Shown: positions 1 to 64,000 of the stretch, in pieces
How the letters are laid out: each line of letters opens with the position of its first letter
Numbering within the stretch: the stretch's first letter is position 1
NCBI RefSeq assembly: GCF_001458735.1
Contig: NZ_CZQA01000010.1
Coordinates: 372,001 to 436,000, forward strand
DNA from: Candidatus Nitrospira nitrosa
GTDB lineage: Bacteria > Nitrospirota > Nitrospiria > Nitrospirales > Nitrospiraceae
Length of the DNA: 64,000 nucleotides
Direction: 5' to 3'
Made by a program: the position numbers and the translations under genes
Notes under the pieces: generated by a model
What the model was told of the DNA's origin: nothing
Database searches by the model: none
The model's input: the letters and a program-made list of their open reading frames with translations, nothing else

Positions 1-1782
1 CTTAAGACCGCTCAAGCAAGGCACGAACGGCTCTCCAAAACAGTCGCGCTTGCCATCTTCTCGTCAAACGCGATTTCATCCGTCGCCTATGGAACGGAAG
101 AGATTCTACTGGTGTTGATTCTCGCTGGTCCGGCAGCCGTCGCCTGGTCGATTCCCGTCAGCTTCGCCATCCTGTTTCTCGTCGTGATGTTGACGATTTC
201 CTACCGGCAAATCATCCACGAATATCCTGAAGGAGGTGGGGCCTATGTCGTCGCACGGACGAACCTGGGCGACCGTCCGGCTCTCGTGGCGGCTGCGGCA
301 CTCATGATCGACTATGTCTTAACCGTAGCGGTCAGCGTGGCCGCCGGTATTGCGGCCCTGACATCCGCCATCCCAAGTCTATTCGTTCACCGCGAGGCTC
401 TTGGTTTGGTCGCTATTCTGTTCATCATCATGATGAACCTCCGTGGAGTTCGTGAATCCGGCAAGTTTTTTGCCGTTCCAACCTATTTTGCCATAGGCGC
501 CCTTGGCCTTCTGGTGCTCGTCGGGACCATTCGATCTCTTGCAAGTACCAGCACAGTTCTCCCTCCCCCAACCCCTGTCGAGACAGAAGCGCTGACCCTG
601 TTTCTCATCCTCCGCGCCTTTGCGGCAGGGTGCTCTGCCGTGACCGGGATGGAAGTCATTTCAAACGGAGTCAAGGCCTTTCGTCCACCGGAGCCACGGA
701 ATGCCGCGATCACCATGGTCTGGATGTCCGTGATCCTAGCCTCGCTCTTTATGGGTATCAGTTGGATGGCTTACCATAACGGCATTTTGGCCAAGATTGA
801 TGAAACCGTGATTTCCCAACTCGCTCGATTGACATTCGGTACAGGCCCCATCTACTACTCCATACAGATCGGCACCATGGCCTTGTTGGTATTGGCCGCG
901 AACAGTGCCTTTGCCGGTTTTCCACACCTGGCGTCGATCCTGGCGCGCGATGGATTCATGCCCCATCAGATGGCGACCTTCGGGGATCGATTGGTTTTTT
1001 CGAACGGCATCATCATTCTTGGGTTCTTTGCCTGTCTCCTGCTTGTGATCTTTGAGGGCGACACACACGGGTTGATTCCCTTATACGCCATCGGCGTGTT
1101 TGCCTCGTTTACACTGTCTCAGGCCGGCATGGTGAAACAATGGCTTGTGAAGAAAGGGCCACATTGGCAGACGAAACTGATCGTCAATGGAGCCGGTGCC
1201 CTGACGACCGGTATTGCGACGATCATCATCGCCACCACCAAGTTCATGCAGGGTGCGTGGATCGTCTTTGTACTCGTCGCCATTCTCCTACTCATCTTTC
1301 AGGGCATCCGCTCCCACTATAAAGCGGTCAGCGAACAGATCGCACTGGACCGACGAGGGGAACGACCGCCGTTACCTCGGCGCAATATCGTCATTATTCC
1401 CGTCAGTGGAATGAATCGTGCCGTGGTGCGTGCACTGGACTATGCACGGAGTCGACCGGGCGAAGTCCGTGCTGTGTACATCGACGTGGATCCTCAAGAA
1501 AGCGCCAAGGTCAAAATCCAGTGGGCTCAATGGGGAGGCGGCGTGAATTTGATCGCGCTGTCGTCGCCCTATCGTTCGGTCCTGGGATCATTGCTGGACT
1601 ACGTCGAGGAAGTCCTCGAGAAAGATCAGAACAGCTGGGTGACCGTCGTGATCCCGGAGATCCTACCGGCACGATGGTGGCAGAATATCCTCCATAACCA
1701 ACGAGCGCTCATGCTCAAAGCCTCACTGCTGTTCAAAGAGCGGGTGATTCTCATCGATGTCCCCTACCATTTGACGCGATGA
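1..1782 (+). CDS. APC-superfamily amino acid permease, 5' end missing
   Basis: Multi-pass inner-membrane transporter of the amino acid-polyamine-organocation type, probably importing an amino acid or related cation-coupled solute. The frame is open from base 1 and carries the family signature SSNAISSVAYGTEEIL ahead of the GTG at 112, so that GTG is internal and the true start lies before the window. About ten hydrophobic segments follow. After the last one (around residue 420 counted from the window edge) there is a soluble C-terminal domain of about 150 residues (RRNIVIIPVSGMNRAV onwards), as seen in the long KUP/APC-like permeases. The stop overlaps the next gene's start by 4 bases (ATGA), so the two are translationally coupled. 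Substrate not determinable. Confidence 0.85.
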   Translation, partial: LKTAQARHERLSKTVALAIFSSNAISSVAYGTEEILLVLILAGPAAVAWSIPVSFAILFLVVMLTISYRQIIHEYPEGGGAYVVARTNLGDRPALVAAAALMIDYVLTVAVSVAAGIAALTSAIPSLFVHREALGLVAILFIIMMNLRGVRESGKFFAVPTYFAIGALGLLVLVGTIRSLASTSTVLPPPTPVETEALTLFLILRAFAAGCSAVTGMEVISNGVKAFRPPEPRNAAITMVWMSVILASLFMGISWMAYHNGILAKIDETVISQLARLTFGTGPIYYSIQIGTMALLVLAANSAFAGFPHLASILARDGFMPHQMATFGDRLVFSNGIIILGFFACLLLVIFEGDTHGLIPLYAIGVFASFTLSQAGMVKQWLVKKGPHWQTKLIVNGAGALTTGIATIIIATTKFMQGAWIVFVLVAILLLIFQGIRSHYKAVSEQIALDRRGERPPLPRRNIVIIPVSGMNRAVVRALDYARSRPGEVRAVYIDVDPQESAKVKIQWAQWGGGVNLIALSSPYRSVLGSLLDYVEEVLEKDQNSWVTVVIPEILPARWWQNILHNQRALMLKASLLFKERVILIDVPYHLTR

Positions 1783-2822
1783 CAATGCGTCGTGACGCCC
1801 GGCGTCGGATCTCTCACCTCGTTCTCGTCACCGCGTGCCTTGCACTGGCACCTCCGGTTCATGCCTTCCAAATCACCGAGCCACCAGAAGGCGCCACGCT
1901 CGCTGCTGGAACGACCGTTACAGCGCGTGTGAATTTGGGCAAAGACGCCGGTATCATCAAGGTCCGCTACTATTGGTACGGTGAGCGAGATGAGGTCTTG
2001 GTTGAACAGGATGACTCAACCGCCACTGGCTCCATCGTGGCGCCGGTCGCCATGATCGGATCCATCGAACAGGACCCACCGTTTGGTGGACCACTCAACG
2101 TGCCACACGACACGATCGGGCCGATGCGTCTCTTGGCAGTGGCTGAGATTTCCCGTGGACGATTGGGAACCAGATCCGTGTTTGATGAAGTGATGGTGAA
2201 CGTTGCCCCCCCTGCGGCTCTCACCGCCATTGATTTTGAAACGGAGAAGCCGTTGCAATTGGGACGAGCCGGACAATCGTCGGCCTTCGGCCACGTAGAC
2301 TCGATGGGAAAGGTGTTCGAACTCCCCGTGATTGGAGAATTTGCCGATGGAGTCGCCCGGCGCATCAGCTCTCCAGCCAGCGGAACGAGTTATATCTCCT
2401 CCAATAGTACGGTCATCAAAGTCCTAGGTGATGGCCTCCTGCAGATCGTCGGGAATGGAAAAGCCACCATCACCGTCTCCAATCGTGGTAGGCGAACCAC
2501 GCTTGATGTCGACGTGAATGTGAACGATGAACCGAATGAGCCTCCGCTTGCAGATGCAGGAGCGAACAAGTCGGTCAAGGCCGGTTCCAGAGTGAAGCTC
2601 AGCGGCCTAAAAAGTCGAGACCCGGAAGGCGAAGCGCTCTACTATAGTTGGAGCCAAGTGCGCGGCAACAAGGTCCCGCTCCTCGATGCCAACAACTCAG
2701 AGGCTTCCTTCCTCGCCCCAACCGTCTCAGAGCCAAGGACCTATCGCTTTAAGCTGCGCGTGACGGATAAGAAGGGAGCGGACAGTCTGCCGGCGTTTGT
2801 GGATGTGAGGGTGGAGCCATGA
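1779..2822 (+). CDS. Exported protein with C-terminal PKD/REJ-like domain
   Basis: Predicted secreted protein of 347 aa. An Arg-rich n-region, hydrophobic core and PVHA-F cleavage site form a signal peptide of about 29 residues. The middle part (about 30-240) is beta-rich; a stretch around residues 185-240 resembles a bacterial Ig-like (Big) repeat. Residues about 255-347 match the PKD/K319L-type fold, with PPLADAGANKSVKAGS, LSGLKSRDPEGEALYYSWSQ and RFKLRVTDKKGA as hallmarks. It is coupled by a 4-base overlap to the permease, which suggests a periplasmic partner or simply co-expression. Function unknown. Confidence 0.75.
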   Translation: MTMRRDARRRISHLVLVTACLALAPPVHAFQITEPPEGATLAAGTTVTARVNLGKDAGIIKVRYYWYGERDEVLVEQDDSTATGSIVAPVAMIGSIEQDPPFGGPLNVPHDTIGPMRLLAVAEISRGRLGTRSVFDEVMVNVAPPAALTAIDFETEKPLQLGRAGQSSAFGHVDSMGKVFELPVIGEFADGVARRISSPASGTSYISSNSTVIKVLGDGLLQIVGNGKATITVSNRGRRTTLDVDVNVNDEPNEPPLADAGANKSVKAGSRVKLSGLKSRDPEGEALYYSWSQVRGNKVPLLDANNSEASFLAPTVSEPRTYRFKLRVTDKKGADSLPAFVDVRVEP

Positions 2823-3291
2823 AGGTCTTGATAGCTGAAGACTGATGCAGGAAGCATAGAAGTCACGGTTTCGTTTCATGCCGCTGCGAACGGATCATGC
2901 GGAAGTACGTCGAGCTCTATCATCATCTCTCATGATGCGCAGCAGCAGTCACCTGGCCAGCCGTTTAAACATGGGCCCGTACGGGTTTCGCAATTCCCTC
3001 AGAACGGATTTCATCCTCGCTTGACCAACCCTTACCTTGACCTTCAGCCTTGTCGATTTCCCTTTTCTGGAATGCTCATCACGACCGCACATTATACTTT
3101 CCTTGCCCAGAGGATTGGACAGCTGGCCAGGGTTAGTTGAGTGATTCGCTTCCCTGAGCTAAGACATATCATGAGCGCGATTGCCAATCAGTAGGCTCGC
3201 CTCATGTTGATTTAACTCTGACACTGTATCAGGGGAGGATGAAGAGATTCATGCTCGAGGTTTGCACATCGTTACGGAACAAAGTAGATCA
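2823..3291. other. Intergenic, nothing recognised
   Basis: 469 bases between the convergent exported-protein gene and the DUF1566 gene. Short open frames have no recognisable product. A 10-base inverted match (CCTGGCCAGC near 2959 and its complement near 3124) is separated by about 150 bases and is probably chance. No tRNA, terminator with a T tract or IS end seen. Confidence 0.5.
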
Positions 3292-3867
3292 TTACTTGTC
3301 TACCATTCCTCCTCCCCGCACACACCAGACTTTGAAGGTGGAGGCTTTACTGGTCATGTGGACATGGCCATTGCTCAAGTGGAGGTGCCAGGCCTTTGAG
3401 GATTCACCATCTGAAGAAACTGACCAATAGAAGCCAGCGGGGTTATTCAGAAAGGGATGGCCGGCGGGAAGCATCGCCTCAGAATCCTGGACAGATGGGT
3501 CAAGTAGGCTGGTCAGTTCCACAATCGATGGTAACCTCCACCCTCTCTGGCCACCAATCGCCTTATTCAGACAAGAAGACCTAGCCGCCTTCCAATCCGT
3601 GCGTGCCGTTGATGGAGACCGCTCCCAGAGCAAACCCGTGTCTTGATCCAATACCGCCTCACTGTTGAAGTTTGCCAGCACGATGAACCGCGCCTCCGTG
3701 GGCAGGGTTCGATTCCACGAAACGACGGAGGGAGATGACCGATCTAGCGTAGGTTGGGCCTGCCCCCCATCTGCCAGACCGACCAAAACGACAAGGGCGC
3801 TTCCCACGATGACTCTCTTGGTGATTCGCCTACGCTTAGATTCCACTGACCCCCTCCTGCGTTCCAC
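3292..3867 (-). CDS. Exported DUF1566 (Lcl-like) protein
   Basis: 191 aa. An N-terminal basic stretch followed by a hydrophobic segment (VIVGSALVVLVGLADG) and a GGQAQ site form a signal peptide. The rest is a DUF1566 domain: VLDQDTGLLWERSPS, then GQRGWRLPSIVELTSLLD, then FYWSVSSD and the C-terminal VWCVRGG. DUF1566 proteins are small secreted or surface C-type-lectin-like folds common in environmental bacteria. No partner gene is evident; the neighbours on both sides are also small exported proteins. Confidence 0.75.
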   Translation of the reverse strand: MERRRGSVESKRRRITKRVIVGSALVVLVGLADGGQAQPTLDRSSPSVVSWNRTLPTEARFIVLANFNSEAVLDQDTGLLWERSPSTARTDWKAARSSCLNKAIGGQRGWRLPSIVELTSLLDPSVQDSEAMLPAGHPFLNNPAGFYWSVSSDGESSKAWHLHLSNGHVHMTSKASTFKVWCVRGGGMVDK

Positions 3868-3977
3868 GATAAGAGCGACACATCACGCCAGTCCGCTTGC
3901 ATCAATCGCTTGGCAAAATTTGCGGTACGGTGGGTAAGAGAGCTATACCTACGTGGAAGGCCACGTGCGATCTTTGG

Positions 3978-4574
3978 CTAGGCGCCCTGCTTCGCCTTGC
4001 CTCGCGCAACCAGGGCAACCACCTGGAGCAGCTTTTCAACCCGGGCTTTGTACTGATTCATGAATTGGGCGGTCCACATCGAGTTGTATTCGATGGCTGC
4101 GCTCTTCTTCATCCCGGCATCCTTTTCACCAACAGGAGAAGAGTAGTGCGCAATCAGGCGATCCAGTTCCTCCTCGCCAAAGTTTCTCGAATAGGCCTGC
4201 TTGAGATGATCGTGGAGGGTTTCCACCCTCCCCATTGACTGCCTGATGTCTTTCAGAAAGGCATCGAGCAGCCGTTCGATTTCTTTCTTCGTGTCACCGG
4301 ACACATTGGGATAGCTGACCGCGATGGACTTTCGGATCTGTTGCTCGTAGTCGCTGACATATTTTTGGGTAAGTGACTCGTACTCTGATTCCAGTTCTGA
4401 AACTCGGATCAGTGTCAGCAACTTCTCAATCTTGATGGACTTGGAGTTCTCAATCGTGGCGGCCTCTGCCGCAGCCGATCCGGCAATCACTGTCAGGCTA
4501 CAGAAGCACCCGAGTAGAGCAACCTGTGCAAGACTGCCATGCTGTCTTTTCTCCTGGTCGCGCATAGCTCTCAC
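3978..4574 (-). CDS. Exported DUF2059 family protein
   Basis: 198 aa with a hydrophobic N-terminal segment and AAAEA-type signal cleavage site. The mature part is mainly alpha-helical with the DUF2059 pattern: an N-terminal helix carrying LLTLIRVSELE, a long charged helical middle, and near the C-terminus EEELDRLIAHYSSPVGEKD followed by a helix. Family members are periplasmic proteins without an assigned activity. The gene lies 55 bases downstream of the HExxH-motif gene in the same orientation and may share its transcript. Confidence 0.7.
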   Translation of the reverse strand: MRAMRDQEKRQHGSLAQVALLGCFCSLTVIAGSAAAEAATIENSKSIKIEKLLTLIRVSELESEYESLTQKYVSDYEQQIRKSIAVSYPNVSGDTKKEIERLLDAFLKDIRQSMGRVETLHDHLKQAYSRNFGEEELDRLIAHYSSPVGEKDAGMKKSAAIEYNSMWTAQFMNQYKARVEKLLQVVALVARGKAKQGA

Positions 4575-4629
4575 CTCTTGCGACCGAGTCTACTCCGATT
4601 AGACTGATCGTCAAGAAATAGAGAACCTT

Positions 4630-6201
4630 CTACGCTCCGGATTCACTCACGCGAATCGGCCCATAGCTGTGGCGAGCTCCTTGAAGTTCCCTGATGTGCC
4701 GGCGCAACGCAGGACCAAATGAAGACCGTTCGACATCACGACGAAAATGCCTACTGCTTCCCTCAATATGCGCAATCGCCGCGGCCAATTCCCGTACAAG
4801 TTGTTGGCCGGTACTGGTGAGCCACCCCAACTGTTGATCGGCATACTGCAAATCCAGCAGGGAATAGCGGACTGATTCCACTTCTTCCAAACAACGGAAG
4901 CACGCCCGTTGAAGGTCTCGCTGGGACAGTCCGGCTTGTTTCCATCTCACTGATCCAGTGTGTCCTGCCCCCCATGAGGCAAGATGCAGGAATAACAGCG
5001 CACCCATGGTAAAGGTGAACGTCGCGTGAAGAATGCCTCGCAAGGGCCTCAGACTGCGTCTCCAAGGAGAGTAGAAAATCTGCTGATTGTGATCCCCGCG
5101 ATACATGACGTTCTTGCGCAGCAAGAGATTCAAGTGGTGATGGCTGTTCTCATGGATCACATCATCAATCAGATCGAGGTTGTCACGATCGAAACAATTG
5201 ATAAACGAGAGGCCCGGTCGATGGCGGTAGCTGAAGCTGACCACACCCCTTGCGTGAAGTGGGATAATGCGGTTGGTCAATAGTGCCAGCACGTTATGCC
5301 CGTCAGGCCAAGCGAGTCGAATCGTCTCCCACGCACGAGTGATGCGTTCGACCTGTCGCCGATCAGTGGACTTCACTCTTCTTGGTTGTCGATCCTTTCC
5401 ATAAACCAACGTTGGACCAACGGTGACGGGACCAGTCTTACTCTGAGCTGCGACTACAGGAGAGCGATAGGCCCAGTGCCATTGCCCGCTTTTTTCCAGC
5501 TCAGACCAGACCGGTAACACCATTCTGCCGATCTTTACCCGTATCTCACTGGACTCCACCCGAAAAACCACGCCCCCCGACGAGCGGGACAAGATCCGTC
5601 GCTTATTCTGTGGTGCCTGGCACCAAGCTCCCGCAATACCGGTGGCGATGGCTCCCGGAAGTTCCGCCTTCTCAAACTGATCCTGTAGACTTCCCGGTAC
5701 ATCCCACCGGGCCATCTTTTGCCGCCGCATCCATGTGACCGACAAGCTCGGGTCAAACCAGAGAGCCTCTTGCGCCAGCTCCCCCGCCAAGCGTCGACAC
5801 AGTGCAAACACCCTCTTTCCCAGACCACGTGCTTGTGGACGCCCGCTTGGGAACACATCGTTGAAGTAGCCGTGTTCGAAAAACTTCTCCTGGCATTCGT
5901 CAAACAGCTGCACGGAAAAATCCGTCCGATCCTGCTCTATGTTCAGTTGTTGATAGACGTCGAGGAAATACAGCAGATCATTCAGCGTCTCAATCCAGCC
6001 GACAACTTTCCATGTAGAATAGGACTCCAGCGGGAAGGCTAACCGGAGATGGTCAAAGAAGCTGGCTGGAAGCTTTAATTCCTTAGACAGGTCAGCGTAG
6101 TCAGCACGAAGTTCTCGGCACAGATCAGCATGCAGGCGGCGCATCGAGAGACGAAATTCATGTTGTAACTTGATGAGAGGTCGGGGATCAAGGAGATGCA
6201 T
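4630..6201 (-). CDS. HExxH-motif protein, similar to aKG-HExxH-type peptide beta-hydroxylases
   Basis: 523 aa, no signal peptide or membrane segment. The key site is IDDVIHENSHHHLNLLL around residue 350, an HExxH followed about 30 residues later by the YSPWRRSLRPLRGILHATF segment. That arrangement is characteristic of the HExxH proteins associated with ribosomally made peptides, some of which are 2-oxoglutarate/iron peptide beta-hydroxylases. The flanks show no precursor-peptide gene, radical SAM enzyme or peptide exporter. The assignment rests on the motif and spacing as remembered; zinc-protease-like chemistry cannot be excluded. Confidence 0.6.
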   Translation of the reverse strand: MHLLDPRPLIKLQHEFRLSMRRLHADLCRELRADYADLSKELKLPASFFDHLRLAFPLESYSTWKVVGWIETLNDLLYFLDVYQQLNIEQDRTDFSVQLFDECQEKFFEHGYFNDVFPSGRPQARGLGKRVFALCRRLAGELAQEALWFDPSLSVTWMRRQKMARWDVPGSLQDQFEKAELPGAIATGIAGAWCQAPQNKRRILSRSSGGVVFRVESSEIRVKIGRMVLPVWSELEKSGQWHWAYRSPVVAAQSKTGPVTVGPTLVYGKDRQPRRVKSTDRRQVERITRAWETIRLAWPDGHNVLALLTNRIIPLHARGVVSFSYRHRPGLSFINCFDRDNLDLIDDVIHENSHHHLNLLLRKNVMYRGDHNQQIFYSPWRRSLRPLRGILHATFTFTMGALLFLHLASWGAGHTGSVRWKQAGLSQRDLQRACFRCLEEVESVRYSLLDLQYADQQLGWLTSTGQQLVRELAAAIAHIEGSSRHFRRDVERSSFGPALRRHIRELQGARHSYGPIRVSESGA

Positions 6202-6398
6202 AGCAAGACGATGGCAAACAATAATGGCAGGACTCTAGCGCAGCGGGAACGTGCGTGCAAGCGCGAAGCAAAGCAACCCACCATATTCCCTGTTAGTCAG
6301 ACACGGCACACCTATCGTGAGTGCCTAGATATTCCTCAACAGCGTGGTAGTGCCAGCACCAGAGTTATACCTGACTGGCCGACAGGGGGACACCTCTC

Positions 6399-7829
6399 AT
6401 GATATTGAATAGGACCGATCTGACACTGGTTCTCGCGGAGATCGTTCCAGTCTTACGCGGCGGCTGGATACAAAAGATCCATCAACCACAAACCCACACC
6501 ATCGTATTGGATATTCGGGTGCCGGGTGAAACCCATCGGCTGTTGATCTCATGTGAACCGAACAGCGCCAGACTCCACCTCACCACTGGTTCCCATCTCA
6601 ACCCGCCGACGCCGCCCCCCTTCTGCCAATTTCTGCGGGCCCACTTTCAGGGGGCCAAACTGGACGCAATCCAGCAGATCGAGAACGACCGTATTGTCGA
6701 GCTGCAGATGACCAGCAGAGATGGACCTCGCGTCATCATGTGTGAGTTGACTGGGCCCAGGGCCAACATCCTCGTCCTCGATACCGAACGCCGAATCCTG
6801 CGAAACCTCACGCGCCAGGGCACGGCGATCGGTCAAACCTATGCGCTACCACTCCAGAGCAACTCGGCCCCAAAACCGGCACCGAGCCGTTTCGCAGGTC
6901 ACGCCGGTGGCGTGCACCCTGTTTCAGAAGCGATTGATGCCTATTATCGCGATCAAGAGTCCACCCACACCGTCGACCGAATTAGAGAAGAACGCCGACG
7001 TGTTCTCAAGAAATCGCTCAAGAAAGAGCAGCGATTGATCGAAGCCTGGCGAGGCGACCTCGAAAAAGCAGCCGCCTACCATGACTATGCGCGGTATGGC
7101 GAATTGATCAAATCCAATCTCGGGGCCATCACGAAGGGTACCGATCATATCGAGATGACTGATTACTTTGATGAGCAGCTTCCTACGATCACGATTCCAC
7201 TCGATCCGATGAAATCACCGCATGGCAATATGGACGACTACTTTCGAAAACATCGAAAACATCTGGTCGCTGAACGGGAACTCAAACCTCGCATTGAACA
7301 AGCCGAGCTTGGTCTCGCGCGGCTGCGCCAAGAACTTCAGGACATTGAGCAAGAAACTTGGACTCCACCTGCAACACCCTCTCCCCGGCCGAGCGTCGCC
7401 GCCAGTACGAGAGCTCGTACCATTGCTCAGCCACGAGGCCCGTTCCGTCGATTTACCTCGACCGACGGGCTCCCGATCTTCGTTGGACGCAATGCTCGAG
7501 AGAACGATGAACTCACCTTCGGCCTGGCCAAGAGCGATGATCTTTGGCTACATGCACACGGAACGCCAGGATCACACGTCGTGGTTCGCCTGGAGAAGGG
7601 GACGGATCCTCCACCGGAAACGCTTCGTGATGCAGCAACCCTGGCCCTGCTTTATAGTGATCTGAAGAAAAGCGGCAAAGGCGAGGTCATCTACACCAGG
7701 CGCAAGTGGGTCAAAAAAGCAAAAGGACAAGCTCCTGGTGCGGTGATCGTCACCCAAGAGAAATCAGTACACATCAGTTTAGATAAGATCAGACTGGACG
7801 CGATCAAGAATCGGACTCGTCACAATTGA
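6399..7829 (+). CDS. rqcH: RqcH/Rqc2 homologue (NFACT family ribosome quality control)
   Basis: 476 aa NFACT protein. In the established pathway RqcH binds 50S subunits with stalled peptidyl-tRNA and adds C-terminal alanine tails that mark the chain for degradation. The NFACT-N domain (about 1-190) carries Asp97-Arg98 in QQIENDRIVEL, the same DR pair at the same numbering as the residues essential for tail synthesis in Bacillus RqcH. A charged helical middle (about 195-330) is followed by NFACT-R (about 350-476) with DLWLHAHGTPGSHVV. It is somewhat shorter than the ~570-residue firmicute protein, mainly in the helical middle. Transcribed divergently from the HExxH gene. Confidence 0.85.
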   Translation: MILNRTDLTLVLAEIVPVLRGGWIQKIHQPQTHTIVLDIRVPGETHRLLISCEPNSARLHLTTGSHLNPPTPPPFCQFLRAHFQGAKLDAIQQIENDRIVELQMTSRDGPRVIMCELTGPRANILVLDTERRILRNLTRQGTAIGQTYALPLQSNSAPKPAPSRFAGHAGGVHPVSEAIDAYYRDQESTHTVDRIREERRRVLKKSLKKEQRLIEAWRGDLEKAAAYHDYARYGELIKSNLGAITKGTDHIEMTDYFDEQLPTITIPLDPMKSPHGNMDDYFRKHRKHLVAERELKPRIEQAELGLARLRQELQDIEQETWTPPATPSPRPSVAASTRARTIAQPRGPFRRFTSTDGLPIFVGRNARENDELTFGLAKSDDLWLHAHGTPGSHVVVRLEKGTDPPPETLRDAATLALLYSDLKKSGKGEVIYTRRKWVKKAKGQAPGAVIVTQEKSVHISLDKIRLDAIKNRTRHN

Positions 7830-7986
7830 GGTGTATCGTACTCCTCCTTACAGCCCCGCTCGAGGCGGATACCGACCACATCGAATCTTGGCCTCACCGG
7901 ATGTGCTGATCCTGCCTGAAAGAACGGTTTCTCTCGCCCTATCGTACGGACGGGACTATGATAGCCTCAAACGGTAGAGGACGCAC

Positions 7987-8478
7987 ATGACGGCAGAACA
8001 AACACAGCCACCGACCATTCTCATCGTCGACGACGATCTTCCGATCGTGAACCTCTGCAAGGCGTTTCTTGAAGAAGCGGGCTTCACTGTTCTGGGAACC
8101 GATGGTAGTTCGGAAGCGCTGAAGATCTGCACACAGCACAACGGACCGATCGATCTGTTACTGACAGACCTGGTGTTACCTCCACCAGGCTTTCAACTGG
8201 CCTCGGCCTCCAACCAATTCCCCCACGTCAACGGTCTTGAGCTGGCTGTGCGCGCAACGATGATCAGGAGCGGGCTTCACATCATTCTTATGTCAGGCAA
8301 TCCTGACAAGGATCTCATGAGCCATGGGATCAAACGAGGAACGCTTCCGTTTCTCGCGAAACCGTTCGAACGTGATCGCCTGATTGCCCTGGTGAAAAAT
8401 GTGCTCGCGCAGCCGGCCATACCCCTTGGAGTGGAACAGCCAGCCCGTGCCGCCAATGATGCTGAGTGGTTTGGTTGA
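7987..8478 (+). CDS. Single-domain response regulator
   Basis: 163 aa receiver protein. The acidic pair is in ILIVDDDLPI, the phospho-acceptor Asp in LLLTDLVLPP, the conserved Ser in ILMSGNPDK and the Lys in FLAKPFERD. An insertion of about 15 residues after the phospho-acceptor (PPGFQLASASNQFPHVNGLE) lengthens loop beta3-alpha3. There is no DNA-binding or enzymatic output domain, so it acts through protein contacts or as a phosphate relay. No histidine kinase is adjacent. Confidence 0.85.
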   Translation: MTAEQTQPPTILIVDDDLPIVNLCKAFLEEAGFTVLGTDGSSEALKICTQHNGPIDLLLTDLVLPPPGFQLASASNQFPHVNGLELAVRATMIRSGLHIILMSGNPDKDLMSHGIKRGTLPFLAKPFERDRLIALVKNVLAQPAIPLGVEQPARAANDAEWFG

Positions 8479-8557
8479 ACTCGGTGCAGGCTAAGGGTTA
8501 GACCAAGGCTCTCATTTACAATACGCGTCACAGTCTCTCTCGCTGAATCCTACTCTG

Positions 8558-9220
8558 CTACGGATGTTCCGTCATAAACCATCCGGCAATCGATAATCGC
8601 CGATGCTGACCAGCCGTGGCGTCCACTCGACACACTCGATGGAATCGAGGCACGGTAAACATCACCAAGGATCCCGGACGCGGCTCGATACAATGTGTCG
8701 GAACAAGGTCAGGCTGAGCCATCTGCTCACCTGATCGTGCGGCATAGATGATCAACTCCCCGCCCCAATCCGGCTGCCATTCCTCATGAAGATACGTGAC
8801 CAGGGCGATCCGGCGTTGCAGGGTCCGACGCCCAGCGATAGGCCGGCCCTGATCCGTGTCATCATGGGTGAGGAGACAATCGCCTGCTGAGTAGGAATAG
8901 TAGCTGAATCCTAGATGACGCCCTATGATATTGGGAAAGGACTCGATGTAGTCCTGGAGGAACGGAAACTGAACCCTCGATAACAACCGCTGGCCTTCCG
9001 GCGGACCGATTTCTGCTTTTGCCCAGTTTCCAGATTGTGGAAAGTCTTCGCGGACATTGGGAAGATCCGAAAGACTTTTCCAAGCCGCTTGATTCATCCG
9101 GTCACGAAAGAACTGTCGCTCTTCCGCAGACCAGAAGTTTTCAACGACCAAGACCGGACTCCTCTGAAATGAAAATGTCTTGATGTCGTCAAGCGTTACT
9201 ACTGATGGCATGCCATTCAT
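8558..9220 (-). CDS. 2-oxoglutarate/Fe(II)-dependent oxygenase
   Basis: 220 aa. The double-stranded beta-helix metal triad is visible: HxD in CLLTHDDTD, the distal His in VPRFHRVCRVD, and the 2OG-binding Arg in HRRLSIAGWF. The segment YLHEEWQPDWGGELIIY is typical of the prolyl-4-hydroxylase-like 2OG oxygenases. No signal peptide, hence cytoplasmic. The substrate could be a protein, for example a ribosomal or translation component as in related enzymes, but nothing nearby settles this. It is convergent with the response regulator. Confidence 0.75.
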   Translation of the reverse strand: MNGMPSVVTLDDIKTFSFQRSPVLVVENFWSAEERQFFRDRMNQAAWKSLSDLPNVREDFPQSGNWAKAEIGPPEGQRLLSRVQFPFLQDYIESFPNIIGRHLGFSYYSYSAGDCLLTHDDTDQGRPIAGRRTLQRRIALVTYLHEEWQPDWGGELIIYAARSGEQMAQPDLVPTHCIEPRPGSLVMFTVPRFHRVCRVDATAGQHRRLSIAGWFMTEHP

Positions 9221-9284
9221 GATCCCATCACGTATCCTAACATTGGAACCCTGTGAGATAGATCAATTCACCTACCCCAGTTAT

Positions 9285-9322
9285 AAAAAAAGAGGAGCTG
9301 CCATACATGATGGCAGCCCCTC
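9285..9322 (-). terminator. Rho-independent terminator of the RRM gene
   Basis: Read on the minus strand, a GC-rich stem (GAGGGGCTGCCAT pairing with ATGGCAGCTCCTC, one G-U or mismatch) with a 5-base loop is followed by seven Ts. It lies 25 bases past the stop of the RNA-binding protein gene. Confidence 0.8.
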
Positions 9323-9346
9323 CGTCCAATGTCTGGAACCGATTAC

Positions 9347-9691
9347 TTACCAGCGATCGCGCTTTCCACCGCCTCCACTGCGACCACCGCCTCCACCGAA
9401 TCCACCACGCCCGCCACCACCACCACCACCACCTGTCCGTGGCTCCTGGGGACGTGCTTCATTGACTGTAAGAGTTCGGCCACCCATTTCAGACCCGTTG
9501 AGTGCCGTGATGGCAGCTTGAGCTTCGGCATCGGACGACATTTCCACGAAGCCGAATCCCCGGGATTGCCCGGTGAACTTATCCGTAATGATGCGGGCAG
9601 AAGCCACTGCACCATGCGCTGCGAATAAGTCACTCAATTGCTGCTCGGTCGCCGAGTATGGCAACCCACCGACATAGATCTTCGAACCCAT
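9347..9691 (-). CDS. Glycine-rich RRM RNA-binding protein
   Basis: 114 aa. The start is ATG at 9691, chosen because a strong AAAGGAGGA ribosome site sits 5 bases upstream; the frame is open further up but without a start signal. One RRM domain (about 3-80) has RNP2 KIYVGGLPY and RNP1 SRGFGFVEM, followed by a short Gly/Arg tail (about 85-114) with runs of glycine. This is the bacterial Rbp/cyanobacterial cold-inducible RNA-binding architecture, a single-stranded RNA binder probably involved in RNA folding or stability. It is a single-gene unit with its own terminator and a 225-base upstream gap. Confidence 0.9.
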   Translation of the reverse strand: MGSKIYVGGLPYSATEQQLSDLFAAHGAVASARIITDKFTGQSRGFGFVEMSSDAEAQAAITALNGSEMGGRTLTVNEARPQEPRTGGGGGGGGRGGFGGGGGRSGGGGKRDRW

Positions 9692-9916
9692 TGGGGTTCC
9701 TCCTTTAGGATAATGACATTGTCTTGAGCACGAGGAACGGGGAAGGAGCGGGCCGAAGACGCGATCGATGCAGCGGCTTAGGTCTGACTTCCGACAAGAT
9801 TCCCGGACAAGGCAACATCGACATTGTGGGCCTTCTCTGATAGTCACTCGGTATCGCGAGGCCCAGGGCGATACCAGTCAGAGCTACACTAGCATAGCGC
9901 TTTGCCGATTACAACC

Positions 9917-10708
9917 TTACTCTCCAACTCGAACCAGAAGCCCGTGATCTTTGCAATAGGCCATCGTCCGGTAGAACCAAGCAACCACGCCGAGCACCAG
10001 CACCCCGTTGAGCCCGATCGCCCAGGCCAGATGGCTAAGCGGCGCCTGCCCGGCCGTTAATACAGCCCGCATCCCCTCGAAAATATGTGCTGCCGGGTTC
10101 ACCCACGCGATCCCCTGAAGCCAGACCGGCAAGACCTCCATCGGATAGAACACACAAGAAATCGGCTGAAAGAGAAAGACCATGCTCCAGGCCAAGACTT
10201 CTGCCTCCTGCCCAAATCGCATGATGAGCGACGTGGTAAACACGCCGATGATCCACCCGGTTACGACAAGGTTCACCACAAATGGACCGAGCCACAAGCC
10301 GATCATCAGGACGTTATAGGAATAAAAAACAAGGGCGCAGACCACCATGACGATCGAGACCGCCGTGACCTTCATGATGCTCATCGCCATCGTCGCCACG
10401 AGAAATTCGCTCGGCTTCAGCGGGCTCGCAAACAAGTTCATAAGATTGCGTGCCCAGAGCTCTTCGAGAAATGTGATCGTGATCCCTTGCTGCGCACGGA
10501 ATAGGATATCCCAGAGAATGAGTGCTCCCAAGAAGAACGTCACGAACCCGGGAACCTGTGGTTGATACCGTGCAAGATACAAGGTGATGAATCCCCAAAT
10601 CACAGGATCGAGAAACGGCCAGTAGAAAATCTCCATAATCCTGGGCAAGCTTCTTCGATAGAGGTACAGATGCCTGAAGATTAATGCCGTGACACGATGG
10701 AGTTTCAT
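9917..10708 (-). CDS. ABC-2 type transporter permease
   Basis: 263 aa integral membrane protein with about six hydrophobic segments and an ABC-2 fold, for example IMEIFYWPFLDPVIWGF near the N-terminus and a helical hairpin region followed by QPISCVFYPMEVLP. It overlaps the upstream small membrane gene by 4 bases and is the last gene of the minus-strand run. With the ATPase at 11106-11864 it forms an exporter. Substrate unknown. The position behind cytochrome, molybdenum-cofactor and Tat genes suggests service to periplasmic redox-enzyme assembly, comparable in position to NosFY-type transporters. Confidence 0.85.
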   Translation of the reverse strand: MKLHRVTALIFRHLYLYRRSLPRIMEIFYWPFLDPVIWGFITLYLARYQPQVPGFVTFFLGALILWDILFRAQQGITITFLEELWARNLMNLFASPLKPSEFLVATMAMSIMKVTAVSIVMVVCALVFYSYNVLMIGLWLGPFVVNLVVTGWIIGVFTTSLIMRFGQEAEVLAWSMVFLFQPISCVFYPMEVLPVWLQGIAWVNPAAHIFEGMRAVLTAGQAPLSHLAWAIGLNGVLVLGVVAWFYRTMAYCKDHGLLVRVGE

Positions 10709-11109
10709 CCGCAGGTCTCATGTTTATGCTCATGGTCACAGCCACCGCATCCCTGATGGGTACCGAGGATTTCTCCCATCAGCTGCCTAACCCCGGCAAC
10801 CATATGCGTCCCCGCCCGTCGACCATCAGGCATCCGCCGCAACCAGAGCCCTAATAACAGGATCGGCATCCCTAGTACACCAATCCCAAACGCCAGGTTC
10901 GCCCGTCCCCCCATCCACCAGAGAACCGCGACGACCAACGAGAGTGGGACCACCCCGGCAACTGTGCTTTTTAGAACAACCGGCCATCCACAGGTTCCTC
11001 GCGCACGTCCCTTCAGGCTGACCCCCAGCCAAAACAATCCCCACGCCGTGCTGACGGCCAATCCTCCCGAGACCACCCCGAGAACGAACTCGATGAGCGG
11101 ATGCATCAT
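10705..11109 (-). CDS. Small membrane protein with Cys/His-rich C-terminus
   Basis: 134 aa, unrecognised. Three or so hydrophobic segments (about 5-30, 45-68 and 72-90) are followed by a soluble tail ending in GCGGCDHEHKHETCG, a cluster of four Cys and three His that looks suited to binding a metal ion. It is fused by 4-base overlaps to the ABC ATPase upstream and the permease downstream, so it is almost certainly translated with them and may be an accessory subunit of the transporter. Confidence 0.7.
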   Translation of the reverse strand: MMHPLIEFVLGVVSGGLAVSTAWGLFWLGVSLKGRARGTCGWPVVLKSTVAGVVPLSLVVAVLWWMGGRANLAFGIGVLGMPILLLGLWLRRMPDGRRAGTHMVAGVRQLMGEILGTHQGCGGCDHEHKHETCG

Positions 11110-11864
11110 GATGACAACGAAGCCGTTGATTCCCGAGCCAACTTCAAAAAGACCTCCTCGAGATCTGTTTGGCCGAACCGATCCACGATAGCCTGCGCCG
11201 TCCCCTCGGCCACCAACCGTCCACGCTGGAGAAAAATAATCCGATCTGACATTTCTTCCATCTCCCGCATATTGTGGGACGTATACAGAATACTCAGGCC
11301 CGACGATCGTTGCTCATCTTTTAACAGAGCCCTGATCTTGTACGCCACATCAGGGTCTAAGCTCGCCGTTGGTTCGTCAAGAAAGAGGACGCGCGGCTGC
11401 GTGAGAATGGCCTTGGCCAATGCCAGTCTCGTCATCTGCCCGGATGACAACTTCCTGGTCACTTTCCGTCGGAACTCTTCCATCTCGAGTTTTCTGACCA
11501 CGTTGTCGATCCGCTGCGCCATATCGGATAGACCATACAACCTCGCCACCACCCAAAGATTTTCGTCGACCGTCAGCGCTTGCGGCATCGAGATGTAGGT
11601 GGACGAAAAATTGACCTGCTGCAGGATTTCCTCCCGATGCGTCGACAGATCCAGACCGAACACCTCAATCGTACCCGATGTCGGTGTGACCAATCCCAGT
11701 AACATCTGAATCGTGGTCGTCTTGCCGGCTCCATTGGGCCCCAACAATCCAAGAATCTCCCCCGGATGCATCTCGAACGACACGCCATCCACAGCCGTAA
11801 AGTCGCCGAAACGCTTCGTCAATTGTGAGACCTTCAAAACAGGATTCGGCATTGGACTCATCAA
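11106..11864 (-). CDS. ABC transporter ATP-binding protein
   Basis: 252 aa single nucleotide-binding domain. Walker A GPNGAGKTTT, signature KLSSGQMTRLALA, Walker B VLFLDEPTASLDP and switch His in LYTSHNM are all intact. The sequence belongs to the drug/lipid/NosF-type export ATPases. It starts 10 bases after the cytochrome gene stop and overlaps the small membrane gene by 4 bases. Confidence 0.9.
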   Translation of the reverse strand: MMSPMPNPVLKVSQLTKRFGDFTAVDGVSFEMHPGEILGLLGPNGAGKTTTIQMLLGLVTPTSGTIEVFGLDLSTHREEILQQVNFSSTYISMPQALTVDENLWVVARLYGLSDMAQRIDNVVRKLEMEEFRRKVTRKLSSGQMTRLALAKAILTQPRVLFLDEPTASLDPDVAYKIRALLKDEQRSSGLSILYTSHNMREMEEMSDRIIFLQRGRLVAEGTAQAIVDRFGQTDLEEVFLKLARESTASLSS

Positions 11865-11874
11865 GTCAGGTCAG

Positions 11875-12585
11875 TCAATTAAACAATAGTGCGCCGCTGA
11901 TCTTGTCGGAGATATGGCACGTGTCACACTTTCTGTTCAACACCTTGCCCCTATACTGAGTCGTTCCGTCATGACAGCGAAAACAGTCGTTGAGGGCTCT
12001 GGTGCGCAGGGCGGATCCTTCCGGATGGGTGGGATACCAGGGCTTGCTGTCGGCAGATACATGGCCACGTGGGATCACAATGGGATAGCCTTTGATTGGT
12101 GCATCATGTACGACACCGGCATGGCAGGTCGTACAGCCTTCTCCCTGTCCACGAACGGTGAATGCCTCCATATGTTGCCGATGGCCCACGACCAGCCCCA
12201 CATCGTTCACCGGTAACGGAAGATCGCGAGGAGCAATCTCAGACACGCGAAGAATGTGTCGATGACAGCTCATGCACACTCCCGAATCAACTGTCGCTTT
12301 GAGATTGTGGACTTCTGTTGGAGTCCCCAGAAACGTGATAGCCGTATCTCTGGCGCCAGCCAAGACCTTGTCTGTAAGCCACCCCTGGAGACCTGGCCGC
12401 ACATGGCACGCAACACAACTAATCTCTTTGTGAGAGGATTTGGCCCAGCTTTGGTAAGAAGGCGCGAGGGTGTGGCATCCGGCACAGAACTCAGGCTGAT
12501 CGGTCAATGGAATCGCAATCCCCGCCAGAGCGACGGCTCCGACCATGACGGCCAATACCAGTGTGGTCCTAGCAGTCGAGTTCAT
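11875..12585 (-). CDS. Membrane-anchored six-haem c-type cytochrome, NapC/NrfH-like core
   Basis: 236 aa. One N-terminal membrane helix (about 7-27) leads to six CXXCH haem sites: CAGCH, CVACH, CMSCH, CTTCH, CFRCH and CDTCH. The first two with PEFCAGCHTLAPSYQSW and HKEISCVACHVRPG match the start of NapC/NrfH quinol dehydrogenases, which have four haems; here two more are added at the C-terminus. A role passing electrons from the quinol pool to a periplasmic partner is inferred. The start overlaps the mobB stop by 17 bases, so it is co-translated with molybdenum-cofactor genes. Confidence 0.85.
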   Translation of the reverse strand: MNSTARTTLVLAVMVGAVALAGIAIPLTDQPEFCAGCHTLAPSYQSWAKSSHKEISCVACHVRPGLQGWLTDKVLAGARDTAITFLGTPTEVHNLKATVDSGVCMSCHRHILRVSEIAPRDLPLPVNDVGLVVGHRQHMEAFTVRGQGEGCTTCHAGVVHDAPIKGYPIVIPRGHVSADSKPWYPTHPEGSALRTRALNDCFRCHDGTTQYRGKVLNRKCDTCHISDKISGALLFN

Positions 12586-13102
12586 GCTCCCGGCGTCGAA
12601 GGGGAAACTGCCGAATCAGAAGCTCAGCCACACCGACGACATCATCCAGATGCAACACAGGCACCGGAAGATCGAACGGCTTATCGGACACCACCGCAAG
12701 AAGACCGTCTGATGAGTAGGAGATTTCGCCTACTTGATCGCGCACCACAATGATCTTGGGATAGCCCTCGCTCTTCCATCCCTCTGCGATGATGAGATCA
12801 TACGAGCGATCCAAGAAACGGTCTCGGACTTCTTCCACCTTGAGCTGTTCGGACACATCAGCAAAAAGGGCCAGACTCCCCTTCGAGACGACGATGACAC
12901 TGCTGGCACCGGCGCGTTTATGACGCCAACTATCCTTGCCCTCCGTGTCAAGATCGAAGCCATGCCCTGTATGCTTGACGGTTGCCACGCGATAGCCCGC
13001 CTTCACGAGTTCGGGGAGCACGCGCTCAATCAACGTGGTCTTGCCGCTATTCGAGCGACCGATAAAAGACACGATCGGAATGGACATGCTGTGACCGTTC
13101 AT
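12569..13102 (-). CDS. mobB: MobB, molybdopterin-guanine dinucleotide biosynthesis adaptor
   Basis: 177 aa P-loop GTP-binding protein. Walker A is FIGRSNSGKTTLIE. The family segment VATVKHTGHGFDLDTEGKDS and RHKRAGASSVIVVS follow. MobB assists formation or delivery of the guanine-dinucleotide form of the molybdenum cofactor used by DMSO-reductase-family enzymes. The gene sits 8 bases after moeA, and its end overlaps the cytochrome gene. Confidence 0.9.
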   Translation of the reverse strand: MNGHSMSIPIVSFIGRSNSGKTTLIERVLPELVKAGYRVATVKHTGHGFDLDTEGKDSWRHKRAGASSVIVVSKGSLALFADVSEQLKVEEVRDRFLDRSYDLIIAEGWKSEGYPKIIVVRDQVGEISYSSDGLLAVVSDKPFDLPVPVLHLDDVVGVAELLIRQFPLRRREHELDC

Positions 13103-13110
13103 TTCCTATT

Positions 13111-14412
13111 CTATTCACAACACGAGGGACGATGGACGACGGAATGTCCATGCTCTGCCTTGGATAGCCAGGCCTCACCGCTCAACAGCTGGACCGTGAC
13201 CTCATCGCCGGGATTCACCCGCTCGACTTCCACCGGCACATCGATCAGACAATTGGCTTTGACCATTGATGTCAGAATACCGGAGCCCTGATCGCCCGTT
13301 GTCCGAACCTTGAACAGACCATCTTCTCGTGTCAGGATCCCTCGCAAGAAATGCCGTCGATCGGTGCGTTTTGAAAAAGTCCCCTGAAAGATGGCCTGCA
13401 ACACCGGTCGTCCATAGGTCCGGCATCCGCTCATCTTCAGCAGCGCCGGTCTCACGAGCTGCTCGAACGTCACCATGGATGAGACAGGATTACCGGGAAG
13501 GCCGAAAGCCAGCTTGCCTTGAATCAAACCAAATGCCAAAGGCTGCCCAGGTCTGATCGCAAGTTTCCAAAAATTCATCTCGGCTCCGAGTTCCCGGAAG
13601 ACGGCTTTGGTGAAATCATAGTCACCCATCGAGACTCCGCCGGACAGTACCAGGATATCGGCAGTCAACCCCTGCGAAATCTTTTCCTTGAGAGCGGCCG
13701 GTGTGTCCCGGGCAATGCCGAGCAAGAGCGGAACCCCTCCGGCTTCTTGCACAGCCGACGCGATCCCATAACTATTCGAGTTGATGATCTTCTCGTCACT
13801 GAACCGTTCATCCAGATCAGCCAATTCATCGCCGGTCGACAGGATCGCCACCCGCGGGCGCTGATAGGCGAATACCAAGGACTTGGCAAGAATCGCGAGC
13901 ATCCCCGCCTCACCGGGACGAATTCTGGTCCCCTGTGCGATGATACAGTCGCCTTTCTTCACGTCCTCACCTTGCGGTCTGATATTGGCACCCTTCGGTT
14001 CCGGCTTCAACACACGTACCGACGCGGGTGTCGGCTCAGTGTCTTCGACCTTGAGCACCGTATCGGCCCCTCGGGGCATCGGCGCGCCGGTCATGATCCG
14101 GATCGCCTGCCCAGGGCCGACTGTTTTCGTCGGCATCGTCCCGGCTGGAACATCTTCGATAATCGAAAGAGTCACCGGCTTCTGGATAGCATGCTCCTGT
14201 TTGATATCCTCCCACCTCACCGCAAACCCATCCATGGCTGAGTTGTCCCACGGAGGATTGTCTCGCTCTGCCACGATGTCTTCACCCAGCACACGACCCA
14301 AGACATCCAGAATCGAGACCTTTTCAACTCCCAACACCGGTGTCGCATCAAGCACGATCCGTTGCGCTTCATGGAGTTGGGTCAATCCGTTCATGGCATC
14401 GGTCGCTTTCAC
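13111..14412 (-). CDS. moeA: MoeA, molybdopterin molybdenumtransferase
   Basis: 433 aa, full length. It inserts molybdenum into adenylylated molybdopterin. Family marks: DNPPWDNSAMDGFAV and PAGTMPTKTVGPGQAIRIM (domains I-II), MTGAPMPRGADTVLKVED, the MPT-binding domain with STGDEL, NSNSYG, VLSGGVSMGDYDF and LPGNPVSSMVTFE, and the C-terminal domain IV. The start overlaps the Mrp stop by 4 bases. Confidence 0.95.
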   Translation of the reverse strand: MKATDAMNGLTQLHEAQRIVLDATPVLGVEKVSILDVLGRVLGEDIVAERDNPPWDNSAMDGFAVRWEDIKQEHAIQKPVTLSIIEDVPAGTMPTKTVGPGQAIRIMTGAPMPRGADTVLKVEDTEPTPASVRVLKPEPKGANIRPQGEDVKKGDCIIAQGTRIRPGEAGMLAILAKSLVFAYQRPRVAILSTGDELADLDERFSDEKIINSNSYGIASAVQEAGGVPLLLGIARDTPAALKEKISQGLTADILVLSGGVSMGDYDFTKAVFRELGAEMNFWKLAIRPGQPLAFGLIQGKLAFGLPGNPVSSMVTFEQLVRPALLKMSGCRTYGRPVLQAIFQGTFSKRTDRRHFLRGILTREDGLFKVRTTGDQGSGILTSMVKANCLIDVPVEVERVNPGDEVTVQLLSGEAWLSKAEHGHSVVHRPSCCE

Positions 14413-15377
14413 TGGCTGAATCCTCTCATTGGCCCAGCAGTCGGCTTTCCCACTTTCAGGAGCGACGTCCCTTTCTTACAGAACGCTTCGACCTGATTGG
14501 CAATCTGGTGATAGGCCTCCGCCGTGGGTGTATCGGAATTGAAGAGCGCGAAGGGTTCCCCGGCATCCGATTGTGTGACCACGTCCGGATCGAGCGGAAT
14601 TCGTCCCAAGAACGGAACGCCCATATCGCTCGCGGAAGCTTCCCCACCGCCCCTTCTGAACACATCGATATGCGTATGGCAGTGTGGACACTCTAGCCCA
14701 CTCATGTTTTCCACGATGCCGATGATCGGCACATCACTATCCTTACAAAACGTCACCGATTTTCGCGAATCAAGCAAGGCCACTTCCTGAGGAGTCGTGA
14801 CAATGACGGCCCCACTGACCTGGCCGAGCAAATCGATCGTGGTGACTGATTCGTTGCCCGTCCCTGGAGGAAGATCGATCAGGAGAAAATTCAGATCTTG
14901 CCAATCGACTCCACCCAGAAGCTGATTGATGAATTCATACTTATAGGCATCTCGCCAGATGATGGGATCATCCGAGTTCTGCAACAGAAACGACATGGAG
15001 GCAATTTTCAAATTGTACGCCTGAAAAGGAATAATCCCGCCGGAGGTGCTGATCTTGAGCTTCTGTCCTTCGGCTCCGACCATCTTGGGAATATTGGGAC
15101 CATGGATGTCCATATCGCAAATCCCGACATGCCATCCTTTGAGCGCCAAACTCACCGCAATGTTCGTGGTACAGGTACTCTTCCCCACACCACCCTTGTT
15201 GCTCATGATGAGTACCTTGTACTCGATCCGCTCCATTCGCTTGGCTACCAGCCAGCGGCTATGTCCTTCCTTATCCTTTTGACATTGTTCCGTTTCATCA
15301 CAGATGGCGCAGGCCCACATATAGGTGCAGGCATCTCCGCTTCCACTGGTATTGATCACATTGAGTTCACGTGCCAT
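14409..15377 (-). CDS. Mrp/NBP35-type P-loop ATPase (iron-sulfur carrier)
   Basis: 322 aa. A deviant Walker A KGGVGKSTCTTN and CDMDIHGPNIPKM mark the Mrp/ApbC/NBP35 family of scaffold or carrier ATPases that deliver Fe-S clusters to apoproteins. The N-terminal extension has Cys residues near 17, 23, 26 and 32, arranged like the N-terminal cluster of NBP35. A further CPHC motif is in NMSGLECPHCHTH, the usual bridging-cluster site of Mrp. Its place between tatC and moeA fits cluster insertion into a molybdoenzyme or its electron-transfer subunit before Tat export. Confidence 0.85.
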   Translation of the reverse strand: MARELNVINTSGSGDACTYMWACAICDETEQCQKDKEGHSRWLVAKRMERIEYKVLIMSNKGGVGKSTCTTNIAVSLALKGWHVGICDMDIHGPNIPKMVGAEGQKLKISTSGGIIPFQAYNLKIASMSFLLQNSDDPIIWRDAYKYEFINQLLGGVDWQDLNFLLIDLPPGTGNESVTTIDLLGQVSGAVIVTTPQEVALLDSRKSVTFCKDSDVPIIGIVENMSGLECPHCHTHIDVFRRGGGEASASDMGVPFLGRIPLDPDVVTQSDAGEPFALFNSDTPTAEAYHQIANQVEAFCKKGTSLLKVGKPTAGPMRGFSQ

Positions 15378-15420
15378 GGTCTATCTTTCCGGCGAGCAGG
15401 CTATCCTGCGCCTGTATATG

Positions 15421-16431
15421 CTAACGCTGTCGACTGCCGGGAACCCCCACATAATCCTCTCCTGTGGAAGAGTTCGGCACCGCCACGCCGGCAGCACGCC
15501 CTCCGACTCCGGACCCCGCCATCGCGACCGTCGGAACTGAAGGCTGGTCGGACTCGGTATCGGCCGTGGGTTTTTTCCCAAAGACTTTCGCTCCAAAAAT
15601 TCCGACCCAGTAGAGCAGAAACATCGGACCTGCCATCAGCGTTTGATTGAATGGGTCAGGCGTGGGAGTCAGGATCGCCGCGATCACGAACGACCCTAAC
15701 AGCGCCCACTTCCAATATTGAATCAGGAACGGCGCATCCACCCACCCGAGCTTCGCCATGAGCGTCAGCGCCAACGGCACTTCAAAAATCAGCCCAAACA
15801 CCATGAGAAACCAGAGGGCGAAGCCGACATATTGCGCAATAGAAATCTGCGGTGCAAATCCCGCGTTGACGCCGTACGAAATCAAAAAATTTAAGGCAAA
15901 CGGCAGAACGAAAAAAAATGAAAACCCTGCCCCCGCATAAAACGCCGCCGCGCTGACACACACGAACGGCCCGACAAACCGCCGTTCTTGAGCGTGCAGC
16001 CCAGGAACCACGAACCGCCAGATCTCGTACAACAGATACGGCATGGCGAGCACAATGGCACACAGGCCAGCTACCTTGACGTTCTGCCAGAGCGCCTCCG
16101 CCGGAGCGAGAAACACAAACGGCACGGTCGGGAGATCGGTGGGTTCCCAGGTCAACTGACTGGGAACGAACATGTTCTGAAGCGGAACGCGCAGCCATTT
16201 GACTAACGCATCGGCATAGAAGAAGGTCCCCATAAACACGACGGCCAATGCGATCACCGTACGGGTCAGCCGGACCTGGAACTCCACAAGGTGTTCCATG
16301 ACCGGCATTTTCTTATCCTCCAGCGGCTTGAAAACCGAATCTTGCAGCCACTGGTTCAGTTTGTTCAACACAGAGCCTCGTGCATACGGGAATCCGTTGA
16401 TCCGACGATCTGCCGATTGAGTTTCTGGCAA
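15421..16431 (-). CDS. tatC: TatC, twin-arginine translocase subunit
   Basis: 336 aa, six predicted membrane segments. Typical features are MPVMEHLVEFQVRLTRT before helix 1, the long periplasmic loop with PAEALWQNVKVAG, PYLLYEIWRFVVPGLHAQE, and ILTPTPDPFNQTLMAGPM near helix 5-6. An N-terminal extension of about 40 residues and a C-terminal tail of about 50 residues are longer than in E. coli. TatC recognises RR signal peptides of folded cofactor-bearing proteins. tatA/tatB are not in the window. Confidence 0.95.
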   Translation of the reverse strand: MPETQSADRRINGFPYARGSVLNKLNQWLQDSVFKPLEDKKMPVMEHLVEFQVRLTRTVIALAVVFMGTFFYADALVKWLRVPLQNMFVPSQLTWEPTDLPTVPFVFLAPAEALWQNVKVAGLCAIVLAMPYLLYEIWRFVVPGLHAQERRFVGPFVCVSAAAFYAGAGFSFFFVLPFALNFLISYGVNAGFAPQISIAQYVGFALWFLMVFGLIFEVPLALTLMAKLGWVDAPFLIQYWKWALLGSFVIAAILTPTPDPFNQTLMAGPMFLLYWVGIFGAKVFGKKPTADTESDQPSVPTVAMAGSGVGGRAAGVAVPNSSTGEDYVGVPGSRQR

Positions 16432-16469
16432 CCAGCAGCTCGGCGGATCAACATCTACCCCTGTGCGTC

Positions 16470-17972
16470 TTACTTCGGATTGACCGCCACGAAGAGGCTG
16501 TTCCCCTGACGATTGACCAGCAACACCGCGAGCTCGTCTTTTTTAATTTTCTCGGCGGCCTTTTGGTACTCGCTGAGCGTCTTGACGGATTCGTGGTTGA
16601 CTTCTTGGATGACATCGCCGCGCTGCAAGCCGGCCGCCTCCGCCTGTCCACCAGGCTCCACCGAAGTGACCACCACCCCAGTCGTTTTGGAAGGGATGTT
16701 CAATTGACTCATCAACGCATTGTCCAACGCCTGAACACGAAGCGATGCCAACACATTGTCCGGTGGCTTAATCTGCTCTCCCGCTTCCTTCGGCGGCCCC
16801 GGCTCCTTCTTCGCCAAGATCTCATCCGAAGGACGCTCCGCCACCTTCACGGCAATGACCTGCTCCTTCCCTTCCCGGACGACCTTCACCTGGGCGTCTT
16901 TCCCGACAACGGTTCGAGCAACCAGATTACGCAGTTGACTGACCGTCTGCACCTCTTTCCCATTGAAGGCCACCACCACGTCACCCCGCTTGATTCCGGC
17001 GGCATGCGAGGGGCCATTCTCGTTGACGTCGCTGATCAACACGCCTTTTCGCTGATCCGGAAGCTTGAAGGATTTCGCCAAGGCCGGCGTAATCTCCTGA
17101 ATCGCCACCCCCATCCACCCGCGCACGACTTTCCCCGTCTTTTGGAGGCTATCGACGATATCGAGCGCGATGCTGCTGGGAATCGCAAACCCGATTCCCT
17201 CGGATCCGCCCGTTCTCGAGAAAATCGCAGTGTTAATCCCGATCAGATCCCCATTCATATTGATGAGCGCTCCACCAGAATTTCCTGGGTTAATGGCCGC
17301 ATCGGTCTGGATAAAGTCTTCATAATCGGCAATCCCGACATTGCCACGCCCCAAGGCGCTGATGATGCCGAGCGTCACGGTCGAGCTCAGACCAAAAGGA
17401 CTCCCGACGGCTAACACCAGATCCCCGACCTCAAGCTTTTCATACTCTGCCCACTTGAGTGACGGGAGATCCTTGGCATCGATCTTCACCACCGCCAGGT
17501 CCGTCTTTGGATCGGTCCCGACGACCTTGGCAGAAAACTCCCGCCGATCACTCAACGTCACAGTGATCTGGGTCGCCCCTTCTACAACGTGATTGTTGGT
17601 CACGATAAACCCATTGGCATCAAGAATGACCCCGGAACCGGCACTCTGGTCAGGTTTGCCGTGCGGAGCAGGGGGGCCACCATGGGGCGTCGGCGGAGTC
17701 GGTGATTCACCTGGCTCTTCCCCAGGAGGTGGGGCTCCGAATGGGTTAGGAGGAACTCCTCCTCGCCTCCGACTCCCTTCTCCTCCGCCGGTGACGGCAA
17801 TGTTCACGACGGCAGGCGTCGTCTTTTTGACAATCTCCGAGAACCCCTGCGCCCATGCTGGAGGAACCCCTGAAGCCGAGACGGGTGACACGCACCCGCT
17901 TCCAAGAAACGCGGACAGGGCCAATCCACAACCGATGAGCATGTTCGTCGTTTGCTGAGTCCACATGAACAT
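16470..17972 (-). CDS. DegP/HtrA-family periplasmic serine protease
   Basis: 500 aa. An N-terminal signal segment with a Cys-containing region (FLGSGCVSPVSA) is followed by a trypsin-like domain with the catalytic triad His in IVTNNHVVEG, Asp in DPKTDLAVVKID and Ser in NPGNSGGALI, then two PDZ domains (about 280-370 and 410-495). A Gly/Pro-rich loop (about 65-105) precedes the protease domain. It degrades or chaperones misfolded envelope proteins. It is the first gene of the minus-strand run, 38 bases ahead of tatC. Confidence 0.92.
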   Translation of the reverse strand: MFMWTQQTTNMLIGCGLALSAFLGSGCVSPVSASGVPPAWAQGFSEIVKKTTPAVVNIAVTGGGEGSRRRGGVPPNPFGAPPPGEEPGESPTPPTPHGGPPAPHGKPDQSAGSGVILDANGFIVTNNHVVEGATQITVTLSDRREFSAKVVGTDPKTDLAVVKIDAKDLPSLKWAEYEKLEVGDLVLAVGSPFGLSSTVTLGIISALGRGNVGIADYEDFIQTDAAINPGNSGGALINMNGDLIGINTAIFSRTGGSEGIGFAIPSSIALDIVDSLQKTGKVVRGWMGVAIQEITPALAKSFKLPDQRKGVLISDVNENGPSHAAGIKRGDVVVAFNGKEVQTVSQLRNLVARTVVGKDAQVKVVREGKEQVIAVKVAERPSDEILAKKEPGPPKEAGEQIKPPDNVLASLRVQALDNALMSQLNIPSKTTGVVVTSVEPGGQAEAAGLQRGDVIQEVNHESVKTLSEYQKAAEKIKKDELAVLLVNRQGNSLFVAVNPK

Positions 17973-18267
17973 ATCTAAAGTCCTCCAGGATGTGACTCTT
18001 CTTCAAGAGTCCTATTTGGAAATGAGCCTCCGCATCAGTTTAACAATCCATCTTACACTACTCATTTGATCGGCTTCAAAGGAGAAAAGGCCGGACGACA
18101 GGAGCGGAACCAGTCCGCCCGGATCGGCAAGCGCATGACAAGTCTCTACCACATCAAACCGTTGTGTTGTAGACCAGGCTTCCTTAAGACCCGTTGCATT
18201 CACGTGAGGTTTCCAGTACCGTGACAAATGGGTAGTTTTAATCATACCAGCAGAAGTAGACTCGGCA

Positions 18268-20133
18268 GTGACCCACGACCACCGACTCAGCAATAGAGGC
18301 ATTCTAGCAGGCGCTTGGATCGGCGCTGTACTGCTCGTCCTCGCCGGCTGCGCGACACATCTTGAGTTCCCTCCAATGGGGACTCCCCTTTCCGCCAGCG
18401 CCAAACTGGAAACGTCATCCGCCCTCAAGGACCTCACGCTTCGCTATACTGATACATGCGGGCAGCTCCAGGAATTTCCGTTAGGGGAGCGCTTGCAAGA
18501 AGCCTTACAGGAAGGCCTTCACCGAACCTTTGACCGTGTGGTTTCTGAGGGAGCAGAAAGTGCCGGTCCACCGGACCATGTCGTCCAGGTCGACCTAGTC
18601 GACTCGTCATTCGATCTCAATAAAGAGGCACTCTACGACCGTGCCCCGGCCCTGATCCATCTCAACGCGATCGCCCGAATCTATGACCGAACAGGGACGT
18701 TGCTCCGGCAAACGGACATTGCCGTGTCCCGCCAGGAACGTCTGCGACTCGAACAGATCTCAAAGAACTGCGATTACATCATTGGTCCGTTCATCCAGGA
18801 CACCACCATCGACTTTGCAACCAGGGTCGCCCTCACCGCAAAACAAGCTGCCGCGAGCCATGACGCGCTCAGCTCGACCGAGCCGACGGCTCCACCATCG
18901 GAAAGCCTCATCGTGCCTCCCACTTTGAGCCCAATACGCCCCGAACAACCAAATGGCTCTGCGGCGTCATCCGCTCTCCGATTCAAGGCGCTGTTACTCG
19001 ATGAAAACAGCGATCTCATGTTCGAAGGTGGCGAACATATTCGCGTCCGCGTCGACGTCGTCAATACAGGATCAACTCTGGTGGAGAACGCCTCGGTCTC
19101 GTTGACAGGAACTCGGCTCACCCTCGAACAGTTTCCCACGACCGTCTTGAGAATTCCGCCTCTGCAACCTGGCCAAACACGATCGTTGGAGTTTGTCGCC
19201 ACCCTGCCCCTGCTCGCGCAGCCGGAACAGGCTGAGATTCGAGTGATCGTTGAGGAGCGCAGTGGCGCCGCAGCCCCGCCTCAAACCCTGTCCTTCACGA
19301 TCGCTCCGACGGGAACTAGAGGTGACGATGTCGATCAGGTATCAACCCAAGCATCCACTGTTCAACACCCAGCCATCTCCGTCGTTGCCATCGGCATCAG
19401 TTCCACTCTCACGCAACAGATTCCATCACGCACGCATGCGGCGCATGATGCGGAAACGGTCGCTAAGTATTTTCAGACGCTCGGAGGTGTGCCGTCTTCC
19501 AATATCGCCCTGTTGACAGACCGCAAGGCCACCTCTGCGCAGATCGAAAAAACCCTGCGCGAATGGCTCCCGACTCGTTCGACGACGGACGGGATCGTGA
19601 TCATCTACTATTCCGGCCAAGCGATGGTTTCGCCAAGAGGGGAAATCATGCTGGTGCCCTATGACGGGACCAAGACTCCAACCAGTCTGTATCGACTAAG
19701 CGCACTGGAGTCAGTCCTTGCGAGACTGCATCCGCAACAGGCTATCTTGATCTTCGACGGGAAAACGTCTCCCATTGTCGACCAGACCAAAACACCCCCC
19801 ACCCCGCGATGGGACCTGGATGGAGAGAACACGATTCGATTGATCGCCGTCGAGGGGCTCGCAACCGGTATCGAGGATGACGCCCATCGTCACGGTCTCT
19901 TTACCTACTACCTGCTGCGCGGCCTGCGCGGGGAAGCAGATACGAATCGAGATGGAAAAGTCACGCTTGGAGAGATGAGCGGATTCGTGCGGCAAAAAGT
20001 CGCCTGGGCGTCAAAATCACAGTTTGGGACGACCCAACGTCCTCAGATCATCCCATTGCTCAAAGCGGATGACAAAGCTACTGACCTAGTCCTCACCACA
20101 CTACCTTCTCTCTCGGCATCAGAAGCACCCTAA
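18268..20133 (+). CDS. Lipoprotein with catalytically dead caspase-like (C14) domain
   Basis: 621 aa. GTG start; lipobox LAGC with Cys28. Residues about 30-210 form an unrecognised lipoprotein domain; about 235-340 is a CARDB/Ig-like beta-sandwich (VDVVNTGSTLVENASVSL). Residues about 370-605 are a caspase-fold domain: ISVVAIGISS, HAAHDAETVAKYF, SNIALLTDRKAT, and the terminal DTNRDGKVTLGEM. The catalytic His position reads YYSGQA (about 448) instead of YYSGHG, and the Cys position reads LIFDGKTS (about 494) instead of DACxS, so proteolysis is not expected. Transcribed divergently from degP across about 295 bases. Confidence 0.75.
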   Translation: MTHDHRLSNRGILAGAWIGAVLLVLAGCATHLEFPPMGTPLSASAKLETSSALKDLTLRYTDTCGQLQEFPLGERLQEALQEGLHRTFDRVVSEGAESAGPPDHVVQVDLVDSSFDLNKEALYDRAPALIHLNAIARIYDRTGTLLRQTDIAVSRQERLRLEQISKNCDYIIGPFIQDTTIDFATRVALTAKQAAASHDALSSTEPTAPPSESLIVPPTLSPIRPEQPNGSAASSALRFKALLLDENSDLMFEGGEHIRVRVDVVNTGSTLVENASVSLTGTRLTLEQFPTTVLRIPPLQPGQTRSLEFVATLPLLAQPEQAEIRVIVEERSGAAAPPQTLSFTIAPTGTRGDDVDQVSTQASTVQHPAISVVAIGISSTLTQQIPSRTHAAHDAETVAKYFQTLGGVPSSNIALLTDRKATSAQIEKTLREWLPTRSTTDGIVIIYYSGQAMVSPRGEIMLVPYDGTKTPTSLYRLSALESVLARLHPQQAILIFDGKTSPIVDQTKTPPTPRWDLDGENTIRLIAVEGLATGIEDDAHRHGLFTYYLLRGLRGEADTNRDGKVTLGEMSGFVRQKVAWASKSQFGTTQRPQIIPLLKADDKATDLVLTTLPSLSASEAP

Positions 20134-20366
20134 CAAGCACGATTCACAACAGTTCAGTAATACGCGGTTCACCCCCTCACGTGAGCAATGAAGCCGGCTC
20201 TCATACTGCACATCGACGCTGCAAATCCAATGAGCAACTGTTGATCGTTTTCGTCCGGAAAGATTAGGAGGTGTACCGGTTAAAGGCATCCACCCTCATA
20301 ATACATATCCGGATTGTTTCTGAACCAGATTTGGGCTTCAGTCGCCAGCAAGAGCGCGCATTGTTG

Positions 20367-21295
20367 CCGTAAATATCCGACAGTCCAGAGTAGACTCTGG
20401 ACATGGACACAAGAACTCGGATCATTCTTGCAGCGGAACTGGCGACTCAAGGGCTCTCCGTTTCCGCGATCGCGGGCCAACTTGAGCGCCATCGAGAAAC
20501 CATAGGACTCTGGCTGAAGGCGGTTCGAATCGAAGGACTCTCTGTCTTTCTGGATCGCTATGCTGCGGCCAAGACGGGGCCACGTCCGGCACGACAGGTC
20601 CCGGGAGCGGTCAAACGCCTTGTCTGGGCGATTCGCGCCCGTGAATACGACTGCTGTGGGCAGAAGATTCAGTACTTTCTGGCTCATGAACAGCATATCC
20701 ATCTCTCTGTTCCCAAGATCTATGAAATCTTGGCTGAACGATACGTCTTACGGCCTCGGGGCCGGACCAATCAGCCACGCGGCGTTGTGCCGATTGCCAC
20801 GGTTCCCCGCGCGGTCATTCAGATGGATACCGTGGTTTTTGGCGAGGTCTTCGCCTTTACCGGGGTGGACATCTATACGAAGGAAGCGGATGTCGTTCTG
20901 CGGACCGGACTAACAAGCGAGGATGGGGCCATGTTTTTGCGCACAGCCATGACTCGCCGCTTTACCGGGCCTGTGCAGATCATCCAGACCGATGGGGGCT
21001 CAGAGTTCAAAGGCGTGTTTGCCCAACAGGTGCTCCAGTATTGTACACGACATCGCATCGCCCGTCCCTATAAGAAGAACGAGCAGGCGTATATTGAGAG
21101 CTTCAATCGAACCCTGCGCAAGGAATGCTTGGGGTGGATCTCCTATCGAGTAGAAGAACTGCCCACACTCCAGGGCGAGGTGCGTGCATTTCTGGACCGG
21201 TATCACTATCATCGGCCGCATCTTGGATTCACCCCGATGCGACCGCCGTTATCGCCAAGCCGTGAAGGACCTGACGGACTGTCGGATATTTACGG
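20367..21295 (+). mobile_element. Insertion sequence with 20-bp perfect inverted repeats
   Basis: CCGTAAATATCCGACAGTCC at 20367-20386 is repeated as its exact reverse complement at 21276-21295, enclosing one DDE transposase gene. The right repeat lies inside the last codons of the transposase. No target duplication is obvious immediately outside the repeats, so the exact outer ends may lie a few bases further out. Confidence 0.8.
20383..20402 (+). promoter_or_regulatory. Hairpin abutting the transposase start codon
   Basis: GTCCAGAG and CTCTGGAC form an 8-bp stem with a 4-base loop ending one base before the ATG. Its first bases overlap the IS inverted repeat. It would hide the initiation region in an mRNA read from outside the element. 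Confidence 0.55.
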
Positions 21296-21302
21296 AGAAT
21301 AG
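20403..21302 (+). CDS. DDE transposase, integrase-core (IS481/IS3-like)
   Basis: 299 aa. An N-terminal helix-turn-helix (about 10-50, LSVSAIAGQLERHRETIGLW) is followed by a retroviral-integrase-type core with DDE residues in IQMDTVVFGE, IIQTDGGSEF and YIESFNRTLRKECL. It appears intact. The ATG directly follows the perfect hairpin GTCCAGAG-TAGA-CTCTGGAC (20383-20402), and no ordinary ribosome-binding site is free, which suggests low or controlled translation. Confidence 0.85.
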   Translation: MDTRTRIILAAELATQGLSVSAIAGQLERHRETIGLWLKAVRIEGLSVFLDRYAAAKTGPRPARQVPGAVKRLVWAIRAREYDCCGQKIQYFLAHEQHIHLSVPKIYEILAERYVLRPRGRTNQPRGVVPIATVPRAVIQMDTVVFGEVFAFTGVDIYTKEADVVLRTGLTSEDGAMFLRTAMTRRFTGPVQIIQTDGGSEFKGVFAQQVLQYCTRHRIARPYKKNEQAYIESFNRTLRKECLGWISYRVEELPTLQGEVRAFLDRYHYHRPHLGFTPMRPPLSPSREGPDGLSDIYGE

Positions 21303-21347
21303 TGCGGAGCGCCGGCGATCCAGAAGGGACAATATAAGATCTGACCC

Positions 21348-21516
21348 CCAGGGCTTCACAGCCCTGGTTCCTTAGTTCCTTCGGCGAAACTTGCCGGAAC
21401 CTGCCATCCTACGCCAAGGCTTCGAAGAGTACTCACTGCGTCTTCCTCTACCGCCATATCCATCCTCCGTAGCAGACGATAGCGAAGGAGGGACAGCGGT
21501 AGCTTCCTGCGTAGAC
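21348..21516 (-). repeat. Hairpin repeat, copy A (IS200/IS605-end-like)
   Basis: An 8-bp hairpin CCAGGGCT-TCAC-AGCCCTGG (21348-21367) is followed by GTTCC, CTTCGGCG and, 132 bases after the hairpin, TAGCTTCCTGCGTAGAC (21500-21516). The same order of elements occurs at 54313-54396 with a different stem sequence and shorter spacing. The covarying stem with 4-base loop resembles the terminal hairpins of IS200/IS605-type elements. No tnpA or tnpB gene is present. Confidence 0.6.
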
Positions 21517-21535
21517 AAACGAAACATGAAACGAC

Positions 21536-21560
21536 CATGTGCAGCGTGGTGCTGCACATG
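21536..21560. repeat. Perfect 10-bp stem-loop
   Basis: CATGTGCAGC, 5-base loop GTGGT, GCTGCACATG. It lies 19 bases beyond the 17-mer of repeat copy A. No T tract on either side, so it is not a typical terminator. It may mark a mobile-element end. Confidence 0.55.
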
Positions 21561-21797
21561 TGTCCCATAACGCCTCAACTTTTAAAATAGCGATGTCCAA
21601 CGAGTTAGACAATGCAACGCATTGATATATCTTGATTTGCTAAAACTAACCTTGGAATTCATGTCCCATTCTTAAGAAGGGATTCACGGGACGCTTCACA
21701 CAAAGCTACATCCGTACTTCGAATAAGCTCTACTCCTACCTACATCTTTCCAAGGTGGTTTCCATTTTTCTACGACAAGGCACGGTCATTGCCCTGG

Positions 21798-21892
21798 GGA
21801 AGGTCTGATTTATTCGGAGTTTCAACCGCAGACCAGTCGAATCTTCTGTGTTTTGAAACGGGTTGGGCAAAACCAGAGTTCATCAACCTTCC
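21798..21892 (+). repeat. Short non-autonomous element (MITE-like), copy 1
   Basis: A 95-bp sequence that begins GGAAGGTCTGATTTATTC and ends CATCAACCTTCC, with imperfect inverted ends. The interior (CCAGTCGAATCTTCTGTG, TTTTGAAACGGGTTGG) matches the minus strand of 62274-62372 over its whole length. Same length, ends and interior without a gene indicate a miniature inverted-repeat element. Confidence 0.7.
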
Positions 21893-22048
21893 GTGGAGGA
21901 CCAGGTGAGACGGTACACCGCGACAGCATGGGGATCGCCCCGTTCATTCTACCCAACCGTATTGCCTGTTGCCCCAACGCGAAATCTTCGATGACCCACG
22001 TCTAGCGTATCAATTCAATCCTTAATTTCCTCAACTCAGGAGCTGATA

Positions 22049-23269
22049 ATGAGACCATGGAGAAAGATAGGCCTGTCTGCGGGACTCCGTGCCCCGAACG
22101 CACTATGCACCACGTTGTGCCAAATGCTGATGCTCTTAGTTTCCTCTCAGTGGTGTCTGGGAGGGTTTACACCCAACTGGGCGTGGGGTGAAGAGAGCAG
22201 CGCTCAAACTTCTGCAAACACGGCGTCTTCGAGCGATGCGGCGTATTCCTTCTGGAGGCCCTCCCCGGATTGGAGTACGAGATTTTTCCCGACCCCCCAA
22301 GAAATTCAACGGTACCGGAAAAGCTGGAATCCGTTCAGCCATGGGCCGATCTTGACCAACGCGGCTGATGTTTCACCCAAAGGTCAGTTTCTGGCCCAGC
22401 TCTATGTCTTCAGCCAGGTCGGGAACTCACAGTATGGCAATAGCGTGACATTGGGACATCACGACTCATCGGTTCACCTCAGGGCAGTCGCCCCCACTTT
22501 TTTCTTTGGGTATGGCGTCACGGACAACCTCGAGCTCAATGTTGCGCCCCAACTCTTGTGGTACAACTCCTTTAAAGGCACGGGGCCGTCGTTGGCCGGA
22601 GGACAAGGATCCGGACATGCCAACGATATCGGCTTGGGGGACACTACGTTGTTTCTGAAGTGGCGTCTGCGCGTACAGGACCCGGACTCGTGGCATGGCA
22701 CCTGGACGCTCTACAACGGCATCAGTCTTCCAACGAGTCAGTGGTTCGGCACGGATACGTTCGGCACACATCCCGTTCCCGGTGGATTCGCACCCCTAGG
22801 TCGCCTTCCCGCCACCAGATTCGGAGGGCTCGCGTTTACGGAAGGCCTCATGTGGCGAAAGAATATCCAGCCGTTCCGGCTCATGGGAGCCGTGTATTAT
22901 ACCTACACCATCCCCGGCAGCACGGGAGGCCGGACCACGTATAATGGGGATATCATCAATACACGGGCCATCGCAGAATGGATCGTGGACGACAAGCGGG
23001 GGTTCGGCTTGGCCCTGGAGTTCCTCTCGATCCATGGCGTGCCCTGGCGGGCGGACGGGCATGGTCTCAATATCAATCCCGCAAGCTATCACCTGATCGG
23101 GCTGGAGCCCTCTATTCAGTACACCCTCTTCCACGGCCCTGGTGGGTCGTTGGTGGCCGCTGCAGGATGCTTATTTTCGATCGCTGGGCAGAACGATATC
23201 AACGCCATCTACCCCAATATGTCCATTTACTATTACTGGAATAAAGAAGGCACGGCCTTGATGCGCTAG
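22049..23269 (+). CDS. Exported outer-membrane beta-barrel protein, transporter-like
   Basis: 406 aa. ATG with AGGAG 6 bases upstream. The N-terminus has a hydrophobic stretch (about 28-50) ending GWGEES, a plausible signal peptide. The mature protein has alternating beta-strand character: FFFGYGVTDNLELNVAPQ, HANDIGLGDTTLFLKWRL, GTWTLYNGISLPTSQWFG, ending in aromatic-rich strands (MSIYYYWNKEG). This matches the MetA-pathway/transporter-like outer-membrane family whose substrates are mostly unknown. It stands alone between mobile elements with a 157-base leader after the MITE-like copy. Confidence 0.65.
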   Translation: MRPWRKIGLSAGLRAPNALCTTLCQMLMLLVSSQWCLGGFTPNWAWGEESSAQTSANTASSSDAAYSFWRPSPDWSTRFFPTPQEIQRYRKSWNPFSHGPILTNAADVSPKGQFLAQLYVFSQVGNSQYGNSVTLGHHDSSVHLRAVAPTFFFGYGVTDNLELNVAPQLLWYNSFKGTGPSLAGGQGSGHANDIGLGDTTLFLKWRLRVQDPDSWHGTWTLYNGISLPTSQWFGTDTFGTHPVPGGFAPLGRLPATRFGGLAFTEGLMWRKNIQPFRLMGAVYYTYTIPGSTGGRTTYNGDIINTRAIAEWIVDDKRGFGLALEFLSIHGVPWRADGHGLNINPASYHLIGLEPSIQYTLFHGPGGSLVAAAGCLFSIAGQNDINAIYPNMSIYYYWNKEGTALMR

Positions 23270-23294
23270 CAGTCACCGAGGCGCCGTTGTCATA

Positions 23295-23332
23295 CTGGAG
23301 CCAGTCCGCACTGATTCGCGGACTGGCTCCAG
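23295..23332 (+). terminator. 15-bp perfect stem-loop after the barrel gene
   Basis: CTGGAGCCAGTCCGC and GCGGACTGGCTCCAG enclose an 8-base loop 25 bases after the stop at 23269. There is no T tract, so it may act as a mRNA 3'-end stabiliser rather than as an intrinsic terminator. Confidence 0.55.
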
Positions 23333-23742
23333 GGCTTCAACGACTGCGGTCTTGATTCATTGAGGTCTAGTCCTGAATCGTGCAAAGCGCAGGAGATGCG
23401 GATGCTGCATTGCTGCCTCAATGACCTAGGGTTCTCCACCCACAGAATGGCACGATTCCTTCCCGATTCGCGAGCACCGGACTGCACGGCTCGCTCGATG
23501 GCGGTGAGAATCTTGTTACAGGTCAAAGAGTCGAATTCGCGGCTGTAGAATGGCAGAAACCCTCCTTTGCGAATCTCGATCTCCGTGGCCATGAGGTTCT
23601 GCTCCCACAGGGACGCCTCACCCATACACGCGCGATCTCACGCATCGCATACCCCGTAATGAATCGCGCTTCCTCATGCGTTGCATGAACATCGCCCCGT
23701 GCTGGTCGCCCATCTCGGTTGGAGTGCCTTGCACGATCGTCG
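23333..23742 (-). pseudogene. Degraded coding remnant, multiple frameshifts
   Basis: On the minus strand, peptide-like stretches occur in successive different frames: TIVQGTPTEMGDQHGAMF (from 23742), then ATHEEARFITGYAMREIARV, then MGEASLWEQNLMATEIEI with KGGFLPFYSREFDSLTCN (to about 23500). The first stretch recalls the GTPxEMGxQHG start of C45-family acyltransferases, but this is weak. It abuts the dead IS630 transposase. Confidence 0.35.
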
Positions 23743-23756
23743 AGGTTTGGAATGGC

Positions 23757-24168
23757 CTAACCACTTAAGAATGATTCAATCTGTGACCGAGAAAAGATGG
23801 TCTGGACCGACGTGCGCAACTTTCTGCGGAGGGCTTTGGCTCACGCCCATTTATGCTCGATCTGGTTGAGGTCTGGGCTATAGGGCGGGAGAGACTCCAG
23901 CGTATGTCCGTCATGAATCAGTGCGGCTTGTGTGTCCCCCTGCTTATGGAACGTGGCACTATCCATGACAAGGATCGATGCGGGAGGCAGTTTGAGCAGC
24001 AGGTCTTGCCCCACCCAGCCAGTATAGAGATCGACATCAACATTGGTATCGAACAGCCCGACGGTCAGCAGCTCCTTCCCAATCAGCGCACCACACTGGC
24101 CCTCCCCACATCAAACCGTGTTGCCGCTCCCGTGAGCGTCAGCCCTTCCTTCTTTCGAACGGACAAGA
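23757..24168 (-). pseudogene. IS630-family transposase remnant
   Basis: The minus strand encodes KEGLTLTGAATRFDVGRASV (the N-terminal helix-turn-helix end), a deletion and frame change, then GWVGQDLLLKLPPASILVMD, SATFHKQGDTQAALIHDGH and YSPDLNQIEHKWA, the second and third catalytic regions of IS630 DDE transposases. A TGA follows HKWA in frame where TGG is expected, and the frame then continues for about 28 codons to FLSG-stop. The deletion, frame change and nonsense codon make it inactive. Confidence 0.8.
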
Positions 24169-24278
24169 CTCTACATTGAAAATCTCATGCATAGGCCATC
24201 CCTGTACCATAACCATGATTAATTGGTTTAGCCTTATCCACATACTTCGACTGTCGTAGTTGGCTCTGTGGCATAAAC

Positions 24279-24310
24279 GAGAGGGTGGGAAGCTTCCTCC
24301 CCACCCTCTC
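24279..24310 (-). terminator. Terminator of the five-repeat exported protein gene
   Basis: GAGAGGGTGGG pairs with CCCACCCTCTC across a 10-base loop, followed on the minus strand by GTTTATG. It lies 57 bases past the stop at 24367 and is nearly identical in stem to the terminator at 26515-26556. Confidence 0.7.
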
Positions 24311-24366
24311 TTCATCAGCATCGCTGTGAGCACAAGCGAGTGAACGTCTCTGCACACAGGCTGATT

Positions 24367-26205
24367 CTATTGACCGACGACTTGAAGTTGAATACTCCCG
24401 GTTTCCACCAGCGCAGGGTTAATGGTGATCGTGTACGTATCCGTCGTGGCTAGCGTCACCGTATTGAGGTTAAAGCTGGACGCGGAACTCGTCGCCCCCG
24501 CTTGCAGGACTCCACTCGGAGTATAGAGGTTCACGGCAACGGTCTCAAACTTATTATTGCTCGCCTTGATTGTGATCTGCTGGTTCGCCGTCCCGCTAAA
24601 CGTATAGCGACCGCTCTGACCGGCTCGACTGATCATGATCTGTCTCGGTGCGGCATTGATCTTAAGCGAGTCTGACACCTCCGTGGAGAGTGTGAGTGTC
24701 ATGTTTCCGGTATAGGGTCCACCTGGACGAACCAGCACGGTATAGACACCGGTGGTCGGCAAGGGGTTGGATATTTCAAGCGCACCACCAGCCGTCCCGA
24801 CGGCCGTAGAAGCCAGTGGGGTTCCATCCTGGCTCAGCAGCGACACGCTGCTCGACGTGAGTCCAACCGCTGTAAGCCCAAGGCTCACCCATTGTCCGGC
24901 ATTGCCGTTGAACGTGTACCGTGCCGTTTTACCTGGTTTGTTCAGGCTCACGGTCACTGGCACCCCATCGAGCGCAATCGTGCCGGAGACGGGTGACGAC
25001 AGCGCGAGGGTCATACTACCGGTGTTATTCCCCACCGGATCCACTACAACGGTGTAGATGCCGGTTTCCGGCAAAGCCGTGCTTGGGTCGAGGCTACCAC
25101 CACTGGCCCCAATCGTCGTCGAGGCGAACGTGCTGCCATCCGGCTTCAGCATCGAGAGCGTACTGGAGGCAATCGAGACCCCCGTGAGACCAAGGTTGAC
25201 CCATTGACCTGCCGTCCCGTTAAACGTGTAGAGCGCGCGTTGACCTGGTACCGTCAAGGTCGTGGTTGCAACCACTTGGTCCACCATCATGGTGCCGGTA
25301 AGATCCGGTGCGTTGTAGAGTGCGAGTTTCGCACTGCCGGTGTAATTCAGTTCAGGATCGATCAACACGGCATAGGTCCCGGACGCTGGAAGAATTTGAG
25401 CGTCCGCCACCGCACCAGCATACGCAAACGAGGTGGGTTTGCCCAAGGGAGTGCCGTCTGGCTTCAGGATGGAGACATACCCGCTTCTGATCGTCACATC
25501 ACTCAACTGCAGGCTGACCGCTTGGCCGCTGTTCCCTGAGAAGGTATAGCGCGCGTTTTGCCCGGCGCGCCCAATGCCAACTGGTACTGCTGAACCCTGA
25601 GGGACAATCGCGCCCTCCAGTTCATTTGAAACGGTGATTGTGAAGCTTCCCGTATAGGTGCTGAGGGGGTCGAAGAAAATCGTATAGGCCCCGGTCACCG
25701 GTAGCTCCATCAGATCCACACTGCTGCCATTCATTTCGCTGGATGAGATGGTTGCTCCGGAGTCGGCGGTGAATTGGTACGCGGTCGCAGATGTCTGGAC
25801 CTGCGTCTGTGAGGAAAGTGGCCGATTGCCCATGGTCGCATAGTAATTCTTGACTGCGGTCGGCTGTCTGGCGATCAACCCACCATCCGGCCCATAGACC
25901 GACACTTGGAACTGCGTAAGACTGACCGCGCTAAAACCGAGATTGATGCGTTGCCCAGCCGTCCCCTGAAAAGTCATTGCCCCATTCTTGTTCGGCGTGG
26001 CAATCTTGACCGTCACGGGATCCCCTCCGACGGTGACGTGCCCATTGTATTCAAGGTCTGCCGCCACGATCCCTGGTGGGAGGTCACCCTCCCCTGCATG
26101 ACTTGTTTCTGTGCCGACACTGAACGTCATTCCCGCTGATACAAGCGCGAGCGATGCTGCTACGACTGCTACTCGGCACTTCACCCATGGACATAGGCTG
26201 TGCAT
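24367..26205 (-). CDS. Exported protein with five PPC-like beta-sandwich repeats
   Basis: 612 aa from ATG 26205, preferred over the ATG at 26220 because AGGAGG (26213-26218) is correctly spaced for the second ATG. A signal peptide ends near TSHAGEG. Five repeats of about 95 residues each start with a motif such as MTFQGTAGQRINLGF, RYTFSGNSGQAVSLQL, LYTFNGTAGQWVNLGL, RYTFNGNAGQWVSLGL, RYTFSGTANQQITIKA and end with a tGtYtv-VDP--TGS pattern. This resembles the bacterial pre-peptidase C-terminal (PPC) fold. It has no catalytic domain, so it is a pure repeat protein, perhaps a surface or matrix component. Confidence 0.7.
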   Translation of the reverse strand: MHSLCPWVKCRVAVVAASLALVSAGMTFSVGTETSHAGEGDLPPGIVAADLEYNGHVTVGGDPVTVKIATPNKNGAMTFQGTAGQRINLGFSAVSLTQFQVSVYGPDGGLIARQPTAVKNYYATMGNRPLSSQTQVQTSATAYQFTADSGATISSSEMNGSSVDLMELPVTGAYTIFFDPLSTYTGSFTITVSNELEGAIVPQGSAVPVGIGRAGQNARYTFSGNSGQAVSLQLSDVTIRSGYVSILKPDGTPLGKPTSFAYAGAVADAQILPASGTYAVLIDPELNYTGSAKLALYNAPDLTGTMMVDQVVATTTLTVPGQRALYTFNGTAGQWVNLGLTGVSIASSTLSMLKPDGSTFASTTIGASGGSLDPSTALPETGIYTVVVDPVGNNTGSMTLALSSPVSGTIALDGVPVTVSLNKPGKTARYTFNGNAGQWVSLGLTAVGLTSSSVSLLSQDGTPLASTAVGTAGGALEISNPLPTTGVYTVLVRPGGPYTGNMTLTLSTEVSDSLKINAAPRQIMISRAGQSGRYTFSGTANQQITIKASNNKFETVAVNLYTPSGVLQAGATSSASSFNLNTVTLATTDTYTITINPALVETGSIQLQVVGQ

Positions 26206-26220
26206 AGTCGCCCTCCTCAT

Positions 26221-26514
26221 AGTTCAAAATAAGAACACTGATGGTTCGCTGTAATATAGGTCATCGCGTGCGAGCTTTTAAGGCGATTCTAGCTCGTCCG
26301 GCGGACTGTACCCCTTTTTGTATGCAAGGCGCAATCCCCCCAAGCCTTCCAACATCACTATTCCCCACCCTCAAACGAGGGGATCGCGGCACAGAACGTC
26401 CAGTATCTGGATTGTGGTAGCAACTGGCGTGGCGAAGCGAAGAACGTATGACCTGGGTCGGAAAGGCGTCATGAACCACGTGGACCATTCGTGCCTCCAG
26501 ATAGGCCAACACGC
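26221..26514. other. Intergenic, nothing recognised
   Basis: Upstream region of the five-repeat gene and downstream region of the cytochrome gene. Together with the terminator it spans 379 bases. Short open frames show no family resemblance. No clear -35/-10 pair was found for the repeat-protein gene. Confidence 0.4.
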
Positions 26515-26556
26515 AAAAAGAGAGGGTGAGGAGTTCCCTCCCCACCCTCTCTTTTT
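26515..26556. terminator. Bidirectional rho-independent terminator
   Basis: AAAAAGAGAGGGTG pairs with CACCCTCTCTTTTT with a short internal loop, giving a T tract on both strands. It lies 44 bases past the cytochrome c stop at 26600. Confidence 0.85.
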
Positions 26557-26599
26557 CTTAGTTCTCTTATGAACTTACGAGGATCAGCCGAGCAAGTCG

Positions 26600-27046
26600 T
26601 TACTCGCTCTTGCAGAAGCTCCGCTCATAATTGATGATGTTCCAAGCTTCTTCTTCGGTGATCGCTGCCGGGACCAAGGATACCATTCCAGTCCCAGGGC
26701 TGCCGTTCTTGATGACCCACATAAGCTCGCCATCTTTCCGCTTCTTGTGGAACTTGCAGTTGGTAAAATCGCGTGGGCTTGGATTCAGGATCTTGCCCGC
26801 TTCTCCCTGGCCATCGCCGGCCTTGCCATGGCAATTGAAGCAGGTACCTTTCCCTTCATACAATGCCTTGCCCTTGGCGATGCTTTCAGGCGAGGTGGCG
26901 ATCGGATTCTTCAGTGCCTTTGCATCCGCCATCTGATCCGGCGGAACGCGAGGCTTGGTTGGATCCTTTTCTTCAGCTCCCACCACCGAGACCGAGAGAA
27001 ACATCACTGCTGCGGTAATTCCCAAAAACTTGGACAGATACCCCAT
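26600..27046 (-). CDS. Periplasmic class I c-type cytochrome, mono-haem
   Basis: 148 aa from ATG 27046, placed 7 bases after AAGGAGG; a GTG one codon upstream is a poorer choice. Signal peptide ends VVGAEEK. One haem site CFNCHGKAGDGQG and a candidate axial Met in SPGTGMVSLVP follow the cytochrome c6/cbb3-subunit-like pattern; a Cys pair near the end (TNCKFHKK, SFCKSE) could form a disulfide. It is a single-gene unit with its own promoter and terminator. Soluble electron carrier; partner unknown. Confidence 0.88.
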   Translation of the reverse strand: MGYLSKFLGITAAVMFLSVSVVGAEEKDPTKPRVPPDQMADAKALKNPIATSPESIAKGKALYEGKGTCFNCHGKAGDGQGEAGKILNPSPRDFTNCKFHKKRKDGELMWVIKNGSPGTGMVSLVPAAITEEEAWNIINYERSFCKSE

Positions 27047-27146
27047 CACATGTCCTCCTTAGATTATGTTAAACCCACCCAGCCTGTATCGAGCGTCAGG
27101 CCGCCGACTCATCATCGCTACCTTCAACAGCCAGTTAAACGCTCGA

Positions 27147-27176
27147 ACTATACCAACCAGTCTAAATTTCTGTCAA
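27147..27176 (-). promoter_or_regulatory. Sigma70-type promoter of the cytochrome c gene
   Basis: On the minus strand TTGACA (27171-27176), an 18-base spacer and TATAGT (27147-27152). It predicts a leader of about 95 bases before the ATG at 27046. Confidence 0.7.
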
Positions 27177-27391
27177 GAAAACATCCCTCGGCACCGCCTG
27201 TTACTTATTTCATGATCCCATGTCGAAGGACATCAAACCTCATGCCAATCCTGTCCAAAAGAAAGCATTCAAATTTCGCCATTTATGTGGCTTATCAGGT
27301 CCACCTTCCCTTGTATTCAGTCCATCCGTGACACCTTTGCGCCTCAGCAAGGCCATCCATGCCTCATTAGTAACCACAATAACCACGATGA
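27177..27391. other. Intergenic, nothing recognised
   Basis: Region between the cytochrome promoter and the truncated transposase. No gene, IS end or structured element seen. The expected left end of the IS481-like element (TGTCCCGTCCGC type) is not found here, so the element is cut at about 27392. Confidence 0.4.
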
Positions 27392-28132
27392 TGTGACAGT
27401 GGCGTACGATGTAACCAGCCGAAACCGACCTGGGTCCGGGACGAGGTCATTCGGCTCAAGGCGCTGATGCCAGAGGCCGGCTGCCGCACGATCGCCCATC
27501 ATTTCAATCGGCGGTGGGCGGCACGCAAGCAGATGACCGTGAGTAAGACCTATGTGGCCGACACCTGCCGAAGACATCAATATCTGATTTATGAGGCGCG
27601 GCGGAAATTGAAGCACCGCATTCCTCGTCCGATGCCGCGCAATCGGATTTGGGGGTGCGATCTCTTAACGAAGACGGATCAGCAGGGGCAGCCGCATGTG
27701 GCTCTCGCGCTCGTGGATCATGGGAGCCGAGCCTGCCTGCGGCTGCAATCCCTTACGAACAAGTCATCGATGCGATTGTTGCAGGAACTTGCACAAGCCG
27801 TGAGGCGCTATGGCCGACCAACATTCATACGCACCGACAATGAAGCCGTGTTCGTCTCGCGGTGGTTCCGGCTTGGGCTCTGGCTGTTGGGGATCCGCCA
27901 CCAACGCACCGAGCCCGGCTGTCCCTGGCAGAACGGGCGCATCGAGCGGTTCATTGGCACGGTGAAACGGGAATTGGCCAAAGCCCCGATCGCGAACGGC
28001 AAAGAGTTCGAGACCGCGTTACGAAATGTGCGGTGCTGGTACAACCATGCTCGGCCCCATGATCATCTCCAGGGGAGGACCCCTGCCGAGGTCTGGGCCG
28101 GGATCGATATCTTCACCGCGAAACCGGGCTAA
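27392..28132 (+). pseudogene. IS481-like transposase, N-terminus truncated
   Basis: The frame is open from 27392 (QPKPTWVRDEVIRLKALMPE precedes the ATG at 27467), so the true start is upstream and lost. The integrase core is complete, with DDE residues in WGCDLLTKTD, FIRTDNEAVF and NGRIERFIGT, followed by WYNHARPHDHLQGRTPAEVW. About 246 codons remain of an expected 300 or so; the N-terminal helix-turn-helix is missing. Confidence 0.75.
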
Positions 28133-28364
28133 TGTGAGGAGTGTGAGGCGAACAGTTTCAGTTGGCGTACGGAAGATCTGTCCGTGATCCTAACGGACGA
28201 GTGTGCGCAAAGAACGATGAACACAGAGAAAAGGAAGCACAAACGCCAAAAAACTCGGTCAGAAGGGTAATAATTCAGATCGCAAAGCAGGGATGAGACG
28301 AGATTTGTAAGACAATCCACTCCCGAATCTCACAAAAACCTCCGCCGGACACGCGGACGGGACA
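27392..28364 (+). mobile_element. IS481-like element copy 1, left end missing
   Basis: Consists of a 5'-truncated transposase gene and about 230 bases of 3' non-coding sequence ending GCGGACGGGACA at 28364. The same 3' region, with GGTCAGAAG, GATGAGACG and the same GCGGACGGGACA terminus, recurs at 31885-32110, which defines the right end. No matching inverted left end exists upstream. Confidence 0.65.
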
Positions 28365-28514
28365 ATGTGCAAAAGAAGGGGTGGTGGTTTGTGTCTTCCC
28401 GAAGGGCCCGTAGGAGTACTGAATGGCTGGTGTACCTGACAGATTCGTCAGAGCGAGCGTACTCCCGATGCCGTCATAAGCCGAATCGGTGTGCAAGAAC
28501 GACGAGCCTCTCAA
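28365..28514 (-). pseudogene. Orphan Rhs/YD-repeat tip fragment
   Basis: The minus strand encodes GSSFLHTDSAYDGIGSTLAL, TNLSGTPAIQYSYGPFGKT, the conserved Rhs stretch (compare ADALGSSLALSNTQGA in the larger Rhs remnant at 28841-29844). It ends exactly where the IS481-like right end begins, after PSFAH. Its start overlaps the end of the membrane-protein gene by about 41 bases, which suggests a recombination junction. Confidence 0.7.
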
Positions 28515-28791
28515 AACTTAGAAGACTTCCTATGACAATGCCTCCGGCGCCCATTATATAATAGAGAAACTCCTCCCCCCTTTTCCCGAGCATAGACCAA
28601 AGGAACGATTTCCTCCCAAGCCACGGTTCCAACCAGGAAGGGGGGTCTATAAGAACATTTGTCCCTTTCTTGGTCGTCCAAATCAGTATGACACCGAGCA
28701 CAACCGGTACTAGTCCAAAGAATACTACTTGCTGCACCAGTTCCGCCGTGCTCGACTCCGTCACCAGACTGCGGGTTCCACGTTCAATCAT
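28474..28791 (-). CDS. Small membrane protein, possible Rhs immunity gene
   Basis: 105 aa, unrecognised. Two hydrophobic segments (about 17-37 and 78-97) flank a polar loop with IWTTKKGTNVLIDPP. It lies 49 bases downstream of the broken Rhs gene and directly before an orphan Rhs tip, the usual place for an immunity gene of a polymorphic toxin. The toxin-immunity role is inferred from position only. Confidence 0.5.
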   Translation of the reverse strand: MIERGTRSLVTESSTAELVQQVVFFGLVPVVLGVILIWTTKKGTNVLIDPPSWLEPWLGRKSFLWSMLGKRGEEFLYYIMGAGGIVIGSLLSFERLVVLAHRFGL

Positions 28792-28840
28792 GGCAGCTCG
28801 CTTTCCAAAACGGACAAAAGATCATCCTGACACATGAATT

Positions 28841-29844
28841 CTATCGCGATATCGAAACGGGAGACCCCACACCTACTCCCAAACCAAGTGAGAATCCTTG
28901 CTGCAGCATAGTCTGACCACCTGGGTCAGGATTCGGGTTCTCGTAGATAAATGTGCCAATGCTAACATCGCCCCCAAGAGCAGGATAGCTAGCGGGATTA
29001 TGGCTGTAGATATTCAGATTGACATTCAGCGGATTCAAATTTGGTGGTGGCTGGTTATAGGAGATTTGAAAGAGCGTGAATTGAAATGCCGGGGGAAATG
29101 TTGTGGTAGGCTTGCAACCCTCCCCCAAAGTACACTGTTTTCCCTCCGTCCCCCATGTATAACCAGCTGAAAAGCTAAATCTACTTCTTTGTGAGGGATC
29201 GAGACCCCATGGGTCATTGAAATGGGTCACTCGATTGCTGACGTAAGTATAGAAGTTCGGTCCGGCATAAAACCCAATCGGATCTTCTCTAGTAAAACGA
29301 TGCATGTGTGGATAGTAATACCTCGTCCGATAGTAGTAGAACCCCGTCCCATCATTCTCCCGTCCCGTATATTGCAATGTGTTCGCACTCGTTCCCGTGA
29401 CCGTCGTCTTCCCAAACGGCTCGTAGGTGTACGTTGTTCCAGAAGCGCCCTGCGTGTTGCTTAAGGCCAGGCTGCTCCCGAGTGCATCGGCGTGATAGAA
29501 CTCATTCCCAGTACCTGCTTGTCGAATGAACGGCTCATCGATGTTCAGGCTTCGCAGATAGCTCGCGCCAACTGCGCTGCCTCCAATCTCGGCCGCAATA
29601 TCGTTCCCGTCATATAAGAACTGGGACGATGTGCTGCCAATAACCTTGCTCACTCGGCGTCCCAGCGGATCGTACTTGAAAGAGGCCGTTGCTCCACCGC
29701 TGATCGACACCAACCGATTCCGGGCATCCCAGACGTACGTGTTCGTGCCGTCGTTCGTGAGATTGCCGTTGGCATCGTAGGTCAGTGTCGCACCGGCGAA
29801 GGTTGTCTGTTCATTCGCCGCATCGTACGTGGCACTCGGGGGAG
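28841..29844 (-). pseudogene. Rhs/YD-repeat protein, C-terminal part, cut by a transposon
   Basis: The minus-strand frame is open from 29844 (PPSATYDAANEQTTFAGATL, YDANGNLTNDGTNTYVWD) through YD repeats to the Rhs core end (YTGRENDGTGFYYYRTRYY, FTREDPIGFYAGPNFYTYVS, FNDPWGLDP). After the core comes a unique tip of about 120 residues, rich in Gly, Pro and Asn, without a recognised nuclease or other toxin motif. The 5' part is missing; the break falls at the left end of the RAYT element. Confidence 0.8.
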
Positions 29845-29859
29845 AAGAAAAGGGGACAG

Positions 29860-30922
29860 GGTGGGTTCAAGGTCCTAGTGCAACGCCTGTATCCTGGAGA
29901 TTCCAGGAACCAAGGAGTTGTACATGGGACACTATCACCGATTGACTCTTATGGAACGTGAAGAACTCAGTCGCATGTTCGCCGCCGGGTATAGTTTACG
30001 TGCAACGGCTCACGCCCTGCAGCGCGCGCCTAGCACGCTGTCACGTGAACTCACTCGGCACCGCACCAGCCCGGTGACCTATCGCGCGGTGCCAGCCCAT
30101 CAACGGGCGACTCGGTGGGCCCATCAGCCACGGAAACCCCGGAAGCTTGCGGCGGACCTCCGACTCCGCCGAGCGGTCTTGGCCCGACTGGCACAACGCT
30201 GGTCGCCAGAACAGATTGCCCACAGTTTGCGCCAGCAGTATCCTCAAGATCCCGCGAGGCAGATTTCGCATGAAGCCATCTATGGCTATCTCTATGGGTT
30301 ACCCCCCGACACCGTTAAGCGCGCCCTCACTCGGCACCTCCGGCGGCGGCATCGTTTTCGGCGGCCCCACAAGGTCCGGCTCTCCTCGCATGCCGTCCAG
30401 GAGATGGTCAGCATTGATGACCGACCAGCCGAAGTAGCTGCGCGTGTCGTGCCGGGCCATTGGGAAGGCGACTTGCTCGTCGGCCATGCCAATGCCTCGG
30501 CGCTCGGGACGCTCGTCGAACGCACAACACGGTTTACCCTGCTGGTCCCGCTGAAGGCCAAGCATGCGACCGCCGTACGACGGGCCTTTGTCCGGGCTAT
30601 CCGGACACTGCCGCCGCAGCTCCGCCGGTCTCTCACGTATGACCAGGGGCAGGAGATGCGCGACCATCGGCGCTTTACCACCCAGACACAGATGCCGGTC
30701 TACTTTGCGCATCCCCACTCTCCCTGGGAACGGGGCACCAACGAAAACACCAACGGGCTCCTACGGCAGTTCTTTCCCGCCGGGACCCACTTTAACAAGG
30801 TGTCACGAGGCGAGATCAAGCGAGTGCAGGCAATGCTCAACGATCGGCCACGGAAAATTCTGAACTGGCACAGCCCCGCGCATGCATTTCACCACCTGTT
30901 GCGTTAGGATCTTGAATGCACC
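29860..30922 (+). mobile_element. IS30-family insertion sequence
   Basis: Ends align as imperfect 25-bp inverted repeats: GGTGGGTTCAAGGTCCTAG at the left and, inverted at the right, GGTGCATTCAAGATCCTAA. A 3-bp duplication CAG flanks the element (29857-29859 and 30923-30925), within the 2-4 bp usual for IS30. Removing the element and one CAG restores the RAYT end exactly. Confidence 0.85.
29924..30907 (+). CDS. IS30-family transposase
   Basis: 327 aa. The start is ATG 29924, 7 bases after AAGGAG, rather than the TTG two codons upstream. Helix-turn-helix region YHRLTLMEREELSRMFAAGY and APSTLSRELTRH, then the IS30 catalytic core with GHWEGDLLVG, LTYDQGQEMRDH and SPWERGTNENTNGLLRQFFP (DDE). Intact. 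Confidence 0.92.
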   Translation: MGHYHRLTLMEREELSRMFAAGYSLRATAHALQRAPSTLSRELTRHRTSPVTYRAVPAHQRATRWAHQPRKPRKLAADLRLRRAVLARLAQRWSPEQIAHSLRQQYPQDPARQISHEAIYGYLYGLPPDTVKRALTRHLRRRHRFRRPHKVRLSSHAVQEMVSIDDRPAEVAARVVPGHWEGDLLVGHANASALGTLVERTTRFTLLVPLKAKHATAVRRAFVRAIRTLPPQLRRSLTYDQGQEMRDHRRFTTQTQMPVYFAHPHSPWERGTNENTNGLLRQFFPAGTHFNKVSRGEIKRVQAMLNDRPRKILNWHSPAHAFHHLLR

Positions 30923-30972
30923 CAGGCTACTTTTCTCTTGAATCGTGCCGCTGCCCTGCGTATCCTCTCCCC

Positions 30973-31626
30973 ATGCCCCGCATCCCTCGCGGCCATCTGG
31001 CCGGCCATGCCTTCCATGTCCTCAATCGCGGCAACGGCGGCGCCACCGTGTTTCACACCGACGGCGACTACCGAGCCTTTCTGGAACTGCTCGCCGCCGC
31101 GAAAGCCAGACATCCCGTCAAGATACTCGCCTTTTGCGTGATGCCCAACCATTTTCATCTTGTGCTCCAACCAGTCCGTGATGCGTCCCTCAGCCCCTTC
31201 ATGCACTGGTGGATGACCAGTCATGTCCGTCGCTATCATCGCTTCTACCGCAGTCATGGGCATGTGTGGCAAGGCCGATTCAAAAGCTTCCCGATTCAAC
31301 AAGACGGCCATCTGCTCACCGTCCTCCGCTATGTTCTGCACAATCCGGTCCGAGCGCGGTTGGTGAAGCACGCCGACGAGTGGCCCTGGTCCAGTCTGCG
31401 ATATCCCCACCTGATAGCTCCGCGCTCGGCGTCACGCTCAGCGGAGGGGCGCCACGGACTCGACGCCCCCTTGCTCGACGACGACCTCACGACCCTTCGC
31501 ACCTGTGTGAATCGGCAACAACCGTTTGGGTCCCCCCAGTGGCAACGCCGCATCGCAGCCCGACTCGGGCTGGAGTCCACGTTGCGTGCTCGTGGCCGTC
31601 CACGGCAATCCCGGCCTGAAAAGTAG
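30973..31626 (+). CDS. REP-associated tyrosine transposase (RAYT, Y1/HUH)
   Basis: 217 aa. ATG 30973 chosen because MPRIPRGHLAGHAFHVLNRG is the standard family start; the 57 bases upstream belong to the transposon end. HUH metal site in FCVMPNHFHLVL, then WMTSHVRRYHRFYRSHGHVW, WQGRFKSFPIQ and YVLHNPVRARLV with the catalytic-Tyr helix. RAYTs act on short palindromic ends on single-stranded DNA. The terminal inverted repeats of the element flank it. Confidence 0.9.
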   Translation: MPRIPRGHLAGHAFHVLNRGNGGATVFHTDGDYRAFLELLAAAKARHPVKILAFCVMPNHFHLVLQPVRDASLSPFMHWWMTSHVRRYHRFYRSHGHVWQGRFKSFPIQQDGHLLTVLRYVLHNPVRARLVKHADEWPWSSLRYPHLIAPRSASRSAEGRHGLDAPLLDDDLTTLRTCVNRQQPFGSPQWQRRIAARLGLESTLRARGRPRQSRPEK

Positions 31627-31650
31627 CCTGTCCCCTTTTCTTATTCTCTT

Positions 31651-32110
31651 GAGCGGTTCATCGGCACAGGGAAGCGGGAATTGGCGAGAGGATCCATCGC
31701 AGACGGGAACGAATTGAGTATGGCGTTGCGGGAGAGTCGCACTTGGTACAACCACGATCGGCCGCACGATCATTTGCAAGGCCGGACTCCCGCAGAAGTC
31801 TGGGCGGGAATTGATGTGTTCGCGCCACACTCACGGTCAGGTCGAGATCAGCCCATCGAGGGCATACTGCAGCCGTCAGGCTGACGAGAGCGACGGCGGG
31901 GGGCAATGTGTTGAGCAGGTGCTGTCCATGGAGATCGCCGACTCGTCTGCGCAAAACGAGGGGGATGAGCGTAAAGAAGAGGTCGAAGTCGAAGACAATT
32001 GGTCAGAAGCGAGCAGAAATCAGCTCACGATGAGACGCTGAGGCGGGATTCGTCAGGAAATGAGGCAGCGTGTCACCACTGAAACCTTCACTGTCCGCGC
32101 GGACGGGACA
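31651..32110 (+). pseudogene. IS481-like element copy 2, 3' remnant
   Basis: Bases 31651-31884 encode ERFIGTGKRELARGS through WYNHDRPHDHLQGRTPAEVW and AGIDVF, the last ~75 residues of the same transposase type as at 27392-28132, followed by about 225 bases homologous to the other copy's 3' region and ending GCGGACGGGACA at 32110. The catalytic N-terminal two thirds are missing, cut at the RAYT right end. Confidence 0.75.
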
Positions 32111-32237
32111 CCTGCCTCTTGGGTTCCCGTACGAAAGCCGTGCTCCAGCCCGACGAAAGGGCACACAACCGGATCATAGAAAGGTCGGATCAGAAGGTGC
32201 ACAACGACAGGGAAGAGAACTGCAATCGGTAGGCTGT

Positions 32238-33170
32238 CTACCGCTTCAACACAATATCGCGGGCGACTTTACCACTGGGGCCGAATGGTTTTTGAGGTTT
32301 ACCGTTCAACTCAGCCTTTACACCACCGGCATTCCCGAGGGTGAGAATAAATTGATCCTGCCCAGTCCAATGACCCTTTTCACCGGGCCGAAGCAAGGAC
32401 TCCTGCGGACTCCCATTATCAATCTGGACGACAACCCAGCTCAGCTCGGTTGCTTCCAGATCCAAATTCAACTGTCCGTCGCCACGACTCTCAATGGCAT
32501 TCAAGCCAATTCCAGCCAGAGGGCCATCACTGCCAGCGGAACCCGGCGCTCCCACAGATGTCGCGTCGGATTCAACGCGCGGCGCAACAACCTCAGGTAC
32601 GGCTGCGTCCTGGCGACGCGGAGCCTCTGCGGTCGCTTTGTGGATTGTTCCGGCCTGTGATTCAACCGACTTTGCTGCGTCGACCGTACGCTCAGGCTCG
32701 CGAGTTACCGATTCCGCCACGTCTTTATTTGGTTGAGTGGTACGTTTGGTCGCCGAGACCTGCTCTGGCGCACCGCGCCGGAAGACCGTGGATTGCTCAC
32801 GACTCAACAGGAAGACCAGTGTCAGGACGGCAATACCGATGGCGATCGCCACTGCCTTTCGATTGGCCTGACGCTTACGGTCTTCCTCAATCTGACGAAC
32901 CTTGAGCCGTTCCCGCTCATCCTGTTTCTCGTAAAAAGAGCCAGCCGATTGAATAAACCGATGAATTGCGTCCTCCTCGTCCAATCCAAGCGATCTCGCA
33001 TACGACCGCACGAACCCCCGCGCGAATACTTGATCAGGCAGTTTGGCAAAATTACCGTCCTCGAGCGCCTTGACGAAATCCGTGCGAATACGGGTTTTCG
33101 ACGCCACCTCATCGATGGTCAATCCCTTGGTTTCCCGGACCTGCCGAAAGAATTCGCCGACCGACTCCAT
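32238..33170 (-). CDS. rodZ: RodZ-like cytoskeleton/cell-shape protein
   Basis: 310 aa. Cytoplasmic helix-turn-helix (about 1-75, GEFFRQVRETKGLTIDEVAS, KALEDGNFAKLPDQVFARGF), one membrane helix (about 106-123), an Ala/Pro-rich periplasmic linker, and a C-terminal DUF4115-type beta domain (ATELSWVVVQIDNGSPQESL). RodZ couples MreB to the wall-elongation complex. Last gene of the long minus-strand run, 7 bases after the TPR lipoprotein gene. Confidence 0.85.
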   Translation of the reverse strand: MESVGEFFRQVRETKGLTIDEVASKTRIRTDFVKALEDGNFAKLPDQVFARGFVRSYARSLGLDEEDAIHRFIQSAGSFYEKQDERERLKVRQIEEDRKRQANRKAVAIAIGIAVLTLVFLLSREQSTVFRRGAPEQVSATKRTTQPNKDVAESVTREPERTVDAAKSVESQAGTIHKATAEAPRRQDAAVPEVVAPRVESDATSVGAPGSAGSDGPLAGIGLNAIESRGDGQLNLDLEATELSWVVVQIDNGSPQESLLRPGEKGHWTGQDQFILTLGNAGGVKAELNGKPQKPFGPSGKVARDIVLKR

Positions 33171-33177
33171 AGGTCTC

Positions 33178-33861
33178 CTACTTCAATCGCGTCAAGAGAT
33201 CTGACGCCGCTGTCGCCCACTCGCCCTCTTTGTCCAATGTCGCCACCTTCTTCAGTACTTCGCGCGCACGCGTCGCATACCCCAGCTGATAGTACACACG
33301 ACCAAGCTCGAGATGCGTCATCGCCGGCGGAACCGTCGGCGGACTGGCGGAGGCCGCATCTTCAAACGCCTCCATCGCTCCCTGGAGATCGCCTTGGTGC
33401 GCCAAGGCACGACCGAGATGGAAGCGAGCCAGATCCGGTGTCAGATACAAAGGATTCGCCAACGCCGACCGATAGGATTGCACCGCCTCGGCCCATCGAT
33501 CCTGATTGGCTAAAACTTGCCCAAGATACGTATGCGCTTCGGAGTACCCCTCATCGATCTTCAGCGCCGCCCGAAACTGCTCTTCAGCATAAAGTAGTTT
33601 ACCCTGCAGCGCGTAGACATGGCCTAATGCGTACCGCGCTTCTTTGTTGTCCGGGTTCAATTGAACCGCTTTCTGGAACGACACGAAAGCCTTCTGTCGA
33701 TCACCAGGAAGGCTGGCCACTCCTTCTTGGTAATGTCCCTGTGATTTTTGGAGCACCTCTTTCTCGGTCGCACAGCCGGCCACGACACCGACAAGTCCCA
33801 TCCAGATCAATGCGCGATAGGCTCGACGTCGATGGGGTCGGTATCTGTTCCAGATCGTCAT
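33178..33861 (-). CDS. TPR lipoprotein
   Basis: 227 aa. Signal peptide with lipobox VVAGC. About four to five tetratricopeptide repeats cover the mature part (KAFVSFQKAVQLNPDNKEAR, AEEQFRAALKIDEGYSEAH and onward), giving a helical scaffold similar to PilF/PilW-like lipoproteins. It overlaps the PfkB kinase stop by 4 bases. Protein-protein scaffold in the periplasm; partner unknown. Confidence 0.8.
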   Translation of the reverse strand: MTIWNRYRPHRRRAYRALIWMGLVGVVAGCATEKEVLQKSQGHYQEGVASLPGDRQKAFVSFQKAVQLNPDNKEARYALGHVYALQGKLLYAEEQFRAALKIDEGYSEAHTYLGQVLANQDRWAEAVQSYRSALANPLYLTPDLARFHLGRALAHQGDLQGAMEAFEDAASASPPTVPPAMTHLELGRVYYQLGYATRAREVLKKVATLDKEGEWATAASDLLTRLK

Positions 33862-34769
33862 ATGTCCTCAAAATGCGTGAGCCGCTTAAACTCAGCGAAC
33901 CGTGCCTGAATCTCTTTGTAATCCAGGATTCGCAATCGGTCAAGACTAAAGGCTTCTACTGTAAATGAGGCCATAACGCTTCCAAAGATGATGGCCTGCT
34001 TCATCGCCTCAGGGGAATAGTTCCCGGTAGCGGCGAGATAGCCCAAAAACCCGCCGGCAAAGGTATCGCCGGCACCGGTCGGATCGCGCACATCTTCGAG
34101 CGGAAAGGCCGGTGCCCCGAAGACGTGCTTCTCGTTGAACATGAGCACGCCGTATTCTCCGCGTTTCACGATGAGATGCTTGGGCCCTCGTGACAGCACC
34201 AATTTTGCGACTTTCACGAGATTGGAGTCTTGGCCTAAGGCACGCGCTTCGCCGTCATTGATGATCAGGACATCGACCTTCTCCAGAACTTTCCATAAGG
34301 CCTCTCGCTGACCGTTGATCCAAAAATTCATCGTGTCGCACGCAACGAGCGCTGGGCGCGTGACCTTTTGCAGCACATCGAGCTGAAGTTCAGGATGGAT
34401 ATTGCCAAGGAACAGAACATCCGGCGCTCGATAGGCTTCGGGAATCTGCGGGCGAAACGTCTCGAACACGTTGAGCTGCGTATCCAGCGTGTGCGCCTCG
34501 TTCAATTGATGCGTGTATTCCCCCTTCCAACGAAAGGTCGCTCCCGGTCGACGCTCTAATCCCGTCAGATCAATTCCACGGCTCTTCAGAAACGCAACGT
34601 GCTGTTGGGGGAAGTCTTCCCCAACCACCGCAATGAGCGCCACCGAGGTGAAGAAACTTGCCGCCGTCGAAAAGTATGTCGCTGACCCTCCAAGAATCTC
34701 CGTTCCCTCCCCGAACGGAGTTTTCACCGTATCAAGCGCAACTGATCCAACCACTAACAATTTCCCCAT
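33858..34769 (-). CDS. PfkB-family sugar/nucleoside kinase
   Basis: 303 aa ribokinase-fold enzyme. N-terminal GGSATYFSTAASFF and the C-terminal signature DPTGAGDTFAGGFLG with the catalytic Asp are intact. The substrate is not evident; the gene starts 3 bases after the mtnP stop, which suggests a role in nucleoside or ribose salvage. Confidence 0.85.
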   Translation of the reverse strand: MGKLLVVGSVALDTVKTPFGEGTEILGGSATYFSTAASFFTSVALIAVVGEDFPQQHVAFLKSRGIDLTGLERRPGATFRWKGEYTHQLNEAHTLDTQLNVFETFRPQIPEAYRAPDVLFLGNIHPELQLDVLQKVTRPALVACDTMNFWINGQREALWKVLEKVDVLIINDGEARALGQDSNLVKVAKLVLSRGPKHLIVKRGEYGVLMFNEKHVFGAPAFPLEDVRDPTGAGDTFAGGFLGYLAATGNYSPEAMKQAIIFGSVMASFTVEAFSLDRLRILDYKEIQARFAEFKRLTHFEDI

Positions 34770-34772
34770 TGC

Positions 34773-35672
34773 CTAACGAGCTCCTTTCTGTGGTGTCAGG
34801 GCACGGTCGATAAGCACCGAAAGCTTCTTCCGCACAGCAGTCGGTATTCGTTTCGGTGCAGTCAAAATCGCATGGTCTAACGCCCGATGGCAGGCACACT
34901 CGATCGGTTTCGCGAACGACGGCATCACCGTACGGAGAATCTGTTTCGCCAACGTGACATTGCGGTGGAGAGTATCCAGCACGGCCTCCACGGTCACAGC
35001 CTCTTCCGTCTCGTGCCAACAATCATAGTCGGTGACCAACGCCAAGGTCGCATAACACAACTCCGCCTCGCGAGCCAGTTTAGCTTCCGGCATATTGGTC
35101 ATCCCGATCACATCGACCCCCCATTGCCGGTAGAGCCGTGATTCCGCCTTGGTCGAAAACTGTGGCCCTTCCATGCACACGTAGGTACCACGAGCATGCA
35201 GCGTGGCTCCGACTCGCTCCCCGGCTGAGCGCAACGCGTGGGCCAGCTCCGCACAAATCGGTTCACCGAACGCAACATGGGCCACAAGCCCCTGTTCAAA
35301 AAATGTCGAGACGCGACGCTTAGTGAGATCGATGAACTGGTCAGGCACCACGACGTCGCCCGGATGAATCGATTCTTTCATGCTGCCGACGGCACTGACC
35401 GAAATGACGTGCGATACACCGAGGGACTTGAGCGCAAAAATGTTGGCGCGATAATTTATTTCACTTGGATTCAAGAGATGCCCTTGTCCATGGCGAGACA
35501 GGAACGCCACCCGAACTCCTTCGAGCATACCCACCCTGATCACATCGGATGGAGCCCCAAAGGGCGTACGGACTCGGATCGAACGTGCGCCTGTCAGCCC
35601 TTCAATCTCATAGAGTCCGCTTCCTCCGATCACTCCGACTGTCACCCGCTCATCACGCTGTTTTCTTGGCAT
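34773..35672 (-). CDS. mtnP: S-methyl-5'-thioadenosine phosphorylase
   Basis: 299 aa from ATG 35672 (MPRKQRDE); a GTG six codons upstream is possible but has no better ribosome site. It cleaves methylthioadenosine with phosphate to adenine and methylthioribose-1-phosphate. Family marks: VIGGSGLYEIEGL, SRHGQGHLLNPSEINYRAN, SVSAVGSM, YVCMEGPQFSTKAES, VIGMTNMPEAKLAREAE and the purine-site TDYDCWH. It follows miaA; the end feeds into the PfkB kinase gene. Confidence 0.9.
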   Translation of the reverse strand: MPRKQRDERVTVGVIGGSGLYEIEGLTGARSIRVRTPFGAPSDVIRVGMLEGVRVAFLSRHGQGHLLNPSEINYRANIFALKSLGVSHVISVSAVGSMKESIHPGDVVVPDQFIDLTKRRVSTFFEQGLVAHVAFGEPICAELAHALRSAGERVGATLHARGTYVCMEGPQFSTKAESRLYRQWGVDVIGMTNMPEAKLAREAELCYATLALVTDYDCWHETEEAVTVEAVLDTLHRNVTLAKQILRTVMPSFAKPIECACHRALDHAILTAPKRIPTAVRKKLSVLIDRALTPQKGAR

Positions 35673-35689
35673 ACCACATCCTATTCTCA

Positions 35690-36691
35690 CTACGCCCGCA
35701 CCATTGCAGGCTGTTGTTGCGACTCATGACCTTTCAGAAATTCTTCGATGCGTGTGATGACTCGGCTTCCCACCTGCTCAAGCGACTCGCCCTCGCCAAT
35801 GGAGAACCACTCGACACCAGGCTCCTTTCGAAACCAAGTCATCTGCCGTTTCGCAAAGCGCCTCGTGTCGCGCTTGAACTGGCGCACCATTTCCGTCTCA
35901 TCATATTCCTTCGCCAAACAGGTGGCGATGTGTCGGTATCCAAGACCTTTCATCGCCCCAAGCTCACGACTGTATCCACGAGCAAGCAGAGACCGCGTCT
36001 CTTCTACCATTCCATGAGCCAGCTGCCAATCGATGCGTTCATCGATCCGTCGATAGAGCACGTCTGTGGTCTGATGAAGTCCGATCAATAGGGATGAAAA
36101 TGGTGCCTCTTGAAACCGGTGTTCAGCCTGCATCTCGGACATCAAGCGCCCCGACAGTCGGTACACCTCCAGTGCCCGCATCACCTTCGACTCATCATTC
36201 GGATGTAATTTGGTTGCTGCTGCAGGATCGACACGGATCAATTCAGCATACAAACCGTTTCGCCCCCCCTGCTCTCTCAACTCCTTGAGTTCTGCCCTCA
36301 CCTTAGGATCGGCCTGCGGTGCAGGGCATAGTCCCCTAACCAACGTCCTGATGTAGAGGCCAGTCCCTCCAACGACGAAGGGCAGTCGGCCGGCTGCATA
36401 TAATCGCTCGATGTGCTCCAGTGCGATACGTCGATACCAGCCTGTGTTGAACGTTTCATCTGGATTTACCAGATCAAGAAGCCGGTGCGACACAGTCTGC
36501 TGCTCCTCGGCAGTCGGCTTGTCCGTTCCAATATCCATTCCGCGATACACTTGGCGCGAATCCGCCGTCAGGATCTCAGTGTCAAAATGCTTGGCGACGT
36601 GTATCGCGACTCGACTTTTACCAACGGCAGTTGGCCCCAGCAGGACGACCAGCGGCCGACGGCGACGTGCAATGTCCACCCGCATGGTCAT
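35690..36691 (-). CDS. miaA: tRNA dimethylallyltransferase MiaA
   Basis: 333 aa. It adds dimethylallyl to A37 of tRNAs reading UNN codons. Walker A LLGPTAVGKS, DSRQVYRGMDIGTDKPT, the FVVGGTGLYIRTLVRGL segment, and DTRRFAKRQMTWFRKEP near the end are standard. Starts 77 bases after mutL. Confidence 0.95.
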   Translation of the reverse strand: MTMRVDIARRRRPLVVLLGPTAVGKSRVAIHVAKHFDTEILTADSRQVYRGMDIGTDKPTAEEQQTVSHRLLDLVNPDETFNTGWYRRIALEHIERLYAAGRLPFVVGGTGLYIRTLVRGLCPAPQADPKVRAELKELREQGGRNGLYAELIRVDPAAATKLHPNDESKVMRALEVYRLSGRLMSEMQAEHRFQEAPFSSLLIGLHQTTDVLYRRIDERIDWQLAHGMVEETRSLLARGYSRELGAMKGLGYRHIATCLAKEYDETEMVRQFKRDTRRFAKRQMTWFRKEPGVEWFSIGEGESLEQVGSRVITRIEEFLKGHESQQQPAMVRA

Positions 36692-36768
36692 GTCACTGCC
36701 GACCAGAAGCGATCACCAGAGCGCCACAAGATCCATGGGAGCTGAGCCTCTCCTTCACCCTGCATAAC

Positions 36769-38547
36769 CTACCAACCGGCTCGCCCGAACATTTTCTCGA
36801 GATCGTCGGTGCTGAGTCGAAAGGATGTTCGTCGTCCATGAGGACAGGTGGTGATCTCTCCCTCAGCCCGCCACTCTTCGACCAGCACCTTGATTTCTTC
36901 CAGCTTCATCGAGCGACCAGCCCGGACAGCACCGTGGCAAGCCAAGGATGCCAGCACCGACCGTATCCGTGCCTCAAGCACAGGCACTCGTTCCCATTGA
37001 TTCAAGTCCTCAAGAAGGTCCTCCAAAAACACTTTTGGATCGACTGGACCCAGTCCGACCGGCGTCGATCGGAGTAGGACCGTTGTGGCACCGAACGGCT
37101 CGATCTCTAAGCCCAACTTCCCCAGGTCCTCCTGATGGCGCAAGATCAAGGCCACATGATCCGGCGGTAAATCCAGAGGATCGGGCAGAAGCAACGGTTG
37201 CGCCTGAAGACTGCTGACCGTCCAGGCCCGATACAGCCGCTCAAACAGCACCCGCTCATGGGCTGTATGTTGATCGACCACCATGAGGTCTCCACCCACT
37301 TGCGCGACGAGGAATGTCCGATTGATCTGTCCCAATGCAACCACTTCCCCGGCGGGCACTCGGACATATGGCTCCGCCGCTTCATTCGCAAATGCCAGCT
37401 GCACGTCCGAATTTGATGGTGACAAGGGTGCCGTCTCCGTTGGACGAGACACGGTCGTAGCAGAAGGACCAGGCCAGGAGACCGGGATATGCACGGTGGC
37501 CTGGTCTCCTATTTCCCTGTCACCAAGTCCCTGTGCGCTGCCTCCGCCGCTCAGTCGCTCGCGGATCGCTCGTCGAACGAGTTGATGGATAAACTCATTG
37601 TCCGAAAAACGCACTTCCCGCTTCGTCGGATGGACGTTGACATCTACTCGTTCTGGATCGACATCGAGGAACAACACGAACCGTGGATGGCAACCCCGGG
37701 AAAGAAATGACCCATAGCCTTCCCCCACAGCGTGGGACACCGTCAGGCTCCGAACGGGTCGACGATTCACAAACAATTCTTGTGGAATCCGTGAGGCCTT
37801 CGCATGGCTCGCATCAATAATGTAGCCCGTGAGGCTGGCGCCGGCTTGCTCACTATGGATAGGAAGACCGTGATCGAGAAAGGCACGTGGGTACACCTGT
37901 GCGATCCGCTCCTTTTCTGATCGCACGGTTGGGTAGTTCAACAATTCCTGGGCATTCTGGCTGAAACGAAATTGGATAGCCGGCCAAGCCAGCGCCGCCT
38001 GTTGCACCACTCGAATGATATGCGTGCACTCCGTCGGGGCCGACTTTAAAAATTTTTTCCTGGCCGGCAGATGCTCGAACAGCCCCATGACCTCGATTCT
38101 GGCCCCAACGACCGGAGGGGCGTCGGTCACCTTTCCAACGAGTCCCCCTGCAACTTCCAACTTCGTCCCTACCTCGTCCGAACCGGTCGCGGTCAGCAAC
38201 CGAACATGCGCCACGGCGGCAATGCTCGGCAACGCTTCCCCCCGAAACCCCATCGTGCGGATGGACCATAGATCGGCATCAGACCGGAGTTTACTTGTGG
38301 CATGGCGCTGAAACGCACTGATCGCATCCTGACGACTCATCCCCTCCCCATCATCAGTCACCCGAATCAAGGAGAGGCCTCCATCCTTCACGTCGATCGA
38401 GATGGAACGACTCCCCGCATCAATGCTGTTTTCAAGCAGTTCTTTCACGACTGCAGCAGGGCGCTCAACGACTTCCCCGGCCGCAATGCGACCAATCACG
38501 TCTTCCGGCAATAGGCGGATCTTCGAGCTGCCGTCTGTCTTCAGCAC
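36769..38547 (-). CDS. mutL: DNA mismatch repair protein MutL
   Basis: 592 aa from GTG 38547, chosen because GAGGAG lies 8 bases upstream and the conserved IRLLPEDVIGRIAAGEVVER then falls near the N-terminus; the frame extends 43 codons further into cpoB without family similarity. GHKL ATPase motifs: ELLENSIDAGS, TDDGEGM, GFRGEALPSIA. The C-terminal domain carries the DQHAxxExxxxE endonuclease motif (DQHTAHERVLFE), ACHGAVRAG and CPHGRRTSF, so it should be a nicking-type MutL as in bacteria lacking MutH. Confidence 0.93.
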   Translation of the reverse strand: MLKTDGSSKIRLLPEDVIGRIAAGEVVERPAAVVKELLENSIDAGSRSISIDVKDGGLSLIRVTDDGEGMSRQDAISAFQRHATSKLRSDADLWSIRTMGFRGEALPSIAAVAHVRLLTATGSDEVGTKLEVAGGLVGKVTDAPPVVGARIEVMGLFEHLPARKKFLKSAPTECTHIIRVVQQAALAWPAIQFRFSQNAQELLNYPTVRSEKERIAQVYPRAFLDHGLPIHSEQAGASLTGYIIDASHAKASRIPQELFVNRRPVRSLTVSHAVGEGYGSFLSRGCHPRFVLFLDVDPERVDVNVHPTKREVRFSDNEFIHQLVRRAIRERLSGGGSAQGLGDREIGDQATVHIPVSWPGPSATTVSRPTETAPLSPSNSDVQLAFANEAAEPYVRVPAGEVVALGQINRTFLVAQVGGDLMVVDQHTAHERVLFERLYRAWTVSSLQAQPLLLPDPLDLPPDHVALILRHQEDLGKLGLEIEPFGATTVLLRSTPVGLGPVDPKVFLEDLLEDLNQWERVPVLEARIRSVLASLACHGAVRAGRSMKLEEIKVLVEEWRAEGEITTCPHGRRTSFRLSTDDLEKMFGRAGW

Positions 38548-38611
38548 GGCACCAGGCTCCTCACGCGGGATGGGACTGGGAACAAGGCAGGACGTCGAAC
38601 GGCGTGGACGC

Positions 38612-39382
38612 TCATCGGAGCTCGGCCAATTTATGCTTGGCCAACTTGGACTCATCCGACGATGGAAACTCCTCAAGCACCCGTTTCAGATTCTTCCTCG
38701 ATTTGGCAAGATCACCTGTCTCGGCTGTGGCTAACCCAAGCTTGTAGAGCGCGGCCGGCATTTTCTCATTCCCAGGATACTCTGCGACAAGATAATCAAA
38801 GGTCTGGATGGCTCGACCGTACTCTTTCAAATTGTAATAGGACTCGCCCAACCAGTATTGGGCATTGGGAGTCAGCGACGTACCGGGAAAGTCCTTGATG
38901 AATCGTTGGAATCCGGCGATGGAGAGCTCATATTTACCGCTCAGATAATCATTATAGGCCAAATTAAACGCCGAGGTCGGCGTGATGCCCGATGCCGTCA
39001 CCACGGCCTCTGTCGGGGGTGTCGACTTCACCATCTTCGCCGCACGCGGTTCAGGTGAGGAGTCCGACCTGGCAGACGCCTGGCTCACCGTCTCCTCCAA
39101 CTTCGCAAGCCGGCCTTCCAGCTTTTGAATACGGGCCGTCACATCATCAAAGCGAGACTTGGTCACGTCTGGATCCTTGCTCTCCTTGCTTCGCTCGATC
39201 GCCTCCAAGCGACGGACCACGGCATCGACCCGTTGATGGTCTTGATCCTGCGTTTTGGAGATCGTCGAAAGCTGGTCGCGGGTCTGCATGAAGTCCGCGT
39301 GCTTCGCACATCCGGAAAGAACCATCCCCCATCCCAACCATCCCGCTATGATCGCTGTGGACATGACGGTACGGGCTCGCAT
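38612..39382 (-). CDS. cpoB: CpoB/YbgF-like Tol-Pal associated protein
   Basis: 256 aa. Lipobox LSGC, a coiled-coil N-terminal part (about 28-105, DAVVRRLEAIERSKESKD), a linker, and three C-terminal tetratricopeptide repeats (AFNLAYNDYLSGKYELSIAG, NAQYWLGESYYNLKEYGRAI). CpoB coordinates outer-membrane constriction by Tol-Pal with septal wall synthesis. Three bases separate it from the longer paralogue upstream. Confidence 0.88.
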   Translation of the reverse strand: MRARTVMSTAIIAGWLGWGMVLSGCAKHADFMQTRDQLSTISKTQDQDHQRVDAVVRRLEAIERSKESKDPDVTKSRFDDVTARIQKLEGRLAKLEETVSQASARSDSSPEPRAAKMVKSTPPTEAVVTASGITPTSAFNLAYNDYLSGKYELSIAGFQRFIKDFPGTSLTPNAQYWLGESYYNLKEYGRAIQTFDYLVAEYPGNEKMPAALYKLGLATAETGDLAKSRKNLKRVLEEFPSSDESKLAKHKLAELR

Positions 39383-39385
39383 GCT

Positions 39386-40774
39386 TTACCGCCCCTCCTT
39401 GATTTGAACCAACTTATCGGATGCTTTCCCTGCCTCGACACTCTTGGGATAGAGCGTGACAACCTGTTTGAAGGCCGATGAAGCTCGTTTCTTATCCTTC
39501 ATGGCCAAATACGCGTACCCTTTCTTCAGAATGGCCGACGGCACCTTCGCACTGCTCGGATAGTCGACCTCTACCTTATCGTACGCATCAATCGCCTTCT
39601 GAAAATCTTTCTCGCCAAAGTAGGACTCCCCAAGCCAAAATCGAGCGTTCGGCGCAAGGTTCGAATTGGGAAACTCGTCGAGAAACCCGGTGAATCCTTG
39701 CCTAGCCCCTTCCAAATCCCCGTCACGGAACAAGGCCAACAGCCGTTCATAGCGAACCCGATCTGGGGGATCGGCTGTCACCTGAACAGGGTCCGACTTA
39801 GGCGATTCTTGAGGAGGAGTGATCGTCGTCGTACCGCCTGACGTGTCCTGCCCGCCAGACACTTTTGATGCATCCCCTCCTTCCAGCATCGTCTCATTCG
39901 GCCCCACCGACGAATGCTGGGAGGACTTCGTCGCCTGCTGCAATGACACAGGCTTATGTGACACCTGCTCAACGGTCTTTATCAGGGCGTCAATGCGACT
40001 GTCTTGCTCATCGAGGCGCGCCGTAACTTTTTTTCCGACGGTTTCAAGTGCCTTCGTGATGGAGACCACACTCCGATTCACGTCCTCTGCATGTGTCGCC
40101 GTGGTTTTTGAATCCACTTCGAGCTTGGCGGCAAGATTCTTCGAGACATGTTCCCCTTCACCCACCCGATCGTTCAAGCCGGTGAGGGCTTCCCGAAACC
40201 CTGTCAACGCCTGATTAAATTGCGTAAACTTCTGAGAAACCTGCTCCATCCTATTCTGATGATCGGTCAACTCCTTTTGGTGCCCATCCAGCTTGGCATC
40301 GACGCGTTTGGCCAAACCCTCATTCGTGCGTTGCACCACGTCGATGACTTCTTTTTTGAGCGCTTCCATCGCCTTTGCCAGATCGTCCAGCCGTGCCGAG
40401 ACCTTGGCATCTTGCGTCTCAAAGCTCTTCTGCATCCACAGGTATCGCGTGCTGCCGTCGGTTTCCAGCTTCGCCGCCAACTGTTCGAGTTTCTTGGTCT
40501 GCTGCTCGGCCTGCGCCGACCTGAATTTAAGATCTTCCTGCCTGGCCTGAAGGTCTTTGGTCAGATGCAGCGCCTTCTCCAGTTCTCCACGCAACTGGGG
40601 GATCTCATATTCGCGCAGAGTCGTAATTTCTTGAGTCTGCTTGGCACTCGTCTGCTTGAAATCTTTTTCGGTTTTTTTCAAATCGGACTGCTGTGCGACA
40701 CACCCCGGCAAGAAAAGCCCGCCCACCGCCAAACCGAGTAGCACGCCATGCGTGGTTCGCAGTTGAGACTTCAT
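39386..40774 (-). CDS. Long YbgF-like coiled-coil/TPR lipoprotein
   Basis: 462 aa from ATG 40774 (GGAG 8 bases upstream). Lipobox LPGC. Residues about 25-280 are a continuous coiled coil rich in Gln, Lys and Glu, far longer than in YbgF. A Pro/Ser linker leads to TPRs (ERLLALFRDGDLEGARQGFT, NARFWLGESYFGEKDFQKAI) homologous to those of the next gene. It lies between pal and cpoB, so a role in the Tol-Pal system is very likely; the long coil could span the periplasm. Confidence 0.8.
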   Translation of the reverse strand: MKSQLRTTHGVLLGLAVGGLFLPGCVAQQSDLKKTEKDFKQTSAKQTQEITTLREYEIPQLRGELEKALHLTKDLQARQEDLKFRSAQAEQQTKKLEQLAAKLETDGSTRYLWMQKSFETQDAKVSARLDDLAKAMEALKKEVIDVVQRTNEGLAKRVDAKLDGHQKELTDHQNRMEQVSQKFTQFNQALTGFREALTGLNDRVGEGEHVSKNLAAKLEVDSKTTATHAEDVNRSVVSITKALETVGKKVTARLDEQDSRIDALIKTVEQVSHKPVSLQQATKSSQHSSVGPNETMLEGGDASKVSGGQDTSGGTTTITPPQESPKSDPVQVTADPPDRVRYERLLALFRDGDLEGARQGFTGFLDEFPNSNLAPNARFWLGESYFGEKDFQKAIDAYDKVEVDYPSSAKVPSAILKKGYAYLAMKDKKRASSAFKQVVTLYPKSVEAGKASDKLVQIKEGR

Positions 40775-40840
40775 ACCTTGCACTCCAGTGGACCGATTAC
40801 GACAAGGAAGCGATCATGCCGACCGCGTGTCCGACATGCA

Positions 40841-41545
40841 CTATTTCCCGACCTTCACGACAAGATGCCCTCGACGATTCATCGAGTAGCACTGTTCCCC
40901 ATGTTCCGTGCAAAACGGCCGTTCTTTTCCATAGGAGACGACCGAGAGGTGCTGAGGAACCACCCCCAGCTCGACGAGGTAGTTTCGAACGGCTTTTGCC
41001 CGCTTCTCGCCCAACACCAGGTTATACGCGGACGTACCGCGCTCGTCACAATGGCCTTCGATCTTCAGCTGGACCTGTGCATTTGATTTGATCCACTCCG
41101 CATCGTTGCTGAGCGCGTGGCGCCCTTCGTCTGTGATGGAAAAACTATCATAGGCAAAAAAGACATCCCGCAAACCTGCCGCAGCGGATGCCGTCTGCTC
41201 CGCACGTATTTCAGCGAGCTGACGCGTCGCAGCCCCAGGATCGGACTTGGCCATCAGCGTACTATTCGGGCTCACCGTTCCACTTCCGTTGTGACCACCG
41301 CTACCGAGCCGTTCTTCTAATGGGTTTCGATCTATTCCCCGCAGACCATTCGCATCATCTTTTCCGGAAAACGAGGTATCGGGGAAGCTCGAACTTGTCC
41401 CACCTTTTGCCCCTCCTCGTGCCATCTCTTCCTGTAACGCACGGGTATCGCCTCCCGATTGGACGGCTTTCTTTGAGCAAGCCGGACTCAGCAGCAGGAG
41501 CACACCAAGAATTACTGGTAGGGGGGTGACTGCTAATGTTTTCAT
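40841..41545 (-). CDS. pal: Pal, peptidoglycan-associated lipoprotein
   Basis: 234 aa. Lipobox SPAC, a disordered Gly/Ser/Asp-rich linker of about 100 residues, and an OmpA-C domain (FFAYDSFSITDEGRHALSND, IEGHCDERGTSAYNLVLGEK) with the diaminopimelate-binding Asp/Arg. Pal anchors the outer membrane to the wall. A Cys pair (PFCTEHGEQC) near the end is typical. Confidence 0.95.
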   Translation of the reverse strand: MKTLAVTPLPVILGVLLLLSPACSKKAVQSGGDTRALQEEMARGGAKGGTSSSFPDTSFSGKDDANGLRGIDRNPLEERLGSGGHNGSGTVSPNSTLMAKSDPGAATRQLAEIRAEQTASAAAGLRDVFFAYDSFSITDEGRHALSNDAEWIKSNAQVQLKIEGHCDERGTSAYNLVLGEKRAKAVRNYLVELGVVPQHLSVVSYGKERPFCTEHGEQCYSMNRRGHLVVKVGK

Positions 41546-41624
41546 CGAGTCGATTCCCTTCTCATCAGGTGTTCTTTCTTTTCATACCGTGGAGGACGAT
41601 TCTCGTCAATGCCTTGCATAAAAA

Positions 41625-42965
41625 TCACGAGGCGGGAGACCATGCCGGTGCGCTATTGTGAGTCCCCGTGAAGGTAATCCGTTCCAAGTCTTTCCCGTCC
41701 GTATTAATCATATAGATGTGGCTTTTCCCGTCTGCAGTGGAACTAAATACAATGTGACGTCCGTCAGGGGACCACGAAGGGGAATCATCAACCCCCGGCC
41801 CGGTTGTCAGCTGCACGCGTTTCTGCCCATCGGGCGTGATCAGACAAAGCTTGTACTCTTTTCGTGGAGTCCGGCACACATACGCGATCCAATTCCCTCG
41901 AGGAGACCAGGCGGGAGCCGCATTATAATCTCCCTCAAAGGTCAATCGGCGCACATTGGATCCATCCGCGCTAATGAGAAACACTTGCGGTCCGCCATTT
42001 CGGTCAGAGGTAAAGGCCAACTCACGGCCAGACGGTGCCCAGGAAGGGGAAAGATCTCCGCCGGCATTGGTCGTCAACCGTTGCACCGCTTTCGTGTGGG
42101 TGTCCATGCGATAGAGTTCCGCATTCCCCTCTGAACTCGATGAATACGCAAGAAAATTCCCGTCAGGAGAAAGTGCCGGCGTGATGTTCAGTCCTCCCTG
42201 TGAGACCAGGGTCCAGCGTTTTCCAGTCGCGAGCTCCAGGAGATCGATATCTTGCGTATTCCGATTGCGGTAGGTCGTAAAGACCAAATATCGTCGATCG
42301 GGAGACCAGCGCGGCATCAAGTTCAAAAATCCGTCGGCCGTCAGTTGCCGCGGATCGTATCCATCATAGTCCATCAGGAACAATTCCCGCGCCGATCCCA
42401 GCTCCGACACATAGGCGATTTTCGTCCGAGCGATCCCCGGTTCTCCGGTATAACGAAACACCAGCTCATCCGCAAATCGATGGGCCATCAGCCGAACCAC
42501 CGAGGTTGAGCCCACGTATCGTTTCCCACCGACTACCTCGTTATTCCCGGCGTCATAGACATAGCCGTCCATATTCACATCGGCATCTTTATTCCCACTC
42601 TTAATACCAGCTCGTCCCCACACCACGACCGACACGCCGTTCTCAACCGCGTGTTTGAAGGATGGATCCGGCTCAGCTCCCAGCTGGCCGGACTTAATGC
42701 CGAGACCATTCACATCGACGAGAGCAAACACCAGGGAGCGACGCACATCCGTTTTGAGGACCTCTTCAATACGGCTGCCGAGCTTCACGCGACCCTCCGG
42801 TGACTCCGTACCACCCAGATTCTCAATTCCGGCAATGGCCAATGGAATTTTTTGAAAATCAGGCCTCGCCGCTTCGAGGAATACGTCGGCAGCACCAGAT
42901 TCGATGATCCACACCAGGCCGACCAGGGCACAGAAACCCGCGATCACGAGCGTTCGTAGCGTCAT
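41625..42965 (-). CDS. tolB: TolB, periplasmic beta-propeller
   Basis: 446 aa. Signal peptide ends ESGAAD. N-terminal alpha/beta domain (about 30-165), then a six-bladed propeller with repeating LSPDGNFLAYSS, PSWAPSGRELAFTSDRNG, PAWSPRGNWIAYV, PSWSPDGRHIVFSS units. Interacts with Pal and TolA. The tolA stop is 3 bases upstream of its start. Confidence 0.95.
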   Translation of the reverse strand: MTLRTLVIAGFCALVGLVWIIESGAADVFLEAARPDFQKIPLAIAGIENLGGTESPEGRVKLGSRIEEVLKTDVRRSLVFALVDVNGLGIKSGQLGAEPDPSFKHAVENGVSVVVWGRAGIKSGNKDADVNMDGYVYDAGNNEVVGGKRYVGSTSVVRLMAHRFADELVFRYTGEPGIARTKIAYVSELGSARELFLMDYDGYDPRQLTADGFLNLMPRWSPDRRYLVFTTYRNRNTQDIDLLELATGKRWTLVSQGGLNITPALSPDGNFLAYSSSSEGNAELYRMDTHTKAVQRLTTNAGGDLSPSWAPSGRELAFTSDRNGGPQVFLISADGSNVRRLTFEGDYNAAPAWSPRGNWIAYVCRTPRKEYKLCLITPDGQKRVQLTTGPGVDDSPSWSPDGRHIVFSSTADGKSHIYMINTDGKDLERITFTGTHNSAPAWSPAS

Positions 42966-42968
42966 AAT

Positions 42969-44063
42969 TTATCCTTGGGGCTCGCCCACGGTGAAGGTAA
43001 AGTGGGCATCAAAGTATGAATCGGAAATATCGGCCGGGAAGGCCGGCAATGGATTTGCGCTCAGAACCGCCCGCTTCCCCGCCAAATCATAATACTCGTT
43101 CCCGGACGATTGTTCGATGGAGACACCCGTGACTTTCCCGTCCCGATGCAGTCTGAATTGGACGATGACCACATACACCTGGTTGGTCAGGTCCAGCGGT
43201 GGAGCACTCCAGCTATTACTGATGCGCTGCCGGACCAGCGCCAGATAAGCATTCGACCCAGGAGCCATTCCTGGAACCTTCAGCGTCGTATCGACGGCCT
43301 TGACACTTGGTACTTTTGCCTCAACTTGGGGAGCCGGCTGGGGCGCAGGCCTTACCGGAACATCGACCGAAGCCGCGGCTTTTGGCACTTCCAGCTTGCT
43401 GATCTTCTTGAACTCTTCATCCAAGTCTTTCGCAAGATCTTCCGTCAGGGACGAAGACGATTTCTGGACCACAGGCTTCCCCGTGAGATCTTTCGTATCC
43501 GACACGACCGGTACATCAGGCAGCTTCATCGCCGATGTCGTCCTCGGCTTCTCCTCAGGACTGAGGTCTCCGCGTTTCGGAGCATCCGGTGGTAACTCGA
43601 TGCCTTTCATGATCTCGCTCATCACATCATTCGATGATTTCGCCCGAGTGACGGGAGGAGAAACCGGCGGGGGAGAAACAGCCGGAGGCGGTACCGATGC
43701 CTGCTTCGGGACGGGAACTGCCTTTGGTGGCGCAATCGTCGTGGCACGCTCAATCGGTTTAGGCGAGTCGACGGACTTATTCTGCGGCGTCGGTTTGGGG
43801 CGTTCTACGTCTTTCTCTTTCGAAACCGGTTGGCTCTTTTGAGGCTCAAGAGTTTTCACCTGAGGCGCCGGAAGGCTGGCCAGCGAAATCTCGACGGACG
43901 CGAGCGGTCGTTCACCGTGACGCGGCAAGCGAATCCACGCCACGACGGCCAAGATACCGAGATGCAACACGAGGGAGACGAACAGGGCACGGCTCAGGCG
44001 GCGAGCCAGCTTCGCCTGCCACTCATCATCCGATATCATACCGGCTGATGTCCAAGCCTGCAC
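42969..44063 (-). CDS. tolA: TolA/TonB-like energy-transducing protein
   Basis: 364 aa from GTG 44063 (AAGG 6 bases upstream). One N-terminal membrane helix (about 28-46, LSRALFVSLVLHLGILAV, with the SHLVH-like His), a Pro/Lys/Ser-rich linker of about 220 residues, and a C-terminal TonB_C domain (YVVIVQFRLHRDGKVTGVSI, FTFTVGEPQ). It passes proton-motive energy from TolQR to Pal/TolB. Confidence 0.9.
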   Translation of the reverse strand: MQAWTSAGMISDDEWQAKLARRLSRALFVSLVLHLGILAVVAWIRLPRHGERPLASVEISLASLPAPQVKTLEPQKSQPVSKEKDVERPKPTPQNKSVDSPKPIERATTIAPPKAVPVPKQASVPPPAVSPPPVSPPVTRAKSSNDVMSEIMKGIELPPDAPKRGDLSPEEKPRTTSAMKLPDVPVVSDTKDLTGKPVVQKSSSSLTEDLAKDLDEEFKKISKLEVPKAAASVDVPVRPAPQPAPQVEAKVPSVKAVDTTLKVPGMAPGSNAYLALVRQRISNSWSAPPLDLTNQVYVVIVQFRLHRDGKVTGVSIEQSSGNEYYDLAGKRAVLSANPLPAFPADISDSYFDAHFTFTVGEPQG

Positions 44064-44077
44064 CGTGAACCTTAATC

Positions 44078-44524
44078 CTACTGGTTAGGCAGAGGAGACG
44101 TCGCCTCCGTGATCCGTTCGGGGCCGGTTGTGGGATCGGTCACCATGCCGAGTTTTTCAATCCCGGCCTTTTTGACTCCATCCATGACCTGAACCACAAC
44201 CCCATACGGCACATCACGATCGGCACGTAAATACAAGGAGACTTCCGCATGTTCTTGCTTCAGGAGATGCAACTTTCGCTCGAGCTGAGCCACGCTGACT
44301 TGATCTTTGTCGAGATACAGCCGTTGATCCTTTTCGATCGTCAACACGGCTCGAATTTCCGGTTTGATGGTGTTCGAGGCAGACGTCGGCAATTTGATGT
44401 CCATTCCACGATACAGCATCGGCGCGGTGACCATGAAGATGACTAATAACACCAAGACCACATCGACCAGTGGAATCACATTGATCTCGGCCAAAAACCG
44501 ACGCTGCCTTGTCTCGAAAATCAT
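44078..44524 (-). CDS. tolR: TolR, ExbD/TolR-family subunit
   Basis: 148 aa. N-terminal helix with the proton-path Asp in INVIPLVDVVLVLLVIFM, then a periplasmic domain (ADRDVPYGVVVQVMDGVKKA). Overlaps tolQ by 4 bases. Confidence 0.95.
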   Translation of the reverse strand: MIFETRQRRFLAEINVIPLVDVVLVLLVIFMVTAPMLYRGMDIKLPTSASNTIKPEIRAVLTIEKDQRLYLDKDQVSVAQLERKLHLLKQEHAEVSLYLRADRDVPYGVVVQVMDGVKKAGIEKLGMVTDPTTGPERITEATSPLPNQ

Positions 44525-45222
44525 CCCTTCGCTCCGGCGGCAACTGGATCAACGGACTTGGCCTGAGGTGGGATCAGGGCCAGGAGTTCCACCACAACGG
44601 AATCCATCTGCAACGCCGTACGCCTGATGCGCGTCAGGAAGTAATTGTAGGCAATGACCGCAGGAATCGCCGCGAATAACCCGGCAGCGGTGGCAATCAA
44701 GGCCTCAGACACTCCAGGGGCTACAGCCGCAATACTGGCCGTGCCCTGGGCACCGATTTCCCGAAACGAATCGATGATGCCCATCACGGTTCCCAACAGC
44801 CCAACGAACGGACTGATATTTCCGGTTGTCGCAAGGAAAGGAAGAAAAGATTCCAACTTGGCGATTTGACTCTGAGCGATATGAGCCGCCGTTCGCTCCA
44901 TCACATGCCGATCAAAGGCGAGCGCGCCGTTCTCTTTCATCTCCGTAGGGATATAGCCGATCCGCTGGACGACGGTATGAAAAATCTTTGCGCAGGGGCT
45001 TCCGGTCGTTTGTTGCACCTGCCGCGAGACTTCTTCGACATCTCGGGCCCGCAAGAGCACCGCCATGAAACGGCGGTCTTTCTCGTCGGCGGCACGAAAG
45101 CTTGCCCACTTATAGAAAATAACCGCCCAGGAAATGATGGAAAAACCCAACAGTAACAAGAGGACCACCTTGGAGACGATCCCCAACGACATGATGATTC
45201 CCAGTGGGCCAGCTTGAAACAT
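44521..45222 (-). CDS. tolQ: TolQ, MotA/TolQ/ExbB proton-channel subunit
   Basis: 233 aa. Three membrane helices; the conserved cytoplasmic loop and helices 2-3 read LPFLATTGNISPFVGLLGTV, MGIIDSFREIGAQGTASIAA and APGVSEALIATAAGLFAAIP. First gene of the 13-gene minus-strand run. AGGAGG lies about 15 bases from the ATG, farther than usual, so initiation may be modest. Confidence 0.95.
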   Translation of the reverse strand: MFQAGPLGIIMSLGIVSKVVLLLLLGFSIISWAVIFYKWASFRAADEKDRRFMAVLLRARDVEEVSRQVQQTTGSPCAKIFHTVVQRIGYIPTEMKENGALAFDRHVMERTAAHIAQSQIAKLESFLPFLATTGNISPFVGLLGTVMGIIDSFREIGAQGTASIAAVAPGVSEALIATAAGLFAAIPAVIAYNYFLTRIRRTALQMDSVVVELLALIPPQAKSVDPVAAGAKG

Positions 45223-45295
45223 ACGAGTCTCGACGTGCCTCCTTAGATTTCAGTCGCTCTGTGCAACGTGGATTGTATCAAACACTGGGGAAAAA

Positions 45296-45373
45296 TGGCG
45301 GGGCCGACGGGATTTGAACCCGCGACCTCCAGATTGACAATCTGGCGTCCTAACCAGGCTGAACGACGGCCCC
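45296..45373 (-). tRNA. tRNA-Asp (GTC)
   Basis: Cloverleaf on the minus strand: acceptor GGGGCCG/CGGCCCC, anticodon stem CCAGA/TCTGG with loop TTGTCAA giving anticodon GTC, T-loop GGGTTCAAATCCC. Discriminator G followed by an encoded CCA. Confidence 0.95.
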
Positions 45374-45507
45374 GCAAAATCTAGCTATGGCGGAAGATTG
45401 CAAATGACAAGACGCTCTCAGTTTGGTCGCCGATCAAGCCCCGAGCTGAGGAACAAACCCTCCGTACAACATCACTCTCCCTGCCGCTGCTTACCACAAT
45501 TCCACAT

Positions 45508-45583
45508 TGGTAGGCGGAACAGGGATTGAACCTGTGACCTCTGCCTTGTAAGGGCAGCGCTCTCCCAACTGAGCTATCCGCCC
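45508..45583 (-). tRNA. tRNA-Val (TAC)
   Basis: Minus-strand cloverleaf: acceptor GGGCGGA/TCCGCCT, D-arm GCTCAGTTGGGAGAGC, anticodon stem CTGCC/GGCAG with loop CTTACAA giving anticodon TAC, T-arm CAGGTTCAATCCCTG. Discriminator A and encoded CCA. 134 bases from the tRNA-Asp gene with nothing recognisable between them. Confidence 0.95.
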
Positions 45584-45697
45584 AATTTCCTTAGCAACCT
45601 CAGCGGAGCCTATCAAGTCCAAACTGCCTTGTCAACCAGCGTGCACCTCTTTCACTGCTCTTGATGACATCCTACGTATAAAAGGAAGTCTCCCTCC

Positions 45698-46651
45698 TCA
45701 GGCTTTTGTTCCACTCGGCCCTCGTCGCGTAAGCTGTCTCGGGAAAAATTGTTGATGAACTCGCTTCAGCCGGCTTCGTTCTACATGCGTGTAGATCTGG
45801 GTTGTCGCAATATCGGCATGCCCCAGCATCGTTTGAACGGCTCGAAGATCGGCCCCCCCTTCCAGCAAGTGCGTGGCAAACGAGTGTCGAAGCACGTGCG
45901 GCGAAATCGACTTCGTAATCCCTGCGCGTCGTGCCCGCTGCAGAAGCAGCTTCCAACAGGCTTGTCTGGTCAACCCCTGCCCACGGCGACTGACGAACAA
46001 CACTCGCGTGGAGCGGCGCTTCAGAAGCGCCGGACGAACGTGGTCAAGGTATTCACTCAATAGATCACGCGCAGTCTGCCCCATTGGGACCATGCGCTCC
46101 TTGGTACCTTTTCCGACGACTCGAAGGCAGCCGAGATGTAGATCCACCTGAGCAAGCGTCAACCCCACGAGTTCCGATACACGAAGACCTGACGCATACA
46201 ACAATTCCGCCATCACTCGATCGCGTTGATCCTCAATCCGATCCCGCACGGGCAACTCCAACAGCGCAGTCATCTCAGATCTCGTCAACGTCTTGGGTAA
46301 ACGAACAGGCCGGCGTGCTACCGCAACTTCACGGAGAGGACTCCCTTCCAATACACGTTCCCGCACAAGAAACCGATACCACCCTCGTGTGGCCGAAAGA
46401 ATCCTAGCAACAGACGATGTCGCAAGCGATTCCTGCTTGAGAGCAGCCAAAAACGACCGGATCACGTGGGATGAGACGACATCGTTCATGCGAAGTCGAT
46501 GCGTCAACAAATGTCGCTGCAATCGGAACAGGTCGCGCCGGTACGCCTCGACCGTATTCGTGGCCAACCCTCCTTCAACTCTCAGTTGTGTGAGATATCG
46601 TTCAACTAGAGGGTCAAGGAGCGCGGTCGATGGGGTACTCGTGGACATCAA
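45698..46651 (-). CDS. xerD: Tyrosine recombinase XerD-type
   Basis: 317 aa. SAM-like N-terminal domain (about 12-100), then the catalytic domain with Arg in YASGLRVSEL, Lys in VVGKGTKER, HVLRHSFATHLLEGG, LGHADIATTQIY with the nucleophilic Tyr in IYTHVERSRLK. Length and absence of extra domains fit the chromosome-dimer resolvases; XerC versus XerD is not decided by sequence alone. Upstream of the two tRNA genes, which are common integration targets, but no integrated element is seen there. Confidence 0.88.
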   Translation of the reverse strand: MMSTSTPSTALLDPLVERYLTQLRVEGGLATNTVEAYRRDLFRLQRHLLTHRLRMNDVVSSHVIRSFLAALKQESLATSSVARILSATRGWYRFLVRERVLEGSPLREVAVARRPVRLPKTLTRSEMTALLELPVRDRIEDQRDRVMAELLYASGLRVSELVGLTLAQVDLHLGCLRVVGKGTKERMVPMGQTARDLLSEYLDHVRPALLKRRSTRVLFVSRRGQGLTRQACWKLLLQRARRAGITKSISPHVLRHSFATHLLEGGADLRAVQTMLGHADIATTQIYTHVERSRLKRVHQQFFPRQLTRRGPSGTKA

Positions 46652-46770
46652 GTACCCGAACTATAGCCAACTCGCACGTTCCGTACAATGACACTCCCAT
46701 ATAGTTCTCCTTGACAGGCCTGCGCCTTTCCGATACTAGTCTGCGTACGGTCTACCATTGACCGAATGGA

Positions 46771-48747
46771 ATGCTCGGCTATTCACATCGCCCATTGCCC
46801 CACGCTGTCCGACTGTTGCTGGCTCTCACCATCAGCGGGACGTTCACGTTCGGTGAGGCCCTCGGCCTGACACGATCGGAGGTCACTGGACCAACTGAGT
46901 CCTCCAAACCCATCGTTCCCATCCCACCAGTGTTGAACCAGGCCAAGCAGTTGATTGAAAAAGGCGCATCGGAATCGGCGGTGACCATGCTGCGTCGATT
47001 CTTGACCACAACCCCTCCCCCTGAACACCTTGACGACACCTACTTGCTACTCGGCGCCGCCCTCTACGGCATGAAAGACTATGCGGAAGCCCTTCGTGCT
47101 CTCAACCAACTCCAATTGGAGTTTCCTGAATCTGATCTGCTTGAACGGGGCAAGCTCTTGATGGCCCGAACTCATGCGGCAATGGGCAATCTCGATTTGG
47201 CCCTGCCGTTATTGGCTCAGGTTCGGACAACCACACAGGACGAGACTACGAAACGTGAGGTACAGCAGCTGACAGCCGAAGTGCTGGCTAACAAGAAAGA
47301 TTATGTGCGGGCGATCCACACCTTGCTGGAGGGGATGGCTGGCAGCTCAGATGGGCAGATGACCGAGACACGAGAACAAATCCGTCAGTTCATCTCGGAC
47401 AAGCTGGATAAGCGTGGCTTGACGCGCGTGCGCGAAGCCTATCCTCGCTCGTATCCCGGCGACCTCGCCTCACTTCGTCTCATCGACTATTACATCGGAC
47501 GGGGTGAAGACCACTTGGCGGAACGGGAAACTCGGCATTTCCTAGCGGCGTTTCCTGCACACCCCTCCGTCCCGAAAGTGCATGAATCCCTGGATCTCAT
47601 CAAAACCAGATTGAAAGCTAATCAATATCTCATTGCCGCGGTCCTTCCACTGTCGGGACCGCTGTCCACGTTCGCCACAGATGTCCTTCAAGGTATTCAA
47701 CTGGCGGTGGAACGGGCTCGTGAACAGCCAGGGTCACCACCCGTTGGGTTGATCGTCAAAGACCATGACGCCGACCGGCAGGGTTTTCTGGATGATCTTT
47801 CGACACTGCTCCATGAGGATCGCCCGCTCATCGTCATCGGTCCGATGTTGTCAAAGAATCTTCCGGTCATGGCTGAAATGGCCCAGAAGACGAGAATCCC
47901 GTTGATCACACCGGCTGCCACACTCCCCAACGTCCGGCGGTTGGGCAATTACCTCTTCAGTACAGCCCTGACCTATGGGATGCAGGCCGAACGGATCGCA
48001 ACCTACGCGTCCAACGAACAGGGCTATCGACGGTTCTGCATTCTCTATCCCGATACCGTCTATGGACGCGAGTTGGCTCGCTTCTTCGCGCAGGAGGTGC
48101 AGCGGCTGGACGGCGAAATTATCGCCATGGAAGCGTTTAAGGAAGGGGACACCAATTTTGCTCCCCAAATCCAGCGGCTCAAGGCCGAGGACCTGAAAAA
48201 GTATGGGTTGGCAGTCCCCGTCGAGGTGACCAATCCGACGGGTAAACCCCTGAGCCGAAATGAAAAACGAGTCCTCTACACACCAGGCTTCGACGCGATC
48301 TTCATTCCCAGTCGCTCCAAAGAGATCGGCCTTCTCGCGGCACAACTGACCTTCCACGATATTAAGGTTCCCCTTCTCGGGACCAACGGATGGAATTCCC
48401 AGGACTTTGCTCGCACCGCAGATCGTGCCGTGGACGGCGCAACATTCGTCGATGCCTTCTTCATTGATAGTCCCAATCCCGGCGTGCAGGAATTTGTCCA
48501 ACGACACCAGAAACGCTTTGAATCCTCTCCCTCACTCTTCACCATGCAGGGCTACGATGCCGCAAGAATTGCCATCGATGGAATCCGCCATGGAGCCACC
48601 TCCGGAGATGCCCTGCACGACTACCTCGCGACCTCACGCAATCTCCCGACCCTGACGGGACCGGCCGGATTCGGGCAGGACGGGGCTCTGCACCGACCGC
48701 TCTTTCTTCTTCAAGTAAAACAAGGTAAGTTTGTGCAACTGAACTGA
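46771..48747 (+). CDS. Exported TPR plus type 1 periplasmic-binding protein (LpoA-like architecture)
   Basis: 658 aa. A hydrophobic leader (about 12-32) is followed by TPR-like helices (about 50-270, DTYLLLGAALYGMKDYAEAL, PESDLLERGKLLMARTHAAM) and a Leu/Ile/Val-binding-type domain (about 285-655; AAVLPLSGPLSTFATDVLQG, PLIVIGPMLSKNLPVMAEMA, YGRELARFFAQEVQRL). This two-part layout is that of LpoA, an activator of penicillin-binding protein 1A, but ordinary ABC amino-acid binding proteins share the second domain. No ABC permease is adjacent, which favours a structural role. Starts divergently from xerD; 10 bases before the protease gene. Confidence 0.75.
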   Translation: MLGYSHRPLPHAVRLLLALTISGTFTFGEALGLTRSEVTGPTESSKPIVPIPPVLNQAKQLIEKGASESAVTMLRRFLTTTPPPEHLDDTYLLLGAALYGMKDYAEALRALNQLQLEFPESDLLERGKLLMARTHAAMGNLDLALPLLAQVRTTTQDETTKREVQQLTAEVLANKKDYVRAIHTLLEGMAGSSDGQMTETREQIRQFISDKLDKRGLTRVREAYPRSYPGDLASLRLIDYYIGRGEDHLAERETRHFLAAFPAHPSVPKVHESLDLIKTRLKANQYLIAAVLPLSGPLSTFATDVLQGIQLAVERAREQPGSPPVGLIVKDHDADRQGFLDDLSTLLHEDRPLIVIGPMLSKNLPVMAEMAQKTRIPLITPAATLPNVRRLGNYLFSTALTYGMQAERIATYASNEQGYRRFCILYPDTVYGRELARFFAQEVQRLDGEIIAMEAFKEGDTNFAPQIQRLKAEDLKKYGLAVPVEVTNPTGKPLSRNEKRVLYTPGFDAIFIPSRSKEIGLLAAQLTFHDIKVPLLGTNGWNSQDFARTADRAVDGATFVDAFFIDSPNPGVQEFVQRHQKRFESSPSLFTMQGYDAARIAIDGIRHGATSGDALHDYLATSRNLPTLTGPAGFGQDGALHRPLFLLQVKQGKFVQLN

Positions 48748-48757
48748 GCGCAGGGGT

Positions 48758-49498
48758 ATGAGTTCGTTGTCACAAATCCTCCACACCATCTCCTACATGG
48801 GACTCCCGCTCCTGTTTGCCATGGTGCTCCATGAATATGCGCATGGTTGGATGGCGGACAAGTGCGGTGACTCGACCGCAAAACTGCAAGGTCGCCTCAC
48901 CATCAACCCGTTGGCTCACATTGACCCATTTGGTACCGTGATTCTCCCGCTGATCTGCTTGATGCTGCCGGGAAGTTTTCTCCTGGGCTGGGCTAAACCG
49001 GTCCCGATCAACCCTGGCAATATGCATCAGCCTCGGCGCGACATGGCACTCACGGCGGCGGCCGGACCAGGAATGAATCTACTGCTGGCCGTCGCCAGCG
49101 CCTTGCTCCTTGCTTTGATTTTGACGGTCGAACCAACCTTGTCCCTCCGCAACACCGGAGACGCCGAGACGACATCCAGTCTCTTTGGGTCCATGTTTCT
49201 GCGACCGATTGCCGTCATGGCGCTCTACTCCGTGATGATCAACGTCTTCCTGGCTCTTTTCAATCTGCTTCCCATTCCACCGCTCGACGGTGGCCGCATC
49301 TTAACGGCCGTACTACCCCCTCAACCAGCCATGGCGTTAGCCAGGTTGGAGCCATACGGGATGCTCATCTTGGTCGGACTGATCGTGTTCGACAAAGAGC
49401 TGGGCATCCTTCACATGATCACAGGAACCTTTGCCAAGGGCTTGTCTGGAACCATTCTATCCACCGCACTTGGCCTACGCCCAGGAGTGACTGAATGA
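48758..49498 (+). CDS. Site-2 protease family (M50) membrane metalloprotease
   Basis: 246 aa, about five membrane segments. Zinc site HEYAH in helix 1-2 (MVLHEYAHGWMADKCGDSTA) and the third ligand in LLPIPPLDGGRIL are both present. It belongs to the short, PDZ-less branch. Likely processes membrane proteins or regulators within the bilayer. The stop overlaps the trpS start by 4 bases, a coupling commonly seen for this pair. Confidence 0.9.
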   Translation: MSSLSQILHTISYMGLPLLFAMVLHEYAHGWMADKCGDSTAKLQGRLTINPLAHIDPFGTVILPLICLMLPGSFLLGWAKPVPINPGNMHQPRRDMALTAAAGPGMNLLLAVASALLLALILTVEPTLSLRNTGDAETTSSLFGSMFLRPIAVMALYSVMINVFLALFNLLPIPPLDGGRILTAVLPPQPAMALARLEPYGMLILVGLIVFDKELGILHMITGTFAKGLSGTILSTALGLRPGVTE

Positions 49499-50487
49499 CG
49501 GCAGTTCGAAAGCGAGTCTTGAGTGGGATGCAGCCAAGCGGCCTGATGCACCTCGGCAATTACCTGGGCGCACTGGAAAATTGGAAAGCCTTACAAGAAC
49601 AGTATGATTGTTACTTCTTCGTCGCCGACTGGCACGCCCTGTCGACGAACTATGCGGATACCAGCCGTATCCGAACATTCGTTCGTGACATGTTGATCGA
49701 TTGGCTGGCCGGCGGCATTGATCCGGATCGTGCCACGATTTTCATTCAATCCCGGATTCCTGAACACGCGATCCTCCATCTCCTGCTCTCGATGATGACT
49801 CCCGTGTCCTGGCTCGAACGGAATCCGACCTATAAAGAAAAGCAGGAAGAGATCAAGGAGAAAGATCTCACCACATACGGCTTTCTGGGCTACCCGGTTC
49901 TACAGGCCGCCGACATTTTGTTATACAAACCCGATTTTGTGCCGGTCGGCAAGGATCAACTCCCTCACCTTGAGCTGACGCGAGAACTTGCAAGACGTTT
50001 CAACGATATTTACAAGGCTTCCGTGTTTCCGGAACCAAAGGAACATCTGACGAAGTTTCCCAAGGTGATCGGCACCGACGGCCGCAAGATGAGCAAGAGC
50101 TATCACAATACGATCAACCTCTCGGACACCGAACCGGTCGTTCGTCAGAAGCTCAAGACCATGGTCACCGATCCGGCTCGTGTGAGAAGGACTGATCCCG
50201 GCAACCCCGATCTTTGTCCGGTCTATGAATTCCATAAGATTTATTCCCCACAGGGAACTCAAGACCAAATCAACAAAGACTGCCGCACCGCCGCGATCGG
50301 CTGCATCGACTGCAAGAAACTGGTGGCGGACCGGATGGTGGACCAGCTGGCACCGATCTGGGAGAAGCGTGCCAAACTCACGCAGGAGCCATCACGTGTC
50401 GATGAGATCGTCGATGCCGGCAGCACACGCGCAGCGGTTGTGGCCAAAACAACCCTCGCTGAAGTCAACGAGGCGATGAAAATCTGA
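49495..50487 (+). CDS. trpS: Tryptophanyl-tRNA synthetase
   Basis: 330 aa class I enzyme. HIGH-like motif in SGMQPSGLMHLGNYLGAL, KMSKS in GTDGRKMSKSYHN, and the TPVSWLERNPTYKEK segment for tryptophan/tRNA binding. Complete. Confidence 0.97.
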   Translation: MTAVRKRVLSGMQPSGLMHLGNYLGALENWKALQEQYDCYFFVADWHALSTNYADTSRIRTFVRDMLIDWLAGGIDPDRATIFIQSRIPEHAILHLLLSMMTPVSWLERNPTYKEKQEEIKEKDLTTYGFLGYPVLQAADILLYKPDFVPVGKDQLPHLELTRELARRFNDIYKASVFPEPKEHLTKFPKVIGTDGRKMSKSYHNTINLSDTEPVVRQKLKTMVTDPARVRRTDPGNPDLCPVYEFHKIYSPQGTQDQINKDCRTAAIGCIDCKKLVADRMVDQLAPIWEKRAKLTQEPSRVDEIVDAGSTRAAVVAKTTLAEVNEAMKI

Positions 50488-50531
50488 GTCGGCCATCATT
50501 TCTCCCCCAACACGTTACAAAACAGCCCGGC

Positions 50532-50829
50532 ATGAAAATATTCAAGACCTTGATCGAAGGACAAAATTTCTTGGTGAAAGTTGAAGGAGCCGTACAACGG
50601 CTCGGTTTTTTCACAACACGAGCAGTACATGAACTCAACCCAACACAAGCTGAAGTAGTGATTCGTCAAGAACTAGAAGATAAGCTTTGCTCGAAAGTCC
50701 TAAACTCACAAGACGATCCCCCCCCAAATTGTTTTTGGCGAATTCATTGAGATTGACGCAGAAACCGCAAGTCTTATTCCCAAATCTGGATGTACTTGGT
50801 ATCCACAAGACCCTTCTCCTGTGAACTAG
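50532..50829 (+). pseudogene. Small conserved protein, frameshifted at a C8 tract
   Basis: The first 62 or so codons read MKIFKTLIEGQNFL, RLGFFTTRAVHELNP up to NSQDDPPP, then the frame runs into a stop. Removing one C from the eight-C run at 50718-50725 gives PQIVFGEFIEIDAETASLIP, KSGCTWYPQDPSPVN and a stop at 50829, about 98 residues in all. The continuation has the look of real protein (acidic helix, Gly-Cys-Thr-Trp-Tyr end). Either a phase-variable or decaying gene, or a base-call error. Function unknown. Confidence 0.65.
50587..50611 (+). terminator. Terminator-like hairpin inside the small frameshifted gene
   Basis: GAGCCG-TACAA-CGGCTC followed by GG and six Ts, the shape of an intrinsic terminator, lying about 100 bases after trpS and inside the coding part of the next gene. 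It may end the trpS transcript. Confidence 0.6.
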
Positions 50830-50953
50830 GCTAAGAGAGTCCTTTATATCTACTCATAGGGAGCAGAGTGCAATTTCAGCGGAACGATCAGCACGTTTCG
50901 GCCACCCCCGCATTTCCCCTTTCAGTAACCATCGACTTGGTTGCCAATTTCTT

Positions 50954-51265
50954 CTAGGCCGCTGTGAACCGGACCTTCCCGACCTTGCCCAGTTTTACAC
51001 ACTGCTTCGCATGCCAGAGATCATGATTGGACTGCATGGCCAGCCAACTCTCCGGAGAACGGCCAAGAGCCTTGGAAAGGCGTAACGCCATTTCAGGGCT
51101 GATGCGGCTTGCTCCCGTCAGAACACGATTCAGCGTTGATGCCGCCACACCAAGCTTACCGACCAGTTCGCGGCCGCTCAGATTGTTGGGTTTCAGATAG
51201 ACCCAGGTAATGAACTCGCCGGGGTGTGGAGGAGTATGCATAGCCATCGTTTTCAACTCTAACAT
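50954..51265 (-). CDS. HigA-family antitoxin/XRE regulator, orphan
   Basis: About 103 aa from ATG 51265; a start at 51247 is also possible and the frame is open up to 51340. The family signature is HTPPHPGEFITWVYLKP, NNLSGRELVGKLGVAASTLN, RVLTGASRISPEMALRLSKA, LGRSPESWLAMQSNHDLW: a lambda-type helix-turn-helix. HigA usually follows the toxin gene higB in the same operon; the 90 bases upstream hold no toxin, so it is solitary. Confidence 0.85.
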   Translation of the reverse strand: MLELKTMAMHTPPHPGEFITWVYLKPNNLSGRELVGKLGVAASTLNRVLTGASRISPEMALRLSKALGRSPESWLAMQSNHDLWHAKQCVKLGKVGKVRFTAA

Positions 51266-51431
51266 TTCTCCCTTCTTACCACCATCTTTGCCCCACCTCC
51301 CCTTGCGTTCCAGATCGCTCACGACGTTGAGTGAGAGCACCTTCCAGGCGGCTCGACGAAGGGTCTATGCGACCTCACGACTTGTGGTATTGTGCTGAAA
51401 ATGCGAACGAGCCCTTGGGAGGAAGAGACGG

Positions 51432-51740
51432 ATGAATCAATTCAAGTGGGCGTTAACGGTTCTGATCTGTAACTTGACCGTCTCGGCATCGGTTGCTTTG
51501 GCTGCAGATCCGCCTTGCGACAAGTATCCGCCTGCTCAACAGCCGCGCTGTGCAGAGATCTGGAAAGCGTTGAATAAGGAAGACGGACCGGGCATTGCCC
51601 AATTTGGGCTGGATCAGCAGAAACGCCGGGAAGAGGGGAAAATCAACGCCCAGCAACATCTTGCCGAGAACATGACATTCATTAAACAAGCTACCGAGAA
51701 ACGGATGGAGCGGCTGAAAGAACGAATGGCCAAAGAGTAG
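51432..51740 (+). CDS. Small exported protein
   Basis: 102 aa. GGGAGG upstream of ATG. Signal peptide ends ALAADPP. The mature part has a Cys pair (PPCDKYPPAQQPRC) and a long charged helix to the end (AENMTFIKQATEKRMERLKE). No family recognised. Confidence 0.65.
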   Translation: MNQFKWALTVLICNLTVSASVALAADPPCDKYPPAQQPRCAEIWKALNKEDGPGIAQFGLDQQKRREEGKINAQQHLAENMTFIKQATEKRMERLKERMAKE

Positions 51741-51741
51741 C

Positions 51742-51853
51742 GCAGCTGTTGAAAAATGCCGTCTGCGTTGTTCTCACGTCGCTTAGAGACTCACCGTACA
51801 ACTCGCCTCCTCGCTCGCTGCGGCCCAGCATGACGACCTTTTTGAACAGCTGC
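51742..51853. repeat. 112-bp MITE-like element
   Basis: Ends GCAGCTGTTGAAAAA and, inverted, GCAGCTGTTCAAAAA: 15-bp terminal inverted repeats with one mismatch. No coding capacity. It fills most of the gap between the small exported protein and the hydrolase gene. No second copy in the window. Confidence 0.65.
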
Positions 51854-51882
51854 AAGTCCCAGGGACGCGCCCACGCGCGTCA

Positions 51883-52521
51883 TTAGACACGCACAAACTG
51901 ATTCGACTCTTTTTCGAGACCGATCTCGGTCTCCGGTCCATGACCGGTGACCACCGTCGTGGCATCATCAAGGGTATAGAGTCGTTCTCGAATAGACTCT
52001 TCAATCGCCTCAAAGTTTCCACCCCATAAGTCTGTCCGACCGATGCTGCCACGGAAAAGGGTGTCACCTGCCAGTACCAGCCGATCGTTCGGCATATGGA
52101 AGCTCATCGACCCAGGTGTGTGCCCCGGCGTATGGAGGGCAACAATCGGCACCTGCCCTAACATCACCTTTTCCTCATCGACGAGCCAGTAGTCCGGTGA
52201 GAGGGCCGGCACATAGGACACCCCAAACATACGGCACTGCAGTTCGAGGTTTTCCCAGAGCTGAAGATCGTCTTGGTGGAGACAAATCGTGGCGCCGGTC
52301 ACCCGCTTGATCTCGCTGGACGCCAGAAAGTGATCGAAGTGGGCGTGGGTATGCAGGATGTGGGTAACGGTCAATCCGAGCTGCTGCGCTTCCTGGAGAA
52401 TGCGCTCCGGGGCGCCGCCGGGATCGATGATGACCGCTTGCTTCGTGACGGGATCACCGACAATCGAGCAATTACAGCCGAGCGGTGGGACCGAAAACGT
52501 CTTTCTGATCAACGACACCAT
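51883..52521 (-). CDS. Metallo-beta-lactamase-fold hydrolase (glyoxalase II-like)
   Basis: 212 aa. Metal site HTHAHFDHFLASSEI, further His in ALHTPGHTPGSMSF and VVTGHGPETEIG, Asp in LVLAGDTLF. These match the short hydroxyacylglutathione-hydrolase-like family found in many bacteria, acting on thioesters or similar small substrates. Starts NCSIVGDP after a conserved PLGCN stretch. Confidence 0.9.
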   Translation of the reverse strand: MVSLIRKTFSVPPLGCNCSIVGDPVTKQAVIIDPGGAPERILQEAQQLGLTVTHILHTHAHFDHFLASSEIKRVTGATICLHQDDLQLWENLELQCRMFGVSYVPALSPDYWLVDEEKVMLGQVPIVALHTPGHTPGSMSFHMPNDRLVLAGDTLFRGSIGRTDLWGGNFEAIEESIRERLYTLDDATTVVTGHGPETEIGLEKESNQFVRV

Positions 52522-52569
52522 GACAGAGGCATGCTACAGGGCTCTGGTATCCGATGCAAGCCAGGGCTC

Positions 52570-53215
52570 TTACGATTCGTCTCCATCTTCCTTGCCACGG
52601 ATAGTCCAGACGACTTCCGTATCAAGAATCTGCCATACCTGTTCCAACCGATGGAACCACACCAGGAACCCCGCTCCGGTTCCATCCCGACGCCTATTCT
52701 CAACGTACACGAGCGCTTGATCGTTCTTCAGCGTTCGCCCCACGCGCGAGAACGCCAGGCGATCGAGCACTGAGGGAGATTCCAACGCCATTCGTATGAT
52801 CATTCACAGCAGGAACCGCTAGGCGTGCCTCCACGTCTTCGTTTTTTTCTCCTGACACGAATCGATAGCGCACGCCGAACTGAAATTGGCCTTCAAGTCG
52901 ACTTGGTATCTGGTTGGCACCGATAAAATCGTAGGCCAGATCTTGCGGTACCATTCCATTGAAGAATTCTTGCTGCTGAAAAAATGCCAACGTCATGGAA
53001 TCGGGCTGGTTCGGCATAAGCCGCGAGACCGTCATCCGTTCTAGTAGGACCAATTGGATCTGCGACGTAAGAAATTTGCCCTCAATGATCCGGCCGTACA
53101 GATCATAGTCCTCCGGCAGGACAACAGCTGAGACCTGCCCTCCTTCCATCGCCCCCGACAACTCCATGAAAAGCAAGGGCAATAGCATCATAATACAGAC
53201 AACCATCTTCTTCAT
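52570..53215 (-). pseudogene. Exported protein gene with a frameshift
   Basis: The first frame (53215 to about 52800) encodes a signal peptide and LPEDYDLYGRIIEGKFLTSQ, GVRYRFVSGEKNEDVEARLA, then loses sense. A second frame resumes with MALESPSVLDRLAFSRVGRT, RRRDGTGAGFLVWFHRLEQV, WQILDTEVVWTIRGKEDG to a stop at 52570. The two pieces read as one ~215-residue protein with a single frame change near 52790-52805. No long homopolymer marks the spot; a real mutation or an assembly error are both possible. Confidence 0.65.
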
Positions 53216-53324
53216 CGTTGATGAGCATATCGAGAGACCACTCAGACAATCAAATTTCCGATATCACATTTACAAGTCGAACCGAAGCGTAGATAATCGT
53301 ACTACCCACTTGGAAGGAGTACAC

Positions 53325-54044
53325 GTGCAGGATAAAACACTCGTCAGTCCACAGTCACTGGGAATTGGCATCATCTGGTTCATGATTGCACTCGGCTGTG
53401 CCCCAGATACCAATCGGGAGAATCCCTTCCGCACGGAGAATGAAGCACTCAAGAAGCAACTGACGAGGCAGGAATCCCTCTTAGGCTCGTTGCAAGACGG
53501 GAATAAGGTGATGCAGCAACAGATCGATCTGCTCAATCAAGAACTCCGTGATGCCAAGAGCAGCATGGAGGTCACTAAAGCAGACGCAAAACGGCTCAAC
53601 GAACAAATGGAGCTACAGCTCGCCGAAACCAAACGCATGATCGCCGCACAGATGGCGGAATCCCTGAAAGTCGATGAGAAAGGTGCCCAGTCCGATACCT
53701 TACCGCGACCCATGCCGACGGTGGCCAAAGTGGTGGAAGACGCCTTGGCGCGCAATGGCTATCACCTGAAAGTCAGCGTCAAGACCGAACAACGCGCGGT
53801 CTATGTGACCGAGCGCAAGATTTCCAACCCTGCGACGCTTGAAATGACAGGTTCACGAAATCAATATCTCGTTTCGCTTGAAGCCCTCCCCGATAGTGTC
53901 ACGAAGCTTGGGGTGAAAGCAGAGTTCGAACGGGTCGCGCAGGGCGGACGGATCTTGAGTGTGAGTCATGAAGAGACGACGGAAATCGAGCGCCGCCTGA
54001 TCAGCGAAATCAATAAGGTGCTCGAAAATCCTCAGAAAACCTAA
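53325..54044 (+). CDS. Lipoprotein with coiled coil and C-terminal domain
   Basis: 239 aa from GTG 53325, preceded by GGAAGGAG; the frame is open earlier but overlaps the upstream divergent gene. Lipobox ALGC. A coiled coil (about 35-125) is followed by an alpha/beta domain (about 135-235, VEDALARNGYHLKVSVKTEQ, YLVSLEALPDSVTKLGVKAE). Unrecognised family; likely periplasmic and membrane-tethered. Confidence 0.7.
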   Translation: MQDKTLVSPQSLGIGIIWFMIALGCAPDTNRENPFRTENEALKKQLTRQESLLGSLQDGNKVMQQQIDLLNQELRDAKSSMEVTKADAKRLNEQMELQLAETKRMIAAQMAESLKVDEKGAQSDTLPRPMPTVAKVVEDALARNGYHLKVSVKTEQRAVYVTERKISNPATLEMTGSRNQYLVSLEALPDSVTKLGVKAEFERVAQGGRILSVSHEETTEIERRLISEINKVLENPQKT

Positions 54045-54312
54045 CCCACATTCGCGAAGCTCCCCACAGCTCAATTAGGGACATATCCACGTTCCTGTAT
54101 GCCGCTCCTAGAATTGTGGCTTCGCCGCTATGACAGACGCCTAGCGGGCACACTCGTGTACGGCGTCGCAAGTCCATCCCCCGCCGACAGCGCTTCAGCC
54201 CTTCATGAATAGTGTGGACTCAGGCTGGGAACAGCGCCTGTTCCCCAACAGATCCCGATTGCCTATAGCGGCAGCGGATAGACACACGTTGGCTCACCCA
54301 CCAAGTGGAGTC
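54045..54312. other. Intergenic, nothing recognised
   Basis: With repeat copy B that follows it, this is a 411-base gap between the lipoprotein and the AAA ATPase. No gene or promoter recognised. Confidence 0.4.
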
Positions 54313-54396
54313 CCACGGCTTAATAGCCGTGGTCCCTTTGGTTTCTTCGGCGACACTCGCTCGCATTCCTTCACAGCTGTAGCTTCCTGCGTAGAC
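54313..54396 (-). repeat. Hairpin repeat, copy B
   Basis: CCACGGCT-TAAT-AGCCGTGG (54313-54332), then GTCCC, CTTCGGCG, and TAGCTTCCTGCGTAGAC (54380-54396). Same arrangement as 21348-21516, same 8-bp stem and 4-base loop, but a different stem sequence and a shorter middle. On the minus strand both copies encode VYAGSY(S/R)C through the shared 17-mer, so it could be the tail of a lost transposon gene. Confidence 0.6.
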
Positions 54397-54455
54397 GAGT
54401 GACATTCTGTGGTTTTCTTGGTCAGCGTCGAGCCTCGTGCTAGCATTTTCCTCCG

Positions 54456-56015
54456 ATGGCGTTCTCAACCACCGTCCATGATCTCCGTACACTGATCCGT
54501 TCTTCTCACCCCCTCGTTGTTATTGAAACAGTGGAAGAGGAACGGGTCCTGGCCCTCCTGCAATCCGTCACAGCCCAGGAACGGATGCCGCTCTTTGAAT
54601 GGTCGGTCACCAGAGGACTCACCCGCGCCGATGAAGGCCAGACCTTGAGCAAACTCACCTCGACCCCTTTGGCAGTCCTTCAGCACCTCCATGGATTAAC
54701 AGTCGAGGCGGTATGTTGGCTGAAAGATCTGGGGCCACATCTCCAAGATGCTGCCGTCTGCCGTCAGCTACGGGAGGTTGCAGCCATCTTCAGTCGAACG
54801 CGAGCCACCTGCATCCTGACCGGTCAACCGATCACGCTGCCACTGGATCTCGACAAGATCGCCGTTCGGCTGGACTTGAAGCTGCCGGATCGACACGAAC
54901 TGCAATCGATGCTGCAAGGTCTGCTGCAGTCATTGGGACCTCGCTTCGCCTCTCGTCCGCGTTCCACCACACTCGTGCACAGTATCCTCCGTTCGATCAG
55001 TGAGACCAAAGCGGCCGAAAGAGGCCCCTCATCCGAGGAGTCCGACGCAATCCTCCGTGCGCTCCACGGCTTGACACTCCATCAAGCCCGCCAGGTCATC
55101 GCCCACTGTATCGTGGAGCGCGGCACGCTTTCGGCCGAGGACGTGCAAACAATCCTGAAACGCAAGGTCCAAGCGATCAGAGACGGCGGTCTACTGGAAT
55201 ATTATCCCCTGGAAGACAACCGGTTTGAGCTCGGCGGATTCGGTAATCTCAAAGCATGGCTGGAGCGCGCCCGAGTGGGTTTTACCCCCGAAGCCAAGTC
55301 ACTCAACCTCACCCCGCCTCGAGGCATCATGTTGGTCGGCGTGCCAGGCTGCGGCAAGTCGTTGGCAGCCAAGGCGATCGCGCGCGAGTGGACACTCCCC
55401 CTGCTGAAGCTTGATGCCGGACGATTGTTCGACAAGTTCATCGGAGAATCGGAAAAGAACTTTCGGAAGGCCATCGAAATGGCCGAAGCCTTGGCCCCGA
55501 TTGTCCTATGGATCGATGAAATCGAGAAAGCGATGGTCGCGGGAGGTGGCAATGGCGAGGCGGATGCAGGCCTGAGTCGCCGCCTATTCGGAGCCTTTCT
55601 CACGTGGTTGCAGGAAAAGAAGCACGAGGTCTTCGTGGTCGCGACGGCCAATGACCTCTCATCACTCCCCCCTGAACTTCTTCGTAAAGGGCGATTCGAT
55701 GAGATCTTTTTCGTCGACTTGCCGGACGATACGGAACGCGCGTCAATTTGGAGGATTCATTTGGGCCTGCGCAAGCAAGACAGTGCGCAGTTTGACCTCG
55801 ACAAAATCGTCAGCGCCAGCGATGGCTTCAGCGGGGCTGAAATTGAACAGGCCGTGGTGGCTGCCCTTTATCGGGCACTCCATCAAAAAACACCGCTCAC
55901 AACCGATCTGCTCATCGAAGAATTAGCCCATACCATTCCCCTGTCGGTGACCAGGCAAGAAGAGATCGATGCACTCCGACAGACGGCTCACGGGCGATTT
56001 GTCAACGTACGGTAG
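54456..56015 (+). CDS. Ycf46-like AAA+ ATPase
   Basis: 519 aa. The N-terminal half (about 1-255) matches the Ycf46-type domain (LRTLIRSSHPLVVIETVEEE, IILTGQ-like strand ILTGQPITLPLDLDK). The AAA core (about 265-450) has Walker A GVPGCGKSLAAKAIA, Walker B LWIDEIEKAM, sensor VVATANDLSSLP and arginine fingers in LLRKGRFDEIF; the C-terminal lid carries ASDGFSGAEIEQAVVAALY. In cyanobacteria and plastids Ycf46 is implicated in carbon-uptake regulation, but its molecular role in other bacteria is unclear. 14 bases before the NlpC/P60 gene. Confidence 0.85.
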   Translation: MAFSTTVHDLRTLIRSSHPLVVIETVEEERVLALLQSVTAQERMPLFEWSVTRGLTRADEGQTLSKLTSTPLAVLQHLHGLTVEAVCWLKDLGPHLQDAAVCRQLREVAAIFSRTRATCILTGQPITLPLDLDKIAVRLDLKLPDRHELQSMLQGLLQSLGPRFASRPRSTTLVHSILRSISETKAAERGPSSEESDAILRALHGLTLHQARQVIAHCIVERGTLSAEDVQTILKRKVQAIRDGGLLEYYPLEDNRFELGGFGNLKAWLERARVGFTPEAKSLNLTPPRGIMLVGVPGCGKSLAAKAIAREWTLPLLKLDAGRLFDKFIGESEKNFRKAIEMAEALAPIVLWIDEIEKAMVAGGGNGEADAGLSRRLFGAFLTWLQEKKHEVFVVATANDLSSLPPELLRKGRFDEIFFVDLPDDTERASIWRIHLGLRKQDSAQFDLDKIVSASDGFSGAEIEQAVVAALYRALHQKTPLTTDLLIEELAHTIPLSVTRQEEIDALRQTAHGRFVNVR

Positions 56016-56029
56016 CGAACGGAGGACCG

Positions 56030-56872
56030 ATGCGACAGATCGCCATCATGGGTACCATCGCAATTGTATCCCTGACAGGCTGCGCCACGCCGGCCCAAAA
56101 ACCACAGCGAACAGCAATGGAATCCTTCATCCCCGTGCAAAGCCCCGGCGAGACAATGGACCTGTCTCAACAACCAGTCCTGAGCCATCAGCCACCCTTC
56201 AGTCCTCACATACCGGCTCCCGCCCCCCTGCTCACGTCCCTGCCCAGTCGATCCGCCATCGTTCACTCTGCCGTACGGTTATTAGGATCAAAGACCATCA
56301 CCATCAAAGGTCAGCGTATCCACTATGACTGTGCAGGAGTGACACGAGCCATCTTTTTGGAGCACGGGATTGACCTCTATCGAAGTAGCCACCCCGAGAT
56401 GAATGCGAACGGCGTCCGCCTCATCCACAACCATGTGCGTCAACATGGCATGCTTCACCGAGATAAGGACGTCCACCCAGGTGATCTAGTGTTCTTTGAT
56501 AACACCTGGGATTTCAATGGAGATGGTCTGCTGAATGATCCGCTGACACACGTCGGCATTGTCGAGCAGATCCAACAAGACGGAACCGTCACCTTCATCA
56601 GCCGAGTAGCCGGCGCCATCGCCCGTTACCGCATGAATTTGCGCCAGCCACATCTTCACAAGACAGCCGAGGGGCATCTATTAAATGACTATATCCGTCG
56701 AAAACGCCCAACCGATCCCGAGAACACGGCTCGACTGACCGGTGAATTATTCTCGTCCTATGGGAATCTGTTAAGTCCTCAAAACAGTGAGCCTTTCCAA
56801 AGGCAGGCAGATCAGCATCCGTACTACCAAGGGACATCCGACCTCTCATCCTCCACGGTTGCGGAACGGTGA
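56030..56872 (+). CDS. NlpC/P60-type lipoprotein
   Basis: 280 aa. Lipobox LTGC, a Pro-rich linker of about 60 residues, then an NlpC/P60-like domain with candidate catalytic Cys in HYDCAGVTRAIFLEHGIDLY and His in DPLTHVGIVEQIQQDG. A short aspartate stretch (DNTWDFNGDGLLNDP) is inserted before the His. It likely cleaves peptidoglycan stem peptides. The C-terminal 60 residues are disordered. Transcribed with the AAA ATPase. Confidence 0.75.
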   Translation: MRQIAIMGTIAIVSLTGCATPAQKPQRTAMESFIPVQSPGETMDLSQQPVLSHQPPFSPHIPAPAPLLTSLPSRSAIVHSAVRLLGSKTITIKGQRIHYDCAGVTRAIFLEHGIDLYRSSHPEMNANGVRLIHNHVRQHGMLHRDKDVHPGDLVFFDNTWDFNGDGLLNDPLTHVGIVEQIQQDGTVTFISRVAGAIARYRMNLRQPHLHKTAEGHLLNDYIRRKRPTDPENTARLTGELFSSYGNLLSPQNSEPFQRQADQHPYYQGTSDLSSSTVAER

Positions 56873-57072
56873 TGGACGGGTTCATGGCACCATCGATTCT
56901 TCTCATCACATCGCAGATGCCCGACCGGCGAAGGCCAATCCTCATTTCACCTATGCGCCAGAGTATGACTACAGAACAATCGGCTGCCATCCGATAAGAA
57001 TCCTAGCGAGTCACTCACAGTGGGATGGCACCTGAATCCCTAACTTTCAACCGAGCTGCTAAAATAACTATT

Positions 57073-57504
57073 ATGGCTATTCAATCGAAACACACAGATG
57101 TCCGAGAAACCAATCCACTGCGGCGAACCTTGGCCGATGTTCGGCATGGACTCTTAGGCTTACATAAAGCCTTGATTGTCGCCGAGCAACTGACCTATGA
57201 GCGGATTTATGGCCGAGTGGACTCTACCGGCCAGCTCCTCCAGTTGGTGATGAACGACCCCTGGTTTACCTGGCTCCATCCACTATCCAACATGGTTGTC
57301 CGCATCGATGAACTGCTCGACGGGCATGATCAACCAACGGTTGATGACGTCGCGATGCTATTAACAGAAATCCGAGGGCTCATTCGCCCCTCTGAACTGG
57401 GCGATGGATATGAGCGGAGTTATTTTGAGGCGTTGCAGCGCGCCCCAGACGTCGTGCTGGCCCACTGCGAGATGAAGAAACTGCTGACACTTCCATCGGT
57501 CTAA
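57073..57504 (+). CDS. Conserved small helical protein, unknown
   Basis: 143 aa from ATG 57073 (MAIQSKHT); the frame extends 16 codons upstream without a ribosome site. All-alpha, no signal peptide. Notable: NPLRRTLADVRHGLLGLHKA, MNDPWFTWLHPLSNMVVRID, DVAMLLTEIRGLIRP. Resembles small cytoplasmic proteins of unknown function common in environmental genomes. Ends at a terminator hairpin. Confidence 0.65.
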   Translation: MAIQSKHTDVRETNPLRRTLADVRHGLLGLHKALIVAEQLTYERIYGRVDSTGQLLQLVMNDPWFTWLHPLSNMVVRIDELLDGHDQPTVDDVAMLLTEIRGLIRPSELGDGYERSYFEALQRAPDVVLAHCEMKKLLTLPSV

Positions 57505-57534
57505 CCCTTCACCAGTCCACGGCTCATGATGAAA

Positions 57535-57568
57535 AACCGCCGCCGGTCCATTAGGATCGACGGCGGTT
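57535..57568. terminator. Terminator hairpin
   Basis: AACCGCCG pairs with CGGCGGTT; the + strand exit is TCTCCTTTCT and the minus strand exit is a run of Ts. 30 bases after the stop at 57504. Confidence 0.7.
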
Positions 57569-57718
57569 CTCCTTTCTGACTACGTCTACAACCACGACTT
57601 CCATCGCATAATCGAGCGGCAGTATGAGGCAAGCGCGCCTGAAGACAGCCCAGATCTATTCCCTGTATGATGCAGCATGGCAACGCGACAGACAAACAGC
57701 CCTACAAGCAGGATACCG

Positions 57719-58351
57719 ATGGCCCTTTCTATCAGACGCTGGGGTCTCCCTCTCCTACTCGCAGCCGCTCTATGCCCAAATCCTGTCCACGCACAAATCC
57801 GCTCTGTCGATGTCCTGATTACAGTCGTAAAGGATAGGGTCGTTGCCCTACCAGGGGGCGGGAGTCCCGTGGAAGAGCCACTGGGAGTTAATGAAACGAT
57901 CGTCACCACCGCAGCGCACGGACCAGCAGGCTTCGCTCAAACCACCCGCCGACTATTGGGATTTTCTTCAGCCTTACACCGATGGACAGAAGTGCAATTG
58001 GGGGTCGAGGAGCAGGTTGAGCAGCACCGGGTATTCCCACGTGTGCTGCTGATTCAGACCAATCGACAGTTCTACGGATTCCAAGAGAGTCGTGGCCATT
58101 GGTTCAGTGATGCATTAGGACCAAATGAGTCCGTAAAACAACTGCAGGGGCGCGGCCATGTCGCCGTTGCAATCACGACCGAGCGAGCCTTGGCATTTTC
58201 TGCTTTCACGGGAGGATTCTTCTCGATACGTTTCTCGCCGAACGAACAGGTCCAGTCGATCGACCAGACACATGATGTCACGGTGGTTCGAACCACAGTC
58301 CGTCAATTGGCGTTCCGTTCACAAATAGGCCTCTGGACGGAAATGCGATAG
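57719..58351 (+). CDS. Exported protein, unknown
   Basis: 210 aa from ATG 57719 (AGGA 6 bases upstream). Signal peptide ends PNPVHAQIRS. The mature part is beta-rich with repeating blade-like units (RVVALPGGGSPVEEPLGVNE, RQFYGFQESRGHWFSDALGP, ERALAFSAFTGGFFSIRFSP), about 45 residues each, suggesting a small beta-propeller or solenoid. No family recognised. Confidence 0.6.
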   Translation: MALSIRRWGLPLLLAAALCPNPVHAQIRSVDVLITVVKDRVVALPGGGSPVEEPLGVNETIVTTAAHGPAGFAQTTRRLLGFSSALHRWTEVQLGVEEQVEQHRVFPRVLLIQTNRQFYGFQESRGHWFSDALGPNESVKQLQGRGHVAVAITTERALAFSAFTGGFFSIRFSPNEQVQSIDQTHDVTVVRTTVRQLAFRSQIGLWTEMR

Positions 58352-58480
58352 ACAGAGCCTCGATTACAAACGACTCTGTTGCTTCCAAAGATATCCGGCG
58401 AAGACTGTTGCTCAGAGGACACACAGCATGAGCAGAACGAGACAGCCGATCGCCAAAACTTTTGTCCACGCAATCTAAAA

Positions 58481-58918
58481 TCAGAGACGCCCTTCATCAA
58501 GTTCAATGACGTCGGCCCAAGTGGTGACGGATGGTAAGGAACTGATCGATACCCCTCGCTTGGTTGCGATCTCTTCAAGCCTCTCGTGAAATCGCTGACG
58601 CGCTGCCTCGTCTTTCGTACCAGCAGCCAATAGCCCTTGTGACCATTGCGCAACTTCCTGATCTGATGGCTTGCGGCCATTGCCCCTCACCCAAGCCAGC
58701 AAGTCTTCATCCGTCCCCCCGGCTAATACTCGCTGTTCGAATGCCGTGGCATCGATGCCAAGAAAGTCGATCAGGTACTTGTCGAACCCGACCGTGATGT
58801 AGTTGTAGTCCTGAATCTGTCCGGCATGACGCAGACGAATCTTATCGATGAACCGTCCCAGATGAGCAATACCGCCCAGCAGGACTTTGGCGCTTCGCGG
58901 ATAGGTTTGATGAGTCAT
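58481..58918 (-). CDS. DUF5069 family protein
   Basis: 145 aa, cytoplasmic. TYPRSAKVLLGGIAHLGRFI, DKIRLRHAGQIQDYNYITVG and FDKYLIDFLGIDATAFEQRV match the DUF5069 start. Function unknown. Convergent with the exported protein. Confidence 0.75.
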   Translation of the reverse strand: MTHQTYPRSAKVLLGGIAHLGRFIDKIRLRHAGQIQDYNYITVGFDKYLIDFLGIDATAFEQRVLAGGTDEDLLAWVRGNGRKPSDQEVAQWSQGLLAAGTKDEAARQRFHERLEEIATKRGVSISSLPSVTTWADVIELDEGRL

Positions 58919-59076
58919 TGATCAGTTCTCCGAGAGACAAGTTCTCCGCAGGATAAAGAATTTCAAGAGGCCAAGTCTATAACGAATCAAGCGGAAGAGT
59001 ACTCTGTTTCAACCCATCAAGTTTTTATCGGCCGTACCGATATAGACACCAGATAGGGATTAGCAAGGAGGCAGCT

Positions 59077-59442
59077 ATGAGGCTAAGGAATAGCCCAAGA
59101 AAGTACGTGCGGTATTCTGCCAGTGTCCAGACTGACCACGGCGCAGCAGAAGGGGTCCTCTTCGATCTTTCTGCAACGGGATGCCGACTGCAAAGCAACC
59201 TGACGCTGACTCCAGGCACCTACCTCGCGCTGCATATTGAGGCTCCCGAAATTGACTCTCCTCTTGGCATCGACGTCTCCATCGTGCGGTGGCACAAGGA
59301 CAACCAGTTTGGGATCGAGTTTCTACGGTACGCTGAAGCCCATCGCGAGCGCATCACTGATCTGATCGAAGGTCGAGAAGTCACGACTGTTTCTGATCAC
59401 GCTCACGAAGAAGAGCTGGTTCTCAGTGCCGCCCTGGCGTAA
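59077..59442 (+). CDS. PilZ-domain protein
   Basis: 121 aa. AGGAGG 7 bases upstream. The c-di-GMP site RxxxR (RKYVRYS) and DxSxxG (FDLSATGCRL) are intact, followed by the PilZ barrel to FGIEFLRY. A stand-alone receiver for cyclic di-GMP. Its last 20 bases overlap the convergent FkbM gene. Confidence 0.85.
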   Translation: MRLRNSPRKYVRYSASVQTDHGAAEGVLFDLSATGCRLQSNLTLTPGTYLALHIEAPEIDSPLGIDVSIVRWHKDNQFGIEFLRYAEAHRERITDLIEGREVTTVSDHAHEEELVLSAALA

Positions 59443-60208
59443 GCGCGTCGGCCTTCTCATTTTCGCCGGCACTGGTGCCCGCCGGCCTATCGGCTCTGAA
59501 AAACACGCCATCGACCTGGTACATTTCACCGGTTTTGTCATTCGACCAGCCGTTCTCAAACTCCACCAAATGGAACCCCATGTTTTTCAGACGAGGCAGC
59601 ATATCCACCATCAACAACTCACCACGATAATTCTCCACAAGCGACATCTCCATCTTCAGCCCAACAACGCGGTGTAATCCGCTGCCGATGCCCTCGATCA
59701 CATTCCGTTCATACCCCTGTGCATCGATTTTCAGAAAGAGGCGATCACCTTCCGGGTAATATTTCTTCATCATTTTTTCAACAGTGGTAACTCTAATTTC
59801 TTCTTGTCGGATGACGGCTTGATCAGGAGCATTCTTCACGACATGTTCGGTCATCGTCAGAAGCGAGCTGGCCCCACCATGCCCCCCTGATACATTGATC
59901 ACGCAAGATCCCTCTTTTTCACCTAAGGCAACCTGTTCCACTAACCACTTCGGATCAGACTGAGCATTTTGGCTCAATTGTTGAAATAAGTGCGAGATCG
60001 GCTCAAACGACACAATGGTTTTGTCAAAGCCGATCCATCGAAACCAGGGACCATACTGCCCGATATTGGCGCCGACGTCGAACACCATGTCGACCCGGTA
60101 TTGCGCCAGAAGTGTTTCAAGTTTCGTTTTTCCCCTAGCCTGCTTTCTCCGCACCTCCAAACCAAAGTTCCCAAGCACGGCTTGTATGGGCCTTTTTAAA
60201 TAATTCAT
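59423..60208 (-). CDS. FkbM-family methyltransferase
   Basis: 261 aa SAM-dependent methyltransferase. SAM site VDMVFDVGANIGQYG, then KTIVSFEPISHLFQQL, LFLKIDAQGYERNVIEGIGS, LKMEMSLVENYRGE. FkbM enzymes methylate sugars or polyketide hydroxyls. Stands alone, convergent with the PilZ gene. Confidence 0.85.
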   Translation of the reverse strand: MNYLKRPIQAVLGNFGLEVRRKQARGKTKLETLLAQYRVDMVFDVGANIGQYGPWFRWIGFDKTIVSFEPISHLFQQLSQNAQSDPKWLVEQVALGEKEGSCVINVSGGHGGASSLLTMTEHVVKNAPDQAVIRQEEIRVTTVEKMMKKYYPEGDRLFLKIDAQGYERNVIEGIGSGLHRVVGLKMEMSLVENYRGELLMVDMLPRLKNMGFHLVEFENGWSNDKTGEMYQVDGVFFRADRPAGTSAGENEKADALTPGRH

Positions 60209-60465
60209 AATGCTGTGTTCTTACATCGTAATTCCTCCATTGACCAATACTTTCACGTTTTGCCGTTGCTCGTTGCGCCACCCTAACTAGACCCTCTGCT
60301 CGCCGTCGAAGTCTCTATGCTGATCAAGGGAGACTCCCGCTACCCTCGTGCCTCATGACACCCGCCCTCTTAGCTGCTGGGCAGGACATGAATGGATAAG
60401 AAAAGCGACCGCAAAATCTTCTGCTAAGCTTTAAAGACAACTTACGAACCACGAAGGAGGAATGA

Positions 60466-60864
60466 ATGGGATCACGAGAATGGGTCATGCTCGGGAGCCT
60501 GGCACTCAGTCTGATGACAATTCATTCGATCGTCTACGCCCAAAGTGGTGGAGCTGGAGGAGAGATGGGGGATTTACGCGAGGACCGACGTGACCTCCAG
60601 CACAATCGACAAGATATTAGGGAGGACAGAAGCGACATCCGAGAAGATCGCCGTGATCTTCGTGAAGATCGGCAAGAGCTGCGACACGACAGACAGTCCG
60701 GCGCTGGTCCAGGAGAACTGGCACAAGATCGGCGTGACATGCGCCAAGATCGTCGAGACCTTCGAGAGGATCATCGAGATCTAAAGCACGATCGTCAAGA
60801 TCGCCGCCACGACCGCCGAGATATGCGGCATGATATGGGCGGCAGAGGACACCGCGGCCGCTAG
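60466..60864 (+). CDS. Exported Arg/Asp-repeat protein
   Basis: 132 aa. GAAGGAGG upstream of ATG. Signal peptide ends IVYAQSGG. The rest is built of 7-residue units of the type RxDRRDL/RQDIREDR in two blocks (about 38-78 and 85-130), alternating positive and negative charges that form a continuous charged helix. Unrecognised beyond that; proteins of this look are seen near metal or envelope-stress genes in other bacteria. Terminator follows. Confidence 0.7.
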   Translation: MGSREWVMLGSLALSLMTIHSIVYAQSGGAGGEMGDLREDRRDLQHNRQDIREDRSDIREDRRDLREDRQELRHDRQSGAGPGELAQDRRDMRQDRRDLREDHRDLKHDRQDRRHDRRDMRHDMGGRGHRGR

Positions 60865-60883
60865 TCGTGCCGTCGACAAAATA

Positions 60884-60915
60884 GAACCGGCAGAAGCTGA
60901 TGCTTTCGCCGGTTC
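60884..60915 (+). terminator. Terminator of the Arg/Asp-repeat gene
   Basis: GAACCGGC and GCCGGTTC with an inner AAGC/GCTT pairing, 20 bases after the stop, exit TTCGTC. Confidence 0.65.
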
Positions 60916-61181
60916 TTCGTCAGACCAAAGGCGGTTGCGAAATCCCTGGCTATTGCACCCACGTTGAGCATGACGAACTGCCCCTCAGCCCTGTCTCTGC
61001 ATAGCCCAATTTCCATCACAGACCCTACCCATCGCCCATGGACTAGTACAAACCTCCTACTTTCAAAGTAGGGAGTGTTTATAAAAGTCTCCCGACCATT
61101 TTTCCTCCTTATCGACATACACAAAGCATGACCCGAGCCTTGCTACCTATTATTGAGGCATGTGAAATTAAATTATTTACC
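60916..61181. other. Intergenic, nothing recognised
   Basis: Part of a 317-base gap between convergent genes. No structure beyond the terminator. Confidence 0.4.
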
Positions 61182-61868
61182 TTAGGGATACTTATCCATT
61201 TCACCTACTACAGTCAATGTGAGATCTTCCAAAGGCCGCTCAAGGATCTCCTTGCCCATTGGCGTCAATGCCTTTCTAGCCTGTGTGGCCTGAGGAGATC
61301 CTTCCAGGGGATCGATGACCAACTCCAACCCCTTCTGAGATGCAATCTTCTCAATCACTGGCAACACCCGATCTTTAAACTGTTGGACGAAATTCTGTTG
61401 TGCTACCGCAACTTCCTGATTGAAATCACTTGCCATAACCTTAAACTTCTCGACTTCCTGCCTAAGCACTTGATCTCTTTTCTTCCACTCCTCATTTGAC
61501 TGGGATTTTAATTGTTGGATACTGCTTTCCTCCCTACGCAATCGTGCTTCTGTTTCGTTGAGTGTTCTTTGCCTTCGAAATGCTAACTCTTTCATCGACT
61601 GGAGAAGGAACCGACCATATTGAGTTTGCTCCACTGTAGCGTACATATTTACAGATCCAATCCGAGTTGCGTTCCTGACATCCAACATTGTTGGTGCGTG
61701 ATAAACTACGAACTCCACACTGTCGTCTGATGTTAACTGCCCTGGACCAACGGGAGCAGAATCAGATGAAATATTCGCATCACCCCGGACAATTTCGTGA
61801 ACCTTCTGTACATTTGTACGACAGCTAGGGAAAAACAAAAGAAATAAAACGAGTACAAGTTGTGCCAT
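61182..61868 (-). CDS. OmpH/Skp-like exported protein
   Basis: 228 aa. Hydrophobic N-terminus with FPSC, a plausible lipobox. After an insert of about 60 residues, the OmpH pattern begins: IGSVNMYATVEQTQYGRFLL, a long charged coiled coil (about 95-160), and the C-terminal strand KGLELVIDPLEGS. Skp is a periplasmic chaperone for outer-membrane proteins; the bamA neighbour usual for skp is absent. AT-richer than its neighbours. Confidence 0.7.
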   Translation of the reverse strand: MAQLVLVLFLLFFPSCRTNVQKVHEIVRGDANISSDSAPVGPGQLTSDDSVEFVVYHAPTMLDVRNATRIGSVNMYATVEQTQYGRFLLQSMKELAFRRQRTLNETEARLRREESSIQQLKSQSNEEWKKRDQVLRQEVEKFKVMASDFNQEVAVAQQNFVQQFKDRVLPVIEKIASQKGLELVIDPLEGSPQATQARKALTPMGKEILERPLEDLTLTVVGEMDKYP

Positions 61869-62273
61869 GATACAACTACCTCAACCGAGTAATGAGAGTC
61901 TGAGTGCTCTTTCAGCGGGCCGATCTACCCGTCACGGACGCCGGCACGTCTAGTTTTTCAGTCGCTCGCCGACTTGCCTACCAAGTTCGTCCTGGTATTT
62001 TTAACCGTTAGCGCAATTGTTCTCTGACCATCATTCCTACTTAACCTTGCTTATCTAATTGTTTGGCTCTCTCTCAGATCAGCTAGTGTTCTAGCAATCT
62101 CTGCTTGGCAGGATGGCTGAGTCCAGGAATTCATAAGAAGAGGAACCTTTGCAGAGAATATCCTTCTTCCTCCGTCAGGTGCTTGCCTGTCAACCGGTTA
62201 CCTTTTTTAGACAAGCCGGGCAAGGAGCTCACAGGGATTCCGTTCTTGATGGAGCTGATGGCATTTTGAACTA
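61869..62273. other. Intergenic, nothing recognised
   Basis: First part of a 645-base gap ahead of gltD's 3' end. Short open frames without family similarity; no structured RNA recognised. Confidence 0.4.
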
Positions 62274-62372
62274 GGAATGATCTGATTAATTCTCACTTTT
62301 GCCAAGCCACCTCTCAAAACATTGGAGATTCGACTGGCTCTCAAGTGAAACTCTGAATTAATCAGACCTTCC
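62274..62372 (-). repeat. Short non-autonomous element (MITE-like), copy 2
   Basis: 99 bp. On the minus strand it starts GGAAGGTCTGATTAATTC and ends GAATTAATCAGATCATTCC: 18-bp terminal repeats with small differences. Interior GCCAGTCGAATCTCCAATG, TTTTGAGAGGTGGCTTGG matches the copy at 21798-21892. Confidence 0.75.
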
Positions 62373-62513
62373 CTAGCTCCCTCCGACCGAGATCGACGTT
62401 GATGGCAGTAATCCCGTAGTCTACTGATTCGGCATATTGACGCAACGCTCGCGCAGAAATACAGGTTCGTCGGGATATGACCCACAGAAATCCCTTGGGG
62501 TGTTCGTTATGAG

Positions 62514-63950
62514 TTAGGAGAAGGACTTTTTTGCGGACCGATTCGCATGGAGATACCTGTCGATCCCTGCCGCCATCTTTCGGCCTTCGGCGATGGCCCA
62601 GACGATCAGTGAGGCACCACGTTTGGTGTCGCCGCCGGCAAAAACGCCGTCGAGATTGGTCATGAAGTTGTCGTCAGCTACCACAGCTCCACGTGCGTCA
62701 TATTTCACACCGAGGCTATCGAGCAAACCATTCCTGACGGGACCGGTGAAGCCCATGGCGAGCAGCACCAAATCGGCATTTATCTCAAATTCACTGTTAG
62801 GCACCGGTGTGAACTTACCATTCTCAAACTTCACCCGATTGGCATGAAGCTTGGTCACTTGACCGTCGTGGCCGGAGAACTTCGTCGTGGACACACTCCA
62901 TTGCCGGTCACAGCCTTCTTCATGAGCATGGGACGTACGGAGCTGCATCGGCCAGAGAGGCCAGGGAGTTGAGTCGGCCCGTTGCGGAGGAGGCTCCGGC
63001 AGCAATTCGAATTGATGGGCTTCTACACACCCTTGGCGATGTGCCGTACCGAGACAGTCCGACCCTGTATCGCCGCCGCCGATGATGACGACACGTTTCC
63101 CCTTCGCGGTGATTGGCTCTTCGGTCATGGGAATGCCGGCCGTACGCTTATTCTGCTGGGTGAGATACTCCATCGCCAGATGCACACCCTTCAGCTCACG
63201 CCCAGGAATCGGCAACTCACGAGCCAGCTCGGCACCCATCGTGAGTCCCACCGCGTCGAACTGCCGGCGCAACTGTTCACCGGTGATGTCTTTGCCGACA
63301 GCGACGCCGGTCCGAAACGTCACCCCTTCCACCTTCATCTGCTCTAGACGTCGGTCGATCACCCACTTTTCCATCTTAAAGTCAGGGATGCCGTAGCGCA
63401 GTAAGCCACCGATCCGATCGGACTTTTCGAAGACCGTCACAGCATGGCCTGCCCGAGCCAATTGCTGTGCGGCAGCCAATCCAGCCGGACCGGAACCGAC
63501 GATCGCCACGGTCTTCCCGGTGTTCACGACCGGCACGATCGGCGTAACAAAACCTTCGTTAAAACCCCGATCGACAATGTTCCATTCAATGACGCGGATG
63601 GACACCGGATCTTGGTTGATCCCGAGCACGCAAGCCCCTTCACAGGGGGCTGGGCAGAGACGTCCCGTAAATTCAGGGAAATTATTCGTGGTGTGCAGCG
63701 CCTTCAGCGCATCTTTCCAACGCCCGCGATAGACGAGATCGTTCCATTCCGGAATCAGATTGACGACTGGGCAACCGGTATGACCCTGGCAAAACGGTAC
63801 ACCGCAGTCCATGCAGCGCGCACCCTGAGCCTTGAGCTTCTCCTCAGGGATCGGTTCGTACATCTCCTTCCAATCGAGCACACGTAGCTCAATCGGCTTA
63901 CGCTTCGGGCCCTCACGGGCATATTTCATGAAACCCTTTGGATCACCCAT
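62514..63950 (-). CDS. gltD: Glutamate synthase small subunit
   Basis: 478 aa from ATG 63950, preceded by AGGAAAAAG; the frame runs past this without a better start. N-terminal Fe-S region CMDCGVPFCQGHTGC and LCPAPCEGACVLG, FAD site GSGPAGLAAAQQLARAG, NADPH site IGGGDTGSDC, and the C-terminal FAGGDTKRGASLIVWAIAEG. It feeds electrons from NADPH to the large subunit GltB, presumably encoded upstream outside the window. Confidence 0.93.
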   Translation of the reverse strand: MGDPKGFMKYAREGPKRKPIELRVLDWKEMYEPIPEEKLKAQGARCMDCGVPFCQGHTGCPVVNLIPEWNDLVYRGRWKDALKALHTTNNFPEFTGRLCPAPCEGACVLGINQDPVSIRVIEWNIVDRGFNEGFVTPIVPVVNTGKTVAIVGSGPAGLAAAQQLARAGHAVTVFEKSDRIGGLLRYGIPDFKMEKWVIDRRLEQMKVEGVTFRTGVAVGKDITGEQLRRQFDAVGLTMGAELARELPIPGRELKGVHLAMEYLTQQNKRTAGIPMTEEPITAKGKRVVIIGGGDTGSDCLGTAHRQGCVEAHQFELLPEPPPQRADSTPWPLWPMQLRTSHAHEEGCDRQWSVSTTKFSGHDGQVTKLHANRVKFENGKFTPVPNSEFEINADLVLLAMGFTGPVRNGLLDSLGVKYDARGAVVADDNFMTNLDGVFAGGDTKRGASLIVWAIAEGRKMAAGIDRYLHANRSAKKSFS

Positions 63951-64000
63951 CTTTTTCCTAGTGCTGAGATCTGGGGACCGAGTGCTGAGTGCCACAATAT

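Follow-up and report, generated by a model that had tools for sequence, protein, structure and literature searches.

The window, the whole 64,000-nucleotide stretch of Candidatus Nitrospira nitrosa DNA analysed here, carries two hairpin elements, copies A and B, that share a 17-mer. Judged from sequence, these are two decayed members of a dispersed family of gene-less elements. They are very probably fossils of a family of PATEs (palindrome-associated transposable elements, derivatives of IS200/IS605 that lack a transposase), short transposons without genes, moved in trans by a Y1 transposase and with the minus strand as the active strand. This reading draws on what sequence comparison provides: a family with defined boundaries, a target, empty sites, no duplication, a covarying fold, no inner gene and a sister subfamily with IS200 relatives. 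The PATE family would be new, in Nitrospira; the kind is already known from Haloquadratum, as described in the accessible part of PMC3119063. The features of the two copies are as follows.

21341..21523, +: copy A, a decayed element (covariance model R1, E 4.5e-16; alignment with copy B and the contig C8 copy)
5' end of copy A, +: CTGACCCC in place of the usual GTGGAG (alignment with copy B and the contig C8 copy)
21348..21367, +: terminal hairpin P1 of copy A, CCAGGGCT-TCAC-AGCCCTGG; read on the minus strand, the right-end hairpin
21448..21502, +: second terminal hairpin of copy A, its loop enclosing an additional nested hairpin module at about 21455-21495
21500..21516, +: 17-mer of copy A, made up of hairpin foot TAG, guide-like CTTCC (21503-21507) and linker TGCGTAGAC
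21519..21523, +: target pentamer position of copy A, occupied by ACGAA and not GTGAA (decayed or atypical)
54305..54403, +: copy B, shortened, third hairpin (P3) lost; its last five bases, GTGAC, are the target (R1, E 4e-13)
54313..54332, +: terminal hairpin P1 of copy B, CCACGGCT-TAAT-AGCCGTGG
54354..54401, +: second-end outer stem of copy B, CACTCG (54354-54359) with CGAGTG (54396-54401) and, inside it, CGCA with TGCG
54380..54396, +: 17-mer of copy B, made up of hairpin foot, guide-like CTTCC (54383-54387) and linker
54399..54403, +: target of copy B, GTGAC (empty genomes: GTGAT in G006, GTGAC in G011)

The preliminary description had listed a common order, stem length and loop length, CTTCGGCG and an exact 17-mer in the two copies. 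All of these are confirmed. The 17-mer (TAGCTTCCTGCGTAGAC) has exact matches at 21500-21516 and 54380-54396. With up to three mismatches allowed, 0.12 matches were expected by chance and none of 100 shuffles held two. The 17-mer consists of three parts, a hairpin foot, guide-like bases and the linker leading to the cleavage site, and it is among the most conserved segments of the element. The first hairpins (21348-21367 in A, 54313-54332 in B) each have an 8-bp stem and a 4-nt loop, with CTTCGGCG downstream at 21379-21386 and 54345-54352, respectively. The compensated stem difference described between the copies is real but thin, amounting to one pair in the first stem (CCAGGGCT/AGCCCTGG versus CCACGGCT/AGCCGTGG). 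The hairpins had been placed correctly but the full elements, as delimited by R1, are larger than had been stated.

Elsewhere in the same genome is a third copy, a truncated right end carrying the 17-mer with one mismatch (contig C12, L003). A fourth own-genome match to R1 is known as a count only. Where the 5' end of copy A should be, the window reads AATATAAGATCTGACCCC (21331-21348), which occurs once in the window and presumably resembles an end of another mobile element. An IS481-like transposase gene, near-identical on contigs C10 and C12, is located at 20403-21302 (+) of the window and 1570-2469 (-) of L003. It scores 103 bits with NCBIfam NF033577, under the cut-off of 224. Each copy of the gene happens to adjoin a hairpin-element remnant.

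The family was found via the 17-mer, through a 264-nt element of a relative that matches 13 of 35 genomes of the order. A right-end pattern in which GTGA was required, applied to a collection of one genome per species (84,980 species), identified 78 stretches. Records labelled Nitrospira or Nitrospirae/Nitrospirales/Nitrospiraceae account for 72, and six are labelled 'uncultured Nitrosospira sp. isolate CMX'. The latter, on records CAADGK0100000xx and CAADGK010000106 (L082, L092, L101, L104, L108 and L132), are probably a mislabelled genome of the window's genus (G097). The 78 stretches contain 80 right ends, of which 15 were excluded for lack of a left end (up to 2 mismatches, at most 400 nt away). 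The remaining 65 copies, with both ends, span 48-354 nt and cluster at 48, 83, 147-150, 183-185 and 219-227 nt. Seven are 48-nt forms with one hairpin. None of the 65 contains a transposase gene and all are too short to hold one.

Model R1 is a covariance model derived from 21 copies in other records, all of the 147-150-nt form. Copy B was kept out for independent recovery; L081 (aberrant) and L134 (N-run) were also outside. Since it was built from copies selected for GTGA, R1 favours GTGAA too. The preliminary description had called for such a model and, in a search of 1.21 Mb, R1 recovered both window copies independently of themselves. Across the genus, it has matches in 49 of 79 genomes, at 0 to 38 copies per genome. 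As a separate measure, the left end with up to three mismatches occurs 3 to 55 times in 10 of 12 genomes and 2 times in each of the remaining two. Its control, the reversed sequence, is absent from 11 of the 12 and occurs twice in G031, against 11 occurrences of the left end itself. The left end is thus well above its control in all 12 genomes. We consider that chance resemblance between two unrelated hairpins is refuted and has practically no probability. Such a reading could appeal to the single compensated A/B pair in the first hairpin, and to the modest fold of copy B (z -1.57 versus shuffles, 12 of 200 equally stable; copy A folds better, z -2.50). However, a model from other records found both copies independently, and the family extends to 49 of 79 genomes. 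The literature on Nitrospira with RAYT/REP, MITE or PATE, represented mostly at listing level and by papers outside subscription, names no such family. Nor does the same partial literature mention a structured middle, loop modules or guide-target subfamilies.

Next to the elements, relatives supply empty sites. For 16 filled sites, the flanks were joined and used as queries against 76 genomes, with base-level views at seven. At these seven sites the element is cleanly absent from the empty alleles and the junctions are clean. In the closest empty genome, GTGAA is exactly at the junction at six of the seven. At the seventh (L119) the filled allele has GTGAT and the closest empty genome GCGAT. 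Twenty-nine empty alleles were read, many of them distant and all a subset of the spanning matches (30 loci, with L220 lacking a junction); exact GTGAA is seen in 18 of them and GTGA in another two. For the site of copy B, the element is absent from G006, which reads …GTGATATTCTG with GTGAT at the junction and a left flank matched by eye. It is also absent from G011, which reads …GTGACATTCTG with GTGAC at the junction and a left flank that does not align. A sister copy is present in G032.

Flanks of the 65 copies show at most 0.16 bit of conservation, save for an A after GTGA (59 of 65); in this set GTGA itself was selected by the pattern, whereas the following A and the empty sites were not. 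In the 69-row set found by R1, the end is GTGAA in 30 rows and GTGA in 37, the rest being diverged, truncated or echoes. Target duplication of at least three bases was not above chance in the 65 copies, and two-base matches numbered 8 versus 5 expected. Because GTGAA is already present at empty sites and the junctions are clean, we conclude that insertion is 3' of TTCAC on the opposite strand and makes no duplication. Both element and target start with GTG; hence, the cut on the active strand may fall after TT, TTC, TTCA or TTCAC. IS200/IS605 transposases act on single-stranded DNA. Their elements have no inverted repeats, make no duplication, have hairpins near the ends and use a fixed target at one end. 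On sequence grounds, the manner of insertion seen here appears to be that of IS200/IS605-type single-strand transposition. Such a mechanism inserts into the lagging-strand template and an orientation bias is expected. No such bias was seen (36:24, p 0.16; 38:28, p 0.27) with GC skew over about 5-20 kb, a crude proxy, as the measure.

On the minus strand, the order of parts is TTCAC, linker, GGAAG, hairpin … GGGA, hairpin, CTCCAC. Plain antiparallel pairing is possible between TTC and GAA, and between TCC and GGA. In the main subfamily, the foot CTTCC accompanies the target GTGAA; of 99 distinct right ends, 92 have T at the matching foot position, and 91 of these have A in the target. The foot CTCCC accompanies the target GTGGT or GTGGA in two copies, L342 and L345, both from G021; a third CTCCC copy, L361, fits only with the linker read four bases shorter. 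Four copies (L324, L326, L368 and L099) form a sister subfamily with target GAATA. Its foot is TATTC in three and TTTTC in L099. The simple complementarity rule is broken by a diverged group with feet CATTC/CATCC and targets GTAAA/GTAAC. Guide-like bases and targets seem to change together across subfamilies, the evidence within the main subfamily being the two CTCCC copies. A more ambitious scheme, which we hold only tentatively and think rather unlikely as a whole, is a series of retargeted single-strand transposons. In it, guides GGAAG, GGGAG and GAATA would serve targets TTCAC, TCCAC or ACCAC, and TATTC, respectively. One IS200-type TnpA would move all of them in trans, and the middle hairpins and loop modules would be selected as parts of the folded strand.

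An intact element is about 145 nt long and has four hairpin domains. These are, in order, P1, P2 (CTTCGGC/GCCGAAG), P3 (GTCCTCC/GGAGGAC) and the second end, which is long and has an outer stem CACCCAC-TGCGCA / TGCGTA-GGTGGGTG around another 8-bp hairpin; the outer stem of copy B has CACCCAC/GTGGGTG as its counterpart in an intact copy. Each element end has a subterminal palindrome. By inspection there are no terminal inverted repeats, the ends GTGGAG... and ...GGYGG(GTGAA) not being inverted copies. Extra hairpin modules of about 35 nt are found inside the loops of the end hairpins. In stretches already enriched for the element, all 12 occurrences of a strict single-module pattern are in such loops. 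Comparison of L129 with L089 is direct: the right flanks are 95% identical, the junctions align, and the difference is one 35-nt and one 42-nt insert. By alignment, copy A has its module in the second hairpin and copy B lacks P3. In G042, from another genus of the order, 11 matches to the 264-nt query all fall on palindromic inserts (GCCTACTCCGCCGAAGTAGC... type) and none on the ends. This palindromic sequence may be a small mobile repeat in its own right, one that inserts into these elements much as SMRs do into PATEs in Haloquadratum.

We assessed covariation in the 69-row alignment, A3. Of its cells, 91.5% are paired, compared to 34-40% in slid-partner controls, and 39 of 45 pairs have compensated changes on both sides. 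None of 500 shuffles reached the A3 values. A3 was fitted to the model structure, so these pair counts lean toward the model, and three rows (L341 +, L324 - and L360 -) repeat, as weak echoes on the opposite strand, copies that A3 includes anyway. In a MAFFT alignment of 21 copies, which is not structure-fitted, both-side changes occur in three pairs. The end pairing GGA/TCC itself covaries (helix 1 of A3). Covariation had previously been taken to mean that the hairpin is under selection. This is borne out for the family by the 69-row alignment, but could not be concluded from two copies.

A conserved structured RNA, either regulatory or a guide RNA such as HEARO/IscB or TnpB omega RNA, is in our judgement very improbable. 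It would account for the stable fold of an intact copy (z -5.3 versus shuffles with RNA parameters) and for family-wide covariation that includes G-U pairs. The GTGA beside the end also resembles HEARO integration sites. However, the sites are empty in relatives and genomes differ from 0 to 38 copies. With DNA parameters the fold hardly changes (z -5.8). No element reaches an Rfam gathering score, the best weak matches having E 0.58 or worse; in the window, an Rfam scan returned two tRNAs only. The preliminary description had also compared the form with the guide-RNA region at the end of tnpB genes. That comparison is not upheld by the Rfam result, nor by PF07282, the TnpB domain and the single domain covered by the search for an associated nuclease gene, which is absent from all 10 genomes of the genus examined. 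The repeat family is worth annotating in Nitrospira genomes, where it could pass for a riboswitch or a tnpB guide RNA.

Returning to gene-less transposons moved by a Y1 enzyme, we compared the elements with IS200 transposase genes of the genus. An IS200 tnpA element is present in the window's own genome (contig C1 584742-585104, L008) with an open frame of 162 aa. This TnpA scores 131.5 bits with NF033573 (cut-off 55), and its relatives in the PDB by phmmer include the ISHp608 transposase 2a6m. Both ends of the element were read in four genomes (L008, L044, L264 and L265); each time, TTCA precedes the element and also closes it. The sister subfamily has its middle hairpin in common with the main one, and R1 found three of its copies (E 1.6e-10 to 2.8e-12). 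Its right-end block GATACCCCGCAGCTTGCTGCGGGGAGCTTCA is identical in L368 and L099 to that of the IS200 tnpA element, and differs at a few bases in L324 and L326. Its other hairpin, CCCCGTAGC..GCTACGGGG, is also common to the two. Since the sister subfamily shares its hairpins with an IS200 tnpA element, the family is placed with IS200/IS605. The hairpins of the main subfamily (CCACGGCT) differ from those of the IS200 element; thus, the contig C1 TnpA is not proved to be its mover.

The preliminary description had seen a likeness to IS200/IS605 right ends. An affinity to this group is supported by the fixed target TTCAC at one end, the lack of duplication, the subterminal hairpins, the guide-like foot bases and the hairpins of the sister subfamily. 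However, the likeness applies to both ends, and on the strand opposite to the one that had been read. Further copies and a match to a transposon end, on which the earlier proposal had been made to depend, both exist, as a dispersed family and an IS200 hairpin match, respectively. A possible autonomous member of the main subfamily, a 3364-nt left-to-right span in L091, was rejected; it contains ordinary-looking genes and an N-run, and was resolved into separate elements. Also set aside were weak R1 matches near IS200 genes in L280 and L281 (left hairpin to the far end of other IS200 elements, E 0.052 and 0.018) and L048 (E 0.023).

The following mechanism is consistent with these data. The element would be exposed as single-stranded DNA, allowing the end hairpins to fold. 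A Y1 transposase (TnpA) encoded elsewhere in the genome would bind the end hairpins. The foot bases of each hairpin would pair with the cleavage site, thereby setting the position of the cut. The excised single strand would then be rejoined 3' of another TTCAC, without duplication. Here we infer the single-stranded intermediate, the action of TnpA in trans and the guide function. IS200/IS605 enzymes bind hairpins and cut at a site that is set by bases lying 5' of the foot, according to the available part of PMC6006769; IS608 has been retargeted by changing guide bases, as reported in the section of PMC8266576 at hand. Like IS608 and ISDra2, as far as those same two sources extend, the family has a target oligonucleotide beside LE; its bases 5' of the foot may act as guides, as do those of IS608 and ISDra2, which can be changed to retarget the element. 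Unlike them it has no tnpA or tnpB, and plain antiparallel pairing may lack the IS608 geometry. Natural insertions number in the dozens, for many of them relatives supply the empty allele, and the IS608 guide rule is therefore testable on natural variation.

Several known systems have features in common with this family. The PATEs of Haloquadratum walsbyi, in the portion of PMC3119063 open to us, likewise have no terminal inverted repeats, IS605-type near-terminal palindromes and no transposase. Very short, terminal-only forms occur in both, at 52 bp in Haloquadratum (same portion) and as the 48-nt one-hairpin forms here. The present family differs in belonging to Nitrospirota, and in having a covarying middle with two more hairpins and loop modules of about 35 nt, neither of which is mentioned in that portion of PMC3119063. 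The IS200 tnpA element of the genus is similar in that both its ends have a nearby hairpin, TTCA precedes the left end and closes the right one, and inverted repeats are absent. It differs in carrying tnpA, and the main subfamily departs from it in its stems (CCACGGCT), its guide-like bases and its target, TTCAC. BOX elements of pneumococcus, from another phylum, have a modular build with optional repeated modules, as here. We know of no IS200-type target or ends for BOX elements.

Genes for Y1 transposases (PF01797) were found in all 27 genomes searched, 26 over the cut-off, and the genus repeatedly shows Y1 frames some 234 aa long. Among the Y1 genes whose surroundings were examined (102 stretches; 8 weak Y1 matches are outside this set), none lies inside main-subfamily ends. 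L256 and L304, both from copy-rich genomes, each place an element and a Y1 gene 1-2 kb apart. The Y1 gene of the window, at about 31012-31338 (+), encodes a RAYT (NF047646, 82.5 bits; cut-off 80). It adjoins an ORF that we take to be an IS30-type transposase, and no perfect hairpin of at least 9 bp was found around it.

RAYTs are domesticated relatives of TnpA, and REP/REPIN-type elements moved by a RAYT would be another explanation for the family, although we judge this improbable. REP/REPIN elements are also short, hairpin-based and gene-less, with GTGG at one end. Consistent with this, Y1 genes are general in the genus, that in the window is a RAYT gene, and 7 of 65 copies have one hairpin. 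The element also starts with GTGG, one of the REP tags GT[AG]G given in the accessible text of PMC6006769. However, this GTGG ends 4 nt before the 8-bp stem, and not 0-2, and two of its bases join the GGA/TCC pairing. The conserved target sits at the opposite end, and a fixed target and a conserved multi-hairpin middle set the family apart from REP/REPIN elements. None of the stretches searched has a RAYT gene with the element at its flanks. The sister subfamily has the hairpins of the IS200 element, not of a RAYT. Another Y1 domain is found in L011 (505-2337, G000:C13), where a 611-aa frame links sequence that is presumably RHS-repeat-like to a Y1 transposase domain. This frame is perhaps an insertion or a fusion.
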